The translations under genes were made by a program, and so were the position numbers. From Thiocapsa bogorovii (GTDB lineage: Bacteria; Pseudomonadota; Gammaproteobacteria; Chromatiales; Chromatiaceae), in NCBI RefSeq assembly GCF_021228795.1, contig NZ_CP089309.1:4151501-4215500 (forward strand): a stretch of 64,000 nt of DNA, read 5' to 3'. The notes under the pieces are model-generated. The model saw nothing but the letters and a program-made list of their open reading frames with translations. It was not told where the DNA came from and searched no databases. Shown here in pieces: positions 1 through 64,000 of this stretch (position 1 is the first letter of the stretch; each line of letters begins with the position of its first letter).

Positions 1-1
1 G

Positions 2-187
2 ACCACCATCTATGTCCCCGAGATCAAGTTCTACGACGTCCGCTACCCGACCAGCCGCGAGCTGGAAACGGGCGTGCCCGGACTCTTCGTCGCGGGCGAC
101 GGGGCAGGGAAGTCGCGCGGCATCGTGGGCGCGGCCGTCAACGGCCTGATGGCGGCGGAGGGGATCCTGCGGCGGGTCGGAGTATGA
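2..187 (+). CDS. FAD-dependent dehydrogenase, C-terminal end (partial)
   Basis: Only the last 61 residues lie in the window; the gene enters from the left edge and ends at TGA 185-187. The tail has the FAD-binding signature of flavoprotein oxidoreductases: a hydrophobic strand, '[20 protein letters not shown]' and then a helix '[14 protein letters not shown]'. This resembles the C-terminus of the uncharacterised FAD-dependent dehydrogenases of the COG2509 type, where this segment closes the FAD site near the pyrophosphate and ribityl. The substrate is unknown. The assignment rests on the motif alone. The gene is followed by about 250 bases without a recognisable gene. Confidence 0.7.
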
Positions 188-437
188 ACCGCAAAGGCGC
201 AAAGCGCGCGAAGCGTGTCGCCGGCTCGACCGTGTCGGCTCATTCCGCAATTGGGCAGCAGCAGTCTCGGCAACAGGGCGCGCGAGCGGCCGCGATGGAA
301 AAGTCCGCAACACATGCGGGCGACCTCGACGGGTCCGGCAATGCGGGATCGGTCGAAGCGATTCGGGAGTCCGCCAACAGTGTTCGACGCGCCTAAAGCG
401 CCAGCGTTTGGGCCAGGAACGCCAAGGACCCGGGCAC

Positions 438-2074
438 TCAGACTTCGGCGCCCTCGTAGGTGAGGCTGAACACGGTATCGGTCAGCCACCGGCGAAAGGA
501 TGGGTTGTCCGCGAACTGCTTGAACAGCTCCGTGTCGTCCTTGAGTAAGGCCGTCAACACGCGAGACAGGGCCTTGTCGTGCTCGATGCGGGCATTCTGC
601 TTATCCGAGCTCTTCTTGGCGTTCCGGTACGCCCCGTCGGCCGCCACGCGGCTCGGGATGTCTTCGGTGAGGAGCTTGTGGACGCGATCGGCGTCGGTCC
701 AGGGGATACTTCCGAACTGGTCGTTGAAGGTCTTGAGGATGTTGGAGAACCGATCCAAATTCGGCTCGGGCTTGCGGCCGCCCCCCGTGGTCGGCACCGG
801 CTCGATCTCCGCGTCCGCATCGGGGAGCTGAATCTTCACGGCCGCCTGCTTCTCGACCCGGTAGCTGTCCATGTCGATCGCTTCGAGGATGCCCTTGGCG
901 AGGTCCTCCTCGATGGGGGCGGGCAGCTTGGGCACGAGAAAGGTGAGGAAGATCGAGAGCTTCTCCCAGTCGGCATTGGTGTAGGGCAGGATCGCGGCGA
1001 GGAATCCGTAGGTCCGCAAGAACGCCTTGGCCTTGCCTTTGAAGTCGACCTGGCCGTCCTCGTCGAGCTGGTCTCTGTAGACGGCCACGCAGGCGTCGAG
1101 AATCGGATCGAGGGCATCGCGCTCGGCCCGCCCAGATAGCGCTGCACCAGGTCCGCGATCTGCGCAGCCATGTAGACCTGGTAGCCGTCGAGCGCGGCCT
1201 TCAAGTCGTGGAGCTTATTCGGGTCGGTCTCCTCTTCCTTGATCTCGACCACCTGGGCATAGTTCTCCAGGATGTCGGTCAGCCCTGCCGGGGTGAGGAT
1301 GCGCCGCCACAGGTAGTCGGTCTTAAGCCCGTTCGGATTGGGTGGGTTGCCGGCCCCATCGTTCCAACCCAGGTTGAAGGGTAGGAACCAGGATGCCTTG
1401 CCCTTGAGCTGGGTGCAGAAGCGCACTTCGTGATCGTCCACGGCGAAATGCACGACGCAGCGGCCGAGCTCGAAGAGCCTCTCGCGCGGGTCGCGGTCCC
1501 GCTTGTACTGTTGGACGGCATCCTCGACGGTCTGCTTGGTCAATCTGTTCTTCAGCTCGAAGGTGGCCACCGGCAGGTCGTTGATGAAGAGGCACAGGTC
1601 CAGAGCGAGTTGAGTCTCGTCGCGGCTGTAGCGGAGCTGCCGCGTCACGCTGAACCGGTTGGCTTTGTTCCGCGCGGCGGCCTCCGCATTCCCGGGTGAC
1701 GGCGTACCGTAGAAGTGATCGATATGATGTGGCCCGTGCTTGATCCCGTGGCGCAGCACGTCGATGGTGCCGCGCCGGGTGATCTCCCCTTGGAGGCCGG
1801 CCAGGAACTTGCGCCGCGCCGGGCCGTCCTCGTGCAGGTCGAGTGCCGCGGCGACCTCGGGCTTCGTCTCCTGGAGAAAGGCCGCAAGCTGGGCCAGATC
1901 GACGCAGTATTCCCGGTCGTAGTCCGCCGCCCTGCCGCACATCCAGCCCACCCCGTAATCGGCGTGGGGCTCGTCCAGCGGGCCTGACGTCAGGGCGCCG
2001 GGCTCGCACGGGGAGCCGGTCATCGCCGCACAGATCAGCCGATCAATGCCGCGCTCGGTGGTGTCCGTGGTCAT
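438..2074 (-). pseudogene. hsdR: Type I restriction endonuclease subunit R, motor domain deleted and frameshifted
   Basis: The ATG at 2074 opens an HsdR N-terminus of about 280 residues containing the PD-(D/E)XK-like nuclease segment ('LALDLCLFINDLP' then 'ATFELKN'). It runs through the conserved 'LTDILENYAQVVE'. At about 1230-1245 the sequence jumps straight to the HsdR C-terminal domain ('TDPNKLHDLKAALDGYQVY'). The whole SF2 translocase (Walker A, DEAD box, motif VI), normally about 450 residues, is missing. A further one-base frame change near 1120-1130 separates the last 216 residues, which end at 438. The product cannot translocate DNA. It starts 2 bp after the rhuM stop, so it was the last gene of the operon hsdM-vapBC-hsdS-rhuM-hsdR. 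Confidence 0.9.
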
Positions 2075-2076
2075 GG

Positions 2077-2653
2077 TCAATCCCCACCGCCCAGCAGATG
2101 CATCAGGATGCGGACCGGGATGTCCTTCTCCTCGGGCCGGCTCTCGGCAATCATCAGGGTCAGTGCCACCAGCGTCTCGTTGGACACGCGCGGGGTCCCG
2201 TCCGCCTTCAACAGCGCGTCGTTGCGCGGTCTCGGTGATCAGCCGCACGGCCTGGCCGAGGTCGCGCAGCCGGGCCTGGTTCATCGAATAGCCCTGAACC
2301 AGATGATCGCGCAGCACCCGCGTGGCCCAGATGCGGAACTGGGTCCCGCGGGGCGACTTGACCCGGTAGCCGACCGAGATGATCACGTCCAGACTGTAGA
2401 ATCCGACCGGCTTGTCGGAGCCGGCAATGTGCAAAATTTGCACATTGCCATCCTGTCCCAGTTCCCCTTCGCGAAAGACATTCTGCACGTGCGTGGTCAC
2501 GACCGACCGTTCGCGGCCAAACAGCTCCGCCATCTGCGCCTGCGTCAACCAAACCGTGTCCCCATGCAGCCGCACCTCGACCCGGACCGCCCCGTCCGGG
2601 GCCTCGTACAGCACCAGGCCGCTGCGCGACGCTTCGTCGGGTGTATTGCTCAC
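2077..2653 (-). pseudogene. rhuM: RhuM-family (virulence RhuM) protein, frameshifted near its end
   Basis: A GTG start at 2653 overlaps the hsdS stop (GTGA). The N-terminus has the RhuM pattern: 'VEVRLHGDTVWLTQAQMAELF', then 'HVQNVFREGEL', then 'YSLDVIISVGYRVKSPRGTQFRIWA' in pieces, the DNA-binding-like domain seen in proteins next to type I RM systems. Near 2217-2221 the frame changes; the expected tail (KADGTPRVSNETL, then a short helix ending LLGGGD) continues in another frame to TGA 2077-2079. A two-base deletion in a GCGC run would explain it. RhuM genes are common accessory genes in hsd operons and their function is not settled. Confidence 0.8.
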
Positions 2654-3456
2654 GCCAGCGTCTCCTCCGGCAGGGTGCCGAGGTTGTCTTCCGCGACATC
2701 TTCCCTCTCGGGATCGGCCTTGTTGAGTGGCTCCGACTCCTCGGATTCGTCCGGCAAGAGCAAAGCCGCCTCGCGCACGTCGAGCTTGCCGGTGACCACG
2801 TCGGCGATGAGGGGGGTGCGCTATTCGTGGAGGAGGGCGATTTCACGCTGGACGCTCCCCAGCGATGCGGCAAGCCGGTCCAAGGTGGCATCCAGCGCGG
2901 CGCAGAACGCCGCCTGCTCTGAGAGAGTTGGGATGGGAATCAGCGCCGACTTGACATCATCGAGGCCGAGACCTTGCTTGGTTCCACCGTATTCCACCGA
3001 CTTGAATTGGATCCTCCCGATTTGGGAGTGGAATGCCTAAGCAAGGTATCTCGGAATTACAGCTGAGCGATTCGGCCGAATAAGCGCCACGTGCTGGTTT
3101 ACGTAACTCGGCGCGGGGAGTTCATCCACAACGTGGACAACATTTCCGGTCAGCGCACCAGTGATGCAAAGCAGCAGATCGGCACACTCAACGCGGGTGC
3201 GTTTACCTTCCGCTCCCTCTCGTGGTCGTACCCGCTGATTGAAGGACAAGTTCAGGGCCATTGATCGCCCGAGATTCCCGCTTTGAAGGAAAATATCACC
3301 TTCATCGCTGTAGAAATCTGCCCATCCGCGCGATCCGGAGGTCACGAACGAGATCAGCCGGCGCACCGGCGAGACTACCCATTGCTCCGGCACCTCCCCC
3401 AGCCACGCCACGCCGGAGTCCTTGCACTCGGGATAGGGCTTGAGTCCGTCGATCAT
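2650..3456 (-). pseudogene. hsdS: Type I RM specificity subunit, two in-frame amber stops
   Basis: The ATG at 3456 overlaps the vapC stop (ATGA). The start 'MIDGLKPYPECKDSGVAWLG' then 'VPEQW' is the classic HsdS N-terminus. One target-recognition domain follows to 'RYLA', then TAG at 3037-3039. The same frame resumes with 'AFHSQIGRIQFKSVEYGG' and 'TKQGLGLDDVKSALIPIP' and the conserved helix, then a second TAG inside 'LLHE*RTPLIADVVTGKLD', where the family normally has a tyrosine. The frame then runs to TGA 2650-2652. No frameshift is needed, only two point nonsense changes. At about 270 residues it has a single TRD, half of a normal HsdS. Confidence 0.85.
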
Positions 3457-3842
3457 GGGATCAGCAGCAGTCCGGGCACGGCCTGGAAATGGGCGTCCCT
3501 GGTGTAGACCGGCAGGCCGTGGCGCTGGGCGACGGCAGCGATCCAAATGTCGTTGGTGGGGATCGGTGTCCCGGCGCGCTTCAGGGCCGCGACGATCGCG
3601 GCATAGAAGTCCGCGGTCTCCTCGTCGACAGTCAGGAGACGAACCCGTGGCGAGTCCAGGAACCGGCCAAGCTCCTGTCGGTTCTTCGCCTCACGATGAC
3701 CGGCGCGGAACCCGGCGAGCAGCTCGCCGAGGCTCACGACGGAGAAGGCGAGGTCATCGAGCTGTTGCAGCCGATCCACCACATCCGGCTCGCCGCGCAT
3801 CGCGAGCGAGTAGATGTTGGTGTCGATCAGGGCGCGTCGCAT
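3453..3842 (-). CDS. vapC: Type II toxin VapC, PIN-domain ribonuclease
   Basis: This 129-residue PIN-domain protein has the acidic residues expected for Mg2+-dependent RNA cleavage: D in 'RRALIDTNIYSLAM', E in 'VVSLGELLAGFR', D in 'TNDIWIAAVA', and the final D of 'VYTRDAHF'. The ATG at 3842 was chosen over an upstream GTG at 3848; either start overlaps the end of the antitoxin gene, as is usual for vapBC. Its stop overlaps the hsdS start, so the pair sits inside the RM operon between hsdM and hsdS. There it could stabilise the operon by addiction. The reading frame looks intact although all surrounding hsd genes are broken. Confidence 0.85.
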   Translation of the reverse strand: MRRALIDTNIYSLAMRGEPDVVDRLQQLDDLAFSVVSLGELLAGFRAGHREAKNRQELGRFLDSPRVRLLTVDEETADFYAAIVAALKRAGTPIPTNDIWIAAVAQRHGLPVYTRDAHFQAVPGLLLIP

Positions 3843-4099
3843 GACCACAGCTCGGGATCGAGGCGGCGTTGAGCCTCCACCGCCCCTTGTATCCCTTGAT
3901 ACTCCTCCGCGCTCCAGGTGCCGAAAAGGCCGTCCATGTCGTGGTGCCGGGTGCTGTGGCGCGCGGCCTTGGCCAGCCCGAAGCGCTCCCTCAGTACGTC
4001 GAGCACCAGTTGATTGACGCTCCTGGCCTCCTGGTCGGCAAGGGCCTTGAGGGCCTGGTCAAGCGGGTCGTCGATCCCGCGGATGGTGATGTTCTTCAT
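3827..4099 (-). CDS. vapB: Type II antitoxin VapB, ribbon-helix-helix type
   Basis: This 90-residue protein begins with a short strand and two helices typical of RHH antitoxins ('MKNITIRGIDDPLDQALKAL', then 'RSVNQLVLDVLRERFG'). The N-terminal half would bind operator DNA and the C-terminal half ('DMDGLFGTWSAEEY') would neutralise VapC. It overlaps vapC by 16 bp, giving coupled translation. Autoregulation by the VapBC complex is known for the family; no operator palindrome was identified here. The frame is intact. Confidence 0.8.
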   Translation of the reverse strand: MKNITIRGIDDPLDQALKALADQEARSVNQLVLDVLRERFGLAKAARHSTRHHDMDGLFGTWSAEEYQGIQGAVEAQRRLDPELWSCDAP

Positions 4100-4508
4100 G
4101 GCCTACCTCGCTTGCTATCGTATTGTGCCATCAGGTTGCCATTATAAGTCGTACTCCCCGGATGGGCAGGGTCTGCGCCGACCTATCAAGTCGGCCCATG
4201 GCGCGATCCGCTTTGGACAACAGCGCCTTAAGCCCTTCTCGGAGGCGTGCGGGTCGGCCCGCTCGCATGGGCTCTTGAGTGCTGCCGATCATGATATCGG
4301 CTCCGTTGCGCATGGCCCGCCTCGCAGTCCATGTTAAAGGCTGCGTCTAGCATGGAGCGCAGGCGGGGCCTGCTGAACGCTGGAAGGCATATAGGGGGAT
4401 GCAGGGGTGCCGGGCGATCCGGGGCGCGACGGCCGCGGTTTGGACGTCGAGCCCGGCGGGGCCTGTCCAGGCCAGACGCTCATCGCGCCCGTCCCCCGAC
4501 GATCTCGC
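4100..4508. other. No gene recognised between vapB and the hsdM tail
   Basis: These 409 bases contain only short overlapping frames with no family resemblance. In an intact operon this would be the hsdM-vapB spacer with the vapBC promoter and operator. I see no clear repeat, terminator or RNA gene. Confidence 0.4.
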
Positions 4509-4693
4509 TCAAGAGCCCCTCGTCTCCCGGTCCAGCGCCAGGATATCGACGCGGATCTCCTCCAGCGTCCGCAGAGGCTTGGGCTTGTAGAAGTAGCGGG
4601 TGAAGCTGATCTCGTAGCCGATCTTGACACTGTCCGGGACATACCAGGCGGCCGGGGCATGAGGCAGGACCTCGCGGCGCAGGGAGGCGACGA
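4509..4693 (-). pseudogene. hsdM: Type I RM methyltransferase subunit, 3' fragment
   Basis: About 61 codons of an HsdM C-terminus remain: 'REVLPHAPAAWYVPD', 'VKIGYEISFTRYFYKP', then 'LRTLEEIRVDILALDRET' and stop TGA 4509-4511. This matches the conserved tail of N6-adenine methyltransferase HsdM subunits. The catalytic NPPF/NPPY domain and all upstream sequence are gone. Coding similarity stops where an IS3-type terminal sequence (TGAGGTTCCCCC) begins at about 4694, so the gene was cut by the insertion and its 5' part was lost. Confidence 0.8.
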
Positions 4694-5106
4694 TGAGGTT
4701 CCCCCGAAATTTAGTCTTCCAAGGATGACGTAGACGGTCTGTCACACTGGAGACGACGATGCAGAAGATTCCGAAGCAAGCGTACACCGCCGAGTTCAAG
4801 GAACAGGCGGTGAAGCGGGTGAAGGACGGCAAGAGCGCGAGCGCGGTGGCCAAGGAGATGGGTCTGGTCGAGCAGACCCTGCGCAACTGGGTGAAGGCGT
4901 TCGACGCCGGCACGCTCAACGGCGCGGGCGCGGCGAAAGTGACGCCGGAGGCGATGGAGCTGTCGCGTCTGTGCGCGGAGAACGCGCGGCTCAAACGCGA
5001 GGTCGACATCTTAGAAAAAGCGACGGCGTACTTCGCGCGGGATGCGCTGTGAAGTACGCCTGGATCGCTGCGCACCGCGATGGCTCCGCCCTGAACGAGC
5101 TGTCTG
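4694..5106 (+). mobile_element. IS3-family element, left end and orfA (truncated)
   Basis: The element begins near 4694 with TGAGGTTCCCCC, a typical IS3-family end. It contains a complete orfA (4759-5052) and only the first 20 or so codons of orfB (from GTG 5052, 'KYAWIAAHRDG' then 'ALNELSD'). At about 5107 the sequence switches to a REP-type transposase fragment, so the right part of the IS is deleted. It interrupts hsdM. Confidence 0.8.
4759..5052 (+). CDS. IS3-family transposase OrfA
   Basis: This 97-residue helix-turn-helix protein is the OrfA of IS3-type elements: 'AYTAEFKEQAVKRVKDGKS' then 'VAKEMGLVEQTLRNWVKAF' forms the HTH, and 'ENARLKREVDILEKATAYFA' is the C-terminal leucine-zipper segment. 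It would bind the IS ends and be fused to OrfB by frameshifting. Its OrfB partner is truncated after about 20 codons, so transposition is not possible from this copy alone. Confidence 0.9.
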   Translation: MQKIPKQAYTAEFKEQAVKRVKDGKSASAVAKEMGLVEQTLRNWVKAFDAGTLNGAGAAKVTPEAMELSRLCAENARLKREVDILEKATAYFARDAL

Positions 5107-5283
5107 ATGTCCACTACGTCAATCGCACGTATCGACGCTCCGGCGGGTTATTCGAGGGTCGGTTCCGCTCCTCGCTTATCGAAGCCGATGCCTATCTGTT
5201 GGCCTGTCAGCGCTACATCGAGCTCAATCCGGTGCGGGCGTCGATGGTTTCAGCACCGGGCGAGTATTCCTGGTCGAGCGTTC
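5107..5283 (+). pseudogene. REP-associated tyrosine transposase (Y1 family), internal fragment
   Basis: About 58 codons match the central part of Y1/REP transposases: 'VNRTYRRSGGLFEGRFRSSL', 'AYLLACQRYIELNPVRASMV', 'PGEYSWSSV'. The HUH motif (N-terminal) and the catalytic tyrosine region are absent. The fragment is fused in frame to the broken IS3 orfB on its left and runs into the 3' end of a PIN toxin gene on its right. It is a scar of recombination between repeats. Confidence 0.75.
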
Positions 5284-5300
5284 GAGGACGGCGCCTGGCA

Positions 5301-5687
5301 TCACAGCACCCGGATCGGCCCCCGGTATCGCCCGATGAGCGCATCGGCCGTCAGCAGGACCACGCCTTCGACGAGCGCCTGCGCAATCAGCATGCGGTCG
5401 AACGGATCCTTGTGGATCGGCTCCAGATCGACCACCGCGGCCGCATGCCTACCATTGATCGGCAACTCATGCCAGCCGTTGTCGAGCAGCCCGCGGCGCA
5501 GAGGTCGCGGATCGACGCGGAAATCGGGCCGACCCAAGCCCAGCTTGATTGCGATCTCCCACAGGCTGGCAGGGCTGAAGATCGGTTGGTTGTCGGCGTT
5601 GTCTAGCAACGTCCGGGCCGCCGCGGGGAGGCGGTCGGGATCCCCGGCGGCCCACAGCAGCAGGTGAGTGTCGAGCAGCAGCCTCAT
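5301..5687 (-). CDS. PIN-domain toxin of a Phd/VapC-type module
   Basis: This 128-residue PIN-domain protein starts 'MRLLLDTHLLLWAAGDPDRL'. The expected acidic residues are present: D6, E in 'SLWEIAIKLGLG', D in 'KDPFDRMLIAQAL' and D in 'LLTADALIGRY'. This subgroup (COG3744-like) is normally paired with a Phd/YefM antitoxin, as here: the toxin ATG at 5687 overlaps the end of the antitoxin gene (5684). The predicted function is RNA cleavage when the antitoxin is lost. Confidence 0.85.
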   Translation of the reverse strand: MRLLLDTHLLLWAAGDPDRLPAAARTLLDNADNQPIFSPASLWEIAIKLGLGRPDFRVDPRPLRRGLLDNGWHELPINGRHAAAVVDLEPIHKDPFDRMLIAQALVEGVVLLTADALIGRYRGPIRVL

Positions 5688-5935
5688 CGCCGGTCGTTGC
5701 CGCCGAACAAGGCCTCGATCGCCTCTTGTCCCATCGAGTCGAAGTCCTCCGGAACGCTGATCTCGCCGCGCAGGAACCCCAGACGCCGCACTTGGGCGCC
5801 GTCGGGCGTATCCAGCGCCACCACCTTGACTAGCGGCTTACCCGCCCGAGCGATGATGAAGGGCTCGCCCGCGGCGGCCTGCTCGACCAGACGAGACAGA
5901 TGGGTCTTGGCTTCATGCATGTTGACGATGTTCAT
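5684..5935 (-). CDS. Phd/YefM-family antitoxin
   Basis: This 83-residue protein has the Phd fold signature 'NMHEAKTHLSRLVEQAAAGE' then 'FIIARAGKPLVKVVAL'. The N-terminal part dimerises and binds the operator; the C-terminal tail 'FDSMGQEAIEALFGG' would wrap the toxin. It lies just upstream of the PIN toxin with a 4-bp overlap. The AT-richer stretch at 5940-5985 is the likely promoter region, but no motif is clear enough to call. Confidence 0.85.
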   Translation of the reverse strand: MNIVNMHEAKTHLSRLVEQAAAGEPFIIARAGKPLVKVVALDTPDGAQVRRLGFLRGEISVPEDFDSMGQEAIEALFGGNDRR

Positions 5936-6130
5936 CCTGGGCTCCTATTGGACTAAGTTGGGTTAGTCTAGTCGGCTTGCTTGGTGGAAGACAAGCAGCC
6001 TGCCCCGATGAGTCAAGACCACGCCGACCCGCGCTGGTTCGTGGTCTGCGATCGCGACGACGTCAGGCGCGCCGTCATGGAAGACGCGCGGCTGGGTGAA
6101 AATGGGGACTATGAAAATGTGTGAACGTGA

Positions 6131-6170
6131 AAATAGGGACAGTGCGGCCTGGCAAGGCCGCGTGTTCTAG
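6131..6170 (+). repeat. REP-like hairpin at the 5' border of the group II intron
   Basis: The segment AGGGACAGTGCGGCCTGG plus AAGGCCGCGTGTTCTAG contains a GCGGCC/GGCCGC hairpin. The same sequence, with two base changes, occurs in reverse orientation next to the RAYT gene at about 50,288-50,325. Similarity between the two stops after TTCTAG, which may mark the intron junction. It is likely one unit of a REP family mobilised by RAYT transposases. Confidence 0.6.
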
Positions 6171-6653
6171 CGGGTGGAACTCCCGCCTGGGTAATCGCTA
6201 GCCACGAGCCCGGTATCGAGCCTTGCGGCGCGGCTGGTAACAGCCGCGTCGATGCGTAGGCACGACAGCAGGCGAGGTGCAAAGGTAACGGGTGGAGCCG
6301 ACCTTGAAGGTGTTGAGCCCCGAAACATTTGGTCGGGAGTGCCGACGGGTTTGTCCCTCCGGCAGGCAACAGTCCGTGTCGCGTCATGGCGAGTGGCACG
6401 GGTACTCCCCGGGTCCGAGGCCGTATCGAGCCTGACATCGAGAGCACGCGGTAACCAGGGAGATCCGTGTATCGGTCCGTCGGAGGCGGGCACCCGCGAA
6501 CAAGTGTCAAAAGCGAGGACGCGGGCGGCGATGCGCGGAAGTCGGAGCCACCTATAGTAGCGTTGATACCCGGTAATGCGGGCGGAGCGAAGGGGTGGCG
6601 GTTTGAGACAACGCAAGAGTGAAACACGGCCCTACACCGAGAGGACTCTGACC

Positions 6654-8299
6654 GTGACCAGCAAGCTTGAGCGTTTCACACTGATGGCGCGCGCGGAACC
6701 GCACACGCGGTTCACGTCCCTGATGGGCATGTTGTTTGACCCGGAGGGGTTGCGCGAAAGCTTCGAGCGCCAGGACGGACGCAAGGCGCCCGGAGTCGAC
6801 GGGGTTAGGAAGGACGACTATGCAGTGGGTCTGGACGCGCGTCTGGAGGATCTGTCGGCACGGATTCGCCGTCTGGGGTACCGGCCGTTGCCGGTGCGGC
6901 GCACCTACATCCCGAAAGGGGACGGTCGTTATCGACCGTTGGGGGTGCCGAGCTTCGAGGACCGCCTGGTCCAAGATCGCCTCGGCCGCATCCTTCAGGC
7001 CATTCCGCGAGGCATGGAGAGCGGAGCGAAGCCGAGCGGCCCCCGGTAGGCGTCGGCGCGTGCGTGCCGCCGCAGTGGCGAAGCGGCCGTGGTCGCGAAG
7101 CCGCGAAGGCGGTATGCAAAGCGCATCCGACACGCCGTCGAGCCGTTCGTCGCAGGGCCGTGCGCAGCCCGACCGCGCCCCTCGGGCGCACGTCGTGGCG
7201 CAGCGCGGCCCGGAGCGGGGCGAACCGGGGCCAAAACAGGTCGTCGCCAAGGAGCGAGTCCGTCCGGCGGCAGGAGCCCCCGGACGGATTCACGAGCGAC
7301 ACGCGACTCTCCGGTTGGGAGCCGGAGTTTCGGGACTGCTCGTTCGGGTTTCGGCCGGGTCGCAGCGCGCACGATGCGCTGCGCCGGGTGGCCGAGGTCA
7401 TCACCAACGGGCGCACGCAGTGGGTGGTGGAGGCGGACATCAAAGGCTTCTTTGATCATCTGTCACACTCCCACCTCATGGACTTCCTGGAGCACCGCAT
7501 CGGCGATCCCAATCTGTTGCGGATCGTGCGGCGGTTCCTGAAGGCCGGCATCATGGAGGACGGCGCGCTCACGGCCAGTGAAGAGGGCGCCCCGCAAGGG
7601 GGTCTGGTCTCGCCCGTGCTCAGTAATATCTACCTGCACGATGTCCTCGACCTCTGGTTCGAGAAACGGTTTGCGGTGACGTGCACGGGAAGGGCGTACC
7701 TGATTCGCTACGCCGACGACTACGTGGCCTGCTTCGAGTACGAAGGCGATGCACGGGCCTTTCTCACCGAGATGACCGCACGCCTGGCGCAGTTCGACCT
7801 GGAGGTCGAGCCGAGCAAAACGGCACTGCTGCGTTTCGGCAGCGAGCACCTGGGTCGGACGCGGGCGGAAACGTCCGGACCGCGGACCTTCAGCTTCCTT
7901 GGCTTGACCCATTACGTCGGGACGAGCCGAACGGGACGTTTCGTCGTCGGGCGCAAGACCGACGGCAAGCGGGTCCGCAAGAAGCTCAAGCTCCTGAGCG
8001 AGCGCTTGCGTGGGTTGCGGGCGCAAGGCGGGCGGGCGATGGTGGCTTACCTGATCCGGCACCTGCGCGGCCACATCCAGCACTACGGTGTGAGCGGCAA
8101 TAGCCGGAGCGTGTCGGGTGATCTCTACGCCGCCACGGGCCTGTTGTTCAAATGGCTCAATCGGCGCAGCCAACGTCGCTCGTTGACCTGGAAGCGCTTC
8201 TACGCGGTCATCAAGCCCATGCTCCCGACGGCGCGGATTATTCACGACCTCTACCCCGTTCCTTGGTGGAAGACTCAAGCTGGGAGCCGGATGGTGTAA
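6654..8299 (+). pseudogene. ltrA: Group II intron reverse transcriptase/maturase, split by a 311-bp insertion
   Basis: The GTG at 6654 opens 'TSKLERFTLMARAEP'. RT domain 0-2 motifs follow ('APGVDGVRKDDY', 'PVRRTYIPKGDGRYRPLGVP') to 'RILQAI' at 7003. The frame resumes at 7315 with 'WEPEFRDCSFGFRPGRSAHD', the catalytic 'LIRYADDYVACF', and the X/maturase domain ending at TAA 8297-8299. Removing 7004-7314 restores 445 codons exactly. There is no HNH endonuclease domain. The stop codon lies inside the domain V loop. The active-site YADD is intact, so only the insertion (311 bp, not a multiple of 3) kills the gene. Confidence 0.9.
7004..7314 (+). repeat. 311-bp dispersed element, copy 1 (in the intron RT gene)
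   Basis: It starts TCCGCGAGGCATGGAG and ends CACGCGACTCTCCGG. Joining the flanks (CAGGCCAT and TTGGGAGCCG) recreates the uninterrupted RT codons with no base gained or lost, so there is no target-site duplication. The two other copies (12064-12374 and 17086-17396) have the same length and, as far as I can compare by eye, the same sequence. No protein family is recognisable in any frame and there are no obvious terminal inverted repeats. Confidence 0.9.
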
Positions 8300-8318
8300 C
8301 ACTCCAAGTCCGGTTCTG
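8284..8318 (+). ncRNA. Group II intron domain V
   Basis: This 35-base hairpin begins GAGCCGGAT and ends TCCGGTTCTG, with the paired GGTG/CACT upper stem and a TAA-containing loop. It matches the catalytic domain V pattern, including the two-base bulge region and closing GUUCUG. Domain V carries the metal-binding triad for splicing. The RT stop codon TAA (8297-8299) forms part of the terminal loop. Confidence 0.85.
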
Positions 8319-8786
8319 CGAGGAGCCGGGAACAAACCGTCGTATGGCCGAGATCATGTGGCACCGCCGGGAAACCAGGCGGCAAACAGAGAACACAAAC
8401 ATCAGCCTAACCGACGGTGAGGACCCGGCTTACTCTCCGACCATGAGTTATCCCCAACAATATTTCTCTACCGATCAATAGCCTGCGGAGCCCCGGCTCA
8501 TGACGTGTGGCTCTATCAAGTGGTTCGCCGCTAAGCTGCTGATTCGGCTTTAGGATTCGTGGGGATAGCTCAGGGTCTGTCCATGGTTTCCCTCTCCGGT
8601 TTCCCTCTGGCCGAAGAGGTCTGGAACGCCGTTTGCGGTGCCCAAGGCGAATCGGGTGCCGGGGGCTTGCAGGCGGAACTGAAGCTGACCTCGCCTGAAC
8701 ACGCGGTGTAAGGCGACCGATCCGTGCGTCAGTTCCAGTCTCTGCTAGATTGGACCGCAAACCGGACCAACCGGCGGACCAACTAT

Positions 8787-8830
8787 TGATCCAGATTAAT
8801 CTGCACGAGGCCAAGGCCAAGCTCTCTCAG
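8787..8830 (+). pseudogene. Possible Phd antitoxin 5' fragment
   Basis: A TTG start would give 'IQINLHEAKAKLSQ', the N-terminal signature of Phd/YefM antitoxins. Resemblance ends about 20 bases before the IS1380 insertion at 8852. No matching 3' part is evident after the IS (12628 on). It may be an antitoxin gene cut by the insertion or by an earlier deletion. Very short, so uncertain. Confidence 0.4.
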
Positions 8831-9771
8831 CCATACCCACGAAGATTTCAACCTAAAAAGAGCAGTTAGCGCCCGTCGCGGAGCGTTTTCGGCCCGCGGG
8901 CGAGTACACATACCGGCGGTTCGGCGGCTACGCCGGCGCCGGTAACACCGCCGGCGGCTGCAATTGGCGGCCGTTGAGATACTTCACCAGCGCCCGCGAG
9001 AGGAGCCGGTACCAGCGTTGCAGGGGACTCAACTGCTCCGCAGTTCGGCGCAGCGTGTTGAAGAAGGCCGTGATCTCGCGGCAGGTCGCCTCCACCCACC
9101 CGGCTTCGGCATGGGGATGGCTGATGGTCAGGCGCGTCTGCCCGCCGTGACGGGTCAGTCGTGCCGGTGCGCTGAGCAGCAGCGGGCGGCTGGTGATCGC
9201 CTCGGTGTGCCGAGTCGGGTCGGCCAGGCGCACGAACAGGCTCCACCAGTTGTAGGTCAAGGCGGTGATGCGCGCCATGAAGCGGCAGCGCTTGATGTCG
9301 CGGGTGGTGAAGCCGCCCCAGCCCCAATGGTTCTTGAGCTCGTCGAAGGGATTCTCCGCGTCGGCGCGATCGCGATAGAGTTGCGCCACGCTCAGGATCT
9401 CATGGGGCAGCGAGGTCACCAGCACGGCGTACTCGTAGACGATCGTCTCGTCGGTGAGCTCGGCGAAGCTCAGGCGCAGCTGCTCGGGATCACCCTGCTC
9501 GACGACGGCCAGGTCGGCCTTGATGCGCCGGCGCAGCACGACGGCGCGCCGGGCACGGCTCCAGCCCGACAGACGCAGGGTCGTCTCGGCCCCCTGCCAG
9601 CCTTGACCGGCATCGCACCACTCGGCATCGCGCATCAGGCGCTCGACGGTCTGCTTGACCTTGGAGGTCATGCGCAGCTTGAACAGATACGGGATCCCCT
9701 CCTGCTCGGCCCGTGCCATGTTGGCTTGGGTGCCCCAATCGCGGTCGCCGCGAATGCACAGCGGCCAGTGC

Positions 9772-11543
9772 CCCAGGTGTCAGGATAGATGTCGCCTCCC
9801 TTTGGGAGAATGTGTGGGAGGATGGGGCATCACCGCCCCGGGGCTTTGCGCCCTCCGGGGTCAGCCGGGAAGGAGCCCGAAGGGCGACTGACGGCTGACC
9901 CGGAGGGCGCGGCGCAAGCGCCCCGAGGCATGAGAAGGCGAGCGACATGACAACCTATTCGAGCGAACTGAAAGACAGCATCCTGACGAAGCTACTGCCG
10001 CCCAACAACGTCGGCGTCCCGCAGTTGGCCGCGCAAACCGGCATCCCGCGCGACACCCTCTACGGCTGGCGGCGCGAGGCGTTGGGTCGGGCGCGTCGAC
10101 CACGGGCATCGACGGTGCCTGCCGGGACGCTCGGCAGCGAGGAGAAGTTTGCCGTGGTGATGGAGACCGCCACCCTCAATGAGTTGGAGCTGGGCGCGTA
10201 CTGTCGGCGCAAGGGCCTGTTCGCCGAGCAGATCAGCGCGTGGCGCACGACCTGCCAGCAGGCCAATGCGCCGCTGACGAGCACGACCGAGCGGGCCGAG
10301 CGGCGCGCCGAGCAGGCGGAGATCGTGCGCCTGGGTCGGGAGTTGCAGCGCAAGGACCGGGCCTTGGCCGAAGCCGCCACGTTGCTGGTGCTCCAAAAAA
10401 GTCCGGGCGATCTGGGAGGAGCCAGAGGACGCTCGCTCGCCTATGAGCGGCGCGTACAAGTGAGCGAGTACATCGCCCAAGCCTGTGCCGAGGGCGCCCG
10501 CCTGAGTCGCGCCTGCGCCGCCGTGGGGCTGTCCGAGCGCACCCTGCAGCGCTGGCGTCGCGACGGGGCGATCGGCGGCGACGGGCGCACGCGCGAGCAC
10601 CGGACCGAAGGCGCGGTACGCACCCCGGCCAATCGGCTCTCGCCCCACGAGCGACAAGCCGTCCTCACAGCCGCCAACGCGCCCAGGTTCGCGAGCTTGA
10701 GTCCGCATCAGATCGTCCCGGCGCTGGCCGACGAGGGCTGCTACCTGGGATCCGAGTCGACCTTCTACCGCGTGCTGCGCGACGCCGGGCAGCTCGCCCG
10801 CCGCGGTCGCGCCAAGGCGCCGACACGGGTGCGCCCGCAGCCGCTGGAGGCGACCGGGCCGAATCGGGTTTGGAGCTGGGACATCACCTACCTGGCCAGT
10901 ACCGTGCAGGGGATGTTCTTCTATCTGTACCTGATCATGGATGTCTACAGCCGCAAGATCGTCGGCTGGGAGGTCTACCCGCAGGAGTCCGCCGCGCACG
11001 CCGCCAGCGTCCTGCACAAGGCTTACCTGCGCGAAGGCGTGCACCCCGGGCACACTGGTCCTGCACTCGGACAACGGCTCGCCGATGAAAGGCGCCACCA
11101 TGCTGGTGATGCTTCAACGCTTGGGCGTCGTGCCGTCCTTTAGTCGCCGGGCGGTGAGCAACGACAACCCCTACTCGGAGTCGCTGTTCAACACCGTCAA
11201 GGGGCGCCCGGACTTTCCCTCCGATCCCTTCGACGACGTCGAGGTGGCACGCCGCTGGATGACGACATTCACCGCCTGGTACAACACCATTCACCTGCAC
11301 AGCGCGCTGAAGTTCGTCACCCCGGCACAGCGCCATCGCGGCGAGGATGTCGACCTGCTGGCACGGCGCGACGCGCTCTATCAAGCCGCCAGAGACGACA
11401 ACCCGACGCGCTGGTCCGGACCCACCCGCAATTGGACGCCGCCCGCTTCGGTCTTGCTCAACCCGGGAAAACCCCCTCGTGAACAGGAGAAGGCCGACAC
11501 GAACATGACATGATTGATGCGACAACTACCTTGACACTTACCG
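9772..11543 (+). mobile_element. IS3-like element nested inside IS1380 copy 1
   Basis: This 1,772-bp element has related ends: GGTGTCAGGATAGATGTCGC on the left and, inverted, AGTGTCAAGGTAGTTGTCGC on the right. A 5-bp duplication AGTGC flanks it (9767-9771 and 11544-11548). It carries one transposase gene on the plus strand. It is inserted in the middle of the IS1380 transposase gene. Confidence 0.9.
9947..11513 (+). pseudogene. IS3-like transposase, frameshifted in the integrase core
   Basis: The ATG at 9947 begins 'TTYSSELKDSILTKLLPP'. An N-terminal HTH region and a second helical HTH segment ('LSRACAAVGLSERTLQRWRR') follow, then the rve integrase core 'NRVWSWDITYLASTVQGMFF' and 'LYLIMDVYSRKIVGWEVYP'. 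At about 11045 one extra base shifts the frame; the continuation 'TLVLHSDNGSPMKGATML', 'FNTVKGRPDFPSDPF' and 'HSALKFVTPAQRH' lies in another frame to 11513. The DDE residues are therefore split. A run of six A at about 10395 sits where IS3 elements normally shift frame, but here orfA and orfB regions already read through in one frame. Confidence 0.85.
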
Positions 11544-12063
11544 AGTGCGCCCGCGGCAGGCGCGCGAGCAACTCCCACAGCCCCGGCGCGCTGTACTTGG
11601 ACGCGGTTTGGTTGCCGTCCAGCACCTCCACGTCCAGGATCAGACGCAGACCGGCGACGAAATAGGTATGGTAGGTGTGCGAGGGCCGACCCGGCTTGTG
11701 CGGATTGTAGCCTTTGACCGCACCCTCTTGATGCCCGTAGAGCGGCTTGACCGTCACGTCGGCATCGAGAATCCAGGGCACGCCCGGCACCGGCGCCACG
11801 CAGGCGTCCAGGTGGTTCTGCAACCAGGCCACCCCGTCGGCTTCATCGAGCTTGCCGAGGTTGCGGCGCACCGAGTCCTCGCTCACCACCGCCTCCATGC
11901 CCAGCAGGGCGGCGTTGATGGTGTCGCCGCGCAGGGCACTGATGTGGGCATAGCGCTGATGCCCGGACAGCACCGCCAGGATGGCGGTACCCAGAACGTC
12001 GCGCGTGCTCGGGGCGTTCGGGCTGGTCAGCTTCAGCGGGCAGCTCTCGACCCAGGCATCGAA

Positions 12064-12374
12064 TCCGCGAGGCATGGAGAGCGGAGCGAAGCCGAGCGGC
12101 CCCCGGTAGGCGTCGGCGCGTGCGTGCCGCCGCAGTGGCGAAGCGGCCGTGGTCGCGAAGCCGCGAAGGCGGTATGCAAAGCGCATCCGACACGCCGTCG
12201 AGCCGTTCGTCGCAGGGCCGTGCGCAGCCCGACCGCGCCCCTCGGGCGCACGTCGTGGCGCAGCGCGGCCCGGAGCGGGGCGAACCGGGGCCAAAACAGG
12301 TCGTCGCCAAGGAGCGAGTCCGTCCGGCGGCAGGAGCCCCCGGACGGATTCACGAGCGACACGCGACTCTCCGG
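12064..12374 (+). repeat. 311-bp dispersed element, copy 2 (in IS1380 copy 1)
   Basis: It is the same 311 bp as at 7004-7314. Comparison with the intact IS1380 copy at 15300-15320 gives the exact pre-insertion site: GGCATCGAA joined to GCGCCCGCCC. No target bases are duplicated or deleted. The insertion lies in codon 60 or so of the transposase gene. Confidence 0.93.
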
Positions 12375-12632
12375 GCGCCCGCCCAGGCGCAAAAGCTCGG
12401 TGAAGAACGGCAGCTGCCCCAGCGGGGTGACCGCCGCCTGCGCATCCCACTCGACGTGGACGCGCCCGCCAAAGGTGTCCACCGCAACCGGGCCGGCATG
12501 CGGTACCAATGCGGTGGTTTCGGGTTCACCCTGCGGGTGAGGGATCGGGTTGCTCATGGGGACCTCCTTGCGCCGATATTTCAGCGGCTTGGATCACTCG
12601 AGGCAAGGTTTAACTGCTCTTTTTAGGTTCAA

Positions 12633-13043
12633 AGGACGATCAAGACAAAGCCGCCACCAATCCAGCAGATGCGGGCACGCAACAGGTGGCGAGTCCAAGA
12701 CGCATCGTTATCAAACTACCGAGCGCATATTCCTTAGCCAACCCCGGTTGTTGGTGAGGACATCGTTGGCCGACACTCGCGGACGGCTAAACCTCGGTGC
12801 GGCAGCCGCAGCGTCATCCGCGTCCCGCCGCCCTCGGTCAGGCGGCTAGAACAAGGGTGAGAGCTGCGATTCATCCAGGATGCCGGAAGACAACGCCGCC
12901 GCCCAGGATGACAGCCGTTTGTGGCGATGAATCTGCCTCTCAGAATCACAAAGGCTGCGTTACCGCACCTTGGAAATTCCAACCCGGCAGCAGAGGCGAC
13001 GAGGATACGCGGCCGCTGCCACCGGTCACTCGCACCCTCGGGA
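12633..13043. other. No gene recognised between IS1380 copy 1 and the sulfatase tail
   Basis: About 410 bases with only short overlapping frames and no family resemblance. It probably contains old flanking DNA of the toxin-antitoxin fragment cut by the IS. I see no RNA gene, terminator or clear repeat. Confidence 0.4.
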
Positions 13044-13875
13044 CTACTGCCTCGCCTTGTTGATGAACTGCTCCACAACGTTCGACATGTCGAAGCTCTT
13101 TCCCCCCTGTACCGGGGGATACTCGGCGAGGGTCTTCAGGTGGTCGGCCATCAACTCGCCCACCGGCTGGATCAGCCAGGACACCTTCTGCATCAGGTGG
13201 CCGTAGGAGTCCTTGTTGTCGTAGCTCTCGAAGGGGTCCATCCGAAGGTTGAACACCAGCGGCACCGTTCGCGGCACGACGTTGGCGTAGTAGTCCTCCT
13301 TGGTGGAGAAGTGGAACTTCCACGGCCCCATCCGCACCGCCGTGAGCTTCGTTTCTTAGTAGTAGAAGATGTGGTCGCGGGCCGACTGCTCGGTCTCGCC
13401 CTTCCAGTAGGGGAGGTTGTTGCCGCCGTCGATGTATTGCTTCTTCTCTTCCATGACGCGCTCGGCGACGTCGGGCACCCCGGCGGCGGCTGCCAGGCTC
13501 GTGAACATGTCCTGGTGTCCCTGGATGCCGTTCAAGGTCCGTCCGGGCTCGATCACCCCGGGCCAGCGCAGCATCGAGATGACCCGGACACCGCCCTCGT
13601 AGGTCGACATCTTTTCGCCGCGGAATGGGGTGGTCGCCCCGTGCGGCCAAGAGGCGTGCTCGGGGCCGTTGTCGGTGGAGTACCAGACAATCGTGTTGTC
13701 ATCCAGGCCGTTCTCTTCCAGAAAGTCGAGCATCAAGCCGATGTCGTGGTCGTGCTGGAGCATCCCGGAGCCGTGGAAGTCGGCCTCCGAGGTGTATTCT
13801 TCGGCCGCGTAGCGCCACTCGTCGTTGAGCCGCGTGTAGAGATGCATGCGGCTGGGGTTGAGCCAGACGAAGAAG

Positions 13876-15563
13876 CCTAAAAAGAGCAGTTAGCGCCCGT
13901 CGCGGAGCGTTTTCGGCCCGCGGGCGAGTACACATACCGGCGGTTCGGCGGCTACGCCGGCGCCGGTAACACCGCCGGCGGCTGCAATTGGCGGCCGTTG
14001 AGATACTTCACCAGCGCCCGCGAGAGGAGCCGGTACCAGCGTTGCAGGGGACTCAACTGCTCCGCAGTTCGGCGCAGCGTGTTGAAGAAGGCCGTGATCT
14101 CGCGGCAGGTCGCCTCCACCCACCCGGCTTCGGCATGGGGATGGCTGATGGTCAGGCGCGTCTGCCCGCCGTGACGGGTCAGTCGTGCCGGTGCGCTGAG
14201 CAGCAGCGGGCGGCTGGTGATCGCCTCGGTGTGCCGAGTCGGGTCGGCCAGGCGCACGAACAGGCTCCACCAGTTGTAGGTCAAGGCGGTGATGCGCGCC
14301 ATGAAGCGGCAGCGCTTGATGTCGCGGGTGGTGAAGCCGCCCCAGCCCCAATGGTTCTTGAGCTCGTCGAAGGGATTCTCCGCGTCGGCGCGATCGCGAT
14401 AGAGTTGCGCCACGCTCAGGATCTCATGGGGCAGCGAGGTCACCAGCACGGCGTACTCGTAGACGATCGTCTCGTCGGTGAGCTCGGCGAAGCTCAGGCG
14501 CAGCTGCTCGGGATCACCCTGCTCGACGACGGCCAGGTCGGCCTTGATGCGCCGGCGCAGCACGACGGCGCGCCGGGCACGGCTCCAGCCCGACAGACGC
14601 AGGGTCGTCTCGGCCCCCTGCCAGCCTTGACCGGCATCGCACCACTCGGCATCGCGCATCAGGCGCTCGACGGTCTGCTTGACCTTGGAGGTCATGCGCA
14701 GCTTGAACAGATACGGGATCCCCTCCTGCTCGGCACGCGCCATGTTGGCTTGGGTGCCCCAGTCGCGGTCGCCGCGAATGCACAGCGGCCAGTGCACCCG
14801 CGGCAGGCGCGCGAGCAACTCCCACAGGCCCGGCGCGCTGTACTTGGACGCGGTTTGGTTGCCGGCCAGCACCTCCACGTCCAGGATCAGACGCAGACCG
14901 GCGACGAAATAGGTGTGGTAGGTGTGCGAAGGGCGCCCCGGCTTGTGCGGGTTGTAGCCCTTGAGCGCACCCTCTTGATGCCCGTAGAGCGGCTTGACCG
15001 TCACGTCGGTATCGAGAATCCAGGGCACGCCCGGCACCGGCGCCACGCAGGCGTCCAGGTGGTTCTGCAACCAGGCCACCCCGTCGGCTTCATCGAGCTT
15101 GCCGAGGTTGCGGCGCACCGAGTCCTCGCTCACCACCGCCTCCATGCCCAGCAGGGCGGCGTTGATGGTGTCGCCGCGCAGGGCACTGATGTGGGCATCG
15201 CGCTGATGCCCGGACAGCACCGCCAGGATGGCGGTACCGAGAACGTCGCGCGTGCTCGGGGCGTTCGGGCTGGTCAGCTTCAGCGGGCAGCTCTCGACCC
15301 AGGCATCGAAGCGCCCGCCCAGGCGCAAAAACTCGGTGAAGAACGGCAGCTGCCCCAGCGGGGTGACCGCCGCCTGCGCATCCCACTCGACGTGGACGCG
15401 CCCGCCAAACGTGTCCACCGCAACCGGGCCGGCATGCGGTACCAATGCGGTGGTTTCGGGTTCACCCTGCGGGTGAGGGATCGGGTTGCTCATGGGGACC
15501 TCCTTGCGCCGATATTTCAGCCGCTTGGATCACTCGAGGCAAGGTTTAACTGCTCTTTTTAGG
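13876..15563 (-). mobile_element. IS1380-family element B, copy 2 (intact)
   Basis: The element is 1,688 bp with ends CCTAAAAAGAGCAGTTA and its inverse, flanked by AGAAG on both sides (13871-13875 and 15564-15568). It carries one intact transposase gene. It interrupts the arylsulfatase gene. As the intact copy, it is a plausible source of transposase for the broken copy at 8852-12627. Confidence 0.95.
13952..15493 (-). CDS. IS1380-family transposase (intact)
   Basis: This 513-residue DDE transposase has the IS1380 signature: 'DTDVTVKPLYGHQEGALKGY' followed by 'NPHKPGRPSHTYHTYFVAG' (first catalytic Asp), 'CIRGDRDWGTQANM' (second Asp region), and 'YRDRADAENPFDELKNHWGW' (the YREK-like region with the Glu). 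Cut-and-paste transposition would use the 17-bp terminal repeats. No frameshift or stop is present. The start ATG at 15493 lies about 70 bp inside the IS end. Confidence 0.93.
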   Translation of the reverse strand: MSNPIPHPQGEPETTALVPHAGPVAVDTFGGRVHVEWDAQAAVTPLGQLPFFTEFLRLGGRFDAWVESCPLKLTSPNAPSTRDVLGTAILAVLSGHQRDAHISALRGDTINAALLGMEAVVSEDSVRRNLGKLDEADGVAWLQNHLDACVAPVPGVPWILDTDVTVKPLYGHQEGALKGYNPHKPGRPSHTYHTYFVAGLRLILDVEVLAGNQTASKYSAPGLWELLARLPRVHWPLCIRGDRDWGTQANMARAEQEGIPYLFKLRMTSKVKQTVERLMRDAEWCDAGQGWQGAETTLRLSGWSRARRAVVLRRRIKADLAVVEQGDPEQLRLSFAELTDETIVYEYAVLVTSLPHEILSVAQLYRDRADAENPFDELKNHWGWGGFTTRDIKRCRFMARITALTYNWWSLFVRLADPTRHTEAITSRPLLLSAPARLTRHGGQTRLTISHPHAEAGWVEATCREITAFFNTLRRTAEQLSPLQRWYRLLSRALVKYLNGRQLQPPAVLPAPA

Positions 15564-16548
15564 AGAAGGGTTTGCCGTCGGCCTTGGCCTGCTTCATGAA
15601 GTCCTCCGCCTTGGGGATGACCTCGCCGGCATCGAAGTTCTTCATCCGCTCCTGGGTCAGCGGACCGGTGTCTTCGCACTTCTGCCGACCCATCTTGCCG
15701 AAGCGCGGGTCCTCGTTGGGATCGTCCGTGTCGGTCGCGACGCAGTGGAGTACGCCGCGCGTGCCGAATTTCTTCTCGTACTCCTCGAGGCTGCCGGAGT
15801 AGGACTCGGCAAAACGCTGGTAGTCACGTTGTTCGGACTCTTCCTGCGTATTCAGGTGGTAGAGATTACCGAACAACTCGTCGAAGCCATGCACCGTCGG
15901 GAGGTGTTCGTTGCGGTCCCCGAGGTGGTTCTTGCCGAACTGCCCGGTCGCGTAGCCTTCTTGCTTGAGCACCTCGGCGAGACTCGGCGAAGCGGCCTGC
16001 AGACCCAGCGCGTCGCCGGGCTGGCCGACCGTCGTCATACCCGAGCGGATCGGATACTGACCGGTGATGAAGGCCGCGCGCCCCGCGGTACAGGAGGGCT
16101 GGGCATAGTGGTCGGTGAAGCGGATGCCCTGCATGCCGATGCTGTCGATGTTGGGCGTCGAGTAGCCCATCACGCCCATGCCGTAGGCGCTGACGTTCTC
16201 CCAGCCGACGTCGTCGCCCCAGATGACGAGGATGTTGGGTCTGTCCGCGGCGTACAGCGTGGCGCACACGGGAACCAGGATGAGGGCCCATGCCATGCGC
16301 CTGAAGAAGTAGGCTGCTCTCACGGTCAGGTCTCCTGCTATTCGGGTACACAGAACAGAGCATAACAAACCAATCCGAGCGGCTTTATCCGGTTCTCGAA
16401 CGATCGAGGATCTCCTGTGACCGAGCGTCGTGCTCGCGCCTGCGCGGACCAACGTCAGGCCCCGGCCAGCACCGGCATCTGCGTCTGTGACGACCCCAGC
16501 CTGCAAGACAGGCCGTCGAGCCCTGGTCGACGAAACAGATGCCGGCGA

Positions 16549-17016
16549 TCACGGGCGACGCGCTCGACGTGCTGCTGGATGCGGGACACGAGTAACTCGT
16601 CGTGCTGGTCGACGGCGCCCTGGCGCGGCGGCGCGATCCAACTGGTCATGGGCCGGATAGCCGCCGTCGACCAGCCACTCATCGGGGTGATGTCCGCAGC
16701 GCTCCTCGACCTGCTCGATCATGGATAGAAGTTGCGCCATGTCGGTGCCGACGGTGAGGGCCGCGACACCGAGGACGACGTGGCTCGCGGTATCGGTGGC
16801 GTATTGGCCGTTGTAGGCTGGACGGAAGCCCCCGTCGCCCCTTTTCATGACAGTGGCTTCGGCATCGGTGGTGGAGGCCCGCGCCTGCTCGCGCGGCTTA
16901 CCTTGCTTGGCCTTGATCTGGGCCAGTTCGGGCAGCCGCTCCAGCGCCTGCTCGACGCGCTCCCGGCGCTCCCGCGCGGCCCGCTCCCGCGCCGCCTGTT
17001 GGCGCCGTCGAACAGG
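16549..17016 (-). pseudogene. IS1182-family transposase remnant
   Basis: The reading frame shows 'RERRERVEQALERLPELAQI', 'ARASTTDAEATVMKRGDGGF', 'RPAYNGQYATDTASHVVLGV', 'VEERCGHHPDEWLVDGGYPA', matching the middle of IS1182/DDE transposases, including the VDGGY strand. The N-terminal domain and the last catalytic residue region are missing, and the frame decays after 'PAHDQLDRAA'. It lies between the sulfatase promoter side and the third copy of the 311-bp element. Confidence 0.75.
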
Positions 17017-17085
17017 CCAGGTTGGAGATTATCCGCCTTCGTTTGCTCGCCGGGGGTCGTTGCTTCGATAGGGCCATTTTACCGT

Positions 17086-17396
17086 TCCGCGAGGCATGGA
17101 GAGCGGAGCGAAGCCGAGCGGCCCCCGGTAGGCGTCGGCGCGTGCGTGCCGCCGCAGTGGCGAAGCGGCCGTGGTCGCGAAGCCGCGAAGGCGGTATGCA
17201 AAGCGCATCCGACACGCCGTCGAGCCGTTCGTCGCAGGGCCGTGCGCAGCCCGACCGCGCCCCTCGGGCGCACGTCGTGGCGCAGCGCGGCCCGGAGCGG
17301 GGCGAACCGGGGCCAAAACAGGTCGTCGCCAAGGAGCGAGTCCGTCCGGCGGCAGGAGCCCCCGGACGGATTCACGAGCGACACGCGACTCTCCGG
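17086..17396 (+). repeat. 311-bp dispersed element, copy 3
   Basis: It is the same 311 bp as at 7004 and 12064, flanked by TTTTACCGT on the left and CCACCAGGAGCAGC on the right. No flanking duplication is seen. The surrounding DNA is between an IS1182 remnant and the gadB promoter region and has no recognisable gene, so the original uninterrupted site cannot be reconstructed here. Confidence 0.9.
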
Positions 17397-17629
17397 CCAC
17401 CAGGAGCAGCGGCCAGGCCGCGAGGTTTTTCACAGCCTCTGAGAGGAACCACGCCGCAAGCGGCTGTATAGTGACAGATTAACCAGGTACAGACCGAATC
17501 ATCCAGACCAGCAGCGGCAGTCATGCAAGGCCGTGCCGATCCACCGGAGCCGTCGCATCGCACATCCCCGAGCGAACGTCAGCCCGGACCGAACCCTCAC
17601 CGAGCCACACCCAGAAGGAGAACTGCGAG

Positions 17630-19030
17630 ATGCCTTTGCATTCGAAAGACGCGATCGTCGACGACCCGGTCAGCGACGTCTACGCGTCGACCGATTTATC
17701 GCTGGTGATGCCGAAGTACCGCATGCCGGAGCAGGAGCACGACCCGCGGCATGCCTACAGCGTTGTCCATGACGAACTGATGCTCGACGGCAACTCGAGG
17801 CAAAACCTGGCGACCTTCTGCCAGACTTGGTTGGACCCGGAGATCCATCGCCTCATGGACGAGTGCGTCGATAAAAACATGGTCGACAAAGACGAGTATC
17901 CGCAGACGGCGGAGATCGAGGCACGCTGCGTCCATATGCTCGCGGACCTGTGGAACTCCCCGGCCGCGGCCAACACCCTCGGTTGCTCCACTACCGGATC
18001 GAGCGAGGCGGCGATGCTCGGCGGACTGGCAATGAAATGGCGCTGGCGCAAACGTATGCATGAGGCCGGCAAGCCCGCCGACAAGCCCAACATGATCTGT
18101 GGCCCGGTGCAGATTTGCTGGCACAAATTCGCCCGCTATTTCGACGTCGAGTTGCGCGAGATTCCCTTGGAAGGCGACCGCCTGATCATGAACGCCGAGG
18201 AGGTGATCAAGCGCTGCGACGAAAACACCATCGGCGTGGTGCCGACCTTGGGCGTGACCTTCACCTGTCAGTACGAGCCGGTGAAGGCGGTCAATGACGC
18301 CCTCGAGCAACTTCAACGGGAAACCGGACTCGACATCCCGATCCATGTTGACGGGGCCAGCGGCGCCTTCTTGGCCCCCTTCTGTGCCCCGGAGCTGGAA
18401 TGGGACTTTCGCCTGCCGCGGGTGAAATCCATCAACACCTCCGGGCATAAGTTCGGACTCGCGCCGCTCGGTGTCGGCTGGGTCGTCTGGCGCGATGCCG
18501 AGGAACTGCCCGAGGAGTTGATCTTCGATGTCAACTACCTGGGCGGCAACATGCCGACCTTCGCCTTGAACTTCTCGCGTCCCGGCGGCCAAATCGTCGC
18601 CCAGTATTACAATTTCCTGCGCCTGGGAAAGGAGGGGTACCGCAAGATCCACACCGCCTGTTACGACACGGCGCGTTTCCTGGCGGACGAGATCGGCAAG
18701 ATGGGACCCTTTAAGGTGCTCTTCGACGGCGATATGAAGGCGGGCATCCCGGCCCTATCGTGGACGATCAAGGAGGGTTTCGATACCCACGGCTACAGCC
18801 TGTTCGACCTGGCCGACCGGCTGCGCAGTCGTGGTTGGCAGGTGCCTGCTTACTCGATGCCCGCCAATCGGCAAGACCTCGTCATCCAGCGCATCCTGGT
18901 GCGACACGGCGTCAGCCGCGATCTCGGCGCGCTGCTGATCGAAGACATGAAACGCTGCCTCGAACACTTCGGGAAGCACCCGATTACCAGTCCGCTGACC
19001 AGTGAAGAGGCAACCGGCTTCCACCACTGA
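17630..19030 (+). CDS. gadB: Glutamate decarboxylase
   Basis: This 466-residue PLP enzyme converts L-glutamate to GABA, consuming a proton. The family features are present in order: '[20 protein letters not shown]', '[20 protein letters not shown]' (phosphate-binding region), '[16 protein letters not shown]' (Asp for the pyridine nitrogen) and the PLP lysine in 'SGHKFGLAP' near residue 272. Length is normal for bacterial GadA/B. An AGAAGGAGA ribosome site precedes the ATG at 17630. No GABA antiporter gene lies beside it; downstream is an ion-channel remnant and a Na+/H+ antiporter, all compatible with pH or ion homeostasis. Confidence 0.95.
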
Positions 19031-19080
19031 CCGACGCTCGCCGTCCGGCTCAACACCGGACGGTTTCCTGATCACCGCGG

Positions 19081-19402
19081 TTATGGGAGTGGCCAGCGGA
19101 GCACTTCAGAGCGGTGCCGACACGCCGCGCCCCGAGACATGTCGGCGGACCAGGCCAATGCCATCAGGGCGACGCAGGTCTCGCAGCAGTGGGCGACGGC
19201 GGTCGATTTCCCATTCTCCGCAGCGCGCGGCCAGCTCTTGCGTATGGCCGACCAGGTGGTCATGACAAGGTGGACGATCTCGACCTCGAGCCGGATCAGA
19301 TCCAGCCCGGCGTGCGTCGCTCAAGGCCAGGGCGAACATCAGCAGGATGAGCGCGATGGCCAGATAGGCGAAGTTGTTATTTTCGTTGACGTGCGTTGTC
19401 AT
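19081..19402 (-). pseudogene. Possible ion-channel remnant, frameshifted
   Basis: The ATG at 19402 gives 'THVNENNNFAYLAIALILLM' then 'FALALSDA', a membrane segment resembling the N-terminus of two-pore-domain-like potassium channels. The frame then has to change at about 19315 to continue 'HAGLDLIRLEVEIVHLVMTT' and 'WSAIRKSWPRAAENGK', ending at 19081. The pore region is absent. It could instead be a short single-TM protein ending in the first frame. The match is weak, so this is tentative. Confidence 0.35.
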
Positions 19403-19420
19403 CGCACCCCCTCATCGGTT

Positions 19421-20623
19421 CTACCCGTCGCACCCGCGCCCCGAGCCTTTCGCAAACGCGCCCACCAACGGGTTGGCAGTCAGGCCGTGCAGCAGGATGC
19501 TCAACAGGATGGTGCACACCGCGGTCACGGTCAGGGTGTCGCCGCCGGGCAGGTCGGCCGTGAACACCAGGATGCCGAACACGATGCTGGCCAGGCCGCG
19601 CGGCCCGAACCAACCGATAAAGAGCTTGGCGTCGGGCCGCAGCGGCAGGCCCCACAGGGACAGGTAGACGGGCACCATGCGGATCAGGGTGAGGCTGAGC
19701 ACTGCGTAGAGCAGCACGGACCCACTGATATACCCCATCGTCTGACCCACCACCCCGGCGCCGAAGGCGACCCAGGTGACCAGGGCCAGGGTGTCGCCCG
19801 TGCCCTCGGCCGCGAGCAGCAACGCATGCTTTTCCTGCTTCGCCAAGGCGCCGTACAGGAGGCCGCCCGCGAAGGCGGCGATGAAGCCGCTGCCGCCCAG
19901 CCACTGGGCCAACCCGAAGCAGGACAAGGCAAGCGCCACCACCGGGAGCTGCCGCCAGGTCTCGGTGATCCAGCCCTGACGGGTGCTCAGACGCAGTAGC
20001 CAGGCGGCGGCCAGGGTGAGCGCGACGCCCACGGCAACGCCGATGCCGATCGCCTCGGCGAAGAACCCCAGACTGAACCCCGGCCGATACTGCTCGACGC
20101 CGGTCGCCAGGGCCAGCAACGCCAGCAGGATCGGCACGCAGATGCCGTCGTTCAGGCCGCTCTCCACGTTGAGCCCCTCGCGCACGTTTGCGGGGACGGA
20201 CGTGTTGGTCACGACGGCCTTGCCGAGCGCCGCGTCGGTGGGCGCGAGCATGGTCGCGAGGATCGCGATCTCCAACCACCCGAGCTCGGGGAACAACAGC
20301 ACCCCGGCAGCAAAGCCCAGCACGATGGTCAGCGGCAAACCGATGCCCAGCAATCGCTCGGGGATGCGCCAGCTCCTGCCCAGGACCGAGAGATCGGCGG
20401 TGGCCGCGTCGGTGAACAGGACCAGGGCGAGGGTTAGCTCCGCGAGGGTGCGCAGGCCCTCCTGGTCGAGGTCCAGATGCAGCCAGCCGAGTCCGACCGG
20501 ACCGAGCGCCAAGCCGAAGGCCGTAAAGACGATGGGGCCGGTGACGGGCGTGCGCTCCACGCCGCCGGCGATGGCGCTGTAGACAAAGACAAAGAGACCG
20601 AGGAGGACGAGGGTCGCGTACAT
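19421..20623 (-). CDS. nhaP: Na+(K+)/H+ antiporter, CPA1/NhaP type
   Basis: This 400-residue polytopic protein has about 12 hydrophobic segments. CPA1 hallmarks are seen: 'VLFTDAATADL', 'ATMLAPTDAALGKAVV' (the T-D-A/P unwound helix region), 'GLNVESGLNDGICVPILLAL' (the conserved E-S-x-x-N-D pair that carries cations) and 'FIGWFGPRGLASIVFGILVF'. It exchanges Na+ or K+ for H+ at the inner membrane. The ATG at 20623 lies one base after the valS stop, so it is probably co-transcribed with valS. Confidence 0.92.
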   Translation of the reverse strand: MYATLVLLGLFVFVYSAIAGGVERTPVTGPIVFTAFGLALGPVGLGWLHLDLDQEGLRTLAELTLALVLFTDAATADLSVLGRSWRIPERLLGIGLPLTIVLGFAAGVLLFPELGWLEIAILATMLAPTDAALGKAVVTNTSVPANVREGLNVESGLNDGICVPILLALLALATGVEQYRPGFSLGFFAEAIGIGVAVGVALTLAAAWLLRLSTRQGWITETWRQLPVVALALSCFGLAQWLGGSGFIAAFAGGLLYGALAKQEKHALLLAAEGTGDTLALVTWVAFGAGVVGQTMGYISGSVLLYAVLSLTLIRMVPVYLSLWGLPLRPDAKLFIGWFGPRGLASIVFGILVFTADLPGGDTLTVTAVCTILLSILLHGLTANPLVGAFAKGSGRGCDG

Positions 20624-20624
20624 G

Positions 20625-23489
20625 TCACAGTAAAGCGATCTTCTCGCGCTGCGCCTGCAGGTTTCCGATCGCCGTCGACTGCTCGGCGAGCCTGGCGCGC
20701 TCCTTGTCGACCACCGCGGCCGGGGCCTTGTCGACGAAGCTCGGGTTCGCGAGCTTCTGCCCGATACGGGCGATCTCGTCGGTCAGGCGCCCGATCTCCT
20801 TGTCGAGGCGTTTGAGCTCGGCGTCCTTGTCGATCAGGCCGGCCATCGGGATGAGGAGCTTCATGGTGCCGACCAGGGCGATCGCCGACTCGGGCGCGGC
20901 CGACTCGTCGTCGAGCAGAGTGACCGATTCGATACGGGCGAGAAAATCCAGGTAGGGCCGGGCGATCGCGAGCCAGGTCCGGTCCTGCTCGGAGGCGTTG
21001 GCGACGAGCACCGGCAGCGGTTTGCCGGGCGCGATGTTCATCTCGCCCTTGATGCGCCGCACGCCGAGGATGACCTGCTGGACCCACTCGATCTCGGCGA
21101 CGGCCTCCGGGTCGTCGGCTCCTGCATCGGCGACGGGGTAGGGTGCAAGCATGATGGTGTCGCCTTGGGCCCCGACCAGGGGCGAGACCTTCTGCCAGAT
21201 CTCCTCCGTGATGAAGGGCATGATCGGGTGGGCGAGCCTCAGCAGGGTCTCCAGGGTCTCGACCAGGGTGCGGCGGGTGCCGCGCTTTGCAGCGTCGCTC
21301 GCGGCCGTCCCTGTGAGCACCGGCTTGGACAGCTCCAGATACCAGTCGCAGAAGGCGTTCCAGGTGAAGTCGTAGATCGCTTGGGCGGCGAGGTCGAAGC
21401 GGTAGCCCTCGATGGCGTCCGTCACCGTGGCCGTGGTGGCGTTGAGTCGGGCGCGGATCCAGCGGTCGGCCGCGGAGAGCTCCACCTCGCCGCCGGCTTG
21501 GCCGCAGTCCTGCTCCTCGGTGTTCATCAGGACGTAGCGCGAGGCGTTCCAGAGCTTGTTGCAGAAGTTGCGGTAGCCCTCGATGCGACCGAGGTCGAAT
21601 TTGACGTCGCGCCCGGTGGTGGCGAGCGCGGCGAAGGTAAAGCGCAGCGCATCGGTGCCGAAGCCGGGGATGCCGTCGGGGAAGTCCTTGCGGGTCTGTT
21701 TGGCGATCTTCTCGGCCAGATGGGGCTGCATCATGCCCCTGGTGCGCTTCTCGACCAAGGCTTCGAGTCCGATCCCGTCGATCAGATCGATGGGGTCGAG
21801 TACGTTGCCCTTGGACTTGGACATCTTGTCGCCGTGGGCGTCGCGCACCAGGCCGTGGATGTAGACGTCCTTGAAGGGCACCTCGTCCATGAATTTGAGC
21901 CCCATCATGATCATCCGGGCGACCCAGAAGAAGATGATGTCGAAGCCGGTGACGAGGACCGAGGTGGGATAGAAGGCGTTGAGGCGATCGGTGTGCTCCG
22001 GCCAGCCGAGCGTGCTGAAGGGCCAGAGTGCGGAGCTGAACCAGGTGTCGAGTACATCCGGATCCTGGAGCAGGACGACCTCGGGGCCGAAGCCGTGACG
22101 CGCGCGGATCGCGTCCTCCGAGCGGCCGACATAGACGTTGCCTTCGACGTCGTACCAGGCCGGGATGCGGTGCCCCCACCAGATCTGGCGGCTGATGCAC
22201 CAGTCCTGGATGTTTCGCATCCAGTCGTAGTAGGTGTTCTTCCAGTTGTCCGGCACGAAGCGGATGCGCCCGTCTTCGACCGCGGCGATGGCCGGTTCGG
22301 CCAGAGGGGCGACCCGCACGTACCATTGATCGGTCAGATAGGGCTCGATCACGGCGCCCGAGCGGTCGCCGCGCGGCTGCTGAAGCCGGTGCTCCTTCAC
22401 CGCCGCGAGGAGGCCGAGCGAGTCGAGATCGGCGACGATGAGCTTGCGGGCCTCGTAGCGGTCCAGGCCGACGTAGGCGACGGGCAGCAGCGCGCCTTCT
22501 TCGGGCTGATTGGCGCGGATCGCGGCATCCGGGGTGAGGATGTTGATCAGGCCGCCATGCGGCTGCTCGGCGATCGCGTTCTCGTCGCGGTGGCGCAGCC
22601 AGACCTGATGGTCGTTGAAGTCGTGCGCAGGCGTGATCTTCACGCAACCGGTCCCGAACTCGGGGTCGGCGTGCTCGTCGGCGATGACGGGGATGCGGCG
22701 CCCGGTTAGGGGCAGCTCGACGCGCTCACCGATCAGGTGTTTGTAGCGCGGGTCCTCTGGGTTGACGGCCACGGCGCAGTCGCCGAGCAGGGTCTCCGGG
22801 CGGGTGGTGGAGACCACCAGATGCGTCGGCCCCGTCGCGCCGGGCGGCAACACCAACGGGTAGCGGATGTCCCACATGTGGCCGGACTCTTCCTCGGAGA
22901 TCACCTCGAGGTCGGAGACCGCCGTGTGCAGCGCCGGATCCCAGTTGACTAGGCGCTTGCCGCGATAGATCAATCCCTCTTCGAACAAGCGCACGAAGAC
23001 CTCGCGCACCGCGTTGGAGAGGCCCTCGTCCATGGTGAATCGCTCGTGCTGCCAGTCGAGCGAGGAGCCGAGACGACGCAGCTGGCGTGTAATGTTGCCG
23101 CCGGACTCCTGTTTCCATGCCCAGACCCGTTCGATGAAGGCCTCGCGTCCGAGGTCGTGACGGGTTTGGCCGGCGGCCTCCAGTTGGCGCTCGACCACCA
23201 TCTGGGTCGCGATCCCGGCGTGGTCCGTGCCCGGCTGCCAGAGGGTGCGATCGCCTTTCATCCGGTGATAGCGCACCATCGTATCCATGATGGTGTTGTT
23301 GAACCCGTGACCCATGTGCAGGCTGCCGGTCACGTTCGGCGGCGGGATCATGATGCAATAGGCTCCGCCGCCCGCGCCTTCGGCCCGGGAGCTCCCGGTC
23401 TGGTCGGCCGGGACGAAATAGCCTTTCTCTTCCCAGAAGCGATACCAGTTTTTCTCGAGGGTTTGGGGGTCGTAGTTCTTATCCAGCAT
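20625..23489 (-). CDS. valS: Valyl-tRNA synthetase
   Basis: This class I aminoacyl-tRNA synthetase of about 954 residues charges tRNA-Val. The HIGH-type motif is '[15 protein letters not shown]' near residue 50, the editing CP1 domain follows, and the KMSKS loop is '[10 protein letters not shown]' near residue 558. A C-terminal coiled coil ('[20 protein letters not shown]') is present as in other ValRS. The start ATG at 23489 ('[15 protein letters not shown]') was chosen because family similarity begins there; an in-frame extension to 23564 looks spurious. It is divergently transcribed from the Mla-like operon across about 110 bp. Confidence 0.97.
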
Positions 23490-23597
23490 GATGGTGTCGC
23501 CGTCCGAGAAACGCGTTCGAATCAATCCGCGAGTATATACCGAGCGCCCGCGGTTTAAGATCAACGACCAATCTACAAGGGGGCGCGGTCAGGCGTG

Positions 23598-24392
23598 ATG
23601 GGAGTCGACGACAGACACAGAGGTCCCTTCAGCGGACCGACCGGTTGGATCGAGGAGGTCGGTTTCGCCGCGATCGCCCTCGTGAGCTGTTTGGCGTTGT
23701 ACCTGAAGATCCTGCTCGGGCGGGCGCGCTTGGACATGCCGGCTTTTACCGCGTCGTTGCGGCAGGCCGGGCTGTCCATTCTGCCGGCCATTACCTTGGT
23801 GACCGCCTCGCTCGGTCTGATCCTCGGTCACCAGATCGATTCCGTCCTGACGGATCTCGACCTGCCCGGGCTCGTCGTCTTGACGCTGACCTACGCGACC
23901 GTTATGGAGCTGGTGCCGATCCTGGTCGGGATCCTGGTGGCCGGACGGGCCGGTGTCGCGCTCGCGGTACGGCAGGCGACCCTAACGGTGACCGGCGAGA
24001 TGGACGGCCTGCTCGCAAGCGGGATCCACCCTATCCAATTCACGGTTGGTCCCGTTCTCCTTGCGATGCTGCTGATGAGCTTTGCCTTCATGGTCTGGGG
24101 TACATTGGTCACCTTCGTTGCGGCCGGGGCTTGGTTGTGGACGATGGCCGGGATCTCTCCGGCGCTGCTCTTCGAGTCTTTGGTCCGAGCGCTCAGCATC
24201 GGTGCCCTGATCGAGGCGCTGGTCAAGCCCTTGCTGTTCGCGCTTCTGATCGCCCTCATCGCCACCGTCAACGGGACCGGCGCGGGGCGCAACCCGGAGG
24301 GCATCTCGCGCGCCGCGACGCGGACCATGATCGGTGCGGTTTCGGCGATCCTGCTGATGGACCTTTTGTATATTCTTTTCTTGCGGGTGTGA
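23598..24392 (+). CDS. mlaE: MlaE-type ABC permease
   Basis: This 264-residue membrane protein of the MlaE/YrbE family has about six hydrophobic segments with the family pattern: 'LRQAGLSILPAITLVTASLG', 'ATVMELVPILVGILVAGRAG', 'TGEMDGLLASGIHPIQF' (the cytoplasmic EQ-loop-like coupling helix) and a C-terminal 'MIGAVSAILLMDLLYI'. It would form the membrane part of a lipid ABC transporter together with the ATPase, MCE protein and lipoprotein encoded next. ATG 23598 is used; a GTG precedes it directly. It is divergent from valS. Confidence 0.88.
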   Translation: MGVDDRHRGPFSGPTGWIEEVGFAAIALVSCLALYLKILLGRARLDMPAFTASLRQAGLSILPAITLVTASLGLILGHQIDSVLTDLDLPGLVVLTLTYATVMELVPILVGILVAGRAGVALAVRQATLTVTGEMDGLLASGIHPIQFTVGPVLLAMLLMSFAFMVWGTLVTFVAAGAWLWTMAGISPALLFESLVRALSIGALIEALVKPLLFALLIALIATVNGTGAGRNPEGISRAATRTMIGAVSAILLMDLLYILFLRV

Positions 24393-24504
24393 TGCAGCAG
24401 CCTCCAGCCTCCAACCTCCGGCCTCCGGCCCGCATGGAGATCGTACGGTGTGCCGGTCGCGCCGGCCATCGCCTTGCGCGGCGACGGCGCTCTCGGTGGG
24501 TGCC

Positions 24505-25242
24505 ATGACTGCTGCACTGATGCTCGACGGGGTTTACCAGCACGTCGGCGGGCGCATGGCGCTCGACGATATTCGGCTCTCGCTGCCCGAAGGTGCTTGG
24601 TTGTTGATCTGCGGTCCGAACGGCGCCGGCAAGAGCCTCTTGACCCGATTGATCTTGGGACTGGATCGGCCCTCGGCGGGTACAATCGAGGTTCTGGGAC
24701 AGGATCTGAGTCGGCTCGGCGAGGCCGCGATGGTGCGTTTGCGCGGCGACATCGGGGCGGTGCTGCAGCGCGGCTCGCTGCTCTCCGACGACAGCGTGCT
24801 CGACAACCTCCTGCTGCCCCTGCGCCACGCGCCCATGAGCCGCTACGACATGGCCCGGGCTGCGCGCTTGGTCATGACCCTGCTGGGGCTGGACGGATTG
24901 GAGAATCACATGCCGCGCGGACTGTCCTTGGGCCAACAGAGGCGCGTGGAGCTCGCGCGTGCCCTGATTCATCGCCCGAAGCTGCTGGTTTGGGACGGCC
25001 TCTCGGACGGGCTCGACCCGACCGTCTCCCGCGAGACCTTGGAGGTCCTGCGCAACCTGAGGGAGAACGCCAACCTGACCCTAATCGCCACCGACAACGT
25101 CCCGGATGCCTTGGCCGGTGCCGCCGATCGGGTTGCCGTCATGGAGCGAGGTAGGTTGCTGTTCGAGGGCACTCCGCAGGCGCTCGAATCCGCCGGGCGA
25201 TCCCGTCTGGATCTGCGCGCGGCACTGTGGGGACATCCATGA
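24505..25242 (+). CDS. MlaF-like ABC ATPase with a degenerate Walker B
   Basis: This 245-residue ABC ATPase starts at ATG 24505. Walker A is 'GPNGAGKSL'. The Q-loop region 'GAVLQRGSLLSDDSVLDNLL' resembles MlaF. Two oddities are visible: the signature is 'LSLGQQRRVELARAL' rather than LSGGQ, and the Walker B segment 'KLLVWDGLSDGLDP' has Gly where the catalytic Glu normally follows the Asp. The H-loop position reads 'TLIATDNV', lacking the switch histidine. This suggests weak or no ATP hydrolysis unless another ATPase substitutes. The gene overlaps the MCE gene by 4 bp (ATGA). Confidence 0.85.
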   Translation: MTAALMLDGVYQHVGGRMALDDIRLSLPEGAWLLICGPNGAGKSLLTRLILGLDRPSAGTIEVLGQDLSRLGEAAMVRLRGDIGAVLQRGSLLSDDSVLDNLLLPLRHAPMSRYDMARAARLVMTLLGLDGLENHMPRGLSLGQQRRVELARALIHRPKLLVWDGLSDGLDPTVSRETLEVLRNLRENANLTLIATDNVPDALAGAADRVAVMERGRLLFEGTPQALESAGRSRLDLRAALWGHP

Positions 25243-26354
25243 GCGAGCCCGCGGATCCTGCGGATCGCCGACTCGATCGGCTCTATTCCCCGCCCGAGAT
25301 CGGCGCTCCGGGCAAGCGTCGGGGGCGGGCCGAACGTCGCGACCTGCTGTTCGCCGGCATCTTCGTGATTGCGATGGCCGCCATTGCCGTGGCCGCGTTC
25401 GCACTGGTTCTACCCGGGCTATTCGGGAAGACCTACCGTCTACAGGCCTATTTCCCCGACGCAGACGGACTCGATGCGGGTCTTCAGGTCGTGCAGGAAG
25501 GCTATGTCATCGGCCTTGTCGAGCGGGTCGAGCCCGTCTTCCCGAGCACCGATGCGCATCGGCTCCATTGCCCGGCGCCGTCTGCCGATATGCCGCCGCG
25601 GTCGCCGGCCCTGCCGTGCTTCCGCGCGACCCTGCGGATTCGCGACAACTGGCCGATCCCGAAGGGAAGCCAGGCGCAGTTGGCCCCATTGGGTTTATTG
25701 AAAGGGGAGGCCATCAGCATCCGGCCCGGGAGCTCCGCGGACCTCTATGCCGACGGGGCCGTGATCGACGCCAAGGCACCCGATATCGACCTGACCGAGC
25801 GGCTCGCCGCGCTCACCGAGACGGTCCGCATCGTGGTCGAGGAGAGCATCGCCCCGACGCTTGCGAGCATCCGAGACCAGGTCAAGACCATCGAGTTGCT
25901 GATCGGCACCGGGGAGGGCCAGGGCGAGAACCGCGATCGGCTTGCCGGCGCCTTCGAGAATCTACGGCTACTGTCCGAAAACCTCGTCACGGCGGTCGAT
26001 CCGGATGCGATCGGCGCCATTCTCGGCTCGGTGGAGGAGATGTCCGCCAGCCTTGCGCTCATCACCGGCGACATGACCGGCAGCACCGAGGACATTCGGC
26101 GCGCGGTGGCGGATTACGGTGATCTGGCGGTGGACATTCGGGGCTTGGTCAACGAGAACCGCCCGGCGATTCAGCGCTCGCTCGACGACACCCAGTTCCT
26201 CCTGCAGTCGCTCTCCGCCGCCTTGATCCCCATCTTGACCAACATCGAGGACGCGAGCCGCAGTCTCTCCGCCCTCGCGCGCGACCTACGCAGCGACCCG
26301 ACCCTGATCATCAAACGCCGGGAGCAAGAGGAGCAGGCACCTTGGTTCCGCTGA
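25239..26354 (+). CDS. MCE-domain protein (MlaD/PqiB-like)
   Basis: This 371-residue protein has a cytoplasmic N-terminus of about 35 residues, one membrane anchor ('LLFAGIFVIAMAAIAVAAFA' near residues 36-60), an MCE domain ('LQAYFPDADGLDAGLQVVQE', then 'GLLKGEAISIRPGSSADL') and a long helical C-terminal region (residues about 180-340). MCE proteins form hexameric rings that bind lipids in the periplasm between the inner-membrane transporter and the outer membrane. The MCE core carries an insert with two cysteines ('RLHCPAPSADM' and 'ALPCFRATL'). It is coupled to the ATPase gene by an ATGA overlap. Confidence 0.85.
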   Translation: MSEPADPADRRLDRLYSPPEIGAPGKRRGRAERRDLLFAGIFVIAMAAIAVAAFALVLPGLFGKTYRLQAYFPDADGLDAGLQVVQEGYVIGLVERVEPVFPSTDAHRLHCPAPSADMPPRSPALPCFRATLRIRDNWPIPKGSQAQLAPLGLLKGEAISIRPGSSADLYADGAVIDAKAPDIDLTERLAALTETVRIVVEESIAPTLASIRDQVKTIELLIGTGEGQGENRDRLAGAFENLRLLSENLVTAVDPDAIGAILGSVEEMSASLALITGDMTGSTEDIRRAVADYGDLAVDIRGLVNENRPAIQRSLDDTQFLLQSLSAALIPILTNIEDASRSLSALARDLRSDPTLIIKRREQEEQAPWFR

Positions 26355-26452
26355 GTGTGGGTCGCCCGCATCGGGCGGCGACGGTCTCGGGCCGCGGTTC
26401 GGCGGGTTCGAGCCGGTCGCCGAGACGACTGACGAACCTGGTTCGAGGGTTT

Positions 26453-27103
26453 ATGTCCACCGCTACCGGAAGTCGCCGCCCGAGCCGGCTCCTCCCCGCA
26501 TTGATCCTCGGGCTGGTCGCGGGCGGCTGCGGTTCGCCGGCGCCGATGCGGCCCGATCTCTTCTATTCGCTCGACCCCGAGCCTTTGGAATCCCCCGTCG
26601 GCGCGCCGCTGCCGGCAACCTTGCTGGTCTCCGACCTTGCCGCGCGCGGCTTCCTCGGCGGGCGGCAGATCGTTTTCCGAACCGAGGCCGAGCCCCTCCG
26701 GGTGCAGCGTTACGACGACCTACTCTGGGCCGACCCCTTGCCGCGCGCACTCGCGCGCAACCTGGTCCGTGCCGTTCGGCACGCGCAGGTCTTCGCGTTC
26801 GCCGTGACCCCGGCCGACCGCGCCCGCGCGGACTACCTGCTCGGCGGCGAGGTGGAGCGTTTCGAGCATCTACCGACGGCGGTGCCGCCGCGGGTGGTCG
26901 GCACCCTCAATCTGGCGCTGGTCCGTGCCGACGACCGTCGCACCCTCCGGGACCGCAGCTACAGGCATGAGGTCGAGGTGCAGGGCGACACGCCGGACGA
27001 CATGGCCGAGGCGTTCAACCGACTCGCGGCCCTGCTGGCCGCCGATGTGGTGCGCGACCTTCGGACGCTGCCGAGACCCTCGCGCTCCTCGGTGGCGCCA
27101 TGA
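26453..27103 (+). CDS. ABC-type transport auxiliary lipoprotein (PqiC/YmbA-like)
   Basis: ATG 26453 opens a lipoprotein signal peptide ending 'LILGLVAGGCGSPA', with Cys as the predicted lipidated residue. The mature part has the PqiC-type pattern 'FYSLDPEPLE', 'LLVSDLAARGFLGGRQIVFR', 'WADPLPRALARNLVRA', 'YLLGGEVERFEHL'. PqiC is an outer-membrane lipoprotein that partners MCE proteins, so this completes a permease-ATPase-MCE-lipoprotein lipid transport operon. The longer frame from 26342 has no signal and is not preferred. Confidence 0.85.
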   Translation: MSTATGSRRPSRLLPALILGLVAGGCGSPAPMRPDLFYSLDPEPLESPVGAPLPATLLVSDLAARGFLGGRQIVFRTEAEPLRVQRYDDLLWADPLPRALARNLVRAVRHAQVFAFAVTPADRARADYLLGGEVERFEHLPTAVPPRVVGTLNLALVRADDRRTLRDRSYRHEVEVQGDTPDDMAEAFNRLAALLAADVVRDLRTLPRPSRSSVAP

Positions 27104-27151
27104 GCGGCGAGGCGATGCCGCTTGGCATGCGCTCGGATCTGGACGGCGCGG

Positions 27152-28483
27152 ATGCGGCCTGACCGGTTCGCGGCGCTCTATCCCAGCGGCCTGGATCGGA
27201 TGCGCGTTGCCTGGGAGCATGTGCGCATGCCGGGGCCGCCGGCCGAGTATGCCCTGACTCGCACCGAGGTCGAGCACCCCGACCCGCGGCAACGATTTGC
27301 ACGCCGGACGATTCAGGAGATCCTCTGCGATGGCGACCGGCTGGCCCTGATCGACAAGGCATCGCCACACAGCCTCTTCGACCTCATGGTGTCGGAGATC
27401 TCCGATCCGGCTAAAGCCACGCCCGATGCGGTCGAGCCCACGACGGGTCGCGTACTTTGGGGGACCGGGCTTGCCTTCGTTCGCTTCGTCTCCGATGCGG
27501 ATGTCATGCGGCGTTTCGATCTGGACGGCGGCGAGCTGCATCTCGCGCTCAACTGCGACCCCAACACGCACGACCGCGAGAGCGTGCAGGCGGCCAAGCA
27601 GTTCCATCTCCATCTACTCTATTGGCCCGGTGCGGCATTGAAACCGCTCGAGCGCGCCGGGCGACTCGGTGCCCTCGCCGATGCCCGATTGCGCCGTCAA
27701 GCCATCGATCCGCTCGCCTTCCTCGGTGCCCGGCTGATCTACGAGTCTCTGGACGGGGTCGACCTCGGCATCCCGGGTGCCCGTCTGGCGTTGCCCGACG
27801 ATCGATCGACGATCCGAGGCGAGCGTCCGCTCGGCTGTCTGATCGAGCTACCGGGCTGGCAAGTGCTTGCCGATCCCGCGTTCGAAGGCCTGATCCGTCG
27901 CTTGCACCTGCGTCTGGAGGCGCTTGCAGCGGATCTGCTCGAGGTCTTCACCGGGCAGCGCTCAGCGCCGTCGCCCTGGCACCGTCATGCCTTGCGTTCC
28001 ACCCCGCAGATCGCGAGCACGCTCGCCGCGCTTCCATTCTCTGCAGCCGTTCGGGCCGGGCTCGGTAACCTGTCACGCGTACTGCGCGACCTGCCCGCGT
28101 CCACCGCGCGCCGACTCGTTCGGACCGATCCCGCGCGCCGCATGGACCTCATGACGCTGAATCAGCCCTCCTATGCCCTGAATCTCCATACCCCCGAGGC
28201 TAATGTTCCCGGGGCAACCCTCCAAGACGCGGGTATCCTGCACCTCAGCATCCAACCGAAGCTCTTCTCCGGTATTGGCGGCGCCGGCCTGCTCGGGCTC
28301 GGCGGCGTTCCCAGTGTGCGCATCCTGCGTGGCGAGGGCCGTGCGAGCATCGAGAGTTGGTATCGCCGGAGCCGATTCCAGCGCGATTTTGCGGAATTCA
28401 ACCAGGGCCTGCAGGATGCCGATCCGGGCATCCATTTTCAGCCACTGAAGCGCTTCGAGGGCCCGCGCACGGGTTGGGCCTGA
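27152..28483 (+). CDS. Uncharacterised protein at the end of the Mla-like operon
   Basis: This protein of about 443 residues begins at ATG 27152 ('MRPDRFAALYPSGLDRM'); a TTG at 27122 is an alternative. It has no signal peptide or clear membrane helix. Visible segments include 'HPDPRQRFARRTIQEILCDG', 'FHLHLLYWPGAALKPLERAG' with closely spaced His residues, and a glycine-rich 'LFSGIGGAGLLGLGGVPS' near the C-terminus. I do not recognise a named family. It follows the lipoprotein gene within about 50 bp on the same strand, so it may be part of the same transcription unit. A 20-codon frame overlaps the upstream stop by ATGA (27101-27163) and might be a coupling leader. Confidence 0.7.
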   Translation: MRPDRFAALYPSGLDRMRVAWEHVRMPGPPAEYALTRTEVEHPDPRQRFARRTIQEILCDGDRLALIDKASPHSLFDLMVSEISDPAKATPDAVEPTTGRVLWGTGLAFVRFVSDADVMRRFDLDGGELHLALNCDPNTHDRESVQAAKQFHLHLLYWPGAALKPLERAGRLGALADARLRRQAIDPLAFLGARLIYESLDGVDLGIPGARLALPDDRSTIRGERPLGCLIELPGWQVLADPAFEGLIRRLHLRLEALAADLLEVFTGQRSAPSPWHRHALRSTPQIASTLAALPFSAAVRAGLGNLSRVLRDLPASTARRLVRTDPARRMDLMTLNQPSYALNLHTPEANVPGATLQDAGILHLSIQPKLFSGIGGAGLLGLGGVPSVRILRGEGRASIESWYRRSRFQRDFAEFNQGLQDADPGIHFQPLKRFEGPRTGWA

Positions 28484-28568
28484 TCCGCGTCCGGAGCGAG
28501 ATTCCCAGTGTCGAGCGAGCCTGACGGAAAGTGCCGCGCTCCCGACGTTCGGTGGGTTGAGGATCTAA

Positions 28569-30303
28569 CCCGGATGTTTCATAAACCGACACAGCCGACA
28601 CTGGCCTCGCGGATTTGCGCGGCGCTGGGCGTCACCGAGGGCGATGACCGGGACGCCGCGGGGGTTGAATGGTGGAAATACCGAGCGGCAACGGGCTTGA
28701 TCAACGGGGCACGAGTAGTTTTGTCGCCGCGCAGGCGTACGATGCCCTGCCCGAGGTGGGCATAGTCGTCGTGCGCGTGCTGAAATCCCCGTGCGGGGAT
28801 GTATGTGCGTCTAGGCGGGCGCCGCCCGGGGCTGCGCGTTGAAGAGCCTCTCGGTGACCTGCTGCAACAGCGTCTTGACCGGACAGCTCGAGGGCAGGTG
28901 CAGGCGCACGCGGTCTTTGTACTGCACCACGCGCACGGCGAGCTTGAACAGTTTGATGATCACGGTGGCAGGCTGGGCGTTGGCCAGTTCCGTGCCGACG
29001 AGGACCTCGGTGCGCAGCGTTTGGTGCAAGACGTAAGCGGCGCAGGAGAAGAACAAGCGCATCTGATTGGCCAAGAAGGTGCTGTCGGAAGTGCGATCGC
29101 TGGCCAGATCGTTCTTGATCATTTTGATGAAGTTCTCGTCCTGGCCGCGCGCGCAGTACAGATCGCGGTAGACGCACTCGGGACTGGGCAAGTCCAAGGA
29201 GGTGACGACGAAGCGGAGGTTGTCGCCGCGCGCCGTCACCTCGGCTTTGAGGATGGTCCGACACGCGCCGGGCCAGGAACCGGCACGGTAGTCAACCTCG
29301 TGGTAGGTGCGGGTCCGCTCGGGTACGTCGGCGTCGGCGCGCCGGGCGTTCTCGATGCGCAGCGCATGGAGCTTGCGGGCGTCGGCCAAGAACGGCTCGG
29401 CCCGTGGCGTGAGAGCCCGGTTACCCGCCAGGCCGAAGATGAAATCCGTCAACGGATCGGCCATCGCCAAGGCCATCAACTCGGGGTTGGAGAAGTGTCC
29501 GTCGCCGCGCAGGATGATGCGTGTGCGTGGCCACGCGGCCCGCAGCCGCTTGAGCACGCGCTTGAGGATCATCGCGTTCTCGGCGCCGGTGGGGCGCTTG
29601 CCGGGACGCAGCACCGCGGTGATGAACTTCCCCGAGAGGCCCTCGAAGAGAAACAGCGGCAAGTAGCAATGGTTGCCGTAGTGATGATTGTAGAACGCGA
29701 ACTCCTGCTGGCCATGGGTGGCGTCTTCGGAGTGGTCCATATCGAGCACGATCACCTGCGGCGCCTTCGGGTAGCTGGCGATGAAGGCCTCGACGAAGGC
29801 CTGCGCCATGCGGTAGAGGTCGCGCGCGCCGACCCCATTCTCCAAACGCGAGAAGGTCGGCCCGCTGGCCAGGTCCGTCGTCGCATCCAGCGGCTTGCGC
29901 TCCAGCCCCAGCTTGAACAGCGCATCACGGCGCAGCGCATTGGCGTCGTTGCCGTCTTCGTAAGCACAGGCGATCTGGTAGACCCGTTGCGCGATCAGCT
30001 CACGCATCGGATGGGTGGTGTAGGACGGATGGCGCCAATCATCGATCGCTGCGCTCAACCGCTCGGTCAGGCCGATCTGCCGATCAACCCCGCGCAGAAT
30101 CATGGGGCCAAAGTCAGACGACATGGCGCCGCCGTCGAAGTCGCCGCGGACCGTGAAACCGGCGACCGGGGGAAAACGCAGCTGTTCCGGGGTAGACTCG
30201 GGCATGGGCGACCTCGTTTAGCTTCTTCCGAAGCGTTCTTGGCGGAACAGCCATTTTATCAATGGGTTGAACGAGAGTCGCCCTTTTTTATGAAATATTC
30301 GGG
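28569..30303 (-). mobile_element. IS1380-family element A, copy 1
   Basis: This 1,735-bp element is bounded by CCCGGATGTTTCATAAA on the left and, inverted, CCCGAATATTTCATAAA on the right. The target duplication is CTAA (28565-28568 and 30304-30307). It carries one intact transposase gene. An apparently identical copy of the same length lies at 54244-55978. It is inserted in intergenic DNA between the Mla-like operon and the EamA gene. Confidence 0.95.
28811..30205 (-). CDS. IS1380-family transposase, element A copy 1
   Basis: This 464-residue DDE transposase has IS1380 landmarks: 'TFSRLENGVGARDLYRM', 'VIVLDMDHSEDATHGQQEFA' with the first catalytic Asp, 'YLPLFLFEGLSGKFITAVLR', 'RIILRGDGHFSNPELM' with the second Asp, and 'YCARGQDENFIKMIKNDLAS' with the Glu. 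No lesion is seen. It is unlike the element B transposase in sequence, so two separate IS1380 lineages coexist here. Confidence 0.94.
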   Translation of the reverse strand: MPESTPEQLRFPPVAGFTVRGDFDGGAMSSDFGPMILRGVDRQIGLTERLSAAIDDWRHPSYTTHPMRELIAQRVYQIACAYEDGNDANALRRDALFKLGLERKPLDATTDLASGPTFSRLENGVGARDLYRMAQAFVEAFIASYPKAPQVIVLDMDHSEDATHGQQEFAFYNHHYGNHCYLPLFLFEGLSGKFITAVLRPGKRPTGAENAMILKRVLKRLRAAWPRTRIILRGDGHFSNPELMALAMADPLTDFIFGLAGNRALTPRAEPFLADARKLHALRIENARRADADVPERTRTYHEVDYRAGSWPGACRTILKAEVTARGDNLRFVVTSLDLPSPECVYRDLYCARGQDENFIKMIKNDLASDRTSDSTFLANQMRLFFSCAAYVLHQTLRTEVLVGTELANAQPATVIIKLFKLAVRVVQYKDRVRLHLPSSCPVKTLLQQVTERLFNAQPRAAPA

Positions 30304-30330
30304 CTAAAAGTTTTCTTTTTAAAGGTTACA

Positions 30331-30411
30331 TCGCGTCCGCTCCGGCGCTCATGGATTCAGCCGAGGCGGATCCGAACCAAAAACAACGCAGGCCATTTCA
30401 AGACGCGATTG
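30331..30411 (+). repeat. Dispersed palindromic repeat, copy A
   Basis: About 81 bases starting TCGCGTCCGCTCC and ending CAAGACGCGATT, with GCGTC...GACGC arms. It shares the motif TTCAGCCGAGG..GATCC and the AACAAC core with copy B at 38351-38429, and with copy C in inverse orientation at 47388-47472. It lies just upstream of the EamA gene. Confidence 0.65.
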
Positions 30412-30417
30412 AATTGC

Positions 30418-31320
30418 ATGGATTTTTCCGATTTCGCCCACTTCTGGATCCTCTTCTCGCTCGCGTCGGCCTTCTTTCACGCCTCTCGCCTCGCGGTCAC
30501 CAAACATCTCAGCCTCGAGTTCTCGACCGAGATCCTGACGTTTTACGTCAACCTCAGCAGCCTGGTCATCACCTTGCCGCTGATCCTCTGGTATCACGAT
30601 TTCCCCTTCCACAAGCCCGCCTATCTCATGGCGGTCCTCAGCGGGGGCATCTTGTCGGCCTTCGGCGGATGGGCGCTGAATGCGGCGTTGCACCGAACCG
30701 AGGTCTCGCTGGTCGGGCCCCTGATGACGCTCACGCCCGGGTTCGCGATCCTGATCGAATGGCTGCTGACCGGCGCGTTGCCCGCATCGGTCGGCCTGCT
30801 CGGTGTCATCCTGCTGGTCGGCGGGGGCTATATCCTCAGTCTCGGCGACCATGAGGTGCGCTGGTATCTTCCCTTCAAGCGTCTCGTGACGGATCCGGGC
30901 AGCGTTCTCGGGCTCGTCGCCGCCGCCTGCTTCGCCGCCGCAAGCGTGTTCGGGCGGATCGGCATCCAACTGAGCGATCCACTCTCGTTTGCCGTGGTCG
31001 TCGCTATCGTCAATCCGCTGGTCATCTTCGTTCTCTTCAGCCTTCGCGACCGGGGTTTTTATCGGCAGATCTTCACGCCGCAGGCGCGCCGTCGCATCCG
31101 GCCTCTGCTCGTCCTCGGAGCGCTGTTTGCGCTCATGCGCATCGCCGACCAGATTGCGCTCAGCTTGACGCTGGCCTCCTACGCCATGGCTGTGAAGCGC
31201 ACCGCCGGGATCTTTTCCGTCGTTCTCGGGCGTTGGTTCTTCAACGAGCACCATGTGGTCATCAAGCTGGTCGGCGCCGCCGTCATGCTGCTCGGGGCGG
31301 TGGCCTTGACGCAGAAGTAG
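30418..31320 (+). CDS. EamA-family (DMT) membrane transporter
   Basis: This protein of about 300 residues has ten hydrophobic segments arranged as two EamA repeats (first half 'FHASRLAVTKHLSLEFSTEI' to 'LGVILLVGGGYILSLG', second half 'LGLVAAACFAAASVFGRIG' to 'LVGAAVMLLGAVALTQK'). Family members export or import small metabolites across the inner membrane. The substrate is unknown. ATG 30418 is chosen three codons into the longest frame; no strong ribosome site distinguishes the two. The palindromic repeat directly upstream may contain its promoter. Confidence 0.85.
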   Translation: MDFSDFAHFWILFSLASAFFHASRLAVTKHLSLEFSTEILTFYVNLSSLVITLPLILWYHDFPFHKPAYLMAVLSGGILSAFGGWALNAALHRTEVSLVGPLMTLTPGFAILIEWLLTGALPASVGLLGVILLVGGGYILSLGDHEVRWYLPFKRLVTDPGSVLGLVAAACFAAASVFGRIGIQLSDPLSFAVVVAIVNPLVIFVLFSLRDRGFYRQIFTPQARRRIRPLLVLGALFALMRIADQIALSLTLASYAMAVKRTAGIFSVVLGRWFFNEHHVVIKLVGAAVMLLGAVALTQK

Positions 31321-31431
31321 ATTCGGCAATGTGGCCTCGACGGCATTCGGCAAAGGGCCGGGGGGAGACGCCGGGCCCGCCGTCGGGATTGGTGTAAGAT
31401 CGGCGCGTCAGATTCCGAGTCCGAGACCTGG

Positions 31432-34149
31432 ATGTCCATCGTCGTCCTTGCCGAGAAGCCGAGCGTCGCCCGCGATATTGCGCGGGTGCTGGGTGCTCGC
31501 CGCAGGGGCGAGGGGTTTCTGGAGGGCAACGGCTATCGGGTGACCTGGGCGATCGGGCACCTGATCCATTTCGCCGAGCCCGATGAGTACGGCGAGGTCC
31601 AGGGTGTCGACTGGGGCGGGCGGTGGTCGGCGAATCAGCTCCCGATGATCCCCGAGGCGTGGAAGCTCAAGACATCGAAGCAGACCGCGGCCCAGTTCAA
31701 GATCGTCAAGGCGCTCATCACGGCATCCGACACCGAGCGTTTGGTGTGCGCGACGGACGCCGGCCGCGAAGGCGAGCATATCTTTCGTCTCATCTATCGG
31801 CATGCCCGCTGCGAGAAGCCGTTCGACCGACTCTGGATTTCAAGCCTGACCGACGAGGCGATCCGCGAGGGTTTTCGGGGGTTGCGCCCCGGCCAAGCCT
31901 ATGACCACTTGGCCGATGCGGCGCGTGCCCGGGCACAGGCGGACTGGTTGATCGGCATGAACCTCACTCGGGCCTACACGGTGCACAACCGCGTGCTCTG
32001 CACCATCGGCCGCGTTCAGACGCCGACCCTGGCGATGATCGTCGCCCGCGATCAGGCAATCGCGAGCTTCACCAAGGCATTCTTCTACGAGCTGGTCGCG
32101 CATCTGAGCACATCGGATGCGGCGCGCTTCGACGCCCGCTACACCCGCGACGGCGAAACCCGCATCGAGAAGAAGGAGGAGGCCGACCGGCTCCATCGCG
32201 AGTTGAGCCCCCATCGTACCGGTCGGGTCGGGAAGGTCGAGAAGAAGATCCGTACGGTCCGCCCGCCACCGCTCTACGACCTCACCAATCTGCAGCGCGA
32301 CGCCAACCGACGCTTCGGGTTTACCGCGGCGCAGGTGCTCGAACACGCCCAGTCGCTCTACGAGACCCACAAGCTCATCAGCTATCCGCGCACCGAGAGC
32401 CGCCACATCTCCGAGGATATGCTGCCCCAGCTGCCGGGCATCCTGAAGGGTCTGCAACATCCGCTTGCCGCGGAGGCCTTGGATCGGCTCGAAGGTGGGC
32501 ATCGGTTGGGCAAGGCGTACGTGGACCGCACCAAGCTGACCGACCATCACGCCATCCTGCCCACCGGCAAGACGCCTTCTCCCGACCTCCCGCTCGCGCT
32601 GCACAAGATCTACGACCTGGTGGTCACGCGCTTCGTCGCCGTGTTCCTGCCGGACCAGCGGATCGAGGAGACTCGCGTGGAGATCGCGATCGGCGATGCG
32701 ACCTTCCTCGCGCGCGGCGCCTTGGTGCTTGAGCCCGGCTGGAAGCGCGCCGAGACCGGCGGGCGTTCCGAGTCGAGCGGAACGGACGCGGCCGGCACGG
32801 ACCAGACCGGCGTGGACCAGACAGGCCTGGACCAAACCGGCGAGTCCAAGGTCCTGCCGCCGCTCGTGGAAGGCCAACAGCTCAAGGTCGACGGCCTGGA
32901 GGTGCAGGAGAAGGAGACGCAGCCGCCGCGTCACTACGATGATTCGACACTCTTGGCCGCCATGAAGAACGCGGGCCGCGAGATCGAGGACGATGCCTTG
33001 GCGGCGGCCATGAAGCAATCCGGTCTGGGTACACCGGCGACGCGTGCCGAGATCATCGAGAAGCTGATCCGCACCCGCTACGTCGAGCGCCGCCGCAAGC
33101 AGTTGCATGCCACGGCCAAGGGCGTCGCGCTGATCGGCCTCGTCGCCTCGCCGTTGCGCAGTCCGGAGCTGACCGCCGAGTGGGAGCAGCGGCTCAAAGA
33201 CGTCGAGCATGGCGAGCTGGCCGTTGATGTCTTCTACCGGGATATTCTCCGGTTTTTGCGTGAGCTGGTGCCGCAGATCGCGCAGGGGCCGGCGATGTCG
33301 GCTGATCAGGCCGCATCGGAGCGTTCAACGGGGCCGGGTAGGCGAGGCGCAAAGGGTGCGAGAGGTGCTAAGCGTACTGGAACGGCAAAGGCAGGACGCG
33401 CGGGCAAGACCGGGCGGTCGAGCCGCGGTGACGCTTCGGGTGGATCGCCCGGCGTGCAGGCGACGGGCCTCGGTGCCTGTCCGGTCTGTCGCGAGGGAGA
33501 GATCACCGAGAACGCTCGGGCCTTCGGTTGCAGCCGCTATCGCGAGGGCTGCGGCTTTACCATCTGGAAAACGGTCGCCGGTTTGGCCCTGTCGGAGGAT
33601 CAGGTCCGCCGACTCATCGCGCAGGGCAGTCTTCCACGCATCGAGGGTTTCACCTCGAAGACGGGCAAGTCCTTCGGCGCCGGATTGCGTCTGGATGCGG
33701 CCGGGAAGGTCCTCTTCGATTTCGAGGCCACGGAGATGCCCGTCGAGAGCGGACAGGGGACTCACAAGGGTGGTCGGTCTACACGTGGGAGGTCGGCGAC
33801 TCCGGCGACCACGCGGATCTCGAAAAGCGAGAAGGCCGGCCCTGCTCGTCCCCCTTCGATTCGCGATAAACCCCCCGTCTGCCCGAAATGCGGCCAAGGC
33901 AGGATCATCGAAGGCCGACGCGGCTTCGGGTGCAACCGCTTTCGCGAGGGCTGCGATTTCGTGGTCTGGAAGGCGTATGAACACCGGGATCTGGACGAAG
34001 GAGACATTCGTGACCTGATCGAGCACGGGCGGACGCGGCCGATCGAGGGCAGGGCGGCCGGCGTCGGTCCGGTCCGGCTGCGTCTCGATGCACAGTGGCA
34101 GGTGGTGACCGAGGCCATTACGGCCGATGCGCCCGAGGAGGGCTCCTGA
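31432..34149 (+). CDS. topB: DNA topoisomerase III
   Basis: This 905-residue type IA topoisomerase has an N-terminal Toprim domain ('IVVLAEKPSVARDIARVLGA' with the Glu, 'CATDAGREGEHIFRLIY' with the D-x-D-like acids) and the catalytic tyrosine in 'KLISYPRTESRHI' near residue 318. After the core there are two C-terminal zinc-ribbon-like modules ('CPVCREGEITENARAFGCSR' and 'CPKCGQGRIIEGRRGFGCNR') separated by basic, low-complexity linkers. A short repeat-rich insert ('DQTGVDQTGLDQTGES', about residues 460-475) is unusual. It decatenates single-strand-linked DNA. TopB of this length with extra C-terminal zinc modules is typical of chromosomal and ICE-borne forms. Confidence 0.95.
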   Translation: MSIVVLAEKPSVARDIARVLGARRRGEGFLEGNGYRVTWAIGHLIHFAEPDEYGEVQGVDWGGRWSANQLPMIPEAWKLKTSKQTAAQFKIVKALITASDTERLVCATDAGREGEHIFRLIYRHARCEKPFDRLWISSLTDEAIREGFRGLRPGQAYDHLADAARARAQADWLIGMNLTRAYTVHNRVLCTIGRVQTPTLAMIVARDQAIASFTKAFFYELVAHLSTSDAARFDARYTRDGETRIEKKEEADRLHRELSPHRTGRVGKVEKKIRTVRPPPLYDLTNLQRDANRRFGFTAAQVLEHAQSLYETHKLISYPRTESRHISEDMLPQLPGILKGLQHPLAAEALDRLEGGHRLGKAYVDRTKLTDHHAILPTGKTPSPDLPLALHKIYDLVVTRFVAVFLPDQRIEETRVEIAIGDATFLARGALVLEPGWKRAETGGRSESSGTDAAGTDQTGVDQTGLDQTGESKVLPPLVEGQQLKVDGLEVQEKETQPPRHYDDSTLLAAMKNAGREIEDDALAAAMKQSGLGTPATRAEIIEKLIRTRYVERRRKQLHATAKGVALIGLVASPLRSPELTAEWEQRLKDVEHGELAVDVFYRDILRFLRELVPQIAQGPAMSADQAASERSTGPGRRGAKGARGAKRTGTAKAGRAGKTGRSSRGDASGGSPGVQATGLGACPVCREGEITENARAFGCSRYREGCGFTIWKTVAGLALSEDQVRRLIAQGSLPRIEGFTSKTGKSFGAGLRLDAAGKVLFDFEATEMPVESGQGTHKGGRSTRGRSATPATTRISKSEKAGPARPPSIRDKPPVCPKCGQGRIIEGRRGFGCNRFREGCDFVVWKAYEHRDLDEGDIRDLIEHGRTRPIEGRAAGVGPVRLRLDAQWQVVTEAITADAPEEGS

Positions 34150-34286
34150 TCAACCCCTCGCGGGCTGAACGGGGCTTTGATGGAATCAGGTGCGAGCCGC
34201 GTCCTTTACGGTGGCTGCCCGGTGCCCCTGAAATCACCACAGGCGAAATCACCACAGCCGAGTACGGGGCTTTCAGACATCCGCCT

Positions 34287-34302
34287 TGTCGCGAATCCGA
34301 CA
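34287..34302 (+). promoter_or_regulatory. NifA upstream activator site
   Basis: TGT-N10-ACA (TGTCGCGAATCCGACA) matches the NifA consensus exactly. It lies about 55 bp upstream of the -24 element of the nifE promoter, which is a workable distance for an enhancer of sigma-54. Confidence 0.75.
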
Positions 34303-34342
34303 GACGCCTGATCTTCTCTCGTTAAAACAAAACTATAGTGAT

Positions 34343-34357
34343 TGGCATAACGCCTGC
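34343..34357 (+). promoter_or_regulatory. Sigma-54 (-24/-12) promoter of nifE
   Basis: TGGCATAACGCCTGC matches TGGCAC-N5-TTGC with GG and GC in the correct ten-base spacing. It lies about 37 bp before the nifE ATG (34394) and downstream of a consensus NifA site. Confidence 0.75.
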
Positions 34358-34393
34358 TTAAGAAGCTCCAAAGCGAACGCCTTCGGAGCCTTC

Positions 34394-35857
34394 ATGAAGC
34401 AAAAAGAGATCGCTGCGCTGCTCGACGAGCCGGCCTGCGCGCACAACACCAAGGACAAATCGGGCTGTGCCAAGCTCAAGCCCGGGGCGACGGCGGGCGG
34501 CTGTTCGTTCGATGGTGCTCAGATCGCGCTGCTGCCGATTGCGGATGTCGCGCACATCGTGCATGGCTCCATCGCCTGTGCGGGTAACTCTTGGGACAAC
34601 CGCGGGGCGCGATCGAGCGGTCCGAGCCTCTACAAGATCGGCATGACGACCGATCTGACCGAGCAGGATGTCATCATGGGCCGCAGCGAGAAGCGGCTCT
34701 TCCTCGGGATCAAGCAGGCGATCGACAGCTACAAGCCCGCGGCGGTCTTCGTCTACAACACCTGTGTGCCGGCCCTGACCGGCGACGACGTCGGCGCGGT
34801 CTGCCGCGAGGCCCAGCAGCGTTGGGACACGCCCGTCGTCTCGGTCGACGCGGCCGGCTTCTACGGCACCAAGAACCTCGGCAACCGCATCGCCGGCGAG
34901 ACCATGGTCACCCAGGTGTGCGGCACGCGCGAGCCCGATCCGGTCCCACCGGGTATCGAGCACGACGGCTTCAAGGTCCACGACGTGAATCTGGTCGCCG
35001 AGTACAACATCGCCGGCGAGCTCTGGAACGTCCTGCCTCTGCTCGACGAGCTGGGTCTGCGTGTGCTGTGCAGTCTCTCGGGGGATGCGCGCTTCCATGA
35101 GGTGCAGACCATGCACCGCGCGGAGGTCAACATGATGGTCTGCTCCAAGGCCATGATCAACGTTGCGCGCAAGCTCAAGGAGTCCTACGGGATCCCCTGG
35201 TTCGAGGGCAGCTTCTACGGCGTCGCGGATGTCTCCCAAGCGCTGCGCGACTTTGCGCGGATCATCGACGACCCGGATCTGACCCGCCGGACCGAAGCCC
35301 TGATCGCCCGCGAGGAGGGCAAGACCCACGCGGCACTCGAGCCCTATCGAGCGCGTCTGCAGGGTCGCAAGGTCCTGCTCTATACCGGCGGGGTCAAGTC
35401 CTGGTCGATCATCTCGGCCTTGCAGGATCTGGGCATGACGGTGGTCGCGACCGGGACCCGCAAATCCACGGAGGAGGACAAGGCGCGCATCCGTGAGTTG
35501 ATGGGCGAAGATGCGGTCATGATCGAGGACGGGAATCCGCGTGGTCTGATCGATCGGGTCCGAGAGAACGGCGTCGACATCCTGATCGCGGGGGGACGCA
35601 ACCTCTACACGGCTCTCAAGGCGCGTATCCCTTTCCTCGATATCAACCAGGAGCGCGAGTTCGGCTATGCCGGCTATGTCGGTATGGTCGAGCTGGCACG
35701 TCAGCTCTGCCTGACGGTCGAGAGTCCGATCTGGGACGCGGTCCGACGTCCGGCGCCCTGGGCGGTGCCTGAGGGTCAAACCCAACCGGTGCCGGCAAAC
35801 TCCCTAGCGCTTGCCGCAAACGAAAGCGCCCCCGTCGAGGTGCCGTCCCATGCCTGA
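34394..35857 (+). CDS. nifE: Nitrogenase FeMo-cofactor biosynthesis protein NifE
   Basis: This 487-residue scaffold protein pairs with NifN to mature the NifB product into FeMo-co. The cysteines expected to hold the NifEN permanent cluster are present at residues 37, 62 and 124 ('TAGGCSFDG', '[10 protein letters not shown]', '[11 protein letters not shown]'). The conserved '[16 protein letters not shown]' and '[19 protein letters not shown]' are also seen. The ATG at 34394 follows the sigma-54 promoter; family similarity starts there. The stop overlaps nifN by 8 bp. Strand and spacing indicate a nifENX operon. Confidence 0.97.
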
Positions 35858-37241
35858 GATCATCAAACGCAACAAGGCCTTGTCGGTCAGCCCGCTGAAG
35901 GCCAGCAACACGGTCGGCGCAGCGCTCGCGTTTCTCGGCTTCAATCGGACCATTCCGATGCTGCACGGATCCCAGGGCTGCACGGCCTTCGGCAAGATCT
36001 TCTTCGTTCGGCACTTTCGTGAGCCGATCCCCTTGCAGACCACGGCGATCGATCAGGTCAGTGCCATCATGGGGAGCGAGGCCCAGGTCGTCGAAGGGCT
36101 CAAGACCCTCTGCGAGAAGAGTGCCCCGGATCTGATCGGTCTGCCGACCACCGGCCTGGTCGAAACGCAGGGCGCGGACATCGAGATGGCGGTGCGGGTC
36201 TTTCGCGAGACATGGCCGCAGTTCGCGGACACCGCGGTGGTGCCGGTCTCCACACCGGACTTCACCGGCTGTATGGAATCGGGCTATGCCCAGGCGACCA
36301 AGTCCATCATCGAGACGCTTGTTCCGACGCGTGCCGAGGCCGGCACCCGGCCGGGGCGTCGTGAGCAGCAGGTCAATGTCCTGCCCGGATCGCATCTGAC
36401 GCCCGGCGACATCGAGTACATCAAGGACCTGATCGAGGCGTTCGGCCTGTCTCCGATGGTGCTTCCTGATCTCTCCGATTCGCTCGACGGCCACTTGCCG
36501 GAGACCGACTACAGCCCCTTGACCATCGGGGGCACCCGCGTGAGCGATCTGGCGACCGTCGGCGATGCCGCGGCAACCCTGGCGATCGGCGCTTCGATGG
36601 AGGCGGCGGCCGACGCTCTGAACGCTCGCACCGGTGTTCCGGACCATCGCTTCGCGCACCTGATGACACTCGATGCCGTCGATGCGCTCGTGATGACGCT
36701 CTCGCGGATCGCCGATCGCCCGGTGCCGGCCAAGATCGAGCGACAGCGCGCGCAGCTTCAGGACGCCCTGCTCGATTGCCACTTCATGCTCGGCATGTCG
36801 CGTTTCGCGATCGCCGCGGAGCCGGACCTTTTGGTCGGCTTCAGTCGCCTGCTCGCGAGTGTCGGGGCCGAGGTGGTCGCGGCCGTCGCACCGGCCAATG
36901 CGCCGGCCTTGCAGGATGTCGCCGCACGCGAGGTCAAGATCGGCGACCTGGAGGATCTGGAGATCGCCGCGCGCGAGCGTGATGCCGAGATCCTGATCGG
37001 CAACTCGCATGCGGTGCATACGGCCGAGCGACTGGGCATCCCCATGCTGCGCGCTGGTTTCCCGCAGTACGACCGCGTCGGAGGCTTTCAACGGACCTGG
37101 ATCGGCTATCGCGGCATGCGCGACGCCATCTTCGATCTGTCCAATCTGCTGCTTGCCGAGGAGCGCGGCGAAATCAATCCCTATCGCTCAAGGCTCAAGC
37201 AGTACTCGGAGGGCGAGTGCGAGATGTCGCGGCCGCACTGA
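35850..37241 (+). CDS. nifN: Nitrogenase FeMo-cofactor biosynthesis protein NifN
   Basis: This 463-residue protein is the partner of NifE, homologous to NifK. It has Cys44 in '[18 protein letters not shown]', the position known to ligate the NifEN cluster. Later landmarks are '[19 protein letters not shown]', '[20 protein letters not shown]' and '[19 protein letters not shown]'. The ATG at 35850 overlaps the end of nifE by 8 bp, giving translational coupling. About 160 bp without a gene separate it from nifX. Confidence 0.96.
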
Positions 37242-37399
37242 CAGGCTGTGCTTCGAGCCGAGCCCGGACCCGAACGGTCTGGATGTGTTTTTTCATTCTC
37301 CTCAAAGCGCGGCTTCCATGGACCGCGACCTTGGCAACCGGACGACAGACCATGAAACACACACACGCGTCGACCAAAAGAGCGCTTTAAGGAGGCCCG

Positions 37400-37891
37400 A
37401 TGGGAATGGAACGGCGACTGAAGGTCCTGAGCATGAACGACGGGGCGACAGCAATGGAGACCGACACCCGAGTCAAGGCCGCCTTTGCCTCCTCGGACAT
37501 GAAGCACATCGACCAGCATTTCGGCGCGGCCGAGTCGTTCGTCGTCTATGTGATCGATCCGCGGGAACAGCACCTGCTCGAGGCGATCCAGTTTGCACGT
37601 CTGGAGATGGACGGCAACGAGGACAAGCTCGCCGCTAAGATTTCCGCACTCGAGGGTTGCGACGTCGTCTATTGCGAAGCGGTCGGGGCCTCGGCCGTGA
37701 GCCAGCTTCGCGCAAAGGGCATCCAGCCGATCAAGGTCGGTGCGGGAACATCGGTCAGTGGTTTGATCCGCGACCTGCAACGCGAGCTGCGGGACGGGCC
37801 GAGCGCATGGCTCGCGCGTGCGCTCGCCGGTCGGGATCCCGGACGCAATCGGCGCTTCGATGCGATGGAAGCGGAGGGGTGGAGCGAATGA
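37400..37891 (+). CDS. nifX: Nitrogen fixation protein NifX
   Basis: This 163-residue protein of the NifX/NifB C-terminal (Di-Nase) fold carries FeMo-co precursors between NifB and NifEN. The fold signature is 'VKAAFASSDMKHIDQHFGAA', 'SFVVYVIDPREQHLLEAIQF', then 'LEGCDVVYCEAVGASAVSQL'. A good ribosome site (AAGGAGG) precedes the ATG at 37400. The stop overlaps the next gene by ATGA. It is typical in length. Confidence 0.95.
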   Translation: MGMERRLKVLSMNDGATAMETDTRVKAAFASSDMKHIDQHFGAAESFVVYVIDPREQHLLEAIQFARLEMDGNEDKLAAKISALEGCDVVYCEAVGASAVSQLRAKGIQPIKVGAGTSVSGLIRDLQRELRDGPSAWLARALAGRDPGRNRRFDAMEAEGWSE

Positions 37892-38349
37892 TCGAAACGT
37901 CCGCCACCGTCGTCGATCTGGGGCCGGGTGTCGCCTGGGTCGAAACTGTTCGGCAGAGCGCCTGCGGGACGTGCGGAAGCGCCGGCAGCTGCGGCACCTC
38001 AGTGCTTGCCAAGCTCTTCGGGGCTCGGCGGAGCCGCTTGCGGATCGAGGATACGCAGGGGCTGCAGCTCGGCGAACGGGTGGTGATCGGCATCCCGGAC
38101 GGGACCCTAGTGCGGGCCTCGTTTGTCGCTTACCTGCTCCCGCTGGTGTCTCTGATCGCGGCTGCAGGCTTGGCGACACGTCTCGGAGCAGGCGAGGGCG
38201 CCGTGGCCTTGACGGGCATCGCCGGTCTCGGGATCGGGCTCTGGCTGAGCGGCCTCATGACCGGCGGGCAATCCGCCCGCGACCGCTATCGTCCGGTTCT
38301 GCTGCGCCGCGGGTCCACGACCGAGGTCGAGATGCCGATGCTGTTCTGA
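37888..38349 (+). CDS. RseC/MucC-like SoxR-reducing family protein in the nif operon
   Basis: This 153-residue protein has an N-terminal cysteine cluster ('SACGTCGSAGSCGTSVLAKL'), a beta-rich cytosolic part and two membrane helices ('FVAYLLPLVSLIAAAGLAT' and 'ALTGIAGLGIGLWLSGLMTG'). This is the RseC/MucC pattern. RseC works with Rnf/Rsx electron transfer proteins, and nif clusters of purple bacteria often need Rnf for low-potential electrons, so a role in reductant supply is inferred. It is coupled to nifX by ATGA. Confidence 0.8.
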   Translation: MIETSATVVDLGPGVAWVETVRQSACGTCGSAGSCGTSVLAKLFGARRSRLRIEDTQGLQLGERVVIGIPDGTLVRASFVAYLLPLVSLIAAAGLATRLGAGEGAVALTGIAGLGIGLWLSGLMTGGQSARDRYRPVLLRRGSTTEVEMPMLF

Positions 38350-38350
38350 G

Positions 38351-38429
38351 CCGCGTCAACTCCGAGATTCTCGGTTTCAGCCGAGGTCGATCCAGTCCAC
38401 AAACAACCCATACCGCTCCAGACGCGGTT
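38351..38429 (+). repeat. Dispersed palindromic repeat, copy B
   Basis: Starts CCGCGTCAACTCC and ends GCTCCAGACGCGG, with complementary CCGCGTC/GACGCGG ends. Internal motif CAGCCGAGGTCGATCCAGTC is shared with copies A (30331) and C (47388, inverse). It lies between the rseC-like and nifX-associated genes, so it is probably transcribed and folded in the nif mRNA. Confidence 0.7.
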
Positions 38430-38446
38430 CAGAAGAGGACATCACC

Positions 38447-38920
38447 ATGACCGAGACACTTGCCGAAGTCGCCGCCGACGAGGGCCTGATGCAATCCCAA
38501 TTCGTGGTCGAGATGGACCGCCAGATGCGCGCGATCGACCCCTACGGCGAATTCGACGGACTCTCTACCGCCGAGCTTCTCGAGCCCTTCATCCTGACCA
38601 AGGAGAAGCGCCGGGAGATTCCCTTGGTCGGGGATCCCGACGAGACCGTCGTCGCGCGGATCAAGGCTTACTACAACGCCATCTCGGCCATGATCGAGTC
38701 CGAATGCGGATTGATGGCCGTGCCGCTCGTCTCCCTGACGCACGAAGGGTTCGGGCGCGTCGTCATCACGGTCGGCAAGCTGGTCGTGCTTGACCGGTCG
38801 CTGCGGGACGTGCACCGCTTCGGCTTCCCGACCCTTTCGAAGATGAAGGACGAGGCCGACAAGGTGCTGTCGGTCGCGCTTGAGCTGATCGGCGAGCATT
38901 CGAAGGTGGCGGGGCTTTAA
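38447..38920 (+). CDS. NifX-associated nitrogen fixation protein (DUF269)
   Basis: This 157-residue protein of the NifX-associated family carries 'QMRAIDPYGEFDGLSTAELL', 'FILTKEKRREIPLVGDPD' and 'RVVITVGKLVVLDRSLRDVH'. Members occur downstream of nifX in most diazotrophs; the exact biochemical role is not established. The length is normal. ATG 38447 follows the sequence GAAGAGGACATCACC with a weak ribosome site. Confidence 0.93.
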   Translation: MTETLAEVAADEGLMQSQFVVEMDRQMRAIDPYGEFDGLSTAELLEPFILTKEKRREIPLVGDPDETVVARIKAYYNAISAMIESECGLMAVPLVSLTHEGFGRVVITVGKLVVLDRSLRDVHRFGFPTLSKMKDEADKVLSVALELIGEHSKVAGL

Positions 38921-39040
38921 ATCGCGCCATCTGTGATCTGCGTTCTCTGTTGGGGGGGCGGCCTTGTGGCTGTCGACAACCTTCGTAGGGCGCGATTTAA
39001 GTGATTGATAAATCGTTATTCGACTCTGAGGGTTGATGGG

Positions 39041-39259
39041 ATGACGGCTGATGAAATCCGTGCCTTGGAGAAGGCCGTGAGCAAGGCGAAACGGATCGCC
39101 ACCGAGCGGGCCGGGGAGCTGCATGACCTGGTCGAAGACCGGTTGCCGGCCGGTTACGAGGAAATACCCGGCATCGCTCAGGCGACCTACGACGCCTGTC
39201 TTGCCTGGGCCGAGGCCACCGCTGCGCTGAAGGCGGCTCAGTCCGAGAGCGCAGCTTAG
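39041..39259 (+). CDS. CCE_0567-family metalloprotein of nif clusters
   Basis: This 72-residue all-helical protein ('TADEIRALEKAVSKAKRIAT', 'GELHDLVEDRLPAGYEEIPG', 'ATYDACLAWAEATAALKAAQ') belongs to the small CCE_0567/DUF683 family found between nifX-type genes and fdxB. Family members bind metal in a helical hairpin. ATG 39041 was preferred to 39005 because family similarity begins there. It lies 60 bp before the ferredoxin gene. Confidence 0.85.
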   Translation: MTADEIRALEKAVSKAKRIATERAGELHDLVEDRLPAGYEEIPGIAQATYDACLAWAEATAALKAAQSESAA

Positions 39260-39319
39260 TCGAATCGAAAATTTGAACCGCGACGGCGCCTCGCGCGTCG
39301 ACGAGATGGAGAAACACCC

Positions 39320-39631
39320 ATGAGTGTCATCACCGGCATTACCCGCGGCGGTGTCGAATGGACGCCTGCGTTCATTGAGAGCATCAACCAAAACAACTGC
39401 ATCGGTTGCGGTCGCTGCTACAAGGTGTGTCCGCGCGATGTCTTCGAGCTGGTCGACCGCGAGGATCTCGATCTGGAAGAGCTCGATGACGAGGGCGACG
39501 ACGATTTCGACGAGGCGCCCGGGATGGTCATGAACCTCAAGAATGCACTCGACTGCATCGGCTGCGAGGCGTGCTCTCGGGTGTGTCCCAAGAAGTGTCT
39601 CTCGCACGAGCCGCTCGCGGCAGCCGCCTAA
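39320..39631 (+). CDS. fdxB: nif-specific 2[4Fe-4S] ferredoxin III
   Basis: This 103-residue ferredoxin has two cluster motifs, 'NNCIGCGRCYKVCPRDVFEL' and 'DCIGCEACSRVCPKKCLSHE', separated by a very acidic linker ('DLDLEELDDEGDDDFDEAPG'). It supplies low-potential electrons to nitrogen fixation or cofactor assembly. It is the last gene of the nif operon and is followed by a strong terminator hairpin. Confidence 0.95.
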   Translation: MSVITGITRGGVEWTPAFIESINQNNCIGCGRCYKVCPRDVFELVDREDLDLEELDDEGDDDFDEAPGMVMNLKNALDCIGCEACSRVCPKKCLSHEPLAAAA

Positions 39632-39675
39632 ACCGCGCCCAGCGTAGTTTGCGTCGCGTGTTGAATTGGCTTGGC

Positions 39676-39712
39676 CGCGCCGGCTCCGATCATTGTCGGA
39701 GCCGGCGCGTTT
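39676..39712 (+). terminator. Rho-independent terminator after fdxB
   Basis: A perfect 14-bp GC-rich stem (CGCGCCGGCTCCGA and its inverse) with loop TCATTG is followed by TTT. It lies 45 bp after the fdxB stop and between convergent genes, so it may serve both directions, although the U-tract is short. Confidence 0.75.
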
Positions 39713-39746
39713 GCCGTCCGTCATCCTGACGGATTCGGCGGACCGA

Positions 39747-40421
39747 TCAGGCCGTGATGGGTACGATCGTGATATCGACCCGGCGGTTCAGCTGGCGGCC
39801 TGCTTCGGTCTCGTTCGAGGCGATCGGCTGGTTCTTGCCGTAGCCGGTGGCGATGATGCGCTGCGGCAGGACGCCGTCGGCCTCCATGTAGTACTGCACC
39901 GCGGCGGCGCGTCGTTGTGAGAGGAGCTGATTGTGCTCCGCCGAGCCGGTGCTGTCGGTGTGTCCGGAGATCAGGAGCTCGGTCTTGCCGTATTTGCTGA
40001 CGATGGCCGAGATCTTGTCCATGGTGCTGTAGAAGCCGGGCTGGATGCGGTCCGAGTCGATCTCAAAGGTGGTCGCCCCCGTCATTCGAACCAGCAGTTG
40101 ATCGTTCGGCAGCTTCTGTACGCTGATCATGCCGCTGGCGATCTCATCGGCCAGCGCCTTCTCGAAATCCTTACGTTGGTCTTCCATATAGGCGCCGACG
40201 GCCGTCCCGATGAGGGCCCCGCCGACCGCGCCGATCAAGGCCCCGCGTCCAGCGTTGGCACTGAGCGAGCCGATGATCGCGCCCGCGGCGGCCCCTCCGG
40301 CGCTGCCGATCGCCGCGCCTCTACCGGTTTCGGTCAGGCCGGATCCATCGGCTGCACAGCCGACGACCAGGACGGCGGCAAGGGCGGAAGCGGCGAGGCG
40401 GTTCAACGGACGTGATGTCAT
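39747..40421 (-). CDS. OmpA-family outer-membrane lipoprotein
   Basis: This 224-residue protein has a lipoprotein signal ('ASALAAVLVVGCAADG'), a glycine-zipper segment ('AAIGSAGGAAAGAIIGSLSA', 'GALIGAVGGALIGTAVGAYM') and a C-terminal OmpA-type peptidoglycan-binding domain ('LLISGHTDSTGSAEHNQLLS', 'RIIATGYGKNQPIASNET'). This layout matches YiaD/Pal-like proteins that tether the outer membrane to the cell wall. It is convergent with the nif operon. Confidence 0.9.
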   Translation of the reverse strand: MTSRPLNRLAASALAAVLVVGCAADGSGLTETGRGAAIGSAGGAAAGAIIGSLSANAGRGALIGAVGGALIGTAVGAYMEDQRKDFEKALADEIASGMISVQKLPNDQLLVRMTGATTFEIDSDRIQPGFYSTMDKISAIVSKYGKTELLISGHTDSTGSAEHNQLLSQRRAAAVQYYMEADGVLPQRIIATGYGKNQPIASNETEAGRQLNRRVDITIVPITA

Positions 40422-40670
40422 CTGGGTTCTCCCGGGGCGATTCGTGGTCAGGGTCGAAAATGTTGACCGAGGATCATAGCAGAGGCGCGTGGGCCTCGTG
40501 TCGGGAAGAAACGGCCGGAATCACCTTATTTCCTGCTTCGTCGTCAGAGCGTCGGCGCAAACCGCTCATGTGATCTCTCACGTGATGTGCACGACGGCTT
40601 ATTCGTCCGGGCGCTTGTCTCGGGTCCGAGCGACACAACATCCTGCGCAACGAAAGAAAACTCGCAGGAC

Positions 40671-41246
40671 ATGGGATCGATGCTCAGACTTGTCGTCAAC
40701 CTCGTCGCCTTCCAGATCGCCTGGTTCGCCTGCGTGCTGGGCGGTGCGCACGGATGGCCTTGGCTCGGGGTCGGCGTGGCCGCGCTGGTCGTTGCCTTTC
40801 ACCTGTGGCTATCCGCCGCGCCGCGACGCGAGGCAATGCTCTTGGTGATGGTCGGCGCTATCGGCGCCGTCTGGGACGGATTCCTGGTGCGTTTCGGATT
40901 CCTCGAGTATCCGTCCGGCATGGTTCTGCCCTGGCTCGCTCCGGTTTGGATTATCGCCATGTGGGTGGCCTTCGCGACGACCTTGAACGTGGCCCTGAGT
41001 TGGCTGAAGGGGCGTTGGACGCTGGCGGTCGTGCTCGGTGCGATCGGCGGACCATTGGCTTTCTACGGCGGGCACAAGCTCGGCGCCGTCGCCTTTCCCG
41101 ACGTCGTCGTGGCGATGGCCGTGCTTGCGGGCGGCTGGTCCTTCCTGCTGCCGCTGAGCGCTTGGCTGGCGCAGCGCTTCGACGGCGCCGGATTCCCGAA
41201 GGCGGCCGCCTTGACCACCCTCACGGAGGACAGCGCAGGTGTTTGA
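40671..41246 (+). CDS. DUF2878 integral membrane protein
   Basis: A protein of about 191 residues with five or six hydrophobic segments ('LVVNLVAFQIAWFACVLGGA', 'LLVMVGAIGAVWDGFLVRFG', 'WLAPVWIIAMWVAFATTLNV', 'VAMAVLAGGWSFLLPLSAW'). The pattern fits DUF2878. Its function is unknown. It is the first of four genes on the plus strand (DUF2878, DUF1295, DUF6134-like, lipocalin), a set often linked to envelope lipid or photooxidative stress responses; the last statement is inference. The ATG at 40671 was chosen; the extension to 40587 lacks hydrophobic character. Confidence 0.8.
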   Translation: MGSMLRLVVNLVAFQIAWFACVLGGAHGWPWLGVGVAALVVAFHLWLSAAPRREAMLLVMVGAIGAVWDGFLVRFGFLEYPSGMVLPWLAPVWIIAMWVAFATTLNVALSWLKGRWTLAVVLGAIGGPLAFYGGHKLGAVAFPDVVVAMAVLAGGWSFLLPLSAWLAQRFDGAGFPKAAALTTLTEDSAGV

Positions 41247-42033
41247 TCTCGATCTCTATCTCTCCGGTTTGGGTGCCGCGCTCGGCATGGGCCTCGGCGC
41301 CTGGATCGTCAGTTTGAAGCTGAATGACGTCAGCATTGTCGATTCGCTCTGGTCGCTCTTCTTCCTGCTCATGGCCGCAGTCTTCCTGGCGGGGGCACCC
41401 GAGGTGGGCGAGCGCGCATACCTCGTCTTCTTCCTGGTCACACTCTGGGCGGTGCGGCTCAGCGTCTTCATCACCAAACGCAACTGGGGCCACGGCGAGG
41501 ACCGGCGCTACCAGGCGATCCGGGCAGAGAACGAGCCGGGCTTTCGCTGGAAGAGCCTCTATATCGTCTTCGGTCTGCAGGCGATCCTCGCCTGGATCAT
41601 CGCGCTTCCGCTGCTTGCGGCGATACTCGGCACCAACCCGCTCGGCTGGCTCGACTACGCGGCGGTGTCGTTCTGGCTCGTGGGGCTCTTCTTCGAGGCG
41701 GTCGGCGATCAACAGCTGGCGGACTTCAAGGCCCGGCCCGAGAACAAGGGCAAGGTCATGGATCAAGGGCTTTGGCGCTACACGCGTCATCCCAATTATT
41801 TCGGCGAGGCCTGCATCTGGTGGGGCTATTTCCTATTTGCCCTCGCAGCCGGCGGCTGGTGGACGATCGTCTCGCCGTTGCTCATGACCTTCCTGCTGCT
41901 GCGCGTGTCCGGAGTGGCCTTGTTGGAGAAAGACATCGGCGAGCGCCGGCCGGCTTACCGAGACTATATCGCGCGAACCAACGCCTTCTTTCCGGGCCCG
42001 CCGCGGCCGGCCCAGGGTGATTCGCATCTTTGA
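41239..42033 (+). CDS. DUF1295 steroid-reductase-like membrane protein
   Basis: This 264-residue protein starts with GTG 41239, overlapping the previous stop by 8 bp. It has about seven hydrophobic segments and the family signature near the C-terminus: 'QGLWRYTRHPNYFGEACIWW' followed by 'GVALLEKDIGERRPAYRDYI'. This is shared with steroid 5-alpha-reductase and ICMT-like enzymes, where it forms the cofactor pocket. The substrate is unknown. A palindromic repeat follows the stop. Confidence 0.88.
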   Translation: MFDLDLYLSGLGAALGMGLGAWIVSLKLNDVSIVDSLWSLFFLLMAAVFLAGAPEVGERAYLVFFLVTLWAVRLSVFITKRNWGHGEDRRYQAIRAENEPGFRWKSLYIVFGLQAILAWIIALPLLAAILGTNPLGWLDYAAVSFWLVGLFFEAVGDQQLADFKARPENKGKVMDQGLWRYTRHPNYFGEACIWWGYFLFALAAGGWWTIVSPLLMTFLLLRVSGVALLEKDIGERRPAYRDYIARTNAFFPGPPRPAQGDSHL

Positions 42034-42044
42034 AACCTCAAGCG

Positions 42045-42158
42045 GTAGGGGAAGCGCCGAGGGTGGGCAAGCGTAGCGCAATCCACCAGCTTCGAGGCAG
42101 GGCGGGGGTGGAATTCGCTTTCGCTCGTCCACCCTACGGCGATCGACCACCCTACCGG
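42045..42158 (+). repeat. Inverted-repeat cluster (BIME-like)
   Basis: Two related palindromes of the type GGGTGG-GCAAGCG.AGCGCAATCCACC occur here: one at about 42060-42090, and one ending CGTCCACCCTACGG at about 42105-42140, with GGTAGGG / CCCTACC at the outer ends. This is the common dispersed 'GGTGGATTGCGC' repeat type. It sits between two co-directional genes and may act on mRNA stability. Confidence 0.6.
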
Positions 42159-42189
42159 CTTGCTTTACGAACAACGTTTATCAGGAGAA

Positions 42190-42906
42190 ATGCAGATGGT
42201 CGTCAAACAACGCCGGTCGCGACGCGCGACTCGACAGCAGACGCAGGTATCGGCCGGTCGCCGTTGGTGGTTGACTGCCGCGGTGGCCTTGATGGTCGGG
42301 GCCCTACCCTTAGCCTCCGCCAACACCGAGTCGGGGAATCTGAGGTTCAAGGTCTTCCTCGATCAGGATCCGATCGGCGAGCACAGCTTCGATATCCGTG
42401 CGCGCGGCGAGGAAGCGCAGGTCTCGAGCCGCGCGAGCTTCGATATCAACTTTTGGATCTTCACCGCGTACAGCTACCGTCACGAGAGTCGCGAGACCTG
42501 GCGAGACGGGTGTCTGCAGACGATCGACGCCAGCACGGACGATAACGGAAAGGACTACCGTGTGCGCGGCGAAGAAAGCGGGGAGTCGCTCGCACTGTCG
42601 GTGAACGGCGAGTCGCGGCGCCTGCCCGGCTGCGTCATGACCTTCGCTTACTGGGACCGTGATTTCCTGAAGCAGGACAGACTTCTGAACCCTCAGACGG
42701 GCGAGCTGGTGCCGGTGCGCGTTCAGCCGCAAGGGAGCGACTCGATCCGATTCGGCAGCGAAGAGGTCGCTGCGGCGCGCTATAAGCTCAGCACCGACGA
42801 GCTCGAGCTGATTCTCTGGTACTCCGACGAGCACGGATGGATCGGGCTCGAAAGCGATACCGGCAAGGGCAAGACGCTGCGTTACCAACGGATGGCACCG
42901 ACATGA
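42190..42906 (+). CDS. DUF6134-like exported protein
   Basis: A protein of about 238 residues with a basic N-terminus then a signal-like helix ('WWLTAAVALMVGALPLASA'). The mature domain starts 'LRFKVFLDQDPIGEHSFDIR' and contains 'FTAYSYRHESRETWRDGCLQ' and 'LPGCVMTFAYWDRDFLKQDR', with two cysteines that could pair. The pattern resembles the DUF6134 family of periplasmic beta-rich proteins. The AGGAG just before ATG 42190 decides the start. It overlaps the lipocalin gene by ATGA, so the two are translated together. Confidence 0.75.
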   Translation: MQMVVKQRRSRRATRQQTQVSAGRRWWLTAAVALMVGALPLASANTESGNLRFKVFLDQDPIGEHSFDIRARGEEAQVSSRASFDINFWIFTAYSYRHESRETWRDGCLQTIDASTDDNGKDYRVRGEESGESLALSVNGESRRLPGCVMTFAYWDRDFLKQDRLLNPQTGELVPVRVQPQGSDSIRFGSEEVAAARYKLSTDELELILWYSDEHGWIGLESDTGKGKTLRYQRMAPT

Positions 42907-43442
42907 AGCGACTATCGAACCTTTTACTCATCACACTCATGCTCGCCTTTGCGAGCGGCTGCACCGAAGAAGGAGGCGCGCCCATGGATACCGTCAAACA
43001 GGTCGATCTCGAACGCTTCATGGGCAAGTGGTACGTGATCGCCAACATTCCGACCTTCGTGGAGAAGGGCGCCTACAACGCCGTGGAGTCCTATGCGCTC
43101 AATCCGGACGGTACGATCGCGACGACCTTCACCTTCAACAAGGACGGCTTCGACGGGCCCTTGAAGACGCACAACCCGACGGGCTTCGTGCGCGACACGA
43201 CCACCAACGCACTCTGGTGGATGCAGTTCATCTGGCCCTTCAAGGCGGATTTCCGCATCGTCTGGCTGGAGCCCGACTACAGTATCACCGTCATCGGCCG
43301 GGCCAAACGCGACTACGTCTGGATCATGGCCCGCGAGCCCGAAATCCCGCAGGCGAAGTACGACGAGATCGTCGCCTTCATCGGCGGGCTCGGCTACGAC
43401 ACCAGCAAGATCGAGAAGGTGCCGCAGCGTTCGGGCGGGTGA
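42903..43442 (+). CDS. blc: Bacterial lipocalin (lipoprotein)
   Basis: A 179-residue lipocalin with a lipoprotein signal ('LLITLMLAFASGCTEEGG') and the G-x-W motif 'FMGKWYVIANIPTF'. The later motifs 'ADFRIVWLEPDYSITVIGRA' and 'YVWIMAREPEIP' are family hallmarks. Outer-membrane lipocalins bind fatty acids or lysophospholipids. It is coupled to the upstream DUF6134-like gene. Gene neighbours (DUF2878, DUF1295) match the conserved lipocalin-linked set seen in other bacteria, as far as I recall. Confidence 0.92.
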   Translation: MKRLSNLLLITLMLAFASGCTEEGGAPMDTVKQVDLERFMGKWYVIANIPTFVEKGAYNAVESYALNPDGTIATTFTFNKDGFDGPLKTHNPTGFVRDTTTNALWWMQFIWPFKADFRIVWLEPDYSITVIGRAKRDYVWIMAREPEIPQAKYDEIVAFIGGLGYDTSKIEKVPQRSGG

Positions 43443-43513
43443 GACGCCTGGCGGCTTAGGCCGGGCCTGGGTGTCTGACCCCCGCGCGTCCTTCTAGGCC
43501 GCGCGGTTAGCCT

Positions 43514-43627
43514 GTAGGGTGCGGTGAGGTCCGAACCGCACCGAACGCCGGCCTGAACGCTCAACCGGAGCACCACACGCCGGCCGGTGCCGTCCATCGG
43601 TGCGGTTCCTTCGTCACCACACCCTAC
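43514..43627. repeat. Long inverted repeat between blc and cydD
   Basis: The left arm GTAGGGTGCGGTGAGG...AACCGCACCGA and the right arm are inverse copies of about 31 bases with five mismatched central positions, separated by about 52 bases. The whole 43443-43801 gap contains no gene. The structure looks like a paired REP unit. It may also act as a terminator for blc. Confidence 0.65.
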
Positions 43628-43801
43628 GCACCACACCCGACCATCACTGATCCACGCCGATTTTCCTGCACGGGTCCGTAGTTTCGGAGCTCGGTGCAAG
43701 CTCGACGACCTCTTGTGCGTTTTTTCGTTGCCCTGGCGGTCCCCCCTTCCTTATCCTCCCCCGATTCGGGTCGACCGGCCCGCTTCCAGGCAGATCGCAC
43801 T

Positions 43802-45643
43802 ATGTCCGTCAACGCTTGGCTCAAGTCTCACCGTCCGCTTGCCGGTGCTGCGCTGAAGCGCACCATCGGCTTCGGTGTTGGACAGGGGCTGCTCGCCATC
43901 GCACAAGCCTGGTTCCTTGCCTTGATCCTGAACGCCGTGATCTTCGAGGGAGCGGGTCTGACCGAGGTCGGGCATTTGATGGCAGTCCTGCTGGGGCTCT
44001 TCCTCCTGCGCGGCTTCACCGTCTGGTTGGGCGAGCGCTCGGCCTTCCAAGCCGCTGCCTTGGTCCGAACGGGGTTGCGCGATCAGGTGTTTCGCCATCT
44101 GCAACGACTCGGGCCGCGCTATCTGGCCAACGAGCGCAGCGGTGCCTTGGTCGAGATGCTCACCAAAGGGATCGATGATCTGGAGGGCTATTACGCGCGC
44201 TTTCTTCCGGCCATGACCCTGACGATGATCCTCCCCGTGGTGATCCTGGTCGTGGTCTTTCCGGCGGACTGGGTTGCGGGTGCTGTCATGCTGGTCACCG
44301 CGCCCCTGATCCCGCTCTTCATGATCATCATCGGTTCGAGCGCACAATCCAAGAATCAGCGCCAATGGAAGGAGCTCGCACGCATGAGCTCGCATTTCCT
44401 CGACGTCATCCAAGGCCTGACCACCCTGAAGCTCTTCGGTGCGAGCCGTCGCGAGGCGGACGAAGTCGCGCGCATCTCGAACGCCTATCGCAGCAGCACC
44501 ATGCAGGTCTTGCGGGTCGCCTTTCTCTCCTCGGCCGTTCTCGAGTTCTTCGCAGCTATCGGTATCGCCATCATCGCGGTGTTCGTCGGCTTTCGGCTCT
44601 ACGGGTTGGTGATGCCGCTGCCGGATTGGCTGATGGCGCTCCCCGAGATCACCTATCTGCAGGGCCTCTTTATCCTGATGTTGGCGCCCGAGTTCTATGC
44701 CCCACTGCGCAACATGGGGGTCCAGTACCACGCGCGCATGGCCGCCGCCGCCGCCGCCGAGCAGATGATTCTCGTGCTGGATGCCGAGCCGGAGGCGCGA
44801 TCCGCACCCGACGCGAACCCGCCCGATCGGGCCGCGTCCGGGCACGCCCCGCTGCAGGCCCCGCGGCCCTTCGGGCTGCGTTTTCAGGACGTGCATTTCA
44901 GCTACGAAGAGGGCCGCGATGCACTGCGCGGTATGGACTTCGAGGTCCCCGCAGGCGCCCGTGTCGCGCTGGTCGGGACCAGTGGGGCCGGTAAGACAAC
45001 CGTGATCAATCTCCTGCTGGGCTTTCTCTCGCCGACCTCGGGGCGAATCCTGATCGGAGAGCAGGCGCTCGCCGATCTCGACCTCGAGGAGTGGCGCAGC
45101 CATCTCGCCTGGGTCCCGCAGCAGCCGCGTCTCTTCCAAGGGACGATCGGCGACAATATCCGCCTCGGTCGCCCGGATGCGGATCTCGAGTCGGTCCGCG
45201 CGGCGGCACGCCGCGCCCGTGCCGCCGAGTTCATCGAGGCATTGCCCGCCGGCTACGACAATCTGGTCGGCGAGCGCGGCGCCGGTCTCTCGGGCGGTCA
45301 GATCCAGCGGATCGCTCTCGCCCGCGCCTTCCTGCGCGACGCCCCGCTGGTCATCCTAGACGAGGCGACCGCCAACCTCGATCCGGAGAGCGAGCGTCTG
45401 GTCCAGGAGGGCATCGAGGAGCTGGCCAAGGGTCGCACCCTCTTGGTCGTCGCCCACCGACTCGCGACCGTGCGCCGCGCCGACCGCATCCTGGTGCTCG
45501 AGTCGGGTCGGGTCGCTGAGTCCGGGACGCACGAGACCCTCTCCGCGTCGAACGGGATCTACGCCCGGATGATCGCGGCTTACGGCCACGCCGCACCGGC
45601 GCAGGTCGACCCTTGGAATCCGGAGCGGGAGGACAACCGATGA
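43802..45643 (+). CDS. cydD: Cysteine/glutathione ABC exporter subunit CydD
   Basis: This 613-residue half-transporter has six membrane helices (about residues 15-320) then an ABC domain: Walker A 'GTSGAGKTTVINLLL', signature 'GLSGGQIQRIALARAF', Walker B 'LVILDEATANLDP'. CydDC exports glutathione and cysteine to the periplasm and is needed for cytochrome bd assembly. The ATG at 43802 gives the normal N-terminus; the longer frame is not supported. The stop overlaps the cydC start (ATGA). No cydAB gene is in the window. Confidence 0.93.
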   Translation: MSVNAWLKSHRPLAGAALKRTIGFGVGQGLLAIAQAWFLALILNAVIFEGAGLTEVGHLMAVLLGLFLLRGFTVWLGERSAFQAAALVRTGLRDQVFRHLQRLGPRYLANERSGALVEMLTKGIDDLEGYYARFLPAMTLTMILPVVILVVVFPADWVAGAVMLVTAPLIPLFMIIIGSSAQSKNQRQWKELARMSSHFLDVIQGLTTLKLFGASRREADEVARISNAYRSSTMQVLRVAFLSSAVLEFFAAIGIAIIAVFVGFRLYGLVMPLPDWLMALPEITYLQGLFILMLAPEFYAPLRNMGVQYHARMAAAAAAEQMILVLDAEPEARSAPDANPPDRAASGHAPLQAPRPFGLRFQDVHFSYEEGRDALRGMDFEVPAGARVALVGTSGAGKTTVINLLLGFLSPTSGRILIGEQALADLDLEEWRSHLAWVPQQPRLFQGTIGDNIRLGRPDADLESVRAAARRARAAEFIEALPAGYDNLVGERGAGLSGGQIQRIALARAFLRDAPLVILDEATANLDPESERLVQEGIEELAKGRTLLVVAHRLATVRRADRILVLESGRVAESGTHETLSASNGIYARMIAAYGHAAPAQVDPWNPEREDNR

Positions 45644-47373
45644 AGGAGCTGTTGCGTCTCTGGAGCCTGTTTCGGCCCTATCGCGGCTGGATAGTTGCCG
45701 GCACCCTGATCGCCCTTCTGACCCTGATCGCCAACGTCGCGCTCATGGCCTTGGCCGGCTGGTTCATCACCGCCATGGCGGTGGCCGGTGTCGCCGGGGT
45801 TGCCATCAACTACTTCGCGCCGGCTGCGCTCATTCGACTGAGCGCCGTCATGCGCACCGCCGGCCGCTACGCCGAGCGCCTGGTCAACCACGAGGCCACG
45901 TTCCGTCTGATCGCCGAGCTGCGGGTCTGGTTCTATCGCCATCTCGAGCCCCTAGCCCCGGCGCGCCTGCAGCAGTATCACAGCGGCGACCTGCTGAGCC
46001 GCATCCGTGCAGACATCGACGCCCTGGACAATCTCTACGTGCGGGTGCTGGTGCCCGTGGCCGTCGCTGCCATCAGCGCGGTGCTCTTCTTCGTCTTCCT
46101 GCTGCTTCACGACCCGCTGCTGGCGCTCTCCGGGCTCGCCTTCCTGCTGATCGCCGGTGTCGTCTTGCCGGTCTGGTCGCAGGGGCGCGGTCAGGCGCCC
46201 GGACGCCGGCTCGCCGAGGACGAGGGCGAGCTGCGCGCGGCCGTCATCGACGGGGTTCAGGGCATGGCCGAGCTGACGATCTACGGGGCCAACGCGCGCC
46301 AGGCCGAACGCGTCGACGCCCTGGGGCGGCGGCTGATCGCCGATCAGGCGCGCTTGAGCAGCGATCATGGCGTCACCCAGGCGGGGGTGGGTCTGAGTGC
46401 GAGCCTGAGCCTCTGGGTGCTGCTCTGGCTGGCCATCCCTATGGTGCACGACGGCACACTGATGCCGCCGCAGCTGGCCATGCTCGCACTCTTCACGCTC
46501 GCGAGCTTCGAGGCGGTCGCGCCATTGCCGCAGGCCTTCCAACTTCTCGGGCGGACGCTGGCCGCGGCGCGGCGGATCTTCGCCATCGTCGATACCGATC
46601 CGCCCGTTGTCGAGCCGACTACGCCCTCGCCCCGGCCGGAGCGCTTCGACATCCGCTTCACCGGTGTCGGATTCAGCTATCCGGGTGCCGCGACACCGGC
46701 CGTCGCCGACATCGATCTCGATGTCCCGGAGGGTACCCGCGCCGCGGTCGTCGGCGCCACCGGCTCGGGCAAGAGCACGCTCTTCAACCTGCTGCTGCGC
46801 TTTTGGGAGCCGGATGCCGGAGACATCAGCATCGGCGGTCACTCCATCACCAGCTTCCGCGGCGACGACCTGCGCAGCCACATCGCGGTGGTCAGCCAGC
46901 AGACCTATCTTTTCGACACCACCATCCGCGAGAACCTGCAGATCGCCGCGCCCGAGGCGACGCAGGAGGCGATCGAGGCCGCCTGCCGCGTCGCCCAGAT
47001 CCACGACTTCATCAGCGAGCTGCCCGACGGCTACGGCACCTGGGTGGGAGAGACCGGCGTGCGTCTCTCCGGCGGACAGGCCCGGCGCATCGCCGTCGCC
47101 CGCGCCCTGCTCAAGGATGCCCCCATCCTGCTGCTGGACGAGCCGACCGAGGGTCTCGATGCCGAGACCGAGCGCAGTCTCATGCAGGCGCTCGACCGGC
47201 TCATGGTCGGGCGCACCGTCCTTCTCATCACCCACCGTCCCGCCGGGCTGGACTGGGTCGACCGCGTCCTGGTTCTCGACAACGGCCGAGAGGTCGCGCG
47301 CGGTGACTCCAACGTCATCCCGGAAGCCACGCACGGGGCCTTGCTGCGAGACGCCGCGGGCGCGGTGGCGTAA
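45640..47373 (+). CDS. cydC: Cysteine/glutathione ABC exporter subunit CydC
   Basis: A 577-residue partner of CydD with the same architecture: membrane domain, then Walker A 'GATGSGKSTLFNLLL', signature 'RLSGGQARRIAVARAL', Walker B 'ILLLDEPTEGLDAETE' and H-loop 'LLITHRPAGL'. The ABC core is complete in both subunits, unlike the Mla-like ATPase at 24505. It starts at ATG 45640, overlapping cydD. Confidence 0.93.
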   Translation: MKELLRLWSLFRPYRGWIVAGTLIALLTLIANVALMALAGWFITAMAVAGVAGVAINYFAPAALIRLSAVMRTAGRYAERLVNHEATFRLIAELRVWFYRHLEPLAPARLQQYHSGDLLSRIRADIDALDNLYVRVLVPVAVAAISAVLFFVFLLLHDPLLALSGLAFLLIAGVVLPVWSQGRGQAPGRRLAEDEGELRAAVIDGVQGMAELTIYGANARQAERVDALGRRLIADQARLSSDHGVTQAGVGLSASLSLWVLLWLAIPMVHDGTLMPPQLAMLALFTLASFEAVAPLPQAFQLLGRTLAAARRIFAIVDTDPPVVEPTTPSPRPERFDIRFTGVGFSYPGAATPAVADIDLDVPEGTRAAVVGATGSGKSTLFNLLLRFWEPDAGDISIGGHSITSFRGDDLRSHIAVVSQQTYLFDTTIRENLQIAAPEATQEAIEAACRVAQIHDFISELPDGYGTWVGETGVRLSGGQARRIAVARALLKDAPILLLDEPTEGLDAETERSLMQALDRLMVGRTVLLITHRPAGLDWVDRVLVLDNGREVARGDSNVIPEATHGALLRDAAGAVA

Positions 47374-47387
47374 GCTGTCGGTGAGCT

Positions 47388-47472
47388 AAACCGCGTCTGG
47401 AGCAACATGCTACGTTCTTGGATTGGATCGGCTACGGCCGAGACCAAGAGTGTTGGAGCTGACGCGGTTTAG
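47388..47472 (-). repeat. Dispersed palindromic repeat, copy C
   Basis: Bounded by AAACCGCGTC and GACGCGGTTT, 85 bases. Read on the minus strand it aligns with copy B (38351): CCGCGTCAgCTCC..., TCGGCCG...CGATCCAaTCCA, GCTCCAGACGCGG. It lies just after the cydC stop and could terminate or stabilise that mRNA. Confidence 0.7.
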
Positions 47473-47602
47473 GCTTCTGAAAATATGAACTGTTAAACCG
47501 TTTCACCGCCGAGGCGCGGGGTGTGCTCACGGTTTGACTCAGTCGTACCCGACTCTCTTGTTCTGGACAGTGTTCAGCACATCCCGGCACAGGACCATCC
47601 TC

Positions 47603-48172
47603 ATGACCCAGCCTGCGGCGCTTCTTCACATCGGTCTCGACGACTATCTCCAAGGCGAGCTGGCCAGCGACATCCGCCACGAATATGTCGCCGGTCAGGT
47701 CTTCGCCATGGCCGGCGCGGGCGAGGCCCATAACCGCATCGCCGGAAACCTGTTCTTTCACCTGCGCTCGGCCACTCCAGGCACGCCCTGCGGCGTCTTC
47801 ATCAGCGATATGAAGGTGCGGGTGGCGGCACACGAGGCCTTCTATTACCCCGACGTGTTCTTGACCTGCGATGCGCACGACCGGGAGTCGCTCTACAAGA
47901 CATCGCCCTGTCTGATCGCCGAGGTGCTCTCGCCCTCGACCGAGATCATCGACCGGCGCGAAAAGCTCATCGCCTACCGAACCCTACCGTCCCTGCGCGA
48001 CTATCTGCTGGTGGCTCAGGACAGCCGCCGCGTGGAACGGTTCCGGCGCACGGAGGCAGGGGACTGGCGCCACGAGATCATCGAGGACGGTGACCTGACC
48101 TTCAACTGCGGGGGGCTCGAGTTGCGCCTGTCCGTGGCTGACCTGTATGAAGACGTCGTGCTTGAGGGTTGA
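47603..48172 (+). CDS. Uma2-family (DUF820) putative nuclease
   Basis: A 189-residue protein with the Uma2 restriction-endonuclease-like fold: 'DIRHEYVAGQVFAMAGAGEA' (Glu), 'FISDMKVRV' then 'AFYYPDVFLTCD' (Asp), and 'CLIAEVLSPSTEIIDRREKL' (Glu-x-Leu with Lys). These acidic residues form the PD-(D/E)XK site. The family is very abundant in phototrophs and its biological role is unresolved. The ATG at 47603 fits the usual 'M...LHIGLDDYL' start. Confidence 0.87.
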   Translation: MTQPAALLHIGLDDYLQGELASDIRHEYVAGQVFAMAGAGEAHNRIAGNLFFHLRSATPGTPCGVFISDMKVRVAAHEAFYYPDVFLTCDAHDRESLYKTSPCLIAEVLSPSTEIIDRREKLIAYRTLPSLRDYLLVAQDSRRVERFRRTEAGDWRHEIIEDGDLTFNCGGLELRLSVADLYEDVVLEG

Positions 48173-48230
48173 ACCCGAAAGAGCCTGAGCCGGAACGGGG
48201 CTCGTGCAGCACTGCGGAAGACTCGATACC

Positions 48231-48272
48231 GCCTCCCGGGTACGCCGACTTCAGTCGGCACCCGGGGGAGGC
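48231..48272. repeat. Nested hairpin downstream of the Uma2 gene
   Basis: An outer stem GCCTCC..CGGGT / ACCCGGGGGAGGC encloses an inner palindrome GCCGACTTCAGTCGGC. A second half-unit (GCGGACTTCAGTCCG) follows directly. The 'GACTTCAGTC' core recurs in the two parts. It may be a terminator or a small dispersed repeat. The rest of 48173-48444 shows nothing else. Confidence 0.5.
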
Positions 48273-48444
48273 GGACTTCAGTCCGTCGTGGACCCAAGCT
48301 CGAATGGCTTCGGAAATTGTGCGGCGTTGCACTCGGTGGCTGACCGGGCACTGGATCCGATCATGTCTGCCGCGTCGGGATGGCGCCGAGCAAGCGCCTC
48401 TACGTCGCCGATCTCCACATCGGTGCACCTGATTTGGACTGCAC

Positions 48445-49167
48445 ATGCGTTGGCGCTCCGAGATCTCGCCGCTCTTACTGACCCTCGCCGCGGCCGGCGT
48501 GGACGCAATTGTCATCCTCGGCTTCAATGTCCTCACCGCCGCCCAGACGGGAAACACCGTTCTGCTGGCGGTCGCCGTTGCGCGTGGCGATGCAGAGACC
48601 GGGTCGAGTGCCGCCGTCTCGGTCGCTGCATTCGTCGCGGGCGCGATTGTCGGGGAGCTTCTGTGCCGTCGGCCGGGGTCGGGTCGTCGGCGCGCGCCGG
48701 TCATCCTGCCCGCACTGCTGATCGAGATGCTCCTGCTGATCGCCCTGCTGCTGCTTTGGTTGCTCACCGAACCCGCCGCCGGCCGTTCCGCGATCGCGCT
48801 CGCTGCATCGGCCATGGGGATCCAAAGCGCCGCCGTACTCCGGTTGCAGGGTCCCTCGACCACCTACATCACCGGGATGCTGGCGACCTTCAGTACCGGA
48901 TATGTCCGCTGGATCCGAGCCGGTCGAGTCCGCCGTCCCCGGTCCCGGTCGGCCGAGTCGAATGCGGAACCGCCCGACCGCCTACCCTGGCGCAACAGCC
49001 TCATCTGGGTGGTCTACCTGAGCGGCGCCATCGCGTGCGGAATACTCTTCCTCCGGTCAGGCGTGCTCGCCCTTCTTGTCCCGATCGCGGCCATCTGCGC
49101 GGTCATCGCCATCGAGCCCTCGGCACCCGCCGCGGAGACGGGCGACGGCGCCCGGAACCATCGTTAG
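48445..49167 (+). CDS. DUF1275 (YoaK-type) membrane protein
   Basis: A 240-residue polytopic protein with six or so hydrophobic segments. The DUF1275 hallmarks are 'AAGVDAIVILGFNVLTAAQT' followed by 'GNTVLLAVAVARGD', and 'MGIQSAAVLRLQGPSTTYIT' then 'GMLATFSTGYVRW'. Function is unknown. It appears as a lone gene. Confidence 0.88.
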   Translation: MRWRSEISPLLLTLAAAGVDAIVILGFNVLTAAQTGNTVLLAVAVARGDAETGSSAAVSVAAFVAGAIVGELLCRRPGSGRRRAPVILPALLIEMLLLIALLLLWLLTEPAAGRSAIALAASAMGIQSAAVLRLQGPSTTYITGMLATFSTGYVRWIRAGRVRRPRSRSAESNAEPPDRLPWRNSLIWVVYLSGAIACGILFLRSGVLALLVPIAAICAVIAIEPSAPAAETGDGARNHR

Positions 49168-49241
49168 CCGGACGGCTTCCCATAATTTTACCCGGTACCT
49201 TTTCCACGCTCCGCTAGGCGCGCCTTTTCGCCGAATCGCGA

Positions 49242-49439
49242 TCAGCCAGGGAGATAGCGCCCATTTTCGATGCGTCGGGCGTGGCCGAGGGTGACTATGA
49301 TCTCAAGTAGCTCGCCAACCTTGGCGCGTGGGGTGCGGGTGAAGGCTTGGGCCAGCTCCGGGGCGCCGACGGGGCCTGGTCGGGCTGCGAGTGCGGCGCG
49401 CAGTGCGAGGAATTGATCGGGTAGGGTGCGCGGGTTCAC
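49242..49439 (-). pseudogene. C-terminal winged-helix-like fragment of an unidentified protein
   Basis: Sixty-five codons from a GTG at 49439: 'LPDQFLALRAALAARPGPVG', 'APELAQAFTRTPRAKVGELL', 'TLGHARRIENGRYLPG'. The helix-turn-helix-like pattern resembles the extreme C-terminus of large DNA methylase or helicase proteins in related bacteria, but I cannot name the parent with certainty. The frame is cut by the left border of the RAYT unit at about 49441, so it is probably a 3' remnant. Confidence 0.5.
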
Positions 49440-49440
49440 A

Positions 49441-50335
49441 ATTCCTCAATTCCGGGGACGGTTTACCTATTCCCGTTCCAGGGCCTCAAAGAGGTCATGA
49501 GTGTGAGAGTCTGGTCGCGCTGCCTTCGGCCCGGGTTTTTTCGCTTGAGCGGACGTCGGAGGCGCTGCTCCAGATCTTCGACAAAGGAGTTCGGACCGAG
49601 CGGTCGGCCGGTGCTGGTATGTGCGCGCAGCAGGTCAGCGATGTCCGGCCCGTCAGGCTCGCCGATGAAGCGTTCCCAGTCCGAAACCAACTCCAAGAGC
49701 GGGTGCACGCTGACGAGCTCATCGTCCGCTGCGGCCAGATGGGCGCGGGCGCTCGACCACGGCCAGTCCTGCGGCCGTGCACAGAGCCGCGCGCGGACGG
49801 GATTTCGCTCAACATACCTGGCAGCGGCGATGAGATGCCGCTCGTCCATCACGAACGAGTGAAAACGTTCCTGCCAAAGGTGCCCTCGCCAGCCTTCCCG
49901 GAAATTGATCATGCGGGTGTAGCGACGATGCGCCTCGCCCAGCGCTTCACGCAACCCGAGCTCATCGCCCGGGACCAGGATCAGATGCACATGATTCGGC
50001 ATGAGACAGTAGCCGAGCACCTGCGTGCCGCACGCGCGACAGGATGTCGACAGCAATCGCCGATACTCGGCGTAGTCCTCATCGCCAAAAAAGGTCCGCT
50101 GCCGTCGATTACCGCGTTGTGTCACATGATGTGGAAGCCCGGGAACAACCACTCTCGGAAGTCTTGCCATGGATCGGTGGGCCCCTCGTCACGGAAACGT
50201 CACTTCGTGTTCTAACCGATCCGAGGCGTCTCGTCGAGAGAATTGAGTAAACTGTCCCCGGAACTCCAACTCACAACTCACTAGAATACGTGGCCTTGCC
50301 AGGCCGCACTGTCCCCGGAACTCGAACTCACTCAA
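49441..50335 (-). mobile_element. RAYT unit with flanking REP sequences
   Basis: A REP-associated tyrosine transposase gene lies between inverted REP-like sequences. On the left (49441-49480, read inverse) and right (50235-50260) the shared core is GTAAAC(C/T)GTCCCCGGAA. A second right-hand unit (50285-50325) contains a GGCC-hairpin that also occurs at 6131-6170. This is the expected layout for a RAYT and its REP substrates. Confidence 0.75.
49463..50170 (-). CDS. rayT: REP-associated tyrosine transposase (RAYT)
   Basis: A 235-residue Y1-family (HUH) single-strand transposase. The N-terminus 'RVVVPGLPHHVTQRGNRRQR' is typical. The HUH metal motif is 'CLMPNHVHLILVP' and the catalytic tyrosine lies in 'LGEAHRRYTRMINFREG'. 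'LWQERFHSFVMDERHLIAAA' and 'RYVERNPVRARLCARP' follow. RAYTs nick and join REP hairpins. The frame is intact and its REP partners are adjacent, so it may be active. Confidence 0.93.
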   Translation of the reverse strand: MARLPRVVVPGLPHHVTQRGNRRQRTFFGDEDYAEYRRLLSTSCRACGTQVLGYCLMPNHVHLILVPGDELGLREALGEAHRRYTRMINFREGWRGHLWQERFHSFVMDERHLIAAARYVERNPVRARLCARPQDWPWSSARAHLAAADDELVSVHPLLELVSDWERFIGEPDGPDIADLLRAHTSTGRPLGPNSFVEDLEQRLRRPLKRKNPGRRQRDQTLTLMTSLRPWNGNR

Positions 50336-50513
50336 GCGACGGAGTTGCCGTCCGTGACAGGGTGGCGTCAGATCTCCCGATTCTCGGACAGACCGAGGGG
50401 GCGTGAATTGAGTTTGCCCCCTTTGCCGCTCCCTGCCGACTCCGAAGCCCGCATTGTCGTCCTGACGGGATGTGCAGTAGCATGGCCATCAACCTAGCCA
50501 CCAGTGTAAGCCC

Positions 50514-50804
50514 ATGGCCGAGACATCGATTGCCGAGGCAAGGAACCGGCTCACCCACCTCATCTACCAGGCCGAGCGCGGCGAGACGGTGCACATTACG
50601 CGCCGCGGTCGACCCGTTGCAGTGCTGCTCTCGGAAGCCGAGTACGGTCGCCTGAGCCGAGGTGCGGTCCGGCCAACGTTCTGGGACGCAATTCGGGAGA
50701 TGCGCGCGGATCCCGAATTCGAACCCATCGATCTGCAGTCCGAAGAGATTGAATCTTGGCGCGATCGCGCAGCACGGGGCCGCGGCTTCGAGTGGTCCGA
50801 ATGA
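50514..50804 (+). CDS. Phd/YefM-family antitoxin
   Basis: A 96-residue protein with the Phd start 'AETSIAEARNRLTHLIYQAE' and 'TVHITRRGRPVAVLLSEAEY', then a charged tail ending 'RGRGFEWSE' for toxin binding. It overlaps the toxin gene by ATGA. It is the fourth toxin-antitoxin antitoxin in the window with an intact frame when those at 3827, 5684 and 59571 are counted with it. Confidence 0.88.
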   Translation: MAETSIAEARNRLTHLIYQAERGETVHITRRGRPVAVLLSEAEYGRLSRGAVRPTFWDAIREMRADPEFEPIDLQSEEIESWRDRAARGRGFEWSE

Positions 50805-51238
50805 AATATTTGTTGGACACCAACGTGGTCTCCGAGCCGATCAGAGCAAGGCCCTCCGAGCCTGTCCTGGCCGGCATCGAGGCGCACGCAACGGAACTGG
50901 CCGTCTCGGCCATCTCCTGGCAGGAGATGCACTACGGGCTTGAGCGTCTGCCGCCAGGCGCACGTCGGGATCGGATCCGCGCTTACCTGGAAGAGCGCGT
51001 TCACCCCACCCTGCCCATCCTGCCCTTCGACGCGGCGGCCGGCGAATGGCAGGCGCGCGAACGAGCACGTCTGGAAACGATCGGGCGCACGCCTTCCTAC
51101 GCCGACAGCCAGATCGCGGCCATCGCCGCCGTCAATGGGTTGGTTCTCGTCACCCGCAACACCGAGGACTTCGCGGACTTCTCCGGCCTTATCGTCGAGA
51201 ACTGGTTCGATCCGAAAACGGCACTGGGGTCTGAGTGA
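50801..51238 (+). CDS. vapC: VapC/FitB-type PIN-domain toxin
   Basis: A 145-residue PIN protein: 'KYLLDTNVVSEPIRARPSEP' (first Asp), 'VSAISWQEMHYGLERLPPG' (Glu), 'YADSQIAAIAAVNGL' (Asp) and 'LVTRNTEDFADFSGL' (Asp). This is the FitB-like group of VapC toxins. Coupled to the Phd-type antitoxin. It lies just beyond the degenerated distal end of the integron array. Confidence 0.88.
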   Translation: MKYLLDTNVVSEPIRARPSEPVLAGIEAHATELAVSAISWQEMHYGLERLPPGARRDRIRAYLEERVHPTLPILPFDAAAGEWQARERARLETIGRTPSYADSQIAAIAAVNGLVLVTRNTEDFADFSGLIVENWFDPKTALGSE

Positions 51239-51351
51239 TGGCCCGCTGCGCCTATTGGAGGCTCAACGCCTCACCCGTGCCGCCGCGATTGGCCCCGACT
51301 TGGAGCCGAATAAAGGCCGGGCTCAATTAAATCCGGCAGAAGGGGGAGAAT

Positions 51352-51462
51352 CTAAGTGAGCCTGGCCCCTTTCCTCCACTTGATGCCGTTGTAGATGAAC
51401 GCTCCTGAAATATCTAACTCGATACCGAGCGCGAAGTTCTTCCACCAATCTTCTGATTTCAT
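51352..51462 (-). pseudogene. Integron cassette 3, truncated gene start
   Basis: Directly after attC2 on the minus strand an ATG (51462) opens 'KSEDWWKNFALGIELDISGA' then 'FIYNGIK', resembling the N-terminus of a hypothetical protein family common in integron cassettes. After about 28 codons the sequence changes character and stops at 51352-51354. The start lies about 25 bp after the attC, the normal spacing for a cassette gene. The rest of the cassette has been lost. Confidence 0.6.
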
Positions 51463-51483
51463 GCTAGAGGCTGAGCCTTTGGA

Positions 51484-51539
51484 TCATAACGCTTAGCTCA
51501 GCGGCGAGTTTACGAGTCCGCTGCAGCTACTTGTTGTGC
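51484..51539 (-). other. attC: attC site of the AIPR cassette (attC2)
   Basis: On the minus strand: GCACAAC, spacer AAGT, left arm AGCTGCAGCGG, an 11-base loop, right arm CCGCTGAGCT, spacer AAGC, then GTTATGA. The arms pair except for one extra G in the left arm, the extrahelical base that gives attC its strand preference. The GCACAAC end is the exact complement of GTTGTGC at the other end of the same cassette (53215-53221), as expected if the cassette once was a circle. The AIPR stop codon lies inside the site. Confidence 0.85.
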
Positions 51540-53194
51540 GAACAGCTCGCCAAACGATTCCATTCTTCCACGACTAACGAGTTTTTCGTGTGTCGCCGCA
51601 ATCTCATGAGCCAAAGTATTACACCAATGCTCATCTCTTAATTTCCCGCGGTAATCGAAATCATCCGCAAGTTGATCAATTCCCGCATTAAGATCAGTTA
51701 TGACTTCATCTAACAATTTTCCAATCGTAGAAGCGAAAGCATTCATTGCCCCTTCATCGTGTACATATAGTTCTGGCGCATCAAGCACATCAGAGGCCGT
51801 GTCATCACTCTCCAGGATGAGTCTTACAATGTACAAAATGAAAAATCTCGTCAAAATATATTTTGCAAACAACTCATTGCTTATGGAGGCTTGATGTTCC
51901 TGTATAGTCGTAGCTATTACATCGCAAAGAACTATTTTGTGAGCAGTCACACTAGGCCTACCAAATAAATCTGAATGCTTATCTTCAAATATCTGGTATT
52001 TTCTATGTGTTGACCATGGCGTCTTTAAGTCAAAAGACATGAGGTATTGACCTGCGAGTTCGTTGCTAATTACTGAAACACCCCTGGCATCTTCTCCCCT
52101 TTTTATTTCAAAAAAGAATCGGCCATTGTAAAGTGCTTCAAACTCGTTCTGAAGCCGGATTTGTATTTGATTGTTTGACTTAAAATCGCGAGCCTTTACG
52201 CCATTTTGATTGTTTGAAATGCGGGTAATCATTTCGGACAATGTCGATGTGGGAGGGGTCTGAATGAACTTCGTTAAAATCCGCAAGTTGTCAGTTATGT
52301 GGCGACTATTCTTATATAAGGCATTGAGACTTTGGCACCCATTTACAACAAAATATTTATCTACCGTAATTTCGTCATCGGTCCTATCTACAGATTCTGC
52401 CATAATTGTGATCCCGTTATGAAATAGAGGAAACAATTTATGTTTTGAATCATCTGTGATGCTTTTTGCAATATCTCGATTTACTTGTGTTTTTCCTAGG
52501 GGACCACGAACATTAAAGGCGAATATTTCTTGATTAGCTATACCATCAAGCCCTACTAACTCGCTGGCCTTTATAGGAGCAATTATTGCGCTGTGATCTG
52601 CATCAACAATATATTCAGATGTTTCATATCCGGAGATATTGAATACAGCAGGCGGTGCTGTTGGGAGGTTTCTATCAGATGAAACAAATGTGCCTTCAAG
52701 ATCACTCCTGCCAATAAAACGTATGCTGTCAGTACCAGCTAAAAAGCTGGAACCATTTTGATCCAGTTCACTGTTGCATATGAAGTATCCCACAACGTCA
52801 TATTCAGCAACATGTTTTTTAAATCTAACCTTTCTATCAACTTAGCCACTTGGGCGTCCCCCGCAGTGGCCAGCAAATTATCAATTGCCTCTCTTGTCTC
52901 AAGTTGAGATAGAGTGCCTTGAAACTCTCTTAATGCCTTATCCCCAACTGTAGCCACCGCTTTTTGTGAAATTTTACTTTGATAGACCTCTATTACGTTC
53001 GCCTCTGCATTCAAATAGATGCCGTCAATACCCTTGTCACCGCTTTGATCACAAACTGCATCAATAGACTCCAATGAATCCAGACGCAAGTAGTTGGTGA
53101 AATACCAAATAAGAAACGAGGCACTCTCACTTCGCTTTGAAGCCAAATATGGCTCAATCAAAGACAGGATTTTTGGATACGACAGATCGATCAT
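51510..53194 (-). pseudogene. AIPR-family abortive-infection protein, frameshifted
   Basis: ATG 53194 begins a 150-residue N-terminal part containing a PD-(D/E)XK-like pattern ('DKGIDGIYLNAEANVIEVYQ' then 'SKIS'). Near 52795 the frame changes; the second part, 427 residues from 52793, has the AIPR core 'FAFNVRGPLGKTQVNRDIAK', 'HKLFPLFHNGITIMAESVD', 'FVVNGCQSLNALYKNSRH', 'NNQNGVKARDFKSNNQIQIR'. Joined length (about 575) equals a normal AIPR protein. AIPR proteins were named for lactococcal abortive phage resistance. Base composition is much richer in A+T than neighbours, typical of cassette DNA. A sequencing error at the shift cannot be excluded. Confidence 0.85.
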
Positions 53195-53214
53195 ATTGTT
53201 TCCTTATTTTTTAC

Positions 53215-53308
53215 GCACAACGTCAAGGCTGGCCCGACCGCCCGTTGCCGCGCCGGAAGCGAAGCGACGGCGCGGCAACGGGCGGTCGGGCCGAGCCGTT
53301 TGTTGGGC
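53215..53308 (-). other. attC: attC site of cassette 1 (attC1)
   Basis: On the minus strand: GCCCAAC, spacer, left arm GGCTCGGCCCGACC..., loop, right arm ...GGTCGGGCCAGCC, spacer TTGAC, then GTTGTGC. The main stem is 24 perfect base pairs (53231-53254 with 53269-53292) around a 14-base loop. One extra C is present in the left arm relative to the right. This is the standard attC layout (RYYYAAC, extrahelical base, GTTRRRY-like end). The next cassette's gene starts 20 bp later. Confidence 0.9.
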
Positions 53309-53457
53309 TAATTGGTTCGCATGGGGCTCGCTGCAACCTGGGTTATCCCATTCGCCTTCCGGCGTGAGCTTACCTTGGCAGCCTGCCGAAAAAATTAGTG
53401 AATTTAGTAAACTGTCGCCGTAATTGCTTGCCGGCGTAATTGCATTCATGCTGACGG

Positions 53458-54219
53458 CTAACCTTTAAAGCCTCGACCTTCCACAATGATGCGAGGTAAG
53501 AAAAGTCTATCTTGCTCAAAATATCCTTCGCGCCATAGTTCATCCAAATTTTGAGAAATTTCCTCCGAAGCACTAGCATCACTGCGAAACCCGAACAACG
53601 GTTCTCGACTCAATATAGATGGCGAGATGGAGTCCTGATTGCTCCACGTGCGATGGTAAGTCACCCCATATTCGCTTCTACCTTTCATTCCACCTCCGTG
53701 GTGGAATACTTGCAGAACACAGGGCTCTGGCAGTCCGCTGGCACTCTTTCCGACAATTACAAGCCTCTCTCCTCTGATCATTGCCTGATACTCGTTCTTC
53801 ACGGGTTTTCCACGATTATCTCGAAAGTTACAGCCGAAGCTCATTCCCCCATTTGCTTTATCTACTTTTATGTCGTACCTCGCGACTTTCCAGAGCGTTG
53901 CCTCTTTTCTTGCGCTTACTGTATAGCAATACCATGTGCCGGAGAGTTGCGCCGCCTGCTCGGGTTCCGAAGTCATACTGGCAAATCCTCCGTTGGATCG
54001 ATATTGCTTCTCAAGTATTGCTGACAGTTCTTCGAAGTCTGTTCTACCAGCGAACTTCCCGGCGAGTAGGCTTATTCCGACACCTAGGATTGCACCTCCA
54101 AAAGCATTGAGAAAACTTGAGTATTGAACTACTCTCGCATCTGTGGCGATGAAGACAACGCATGCGCCTGAGAAAATTATCAGAAAGTATACCGCGCTCG
54201 CTCTTAGGTCTCGCGTCAT
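53458..54219 (-). CDS. Two-TM protein with cytosolic beta-rich domain (cassette 1)
   Basis: A 253-residue protein: two hydrophobic helices ('AVYFLIIFSGACVVFIAT', 'FLNAFGGAILGVGISLLAG') within residues 8-55, a short helix ('FEELSAILEKQYRS'), then a beta-rich domain starting 'AAQLSGTWYCYTVSARKEAT' and continuing to 'VFHHGGGMKGRSEYGVTYHR'. I know no exact family. The layout recalls the 2TM plus beta-barrel effectors of some CBASS systems (Cap15), which is inference from shape only. The ATG lies 6 bp after the ancestral stop of the methylase gene, so the two were co-translated before IS1380 inserted upstream. It is now separated from its promoter by the IS. Confidence 0.7.
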   Translation of the reverse strand: MTRDLRASAVYFLIIFSGACVVFIATDARVVQYSSFLNAFGGAILGVGISLLAGKFAGRTDFEELSAILEKQYRSNGGFASMTSEPEQAAQLSGTWYCYTVSARKEATLWKVARYDIKVDKANGGMSFGCNFRDNRGKPVKNEYQAMIRGERLVIVGKSASGLPEPCVLQVFHHGGGMKGRSEYGVTYHRTWSNQDSISPSILSREPLFGFRSDASASEEISQNLDELWREGYFEQDRLFLPRIIVEGRGFKG

Positions 54220-54243
54220 CTTGTTTCAAGAAGGTGTTACTAG

Positions 54244-55978
54244 CCCGGATGTTTCATAAACCGACACAGCCGACACTGGCCTCGCGGATTTGCGCGGCGC
54301 TGGGCGTCACCGAGGGCGATGACCGGGACGCCGCGGGGGTTGAATGGTGGAAATACCGAGCGGCAACGGGCTTGATCAACGGGGCACGAGTAGTTTTGTC
54401 GCCGCGCAGGCGTACGATGCCCTGCCCGAGGTGGGCATAGTCGTCGTGCGCGTGCTGAAATCCCCGTGCGGGGATGTATGTGCGTCTAGGCGGGCGCCGC
54501 CCGGGGCTGCGCGTTGAAGAGCCTCTCGGTGACCTGCTGCAACAGCGTCTTGACCGGACAGCTCGAGGGCAGGTGCAGGCGCACGCGGTCTTTGTACTGC
54601 ACCACGCGCACGGCGAGCTTGAACAGTTTGATGATCACGGTGGCAGGCTGGGCGTTGGCCAGTTCCGTGCCGACGAGGACCTCGGTGCGCAGCGTTTGGT
54701 GCAAGACGTAAGCGGCGCAGGAGAAGAACAAGCGCATCTGATTGGCCAAGAAGGTGCTGTCGGAAGTGCGATCGCTGGCCAGATCGTTCTTGATCATTTT
54801 GATGAAGTTCTCGTCCTGGCCGCGCGCGCAGTACAGATCGCGGTAGACGCACTCGGGACTGGGCAAGTCCAAGGAGGTGACGACGAAGCGGAGGTTGTCG
54901 CCGCGCGCCGTCACCTCGGCTTTGAGGATGGTCCGACACGCGCCGGGCCAGGAACCGGCACGGTAGTCAACCTCGTGGTAGGTGCGGGTCCGCTCGGGTA
55001 CGTCGGCGTCGGCGCGCCGGGCGTTCTCGATGCGCAGCGCATGGAGCTTGCGGGCGTCGGCCAAGAACGGCTCGGCCCGTGGCGTGAGAGCCCGGTTACC
55101 CGCCAGGCCGAAGATGAAATCCGTCAACGGATCGGCCATCGCCAAGGCCATCAACTCGGGGTTGGAGAAGTGTCCGTCGCCGCGCAGGATGATGCGTGTG
55201 CGTGGCCACGCGGCCCGCAGCCGCTTGAGCACGCGCTTGAGGATCATCGCGTTCTCGGCGCCGGTGGGGCGCTTGCCGGGACGCAGCACCGCGGTGATGA
55301 ACTTCCCCGAGAGGCCCTCGAAGAGAAACAGCGGCAAGTAGCAATGGTTGCCGTAGTGATGATTGTAGAACGCGAACTCCTGCTGGCCATGGGTGGCGTC
55401 TTCGGAGTGGTCCATATCGAGCACGATCACCTGCGGCGCCTTCGGGTAGCTGGCGATGAAGGCCTCGACGAAGGCCTGCGCCATGCGGTAGAGGTCGCGC
55501 GCGCCGACCCCATTCTCCAAACGCGAGAAGGTCGGCCCGCTGGCCAGGTCCGTCGTCGCATCCAGCGGCTTGCGCTCCAGCCCCAGCTTGAACAGCGCAT
55601 CACGGCGCAGCGCATTGGCGTCGTTGCCGTCTTCGTAAGCACAGGCGATCTGGTAGACCCGTTGCGCGATCAGCTCACGCATCGGATGGGTGGTGTAGGA
55701 CGGATGGCGCCAATCATCGATCGCTGCGCTCAACCGCTCGGTCAGGCCGATCTGCCGATCAACCCCGCGCAGAATCATGGGGCCAAAGTCAGACGACATG
55801 GCGCCGCCGTCGAAGTCGCCGCGGACCGTGAAACCGGCGACCGGGGGAAAACGCAGCTGTTCCGGGGTAGACTCGGGCATGGGCGACCTCGTTTAGCTTC
55901 TTCCGAAGCGTTCTTGGCGGAACAGCCATTTTATCAATGGGTTGAACGAGAGTCGCCCTTTTTTATGAAATATTCGGG
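54244..55978 (-). mobile_element. IS1380-family element A, copy 2
   Basis: The same 1,735 bp as at 28569-30303, here flanked by CTAG (54240-54243 and 55979-55982). It is inserted four codons before the end of the tetrapyrrole-methylase gene of the integron cassette. Transposase and terminal repeats are intact. The apparent identity of the two copies suggests recent movement. Confidence 0.95.
54486..55880 (-). CDS. IS1380-family transposase, element A copy 2
   Basis: A 464-residue transposase with the same protein sequence as that at 28811-30205, including 'LDMDHSEDATHGQQEF' and 'GQDENFIKMIKNDLAS'. Full length, no lesion. Confidence 0.94.
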   Translation of the reverse strand: MPESTPEQLRFPPVAGFTVRGDFDGGAMSSDFGPMILRGVDRQIGLTERLSAAIDDWRHPSYTTHPMRELIAQRVYQIACAYEDGNDANALRRDALFKLGLERKPLDATTDLASGPTFSRLENGVGARDLYRMAQAFVEAFIASYPKAPQVIVLDMDHSEDATHGQQEFAFYNHHYGNHCYLPLFLFEGLSGKFITAVLRPGKRPTGAENAMILKRVLKRLRAAWPRTRIILRGDGHFSNPELMALAMADPLTDFIFGLAGNRALTPRAEPFLADARKLHALRIENARRADADVPERTRTYHEVDYRAGSWPGACRTILKAEVTARGDNLRFVVTSLDLPSPECVYRDLYCARGQDENFIKMIKNDLASDRTSDSTFLANQMRLFFSCAAYVLHQTLRTEVLVGTELANAQPATVIIKLFKLAVRVVQYKDRVRLHLPSSCPVKTLLQQVTERLFNAQPRAAPA

Positions 55979-56741
55979 CTAGAAGAGTTCCAGATTTGTT
56001 TACGGGCGAAAGCTGCTTTAACTCCGACACCAGCCCAACAACAGAGATATTGCGACCATCCCTTGAATTCGCTAACTGATAGAAGGAAAATTTCGCCTTC
56101 GGTCCGTATGCTGCGAAAAGCACCCTGCACAACTCAGAGTAATTTTCCGTAGCCTCGCCGCTACTAACTATCATCCTGCCGTCGCTTTCAGTGCCCATTT
56201 GAAATATGGCAACAGGGATAGAACCGTCTAACACTTGGGGGTTTTTGACAAGAAAGCCTTCGGTGTACACCTGGAGGCCTGCTTGGTTAATGTTGAGGCG
56301 TGACAGATGCAATATGCCGTCCAGGGAGCTAGTCGAGTTATAACTGTATACAGGCACCCCGCGCGCATCACACTCGCGTTCAATTTGTTGAGATATATTG
56401 TTCAAGAAAAGCACGTTTCCGTTCATTGCGAGAGCCGCCGCGCCACCATTATAGTTGTCCATCACGGCGCGCATAATCGAGCAATGTATGCTTTCCAGGT
56501 AATGCCCGGATTCATACAGATAGTTTAGGCATTCCACCTTCCCATTGATGTTTCGTATGTGGTCTTCCGTTTGACGACCATCGCACAGCAGGAATACGCG
56601 CTGGCACTTCTGCAATACGACTAACGCAGCGACTGGAATATCCCAAAATTCGTTAACCCCTAAGCCAATCAAGTGGATGCCTGCCCCCACGTCAAGGGAG
56701 CAGGCTTCTTGCCAATAATCAGTCTGCGTGATATTGACCAT
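55893..56741 (-). CDS. Tetrapyrrole-methylase-fold SAM methyltransferase (cassette 1), 3' end replaced by IS
   Basis: About 254 native residues begin at ATG 56741. The fold signature is near the start: 'AGIHLIGLGVNEFWDIPVAA' (G-x-G SAM loop), 'CQRVFLLCDG', 'DNYNGGAAALAMNGNVLFLN', 'GVPVYSYNSTSSLDGIL', 'PVAIFQMGTESDG'. This is the tetrapyrrole (corrin/porphyrin) methylase superfamily, which includes borosin peptide N-methyltransferases. No cobalamin or siroheme genes are nearby; a 61-residue peptide gene lies 10 bp upstream. IS1380 inserted after '...KSGTLL': the native end VTPS and stop (54226-54228) are displaced and 28 IS-encoded residues are appended, so the enzyme may still work. Confidence 0.8.
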   Translation of the reverse strand: MVNITQTDYWQEACSLDVGAGIHLIGLGVNEFWDIPVAALVVLQKCQRVFLLCDGRQTEDHIRNINGKVECLNYLYESGHYLESIHCSIMRAVMDNYNGGAAALAMNGNVLFLNNISQQIERECDARGVPVYSYNSTSSLDGILHLSRLNINQAGLQVYTEGFLVKNPQVLDGSIPVAIFQMGTESDGRMIVSSGEATENYSELCRVLFAAYGPKAKFSFYQLANSRDGRNISVVGLVSELKQLSPVNKSGTLLARIFHKKGRLSFNPLIKWLFRQERFGRS

Positions 56742-56751
56742 CACTCAGACG

Positions 56752-56937
56752 TTATTTGTTGTGTGCATTGTTCTTCTGCGACGCATCGGGAATCTGTCCC
56801 GAAACACGTGGACTAGCACCGCCGGGCTCTTGCGACAATTTAAAACGGAAAAGTGACCGGTCGAGATTAGCTATGGTCATAACTGCAGTTTGGTTTGGGC
56901 CTAAGGATCGCGTGGAGTTGGTGTTGGTGGGGGTCAT
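56752..56937 (-). CDS. 61-residue peptide, candidate substrate of the adjacent methylase
   Basis: A strong ribosome site (GGAGGA, 9 bases before) precedes ATG 56937. The peptide has a Thr/Asn-rich start ('TPTNTNSTRSLGPNQTAV'), a central segment 'MTIANLDRSLFRFKLSQEPG' and a polar tail 'SQKNNAHNK'. It ends 10 bp before the methyltransferase start. No family is recognised. Its size and position match precursor peptides of split borosin or other RiPP systems, which is inference. The same frame extends to a GTG at 57066 (about 104 residues), only 30 bp from the cassette edge, but the internal ribosome site favours the short form. Confidence 0.6.
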   Translation of the reverse strand: MTPTNTNSTRSLGPNQTAVMTIANLDRSLFRFKLSQEPGGASPRVSGQIPDASQKNNAHNK

Positions 56938-57091
56938 CTTCAAAGTTCCTCCGGAGTTAGGTGTATGGTGAGTGCGCGTGGGATTAGGATCAGCCGCGTC
57001 GCGGAGAGAGCGGGGTCGCAATCGCGATCGGTGGCTGGTGGTCTGAGCCGATACATGCTCCATCACATCGTGTGCCCGTCCCGTTTGCGGA

Positions 57092-57253
57092 GGCCAACAG
57101 TTGATTAGACAGAGTGTCGGTCGGGTGAGATAGGCAGATTCTGTCTATCTCAGTCGGAGTATATTCTGCCTAGCCGATGCGTTGCCGACTCGCCGAACGT
57201 CTCGTAGCGTGTACACTTGCCATACACGGCATCTTGCTCGGAGACGCTAGCAG
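57092..57253. other. attI: Predicted attI region and intI/cassette promoter region
   Basis: The gap between intI and cassette 1 should contain attI. A junction-like GTTGGCC (minus strand, 57092-57098) differs by one base from the GTTGGGC predicted from the attC1 left end GCCCAAC. A palindrome GAGATAGGCAGA / TCTGTCTATCTC lies at about 57128-57152 and could be an integrase-binding or regulatory site. No attI consensus can be used, as attI varies with each integrase. Confidence 0.5.
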
Positions 57254-58927
57254 ATGGGAGACGTTCAGACAACAAGGGCGACATCGGTCGATCGTTTCTG
57301 GGACCGCTTCGTTGATCTGGCTCGGGAAAACAGTGTCAAGGACACCGCCCCGCGATGGTATGTCCGGCATGCGGAGCGCTACTTGAAGGCGCTTTCCGGT
57401 AAACGCCTCGCCGAGCATACGCGCGAGGATGTAACCGGCTATCTGGAGTCGGTGGGGAGGATAGACGGAATCGAGGATTGGCAGTTCCGGCAGATTGTTG
57501 ACGCCGTTCGGATGTTGCTGTCGACCGCGAACGCCAAGGTCGTTGGCGAGGTCGACTGGGCCTACTGGCGCGATTCGGCCCGAACCTTGGCACCGGACCA
57601 TCCGACCATCGCTCGGGAAATGCCGGCGCGGGTTGGCGCATCACCGGACCCAGAGTCGGTCTCGGGGGCCCGCTTCAAGGAGAAGCGAAACCCGCCGTCC
57701 GCTTTGGACGAGGTGCGTCGGTCGCACCCTCGGCTGATGGAACGGCTGGCGGCGGAGATCCGCCGGCGGAAGTACTCGATCCGCACCGAAAAGACCTACG
57801 AGTCTTGGGTGTGTCGCTTCATCCTGTTCTGCGGCGGGCGCGATCCTTCGGAGATCGGCGCGGATCGCATCGTTGCATTTCTGGAGGACCTTGCGGTTCG
57901 CGGCCAGGTCTCGTCCAGCACGCAGAATCAGGCGTTGAATGCCTTGGTTTTTTCTGTTCAAGAAGGTGCTGGGTCAGACCCTAGCCGAGCTGGGACACTT
58001 CACGCGGGCCAAGCGGCCGCGACGGCTGCCGGTGGTGCTGAGCCGCGGCGAGGTCGCCCGCCTGTTGGAACAGCTCGACGGCATGCCGCATCTGATGACC
58101 GCCTTGCTCTACGGCACCGGCATGCGGTTGATGGAGTGCGTTCGGCTCCGAATTCAGGATGTAGATTTCCAGTATCACCAGATTGTCGTCCGGGACGGAA
58201 AGGGCCAGAAGGACCGTGTGGTTCCCTTGCCGAAGCGGTTGGAGCAGCCGTTGACGGAACACCTGGAGAAGGTGCGGGCGCTGCATCGGCAAGACTTGGA
58301 GCAAGGCTATGGCGAGGTATTTCTGCCGGATGCCTTGGCGCGCAAGTGGCCGAAGGCTCCGCGCGAATGGATCTGGCAATATGTGTTCCCGAGCGGCAGG
58401 CTGTCGGTCGATCCCCGCAGCGGCAAGACACGCCGCCATCACCTGCACGAGAACGGGCTCCAGAAGGCCGTGAAGCGGGCCGCTCAGATTTCGGGAATCG
58501 CCAAGAAGGTCAACTGCCATTCGCTGAGGCACTCCTTTGCGACGCATTTGCTTGAGACCGGTTACGACATCCGCACCGTTCAGGAGCTGCTCGGTCACGC
58601 GGATGTGTCGACGACCATCATCCTAGATTCGGCAGCTGAACGGCCCCTGGAGTGCGTCCCGCGCGGTGTCCGGCAAGGCGCAACGAGGCGGCGTAGTGGT
58701 TCTACGACAACGAGTTGCAACGCCGTCGGGCGCCGCGCGGGGCGTGCTCCAGGGGTCGTAGCGGCCTTCACCCAACCGGTGAGCCACTTGACAAGCGCGA
58801 TCGTTAAAGCCGTCAAGACCTTGCATGAAGCACGAAGCGGTCAACTGCCGAATCTAGGATGACCTATACCCATGTCCTCAATCGCGGTGGGCAGGGCGTG
58901 CTGAGTCCGCTGGGTGGCCTGTTGTAG
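57254..58927 (+). pseudogene. intI: Integron integrase IntI, frameshifted and interrupted
   Basis: A tyrosine recombinase with the IntI-specific region. N-terminal SAM-like and core parts are read from ATG 57254 ('KYSIRTEKTYESWVCRFILF', '[12 protein letters not shown]'). In a run of six T at about 57950 the frame shifts by one base; the continuation has '[20 protein letters not shown]', '[20 protein letters not shown]' (first Arg), the IntI patch '[20 protein letters not shown]' and '[20 protein letters not shown]', '[20 protein letters not shown]' (H-x-x-R) and '[13 protein letters not shown]'. A 237-bp palindromic element (58622-58858) then separates the last part '[20 protein letters not shown]', which holds the catalytic tyrosine. 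It is divergent from the cassette array, as in all integrons. Confidence 0.95.
58622..58858. repeat. 237-bp palindromic MITE-like element in intI
   Basis: Perfect 14-bp terminal inverted repeats CCTAGATTCGGCAG. Internally, CCCCTGGAG..CCCGCGCGG pairs with CCGCGCGGGG..CTCCAGGGG, giving a long second stem. The flanks share AT (possible 2-bp duplication); removing the element and one AT restores the intI reading frame ('[12 protein letters not shown]'). It encodes no protein. No other copy was seen in the window. Confidence 0.85.
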
Positions 58928-59200
58928 CGCTCGCTCTCTGCCGGCTGCGTTCCATCCCAGCGGTCCGCGTGTTTCTAGTCGGCAGCGCGGAAGAATCTTG
59001 CGATCTCTTTCAGAGCCATGCCGGTATGGGCCTCTGAAGAGGCGGTCGGGGGTGTTTGAGTGGATGATGCCTGGTGCGATCGTTGGAATCAGCGGCGGCG
59101 GACGCCGGGATTCGGTTTCGCTGAGCCCGGTCTGGGGGGTCTTCCGGAACCGACGACGGTACAGCACTCGGGCGTCTGGGTCGTTCCCGAATCGTAGCGC

Positions 59201-59590
59201 TCAAACCACTACAATCCCCTTCGCTTGAAGTCTCTGCGCGAGCTTGATCAGCTTGTCATCGAAGGTTGCAAAGTCGATTGCCTTTGTGCTGCTGGCGACA
59301 TGCAGCGCATCGGCAAAATCCATACCCTGCTCATGCCAATCGAGCGCCTTGGCGACAACGCCTATCGTTTCGACCTCGACCTGTTGAAGGCCGATGACTT
59401 TTCGCAACGCGCTCACGATGGTCTCACGGGAGAGCTTGTAGGAGAATCTGAGCACCCACTCCGTTTCCAGCAGCACCGTCTTGGTGAGGAAAATACGCTC
59501 GCGCTCGAATAGCGCGACGGCTCTCGGACTCTGCTCGGGATCGTCATTGGCGACAATCCGCACGACGACGTTAGTATCGACCGCGAGCAT
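59201..59590 (-). CDS. vapC: PIN-domain toxin paired with an AbrB-type antitoxin
   Basis: A 129-residue PIN protein from ATG 59590: 'LAVDTNVVVRIVANDDPEQS' (first Asp), 'LLETEWVLRFSYKLSRETIV' (Glu), 'HEQGMDFADALHVASSTKAI' (Asp) and 'DFATFDDKLIKLAQ' (Asp). This is the VapC group paired with SpoVT/AbrB antitoxins. It overlaps the antitoxin gene by about 20 bp. The longer frame to 59680 belongs to antitoxin sequence in another frame. Confidence 0.87.
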   Translation of the reverse strand: MLAVDTNVVVRIVANDDPEQSPRAVALFERERIFLTKTVLLETEWVLRFSYKLSRETIVSALRKVIGLQQVEVETIGVVAKALDWHEQGMDFADALHVASSTKAIDFATFDDKLIKLAQRLQAKGIVVV

Positions 59591-59837
59591 GTCTTTCGCT
59601 GACTCCCCGGGCGATTGCTTCTTCCATATCATCCAAGGATTTGGCGGGACCTCGGTAGCCCGCGCAGCCCACCACATCACTGAGCACCGTTGTCGGGACG
59701 GGCTTCTTTGGCCTTAAAACAATGCTGTCCGGACGTTCTTCGATCTCGAACTCGGTCCCCTCCGGCCAGTGATACTGTTCCCGAATGACCTTGGGCAGTA
59801 TGACCTGTCCCTTGCTGGAAAGACGTGTTGTTTCCAT
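59571..59837 (-). CDS. vapB: AbrB/MazE-fold antitoxin
   Basis: An 88-residue protein from ATG 59837: 'ETTRLSSKGQVILPKVIREQ' and 'WPEGTEFEIEERPDSIVLRP' is a clear SpoVT/AbrB swapped-hairpin domain, followed by a toxin-binding tail ('KSLDDMEEAIARGVSERHAR'). The DNA-binding domain would autoregulate the pair. The frame extends upstream without support. Confidence 0.88.
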   Translation of the reverse strand: METTRLSSKGQVILPKVIREQYHWPEGTEFEIEERPDSIVLRPKKPVPTTVLSDVVGCAGYRGPAKSLDDMEEAIARGVSERHARGRY

Positions 59838-60030
59838 GATGTTGTCGACAATCGGTACCCACGAAACGTAAGACATGATCTTACTCAGAGCGAAGGGCTC
59901 ACGCAAGATATGCCGTCCGTCGAGCGTGAAAGCGACGGAGAACCGGGACGGCGGTGGTCGAAAAAAGCGACAAAGAGCCACCTCGATGGTGCCTGTGCTC
60001 GACGCTTCCGGGCCGACGGGGGATTTGCAT

Positions 60031-61005
60031 TCAGGCGCTGGCGCCACTCCGAATTGCCATTCGTGCGAGCGCGGCGCCGACCCCTGCACCGAGGGTATTG
60101 AGGACGAGATCGGTGACCGAGGGGTGGCGGGGCAGCAGGATCTGCAGCGTCTCGATCGAGAGGCTCAAGGCCGCGCCGAGGAGCATGATGTGCACGATGG
60201 AGAGGCGGCGTCCGAAGAGGAGCAGGAGCAGGGCGCCGAAGGGGATGAATCCGAAAAAGTTGATGTAGATGTCGGCGTTCGCGTAGTAGGCCCGTTTGTG
60301 GTCAATGTCCCAGGGGTTGAACGACCTCATCTCCCACCAGCTTCCGGGGAGATCGATCTCGGCCGGATCCAGAACATCGATGGTGCGGCCGTCGATGTCG
60401 ACCGAGGCGGCGCGGATCTCGCCTGTCCAAGCCCGCCCGTAGGGCAGCTCGTTGCCCATGGCCAGCGCGTACTCGGGATTCCATTCGGGGAAGGGGGAAC
60501 CGGACAGCGCCTGCTCGACACGGGCTTTGTCGTCGACCGTCACGGCCAGTCGACCCGGCTCGACCCGCACCCGTATCTCGTGCCAATCGGCGTCGCGGAA
60601 GATGTCGGCCAACTTCAGGGCGGGCGTGCCGTTGGCGTCCGATCCCGGGCGGCGCACGCGGATAACGAGATCAGCCCCCTCCTGTCCGAGTGTCAGGTTG
60701 CGATCCGAGACACCGTCGGAGATGGTGAAGAGCCGGGCAGGCCCGCGTTGATCGGGATTGTCCGTACGCGCAACGAGCCTTAACTCAAGTCTGCTCGTGT
60801 CCTGCAGGGCGCTCAACCACTCCGGAGCACCGGAGGTACGTGCGATGCCGACCGCGGGGAACGACAAGCCCCCGTCGGCCGTGCGTTCGGCCTGATTCAC
60901 GACATGTTTCGGGGGCTCGAAGGTGAAGGGGTAGAGACCGACTGCCCAATAGACGAGCAGAAAGGGGATGAAGATCAGGATCTTGATCTGGCCTCGGCTC
61001 GGCAT
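60031..61005 (-). CDS. VanZ-like membrane protein with a LamG/concanavalin-like domain
   Basis: A 324-residue protein: N-terminal membrane helix ('KILIFIPFLLVYWAVGLYPF'), a periplasmic beta-sandwich of about 180 residues ('RLELRLVARTDNPDQ', 'LFTISDGVSDRNLTLGQEGA', 'DWHEIRVRVEPGRLAVTVDD' is typical of LamG-like domains), then C-terminal helices of the VanZ type ('INFFGFIPFGALLLLLFGRR', 'AALSLSIETLQILLPRHPSV', 'DLVLNTLGAGVGAALARMA'). VanZ proteins are linked to cell-envelope functions and glycopeptide tolerance; the role here is unknown. Confidence 0.85.
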   Translation of the reverse strand: MPSRGQIKILIFIPFLLVYWAVGLYPFTFEPPKHVVNQAERTADGGLSFPAVGIARTSGAPEWLSALQDTSRLELRLVARTDNPDQRGPARLFTISDGVSDRNLTLGQEGADLVIRVRRPGSDANGTPALKLADIFRDADWHEIRVRVEPGRLAVTVDDKARVEQALSGSPFPEWNPEYALAMGNELPYGRAWTGEIRAASVDIDGRTIDVLDPAEIDLPGSWWEMRSFNPWDIDHKRAYYANADIYINFFGFIPFGALLLLLFGRRLSIVHIMLLGAALSLSIETLQILLPRHPSVTDLVLNTLGAGVGAALARMAIRSGASA

Positions 61006-61165
61006 GTCGTGCGTGTCCTTGCGGTCTTTTTAGGTGATTGCAGGGAGAGGATTCACTGGCGGGCGCACGAAGTCGCCGCTACAGCCCCGACAGGTCTTGC
61101 AGGCATGCGCCGTTGGGATGTTCACGTCCGGCAGTCGGGTTGTGTCGAAATCCTTAACGCAGGCG

Positions 61166-62410
61166 TCAGTCGGCGCGCCGCCCGAGGCGATATTGGATGT
61201 GGGTCGGGCCGCCCTTGGTCTCGCGTGTCACCCAAGCGGCGTGGAGATTCCCGGCATCGTCCAGGGCGATGGACGGATGGCCCTGCTCCTCGGGGCCGGA
61301 GGCTCCGGGTAGGGGGAAGTCGTCGCTCCAGGTGCCGTCGGCGTACCAGCTCAGGAGGATATCGCCTTGTCCTTCGCGCTCGTCGGTCCAGGCGACGACA
61401 AGCGTGCCGTCGGGGTGGCCGGCGGCGCTGACGTGCCATTGCGCGGACAGCTCGCCGAAGTCGTCCTGTACCCGCTCGTTCCGCCCGAATCCATCCGGGC
61501 CGAAGTGCCCGGCATAGACATCGTAGCCGTGACGGAAGTTGCGTTTGTCCTCCCAGGCGGCGAGCAGGCGATCGGCACCATAGGGCGCGATCGCGACACG
61601 TGCCACGCCATGACCTGCACCGTAGGGCATCTGGGGACCGGGCGGGTCCTCGCTGATGCGCACCGGCGGATCGAAGCGACAGGGCCGACCGGGTGCGCTC
61701 GCCGCGGCCATGATGATGGTGTGACCGGGACGGCGATCCTCCCAGGCGACAACGAGCCGGTCGCCGACCTGTGCGGCGGTCGGGAAGAGTTGGTCGGCAA
61801 CCGGGGTTGCGGCGTCCGCCGGACAGCGCGCCTTCACCGCCAGGCCGAGCGGGCCGTCGCGGCCGAGCGTCGCCGTCATGATCCGTCCGACACCGGTCTG
61901 TCGATCCGCCCAGACCGCGACGAGATCCCCGTCGGAGCCGTCCAGGGTGACCTGCGCTCCTCCGGGGCTGAGCTCCAGAGGCGGTCCGAGCCCGTCCGGG
62001 GTTGCGCGCCTGACGAGGATCCGTCCGTCCTCCTCCCAGGCAACGGCGAAGCGGCCATCGGGCAGGGCGGCGATGCCGGGTTCGAAGGCCTCGCCGTCGC
62101 CGCTGATCTGGATAGCGGAGGCAAAAACCGGGCTATTTGGATCCTTCAGTGCCAGATAGGCGTGCGGGGTCCCCGCGTGCTCGTCGTCCCAGACGACGGC
62201 GACCGTCCCGTCCGAGACAGCAAGGCTGCGGCGTCCGGCGGACGACATCTGGTGAAAGACGCCCGCCGAGGCACCGATCACCTCGATCGGCGGCTCATCG
62301 AATGTCCAGGGCTGCGCCTCGACCGCTCCCGGGGCTGTCGCCCAAGCTAGACCGGCAACAAGTACCCCGGCGCGGGGTGCGTGGACCGGACGCCCGGCGC
62401 AACGGCTCAC
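61166..62410 (-). CDS. Exported beta-propeller (sialidase-like) protein
   Basis: A 414-residue protein with a signal peptide ('AGVLVAGLAWATAPGAVEAQ') and at least six repeats of the type 'VAVVWDDEHAG', 'FAVAWEEDGRI', 'LVAVWADRQTG', 'LVVAWEDRRPG', 'LLAAWEDKRNF', 'LVVAWTDEREG', each a beta-propeller blade with a W-D/E turn like the Asp-box. The catalytic residues of true sialidases cannot be confirmed. It overlaps the upstream thioredoxin-like gene by ATGA, so the two probably act together in the periplasm. Confidence 0.8.
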   Translation of the reverse strand: MSRCAGRPVHAPRAGVLVAGLAWATAPGAVEAQPWTFDEPPIEVIGASAGVFHQMSSAGRRSLAVSDGTVAVVWDDEHAGTPHAYLALKDPNSPVFASAIQISGDGEAFEPGIAALPDGRFAVAWEEDGRILVRRATPDGLGPPLELSPGGAQVTLDGSDGDLVAVWADRQTGVGRIMTATLGRDGPLGLAVKARCPADAATPVADQLFPTAAQVGDRLVVAWEDRRPGHTIIMAAASAPGRPCRFDPPVRISEDPPGPQMPYGAGHGVARVAIAPYGADRLLAAWEDKRNFRHGYDVYAGHFGPDGFGRNERVQDDFGELSAQWHVSAAGHPDGTLVVAWTDEREGQGDILLSWYADGTWSDDFPLPGASGPEEQGHPSIALDDAGNLHAAWVTRETKGGPTHIQYRLGRRAD

Positions 62411-62880
62411 GAGGCACCCGCGACGGCCAGTGCCTCTTGGATCTTGGCGTCGGCCTCGAGCAGATCCTCGATCCGCTGCACGCCTACCAGACGCAAGACC
62501 GTCTCGCCGTCCGGCGTCATGAATGAAAAGACGGGCGTCACGAAGGCGTCGTAGCGGGTCCCGAGCTCGCGCTCGGTGATGCGCTCCCCGCTGGGCAAGC
62601 GCAGGCGCTCGCCGCTCTCGGCGTCGACGTAGGCGAGCGCGTAATGCGCGGAATAACGCTCCTTCACCTGCGCGTCTGAGAAGGCTTCCTTGTTGGTCTT
62701 CTCGCAGTAGCCGCAGCCGTAGCGCCCGAAGTAGACGAACAGCGGTTTGCCTTCGTCCCGCGCCTGCTGCATGGCCTGGTCGAAGGGCTTGAAGGCGTAG
62801 CCGTCCGGTGCCTCGGCCCAGGCTGCGGCGCCGGATATCAGGAGTAGGCCGAGGAGGGTCGATCGAGCGAATGGGGGCAT
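62407..62880 (-). CDS. Periplasmic thioredoxin-like protein (CGYC)
   Basis: A 157-residue protein from ATG 62880 with a signal peptide ('STLLGLLLISGAAAWAEAPD') and a thioredoxin fold: the redox motif C-G-Y-C in 'LFVYFGRYGCGYCEKTNKEA', and the cis-Pro loop 'DAFVTPVFSFMTPDGE'. This resembles SoxW/DsbD-gamma type thiol reductases, common in sulfur oxidisers. It overlaps the propeller gene. A start at 62928 is possible but would spoil the signal peptide. Confidence 0.87.
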   Translation of the reverse strand: MPPFARSTLLGLLLISGAAAWAEAPDGYAFKPFDQAMQQARDEGKPLFVYFGRYGCGYCEKTNKEAFSDAQVKERYSAHYALAYVDAESGERLRLPSGERITERELGTRYDAFVTPVFSFMTPDGETVLRLVGVQRIEDLLEADAKIQEALAVAGAS

Positions 62881-63127
62881 GGGTTCAAGCTCCCGCGCGT
62901 GCGATGAATAAGGGTTGCGTGCCGGCACATTAGCAGAAGGCGGTGCGGATCGGCACCCGGGCTTGTTCGAAACTCAGGCCATCTTGGCACTTGGCACAGA
63001 GCGCCAAGGGGCATGCGTGACACCGAAGAGCGGGTGTCATGAGCGACTGAAGGTGACGGTTTAGGTCGCCGGTCCTATGGGGGCCAGTATTCGTTCGAAC
63101 GCCCGGCGAGTCGAGATGATCCGTCGC

Positions 63128-64000
63128 TCAACGCCGCCAGAAGGCCGGCGAGAGGATCACCAGGATGGTCAGGATTTCCAGCCGCCCGAGCAGCATGGCG
63201 ACGACACCGAGCAGTTTGCCGAGATCACTGACCGATTGAAAGGTGAGGGCGACCTCGCCGAGTCCCGGGCCGAGATTATTCAGACAGGTGGCGACGGCAC
63301 TGAAGGCATCCAGCGGGGCGAGCCCGGCGTGGATCATCAAGAGCGTCAATGTCGTGACCGCGAAGGTATAGAGCGCGAAAAAGCCCCAGACCGAACGTGC
63401 AAGACGGGGGTCGACGATACGTCGGCCCAACCGCAGCGGCAGGATGGCGTGCGGATGGATCAACTGACCCACCTCCTGTGCGCCCTGCTTGACCATCAGC
63501 AAGACGCGCAGCACCTTCATGCCGCCGGCGGTCGAGCCCCCGCACCCGCCGACGAAGCTGATGTAAATCAGCAGGAGCGGGAGGAAATCCGGCCAGTGCG
63601 CGAAGTCGACGGTCCCGAACCCGGTGCTGGTGACGATGGAGACCACCTCGAAGGCGGCATCGCGCAGGCTGGCATGCAACTGATCGTAGGGACCTTCCAT
63701 ATATAGGATGAGGCCGACCAGCAGAACCGTGGCGAGCACGAAGCCGAGGAAGGTCCTGGACTCAGTATCACGCAGGTACTGCAGCGGATTGCGATCGAGC
63801 CAGACCAGGTAGTGGACGCCGAAATTGATCGCGGCGAGCAGCATGAAGACGACGGCCACCCCCTCGACGGCGGGACTGTGGAAATAGGCGATGCTGGCGT
63901 CGTGGGTCGAGAAGCCGCCGGTGGAGACCGTGGACAGGCTGTGGGAGACGGCATCGAAGGGGGACATCCCCGCAAGCCAGTAACCGAAGGCGCAGGCGAG
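63128..64000 (-). CDS. trkH: Potassium uptake protein TrkH (partial)
   Basis: The 3' part (about 290 residues) of a Trk/Ktr K+ channel subunit; the 5' end lies beyond the window. The selectivity-filter repeats are visible: 'SHSLSTVSTGGFSTHDAS', 'VVSIVTSTGFGTVDFAHW' and 'VATCLNNLGPGLGEVALT', and the gate-region 'SFVGGCGGSTAGGMKVLRVL'. The protein imports K+ at the inner membrane with TrkA. The C-terminus ends 'LGRLEILTILVILSPAFWRR', as in full-length TrkH. Confidence 0.93.
   Translation of the reverse strand, partial: LACAFGYWLAGMSPFDAVSHSLSTVSTGGFSTHDASIAYFHSPAVEGVAVVFMLLAAINFGVHYLVWLDRNPLQYLRDTESRTFLGFVLATVLLVGLILYMEGPYDQLHASLRDAAFEVVSIVTSTGFGTVDFAHWPDFLPLLLIYISFVGGCGGSTAGGMKVLRVLLMVKQGAQEVGQLIHPHAILPLRLGRRIVDPRLARSVWGFFALYTFAVTTLTLLMIHAGLAPLDAFSAVATCLNNLGPGLGEVALTFQSVSDLGKLLGVVAMLLGRLEILTILVILSPAFWRR

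Follow-up and report, generated by a model that had tools for sequence, protein, structure and literature searches.

How is a defence gene expressed when its coding sequence is divided between two reading frames? The question is raised by an AIPR gene carried on an integron cassette of Thiocapsa bogorovii, in a window (the whole stretch of DNA analysed) of 64,000 nucleotides (contig NZ_CP089309.1, positions 4,151,501 to 4,215,500). The reading that we favour, with a probability of roughly 0.6, is that a programmed -1 ribosomal frameshift resembling that of IS1 expresses this cassette-borne AbiU/AIPR-type defence gene. The features on which the argument rests are collected in Table 1.

Table 1. 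Features of the split AIPR gene, its cassette and the neighbouring array, in positions of the window.
Feature	Position	Strand	Basis or remark
Integron cassette with the split AIPR gene, 1731 bp	51490..53220	-	G/TT at both borders, read from the sequence; attC sites folded
Zero-frame ORF, 151 aa	52739..53194	-	First part of the predicted PD-(D/E)XK domain and a short tail; TAG at 52741-52739
Candidate slippery heptamer A_AAA_AAC in zero-frame register, frame switch	52814..52820	-	Same in the L040 copy, none in the L042 copy
-1 frame past the heptamer (434 codons plus stop)	51510..52814	-	Rest of the predicted nuclease domain and AIPR domain; PF10592 5.3e-32, PADLOC AbiU 1.1e-34
Purine-rich GATAGAAAGG, possible Shine-Dalgarno-like stimulator	52829..52838	-	AAAGG 8 nt before the A-run, by eye
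attC of the AIPR cassette (GCACAAC ... GTTATGA)	51484..51539	-	Sequence and folding
attC of the preceding cassette, at the 5' side of the AIPR cassette	53208..53312	-	Folding
ORF of the preceding cassette, 253 aa	53458..54219	-	No match in Pfam, NCBIfam or PADLOC
Integron integrase gene, broken (two frames and an inserted element)	57254..58890	+	TIGR02249 342 bits, cut-off 265

The first-pass annotation described the gene as a single cassette of 1.73 kb whose stop codon lies inside its own attC, and both statements were borne out. The cassette borders, as read from the sequence, are G/TTGTGC at 53221/53220 and G/TTATGA at 51490/51489 (the slash marks the border), there is an attC on either side, and the TAA stop (51512-51510) falls within the loop of the gene's own attC. 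This attC, folded as 51484-51545, forms a hairpin with an extrahelical (bulged) base at -11.4 kcal/mol and z -1.26, a weak energy that 17 of 200 shuffles equal. The preceding attC folds very strongly (-50.9 kcal/mol, z -9.19, with 0 of 200 shuffles as good). The cassette is rich in A+T, having a G+C content of 0.41 (measured over 51488-53217) vs. 0.64 for the whole window. The locus therefore carries the marks of an integron cassette, namely G/TT borders and hairpin attC sites with bulged bases, together with an integron integrase adjoining the array, though a broken one.

Defence genes have been reported on cassettes of Xanthomonas, among them restriction-modification, abortive-infection, Kiwa and Shedu cassettes (PMC12444791, whose reference list names Darracq 2025, Getz 2025 and Kieffer 2025). 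The present locus is similar in that an AIPR gene lies between attC sites beside an integron integrase, but AIPR is not named in the main text of that paper. No AIPR cassette and no frameshift-dependent cassette was found in the literature searched at the level of titles and abstracts.

The presence of an AIPR gene in two frames, likewise claimed earlier, was confirmed: the frame running from 53194 to 52739 is followed by one that ends at 51510 and scores 112.2 bits against Pfam AIPR (PF10592), far above the gathering cut-off of 25. The C part also matches the AbiU profile of PADLOC (PDLC02357) over profile positions 241-520 of 537, at the E-value given in Table 1, in a profile library that gives no curated cut-off for AbiU. 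The zero-frame ORF alone has no Pfam match and reaches only 0.0039 with the AbiU profile. Membership of the MZA defence system as MzaE was rejected, the score being 20.9 bits vs. an NCBIfam cut-off of 1050. By its C part the gene thus resembles the AIPR family and lactococcal AbiU; what sets it apart is the division into two frames, whereas 46 of 50 other AIPR genes in the phylum sample have one open frame of at least 512 aa. Among the four other loci with short frames, two (L034 and L035) continue upstream in-frame past a stop, one (L038) ends at a contig end, and the fourth (G097) has a frame of 463 aa.

The break had been placed near 52795. The frames turned out to join instead at A_AAA_AAC (52820-52814), where the zero frame reads ..TTA AAA AAC ATG.. 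(52822-52811), a register that suits slippage by -1; from the heptamer onward the -1 frame reads HVAEYDVVGYFICN... As is expected of a programmed -1 site, an X_XXY_YYZ heptamer in zero-frame register stands where the overlapping frames join. It is the sole in-register heptamer in the gene among the 21 efficient patterns of PMC4066793; T_TTA_AAA, of the general slippery form, overlaps it in the window but is not among the 21 and is absent from the related copy L040 described below. Of the earlier statement that the frames overlap by 55 bp, the two overlapping minus-strand frames stand, and the figure does not, having been counted from a GTG that is absent in L040. Since the loss of a base in an A-run creates such a heptamer automatically, the motif is not independent evidence, and the weight of the argument falls on conservation.

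The same gene adjoins an integron integrase on a 3143-bp contig of Acidithiobacillus montserratensis GG1-14 (L040), where the integrase keeps a single frame up to the contig end. At 89% nucleotide identity, this copy agrees with the window in its AAAAAAC, in its zero-frame stop and in its -1 frame, and the two C frames are 92% identical. Between the two copies, dN/dS is 0.104 (95% bootstrap 0.041-0.209, dS 0.45) over the 126 codons before the heptamer and 0.074 (0.048-0.110, dS 0.51) over the 434 codons after it. By these ratios, both sides of the heptamer have been under purifying selection since the two copies diverged (dS about 0.5). In the overlap, a short stretch of 24-26 codons, dN/dS is 0.093 for the -1 frame vs. 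0.761 for the zero frame, which places the switch of the frame under selection at or next to the heptamer. Diverged homologues thus share the split and the heptamer, and both frames are under selection, as a programmed site would have it; this applies to the window and L040 copies only.

An assembly or sequencing error in the window is hardly credible as the source of the split. Frame breaks do strike single records, and the AIPR gene of the E. coli plasmid p13P484A-1, split into two frames (L050, 1818-3517), is an example; among 60 E. coli records, the 14 further rows listed are one base longer there and carry a single AIPR annotation, so that this plasmid split looks like an isolated error or a fresh mutation. 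In the case of T. bogorovii, however, the same split is found in an independent draft genome, that of L040, and the window genome is one contig of 5.65 Mb with an estimated completeness of 99.99.

A third copy lies on the IMG/VR contig 3300031111_000470 (L042). It is partial, ending at the contig end after 458 residues, and at 91% identity it reads through in one open frame, its A-run being interrupted in such a way that none of the 21 slippery heptamers is left. It matches both Pfam AIPR and PADLOC AbiU; its 5' border looks cassette-like by eye, and its 3' end is beyond the contig. The synonymous distance to L042 (0.79-0.91) exceeds that between the window and L040, which suggests that the last two are sisters. 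Rooting of the three copies with the outgroups L011 and L012 had only 5 of 44 varying sites to use. The contig opens with a phage-tail-like protein (L042 1-2226; Pfam Phage-tail_3 1.8e-7, Laminin_G_3 7.8e-17), and the AIPR cassette family may travel with prophages.

The identical split in L040, the dN/dS values on both sides of the heptamer and the one-frame gene without heptamer in L042 together make a read error or a long-dead gene an unlikely explanation. One of the two options offered by the first-pass annotation, a dead gene, is accordingly disfavoured by the shared split and the purifying selection. Simulation of neutral decay agrees for old losses and sets a limit for young ones: of 2000 simulated -1 frames, none remained free of stops at 0.25 substitutions per site, vs. 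1260 at 0.01, so that a very recent loss would be compatible with the lack of stops.

This leads to the main rival, which we consider unlikely: two independent recent losses of one base at the same A-run, both copies being young pseudogenes. A-runs are mutation hot spots, L042 proves that a one-frame form exists, the integrase of the array in the window genome is broken too, and the simulated frames at 0.01 substitutions per site mostly survive. The same event would be needed twice, however, and there seems to have been little time for neutral decay, since dN/dS over the 331 C codons shared by all three copies is 0.057 between the window and L040, close to the 0.045 and 0.046 of each vs. L042. 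Moreover, the 434 C codons contain no further break in either of the two split copies. The other runs of six equal bases in the gene (one more in the window, four in L040) all remain in frame.

Phase variation, in which changes in the length of the A-run within populations would switch the defence gene on and off, appears quite improbable. On/off switching would keep dN/dS low, and the break does fall at the only A-run of at least six in the window's gene. Six A's are nevertheless short for slipped-strand switching, there are no tandem repeats at 50000-59500, and both copies with the run have it at equal length, the in-frame L042 having no such run (each species is represented by one copy).

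What the two frames encode was addressed with a structure model of L042. The model built from 23 homologues, which superseded a poor one from 7 sequences (pLDDT 65), has a mean pLDDT of 87.1 and a pTM of 0.57. Its residues 1-174 align to the nucleases AF1548 (Z 10.7), MspJI (9.3), AspBHI (8.9) and FokI (8.9), and more weakly to Avs4 (7.4), Card1 (6.7) and HamA (6.2); the stretch from about residue 195 to residue 333 is matched by the ParB/Srx-type proteins PadC (Z 6.5) and ParB (6.1), with the proviso of the alignment tool that a Z under 8 may reflect merely a common arrangement. The best Foldseek E-value for the model was only 9e-3; a PDB sequence search with L042 gave no match, and one with a profile gave two chance-level matches only (E 0.48 and 0.83). 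D57 is kept in 21, Q72 in 20 and K74 in 19 of the 23 homologue rows, and we take these residues to be the catalytic D ... (E/Q)xK motif of PD-(D/E)XK nucleases. Fold and catalytic residues, as seen in the L042 model and the 23-row alignment, thus both point to an N-terminal PD-(D/E)XK nuclease domain (1-174) ahead of a ParB/Srx-like AIPR domain, a confidently predicted architecture.

The predicted domain shares the PD-(D/E)XK fold with MspJI, AspBHI, FokI, Avs4, Card1 and HamA but differs from them in being fused to a ParB/Srx-like domain and in having 9-16% identity to them. A paper of 2012 attributes an N-terminal HEPN domain to AIPR proteins (PMC3506569). The subfamily of the window and L042, as modelled, does not look HEPN-type at its N-terminus.

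The frame switch comes after residue 126, up to which the zero-frame ORF corresponds to the one-frame copy; the short tail to the TAG follows. Strands 133-140 and 158-161 of the nuclease domain lie beyond this point and are missing from the zero-frame product; on the model, a complete nuclease is therefore expected only of the fusion.

The other option of the first-pass annotation, that the two parts are made as separate proteins, with an internal start or translational coupling providing the C part, is very improbable. The C frame can be opened by GTG 52793 in the window and by ATG 1617 in L040; these starts, however, differ in place, no ribosome-binding site was seen by eye before the C-frame starts near the junction, and conservation of the -1 frame extends upstream of the two. 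The next start of the window's C frame is a TTG about 300 nt beyond the zero-frame stop, and the first start codon common to both copies is a TTG 126 codons beyond the heptamer. The split, in addition, cuts the predicted nuclease domain. Ahead of the zero-frame start at 53194, a good ribosome-binding site was seen by eye.

Programmed -1 frameshifting at such a motif has a precedent. IS1 uses an A6C motif for -1 frameshifting to make its transposase (PMC12428005). The present gene resembles insA-insB' of IS1 in the heptamer AAAAAAC, the -1 direction and the pairing of a short zero-frame with a longer fused product. It differs in that the long product is a putative defence nuclease and not a transposase, that slippage is predicted here, and that no convincing downstream structure accompanies the heptamer. 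In E. coli, A_AAA_AAC belongs to the patterns that give more than 0.10% frameshifting without stimulators, although re-pairing from AAC to AAA is thought to be less tolerated (PMC4066793). From these two points, little fused nuclease and much short product would be expected. Low-level frameshifting has been argued, for transposases, to shield hosts from harmful proteins of mobile elements (PMC3711429). The words "AIPR" and "abortive" are absent from the main texts of PMC3711429 and PMC4066793. In the literature searched, mostly abstracts with few subscription papers and with passages of PMC11100668 and PMC9009780, there was no earlier report of a frameshift-dependent AIPR or abortive-infection gene.

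As for stimulators, the AAAGG upstream of the heptamer is kept in L040 and also in the unshifted L042, and hence is not specific. A downstream stem begins about 1 nt after the heptamer. Folding of the downstream 52 nt gave z -1.67 for the window and -0.87 for L040; with 79 nt the values were -2.43 and -1.16, and -2.14 for the unshifted L042. A downstream pseudoknot or hairpin stimulator is unconvincing, given the modest z in the window and L040 and the similar z in L042.

It is decidedly improbable that the frame is changed by transcriptional realignment, in which RNA polymerase and not the ribosome slips on the A-run. In favour of this mechanism, both kinds of slippage can operate on poly-A slippery sequences (PMC3711429). 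Against it, runs longer than six are usually required for efficient slippage during transcription. We infer that slippage does occur at the heptamer and that it is ribosomal.

Further copies of the split gene were sought widely. In the phylum sample 47 of 398 genomes match, the own genome included, with 35% identity for the best other one, and in the order sample 2 of 210 match at E 1e-20, again including the own. At E 1e-30, the class of the window yielded 1 of 369 genomes, its own, and no other copy; the class of L040 also yielded 1 of 369, its own, in a sample that seems to be largely the same as the first and is not independent of it. In the genus of L040, 4 of 17 genomes match and only L040 is close. 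The scan of the genome-contig collection confirmed one locus, L040. A protein search of plasmids gave 45 records, none of which reaches 60% identity, and a DNA search gave none; phages gave 16 matching records, all under 60% identity. The viral-contig collection gave one locus, L042, the N-part query returning the same contig, and a heptamer-pattern scan of viral contigs gave 0. Across the genome, plasmid, phage and viral-contig collections scanned, no close copies were found beyond L040 and L042.

Several observations weigh against the frameshift reading. Only two shifted copies are known, those of the window and L040, L042 being unshifted. Before the heptamer, dN/dS between the two shifted copies (0.104, as above) is higher than that of each vs. 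L042 (0.058 and 0.049), with overlapping intervals. The attC of L040 folds poorly (z -0.68), and the integrase of the array is itself frameshifted in the window genome. The two integrase frames join near a T-run at about 57948-57953, and near the 3' end of the gene there is an insertion of about 239 bp (58621-58859) whose 15-bp ends match. A near full-length one-frame integrase match is found in 3 of 11 genus genomes, the own included (G506, G508, G512); the T-run was sought in L051-L053 with no match. Because its integrase is broken, the array in the window genome may no longer exchange cassettes.

The rest of the array and the window offer several further observations. The ORF of the preceding cassette has a hydrophobic N-terminus by eye. 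The first cassette (55893-56744, minus strand) encodes a 283-aa protein with a weak tetrapyrrole methylase match (NCBIfam YabN 3.8e-6, far below the cut-off; Pfam TP_methylase 0.0068, below the cut-off), and a transposase-like ORF stands directly after it; a megablast of plasmids with the neighbouring transposase-like ORF gave no match. ORFs of equal length (464 aa) lie at 54486-55880, within the cassette array, and at 28811-30205, both on the minus strand; they are perhaps copies of one transposase, presumably IS1380-like. After the AIPR attC, the start of another, seemingly truncated cassette with a short ORF by eye is found at 51370-51480 (minus strand). At 6177-6423 (plus strand) the group II intron model RF02005 of Rfam is matched with 139.8 bits.

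According to the frameshift reading that we prefer, ribosomes would start at 53194, and most of them would keep to the zero frame as far as the stop codon at 52741-52739 and yield the 151-aa protein with its 126 genuine residues. A minority would slip back by one base at A_AAA_AAC and continue to 51510. The fused product of about 560 aa would contain the complete PD-(D/E)XK nuclease and, after it, the ParB/Srx-like AIPR domain, and this fused protein is probably the active form, presumably one that defends against phage. As a rule, cassettes have no promoter of their own, and a throttle placed inside the gene suits a cassette for this reason: it would travel with the cassette and keep a dangerous nuclease scarce. 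Control of this kind over a defence nuclease, within a promoterless cassette, would be a novel way to render a toxic defence protein harmless on its passage between hosts. It would also be a warning that working systems can be overlooked when annotation pipelines drop split defence genes as pseudogenes.

It is also conceivable, though improbable, that the frameshift is a sensor. An infection that disturbs Lys-Asn decoding at AAA_AAC, be it by tRNA cleavage, loss of tRNA modification or ribosome pausing, would then raise slippage and complete the nuclease core only in infected cells. If true, this would be a translation-gated abortive-infection switch contained within one promoterless mobile cassette.
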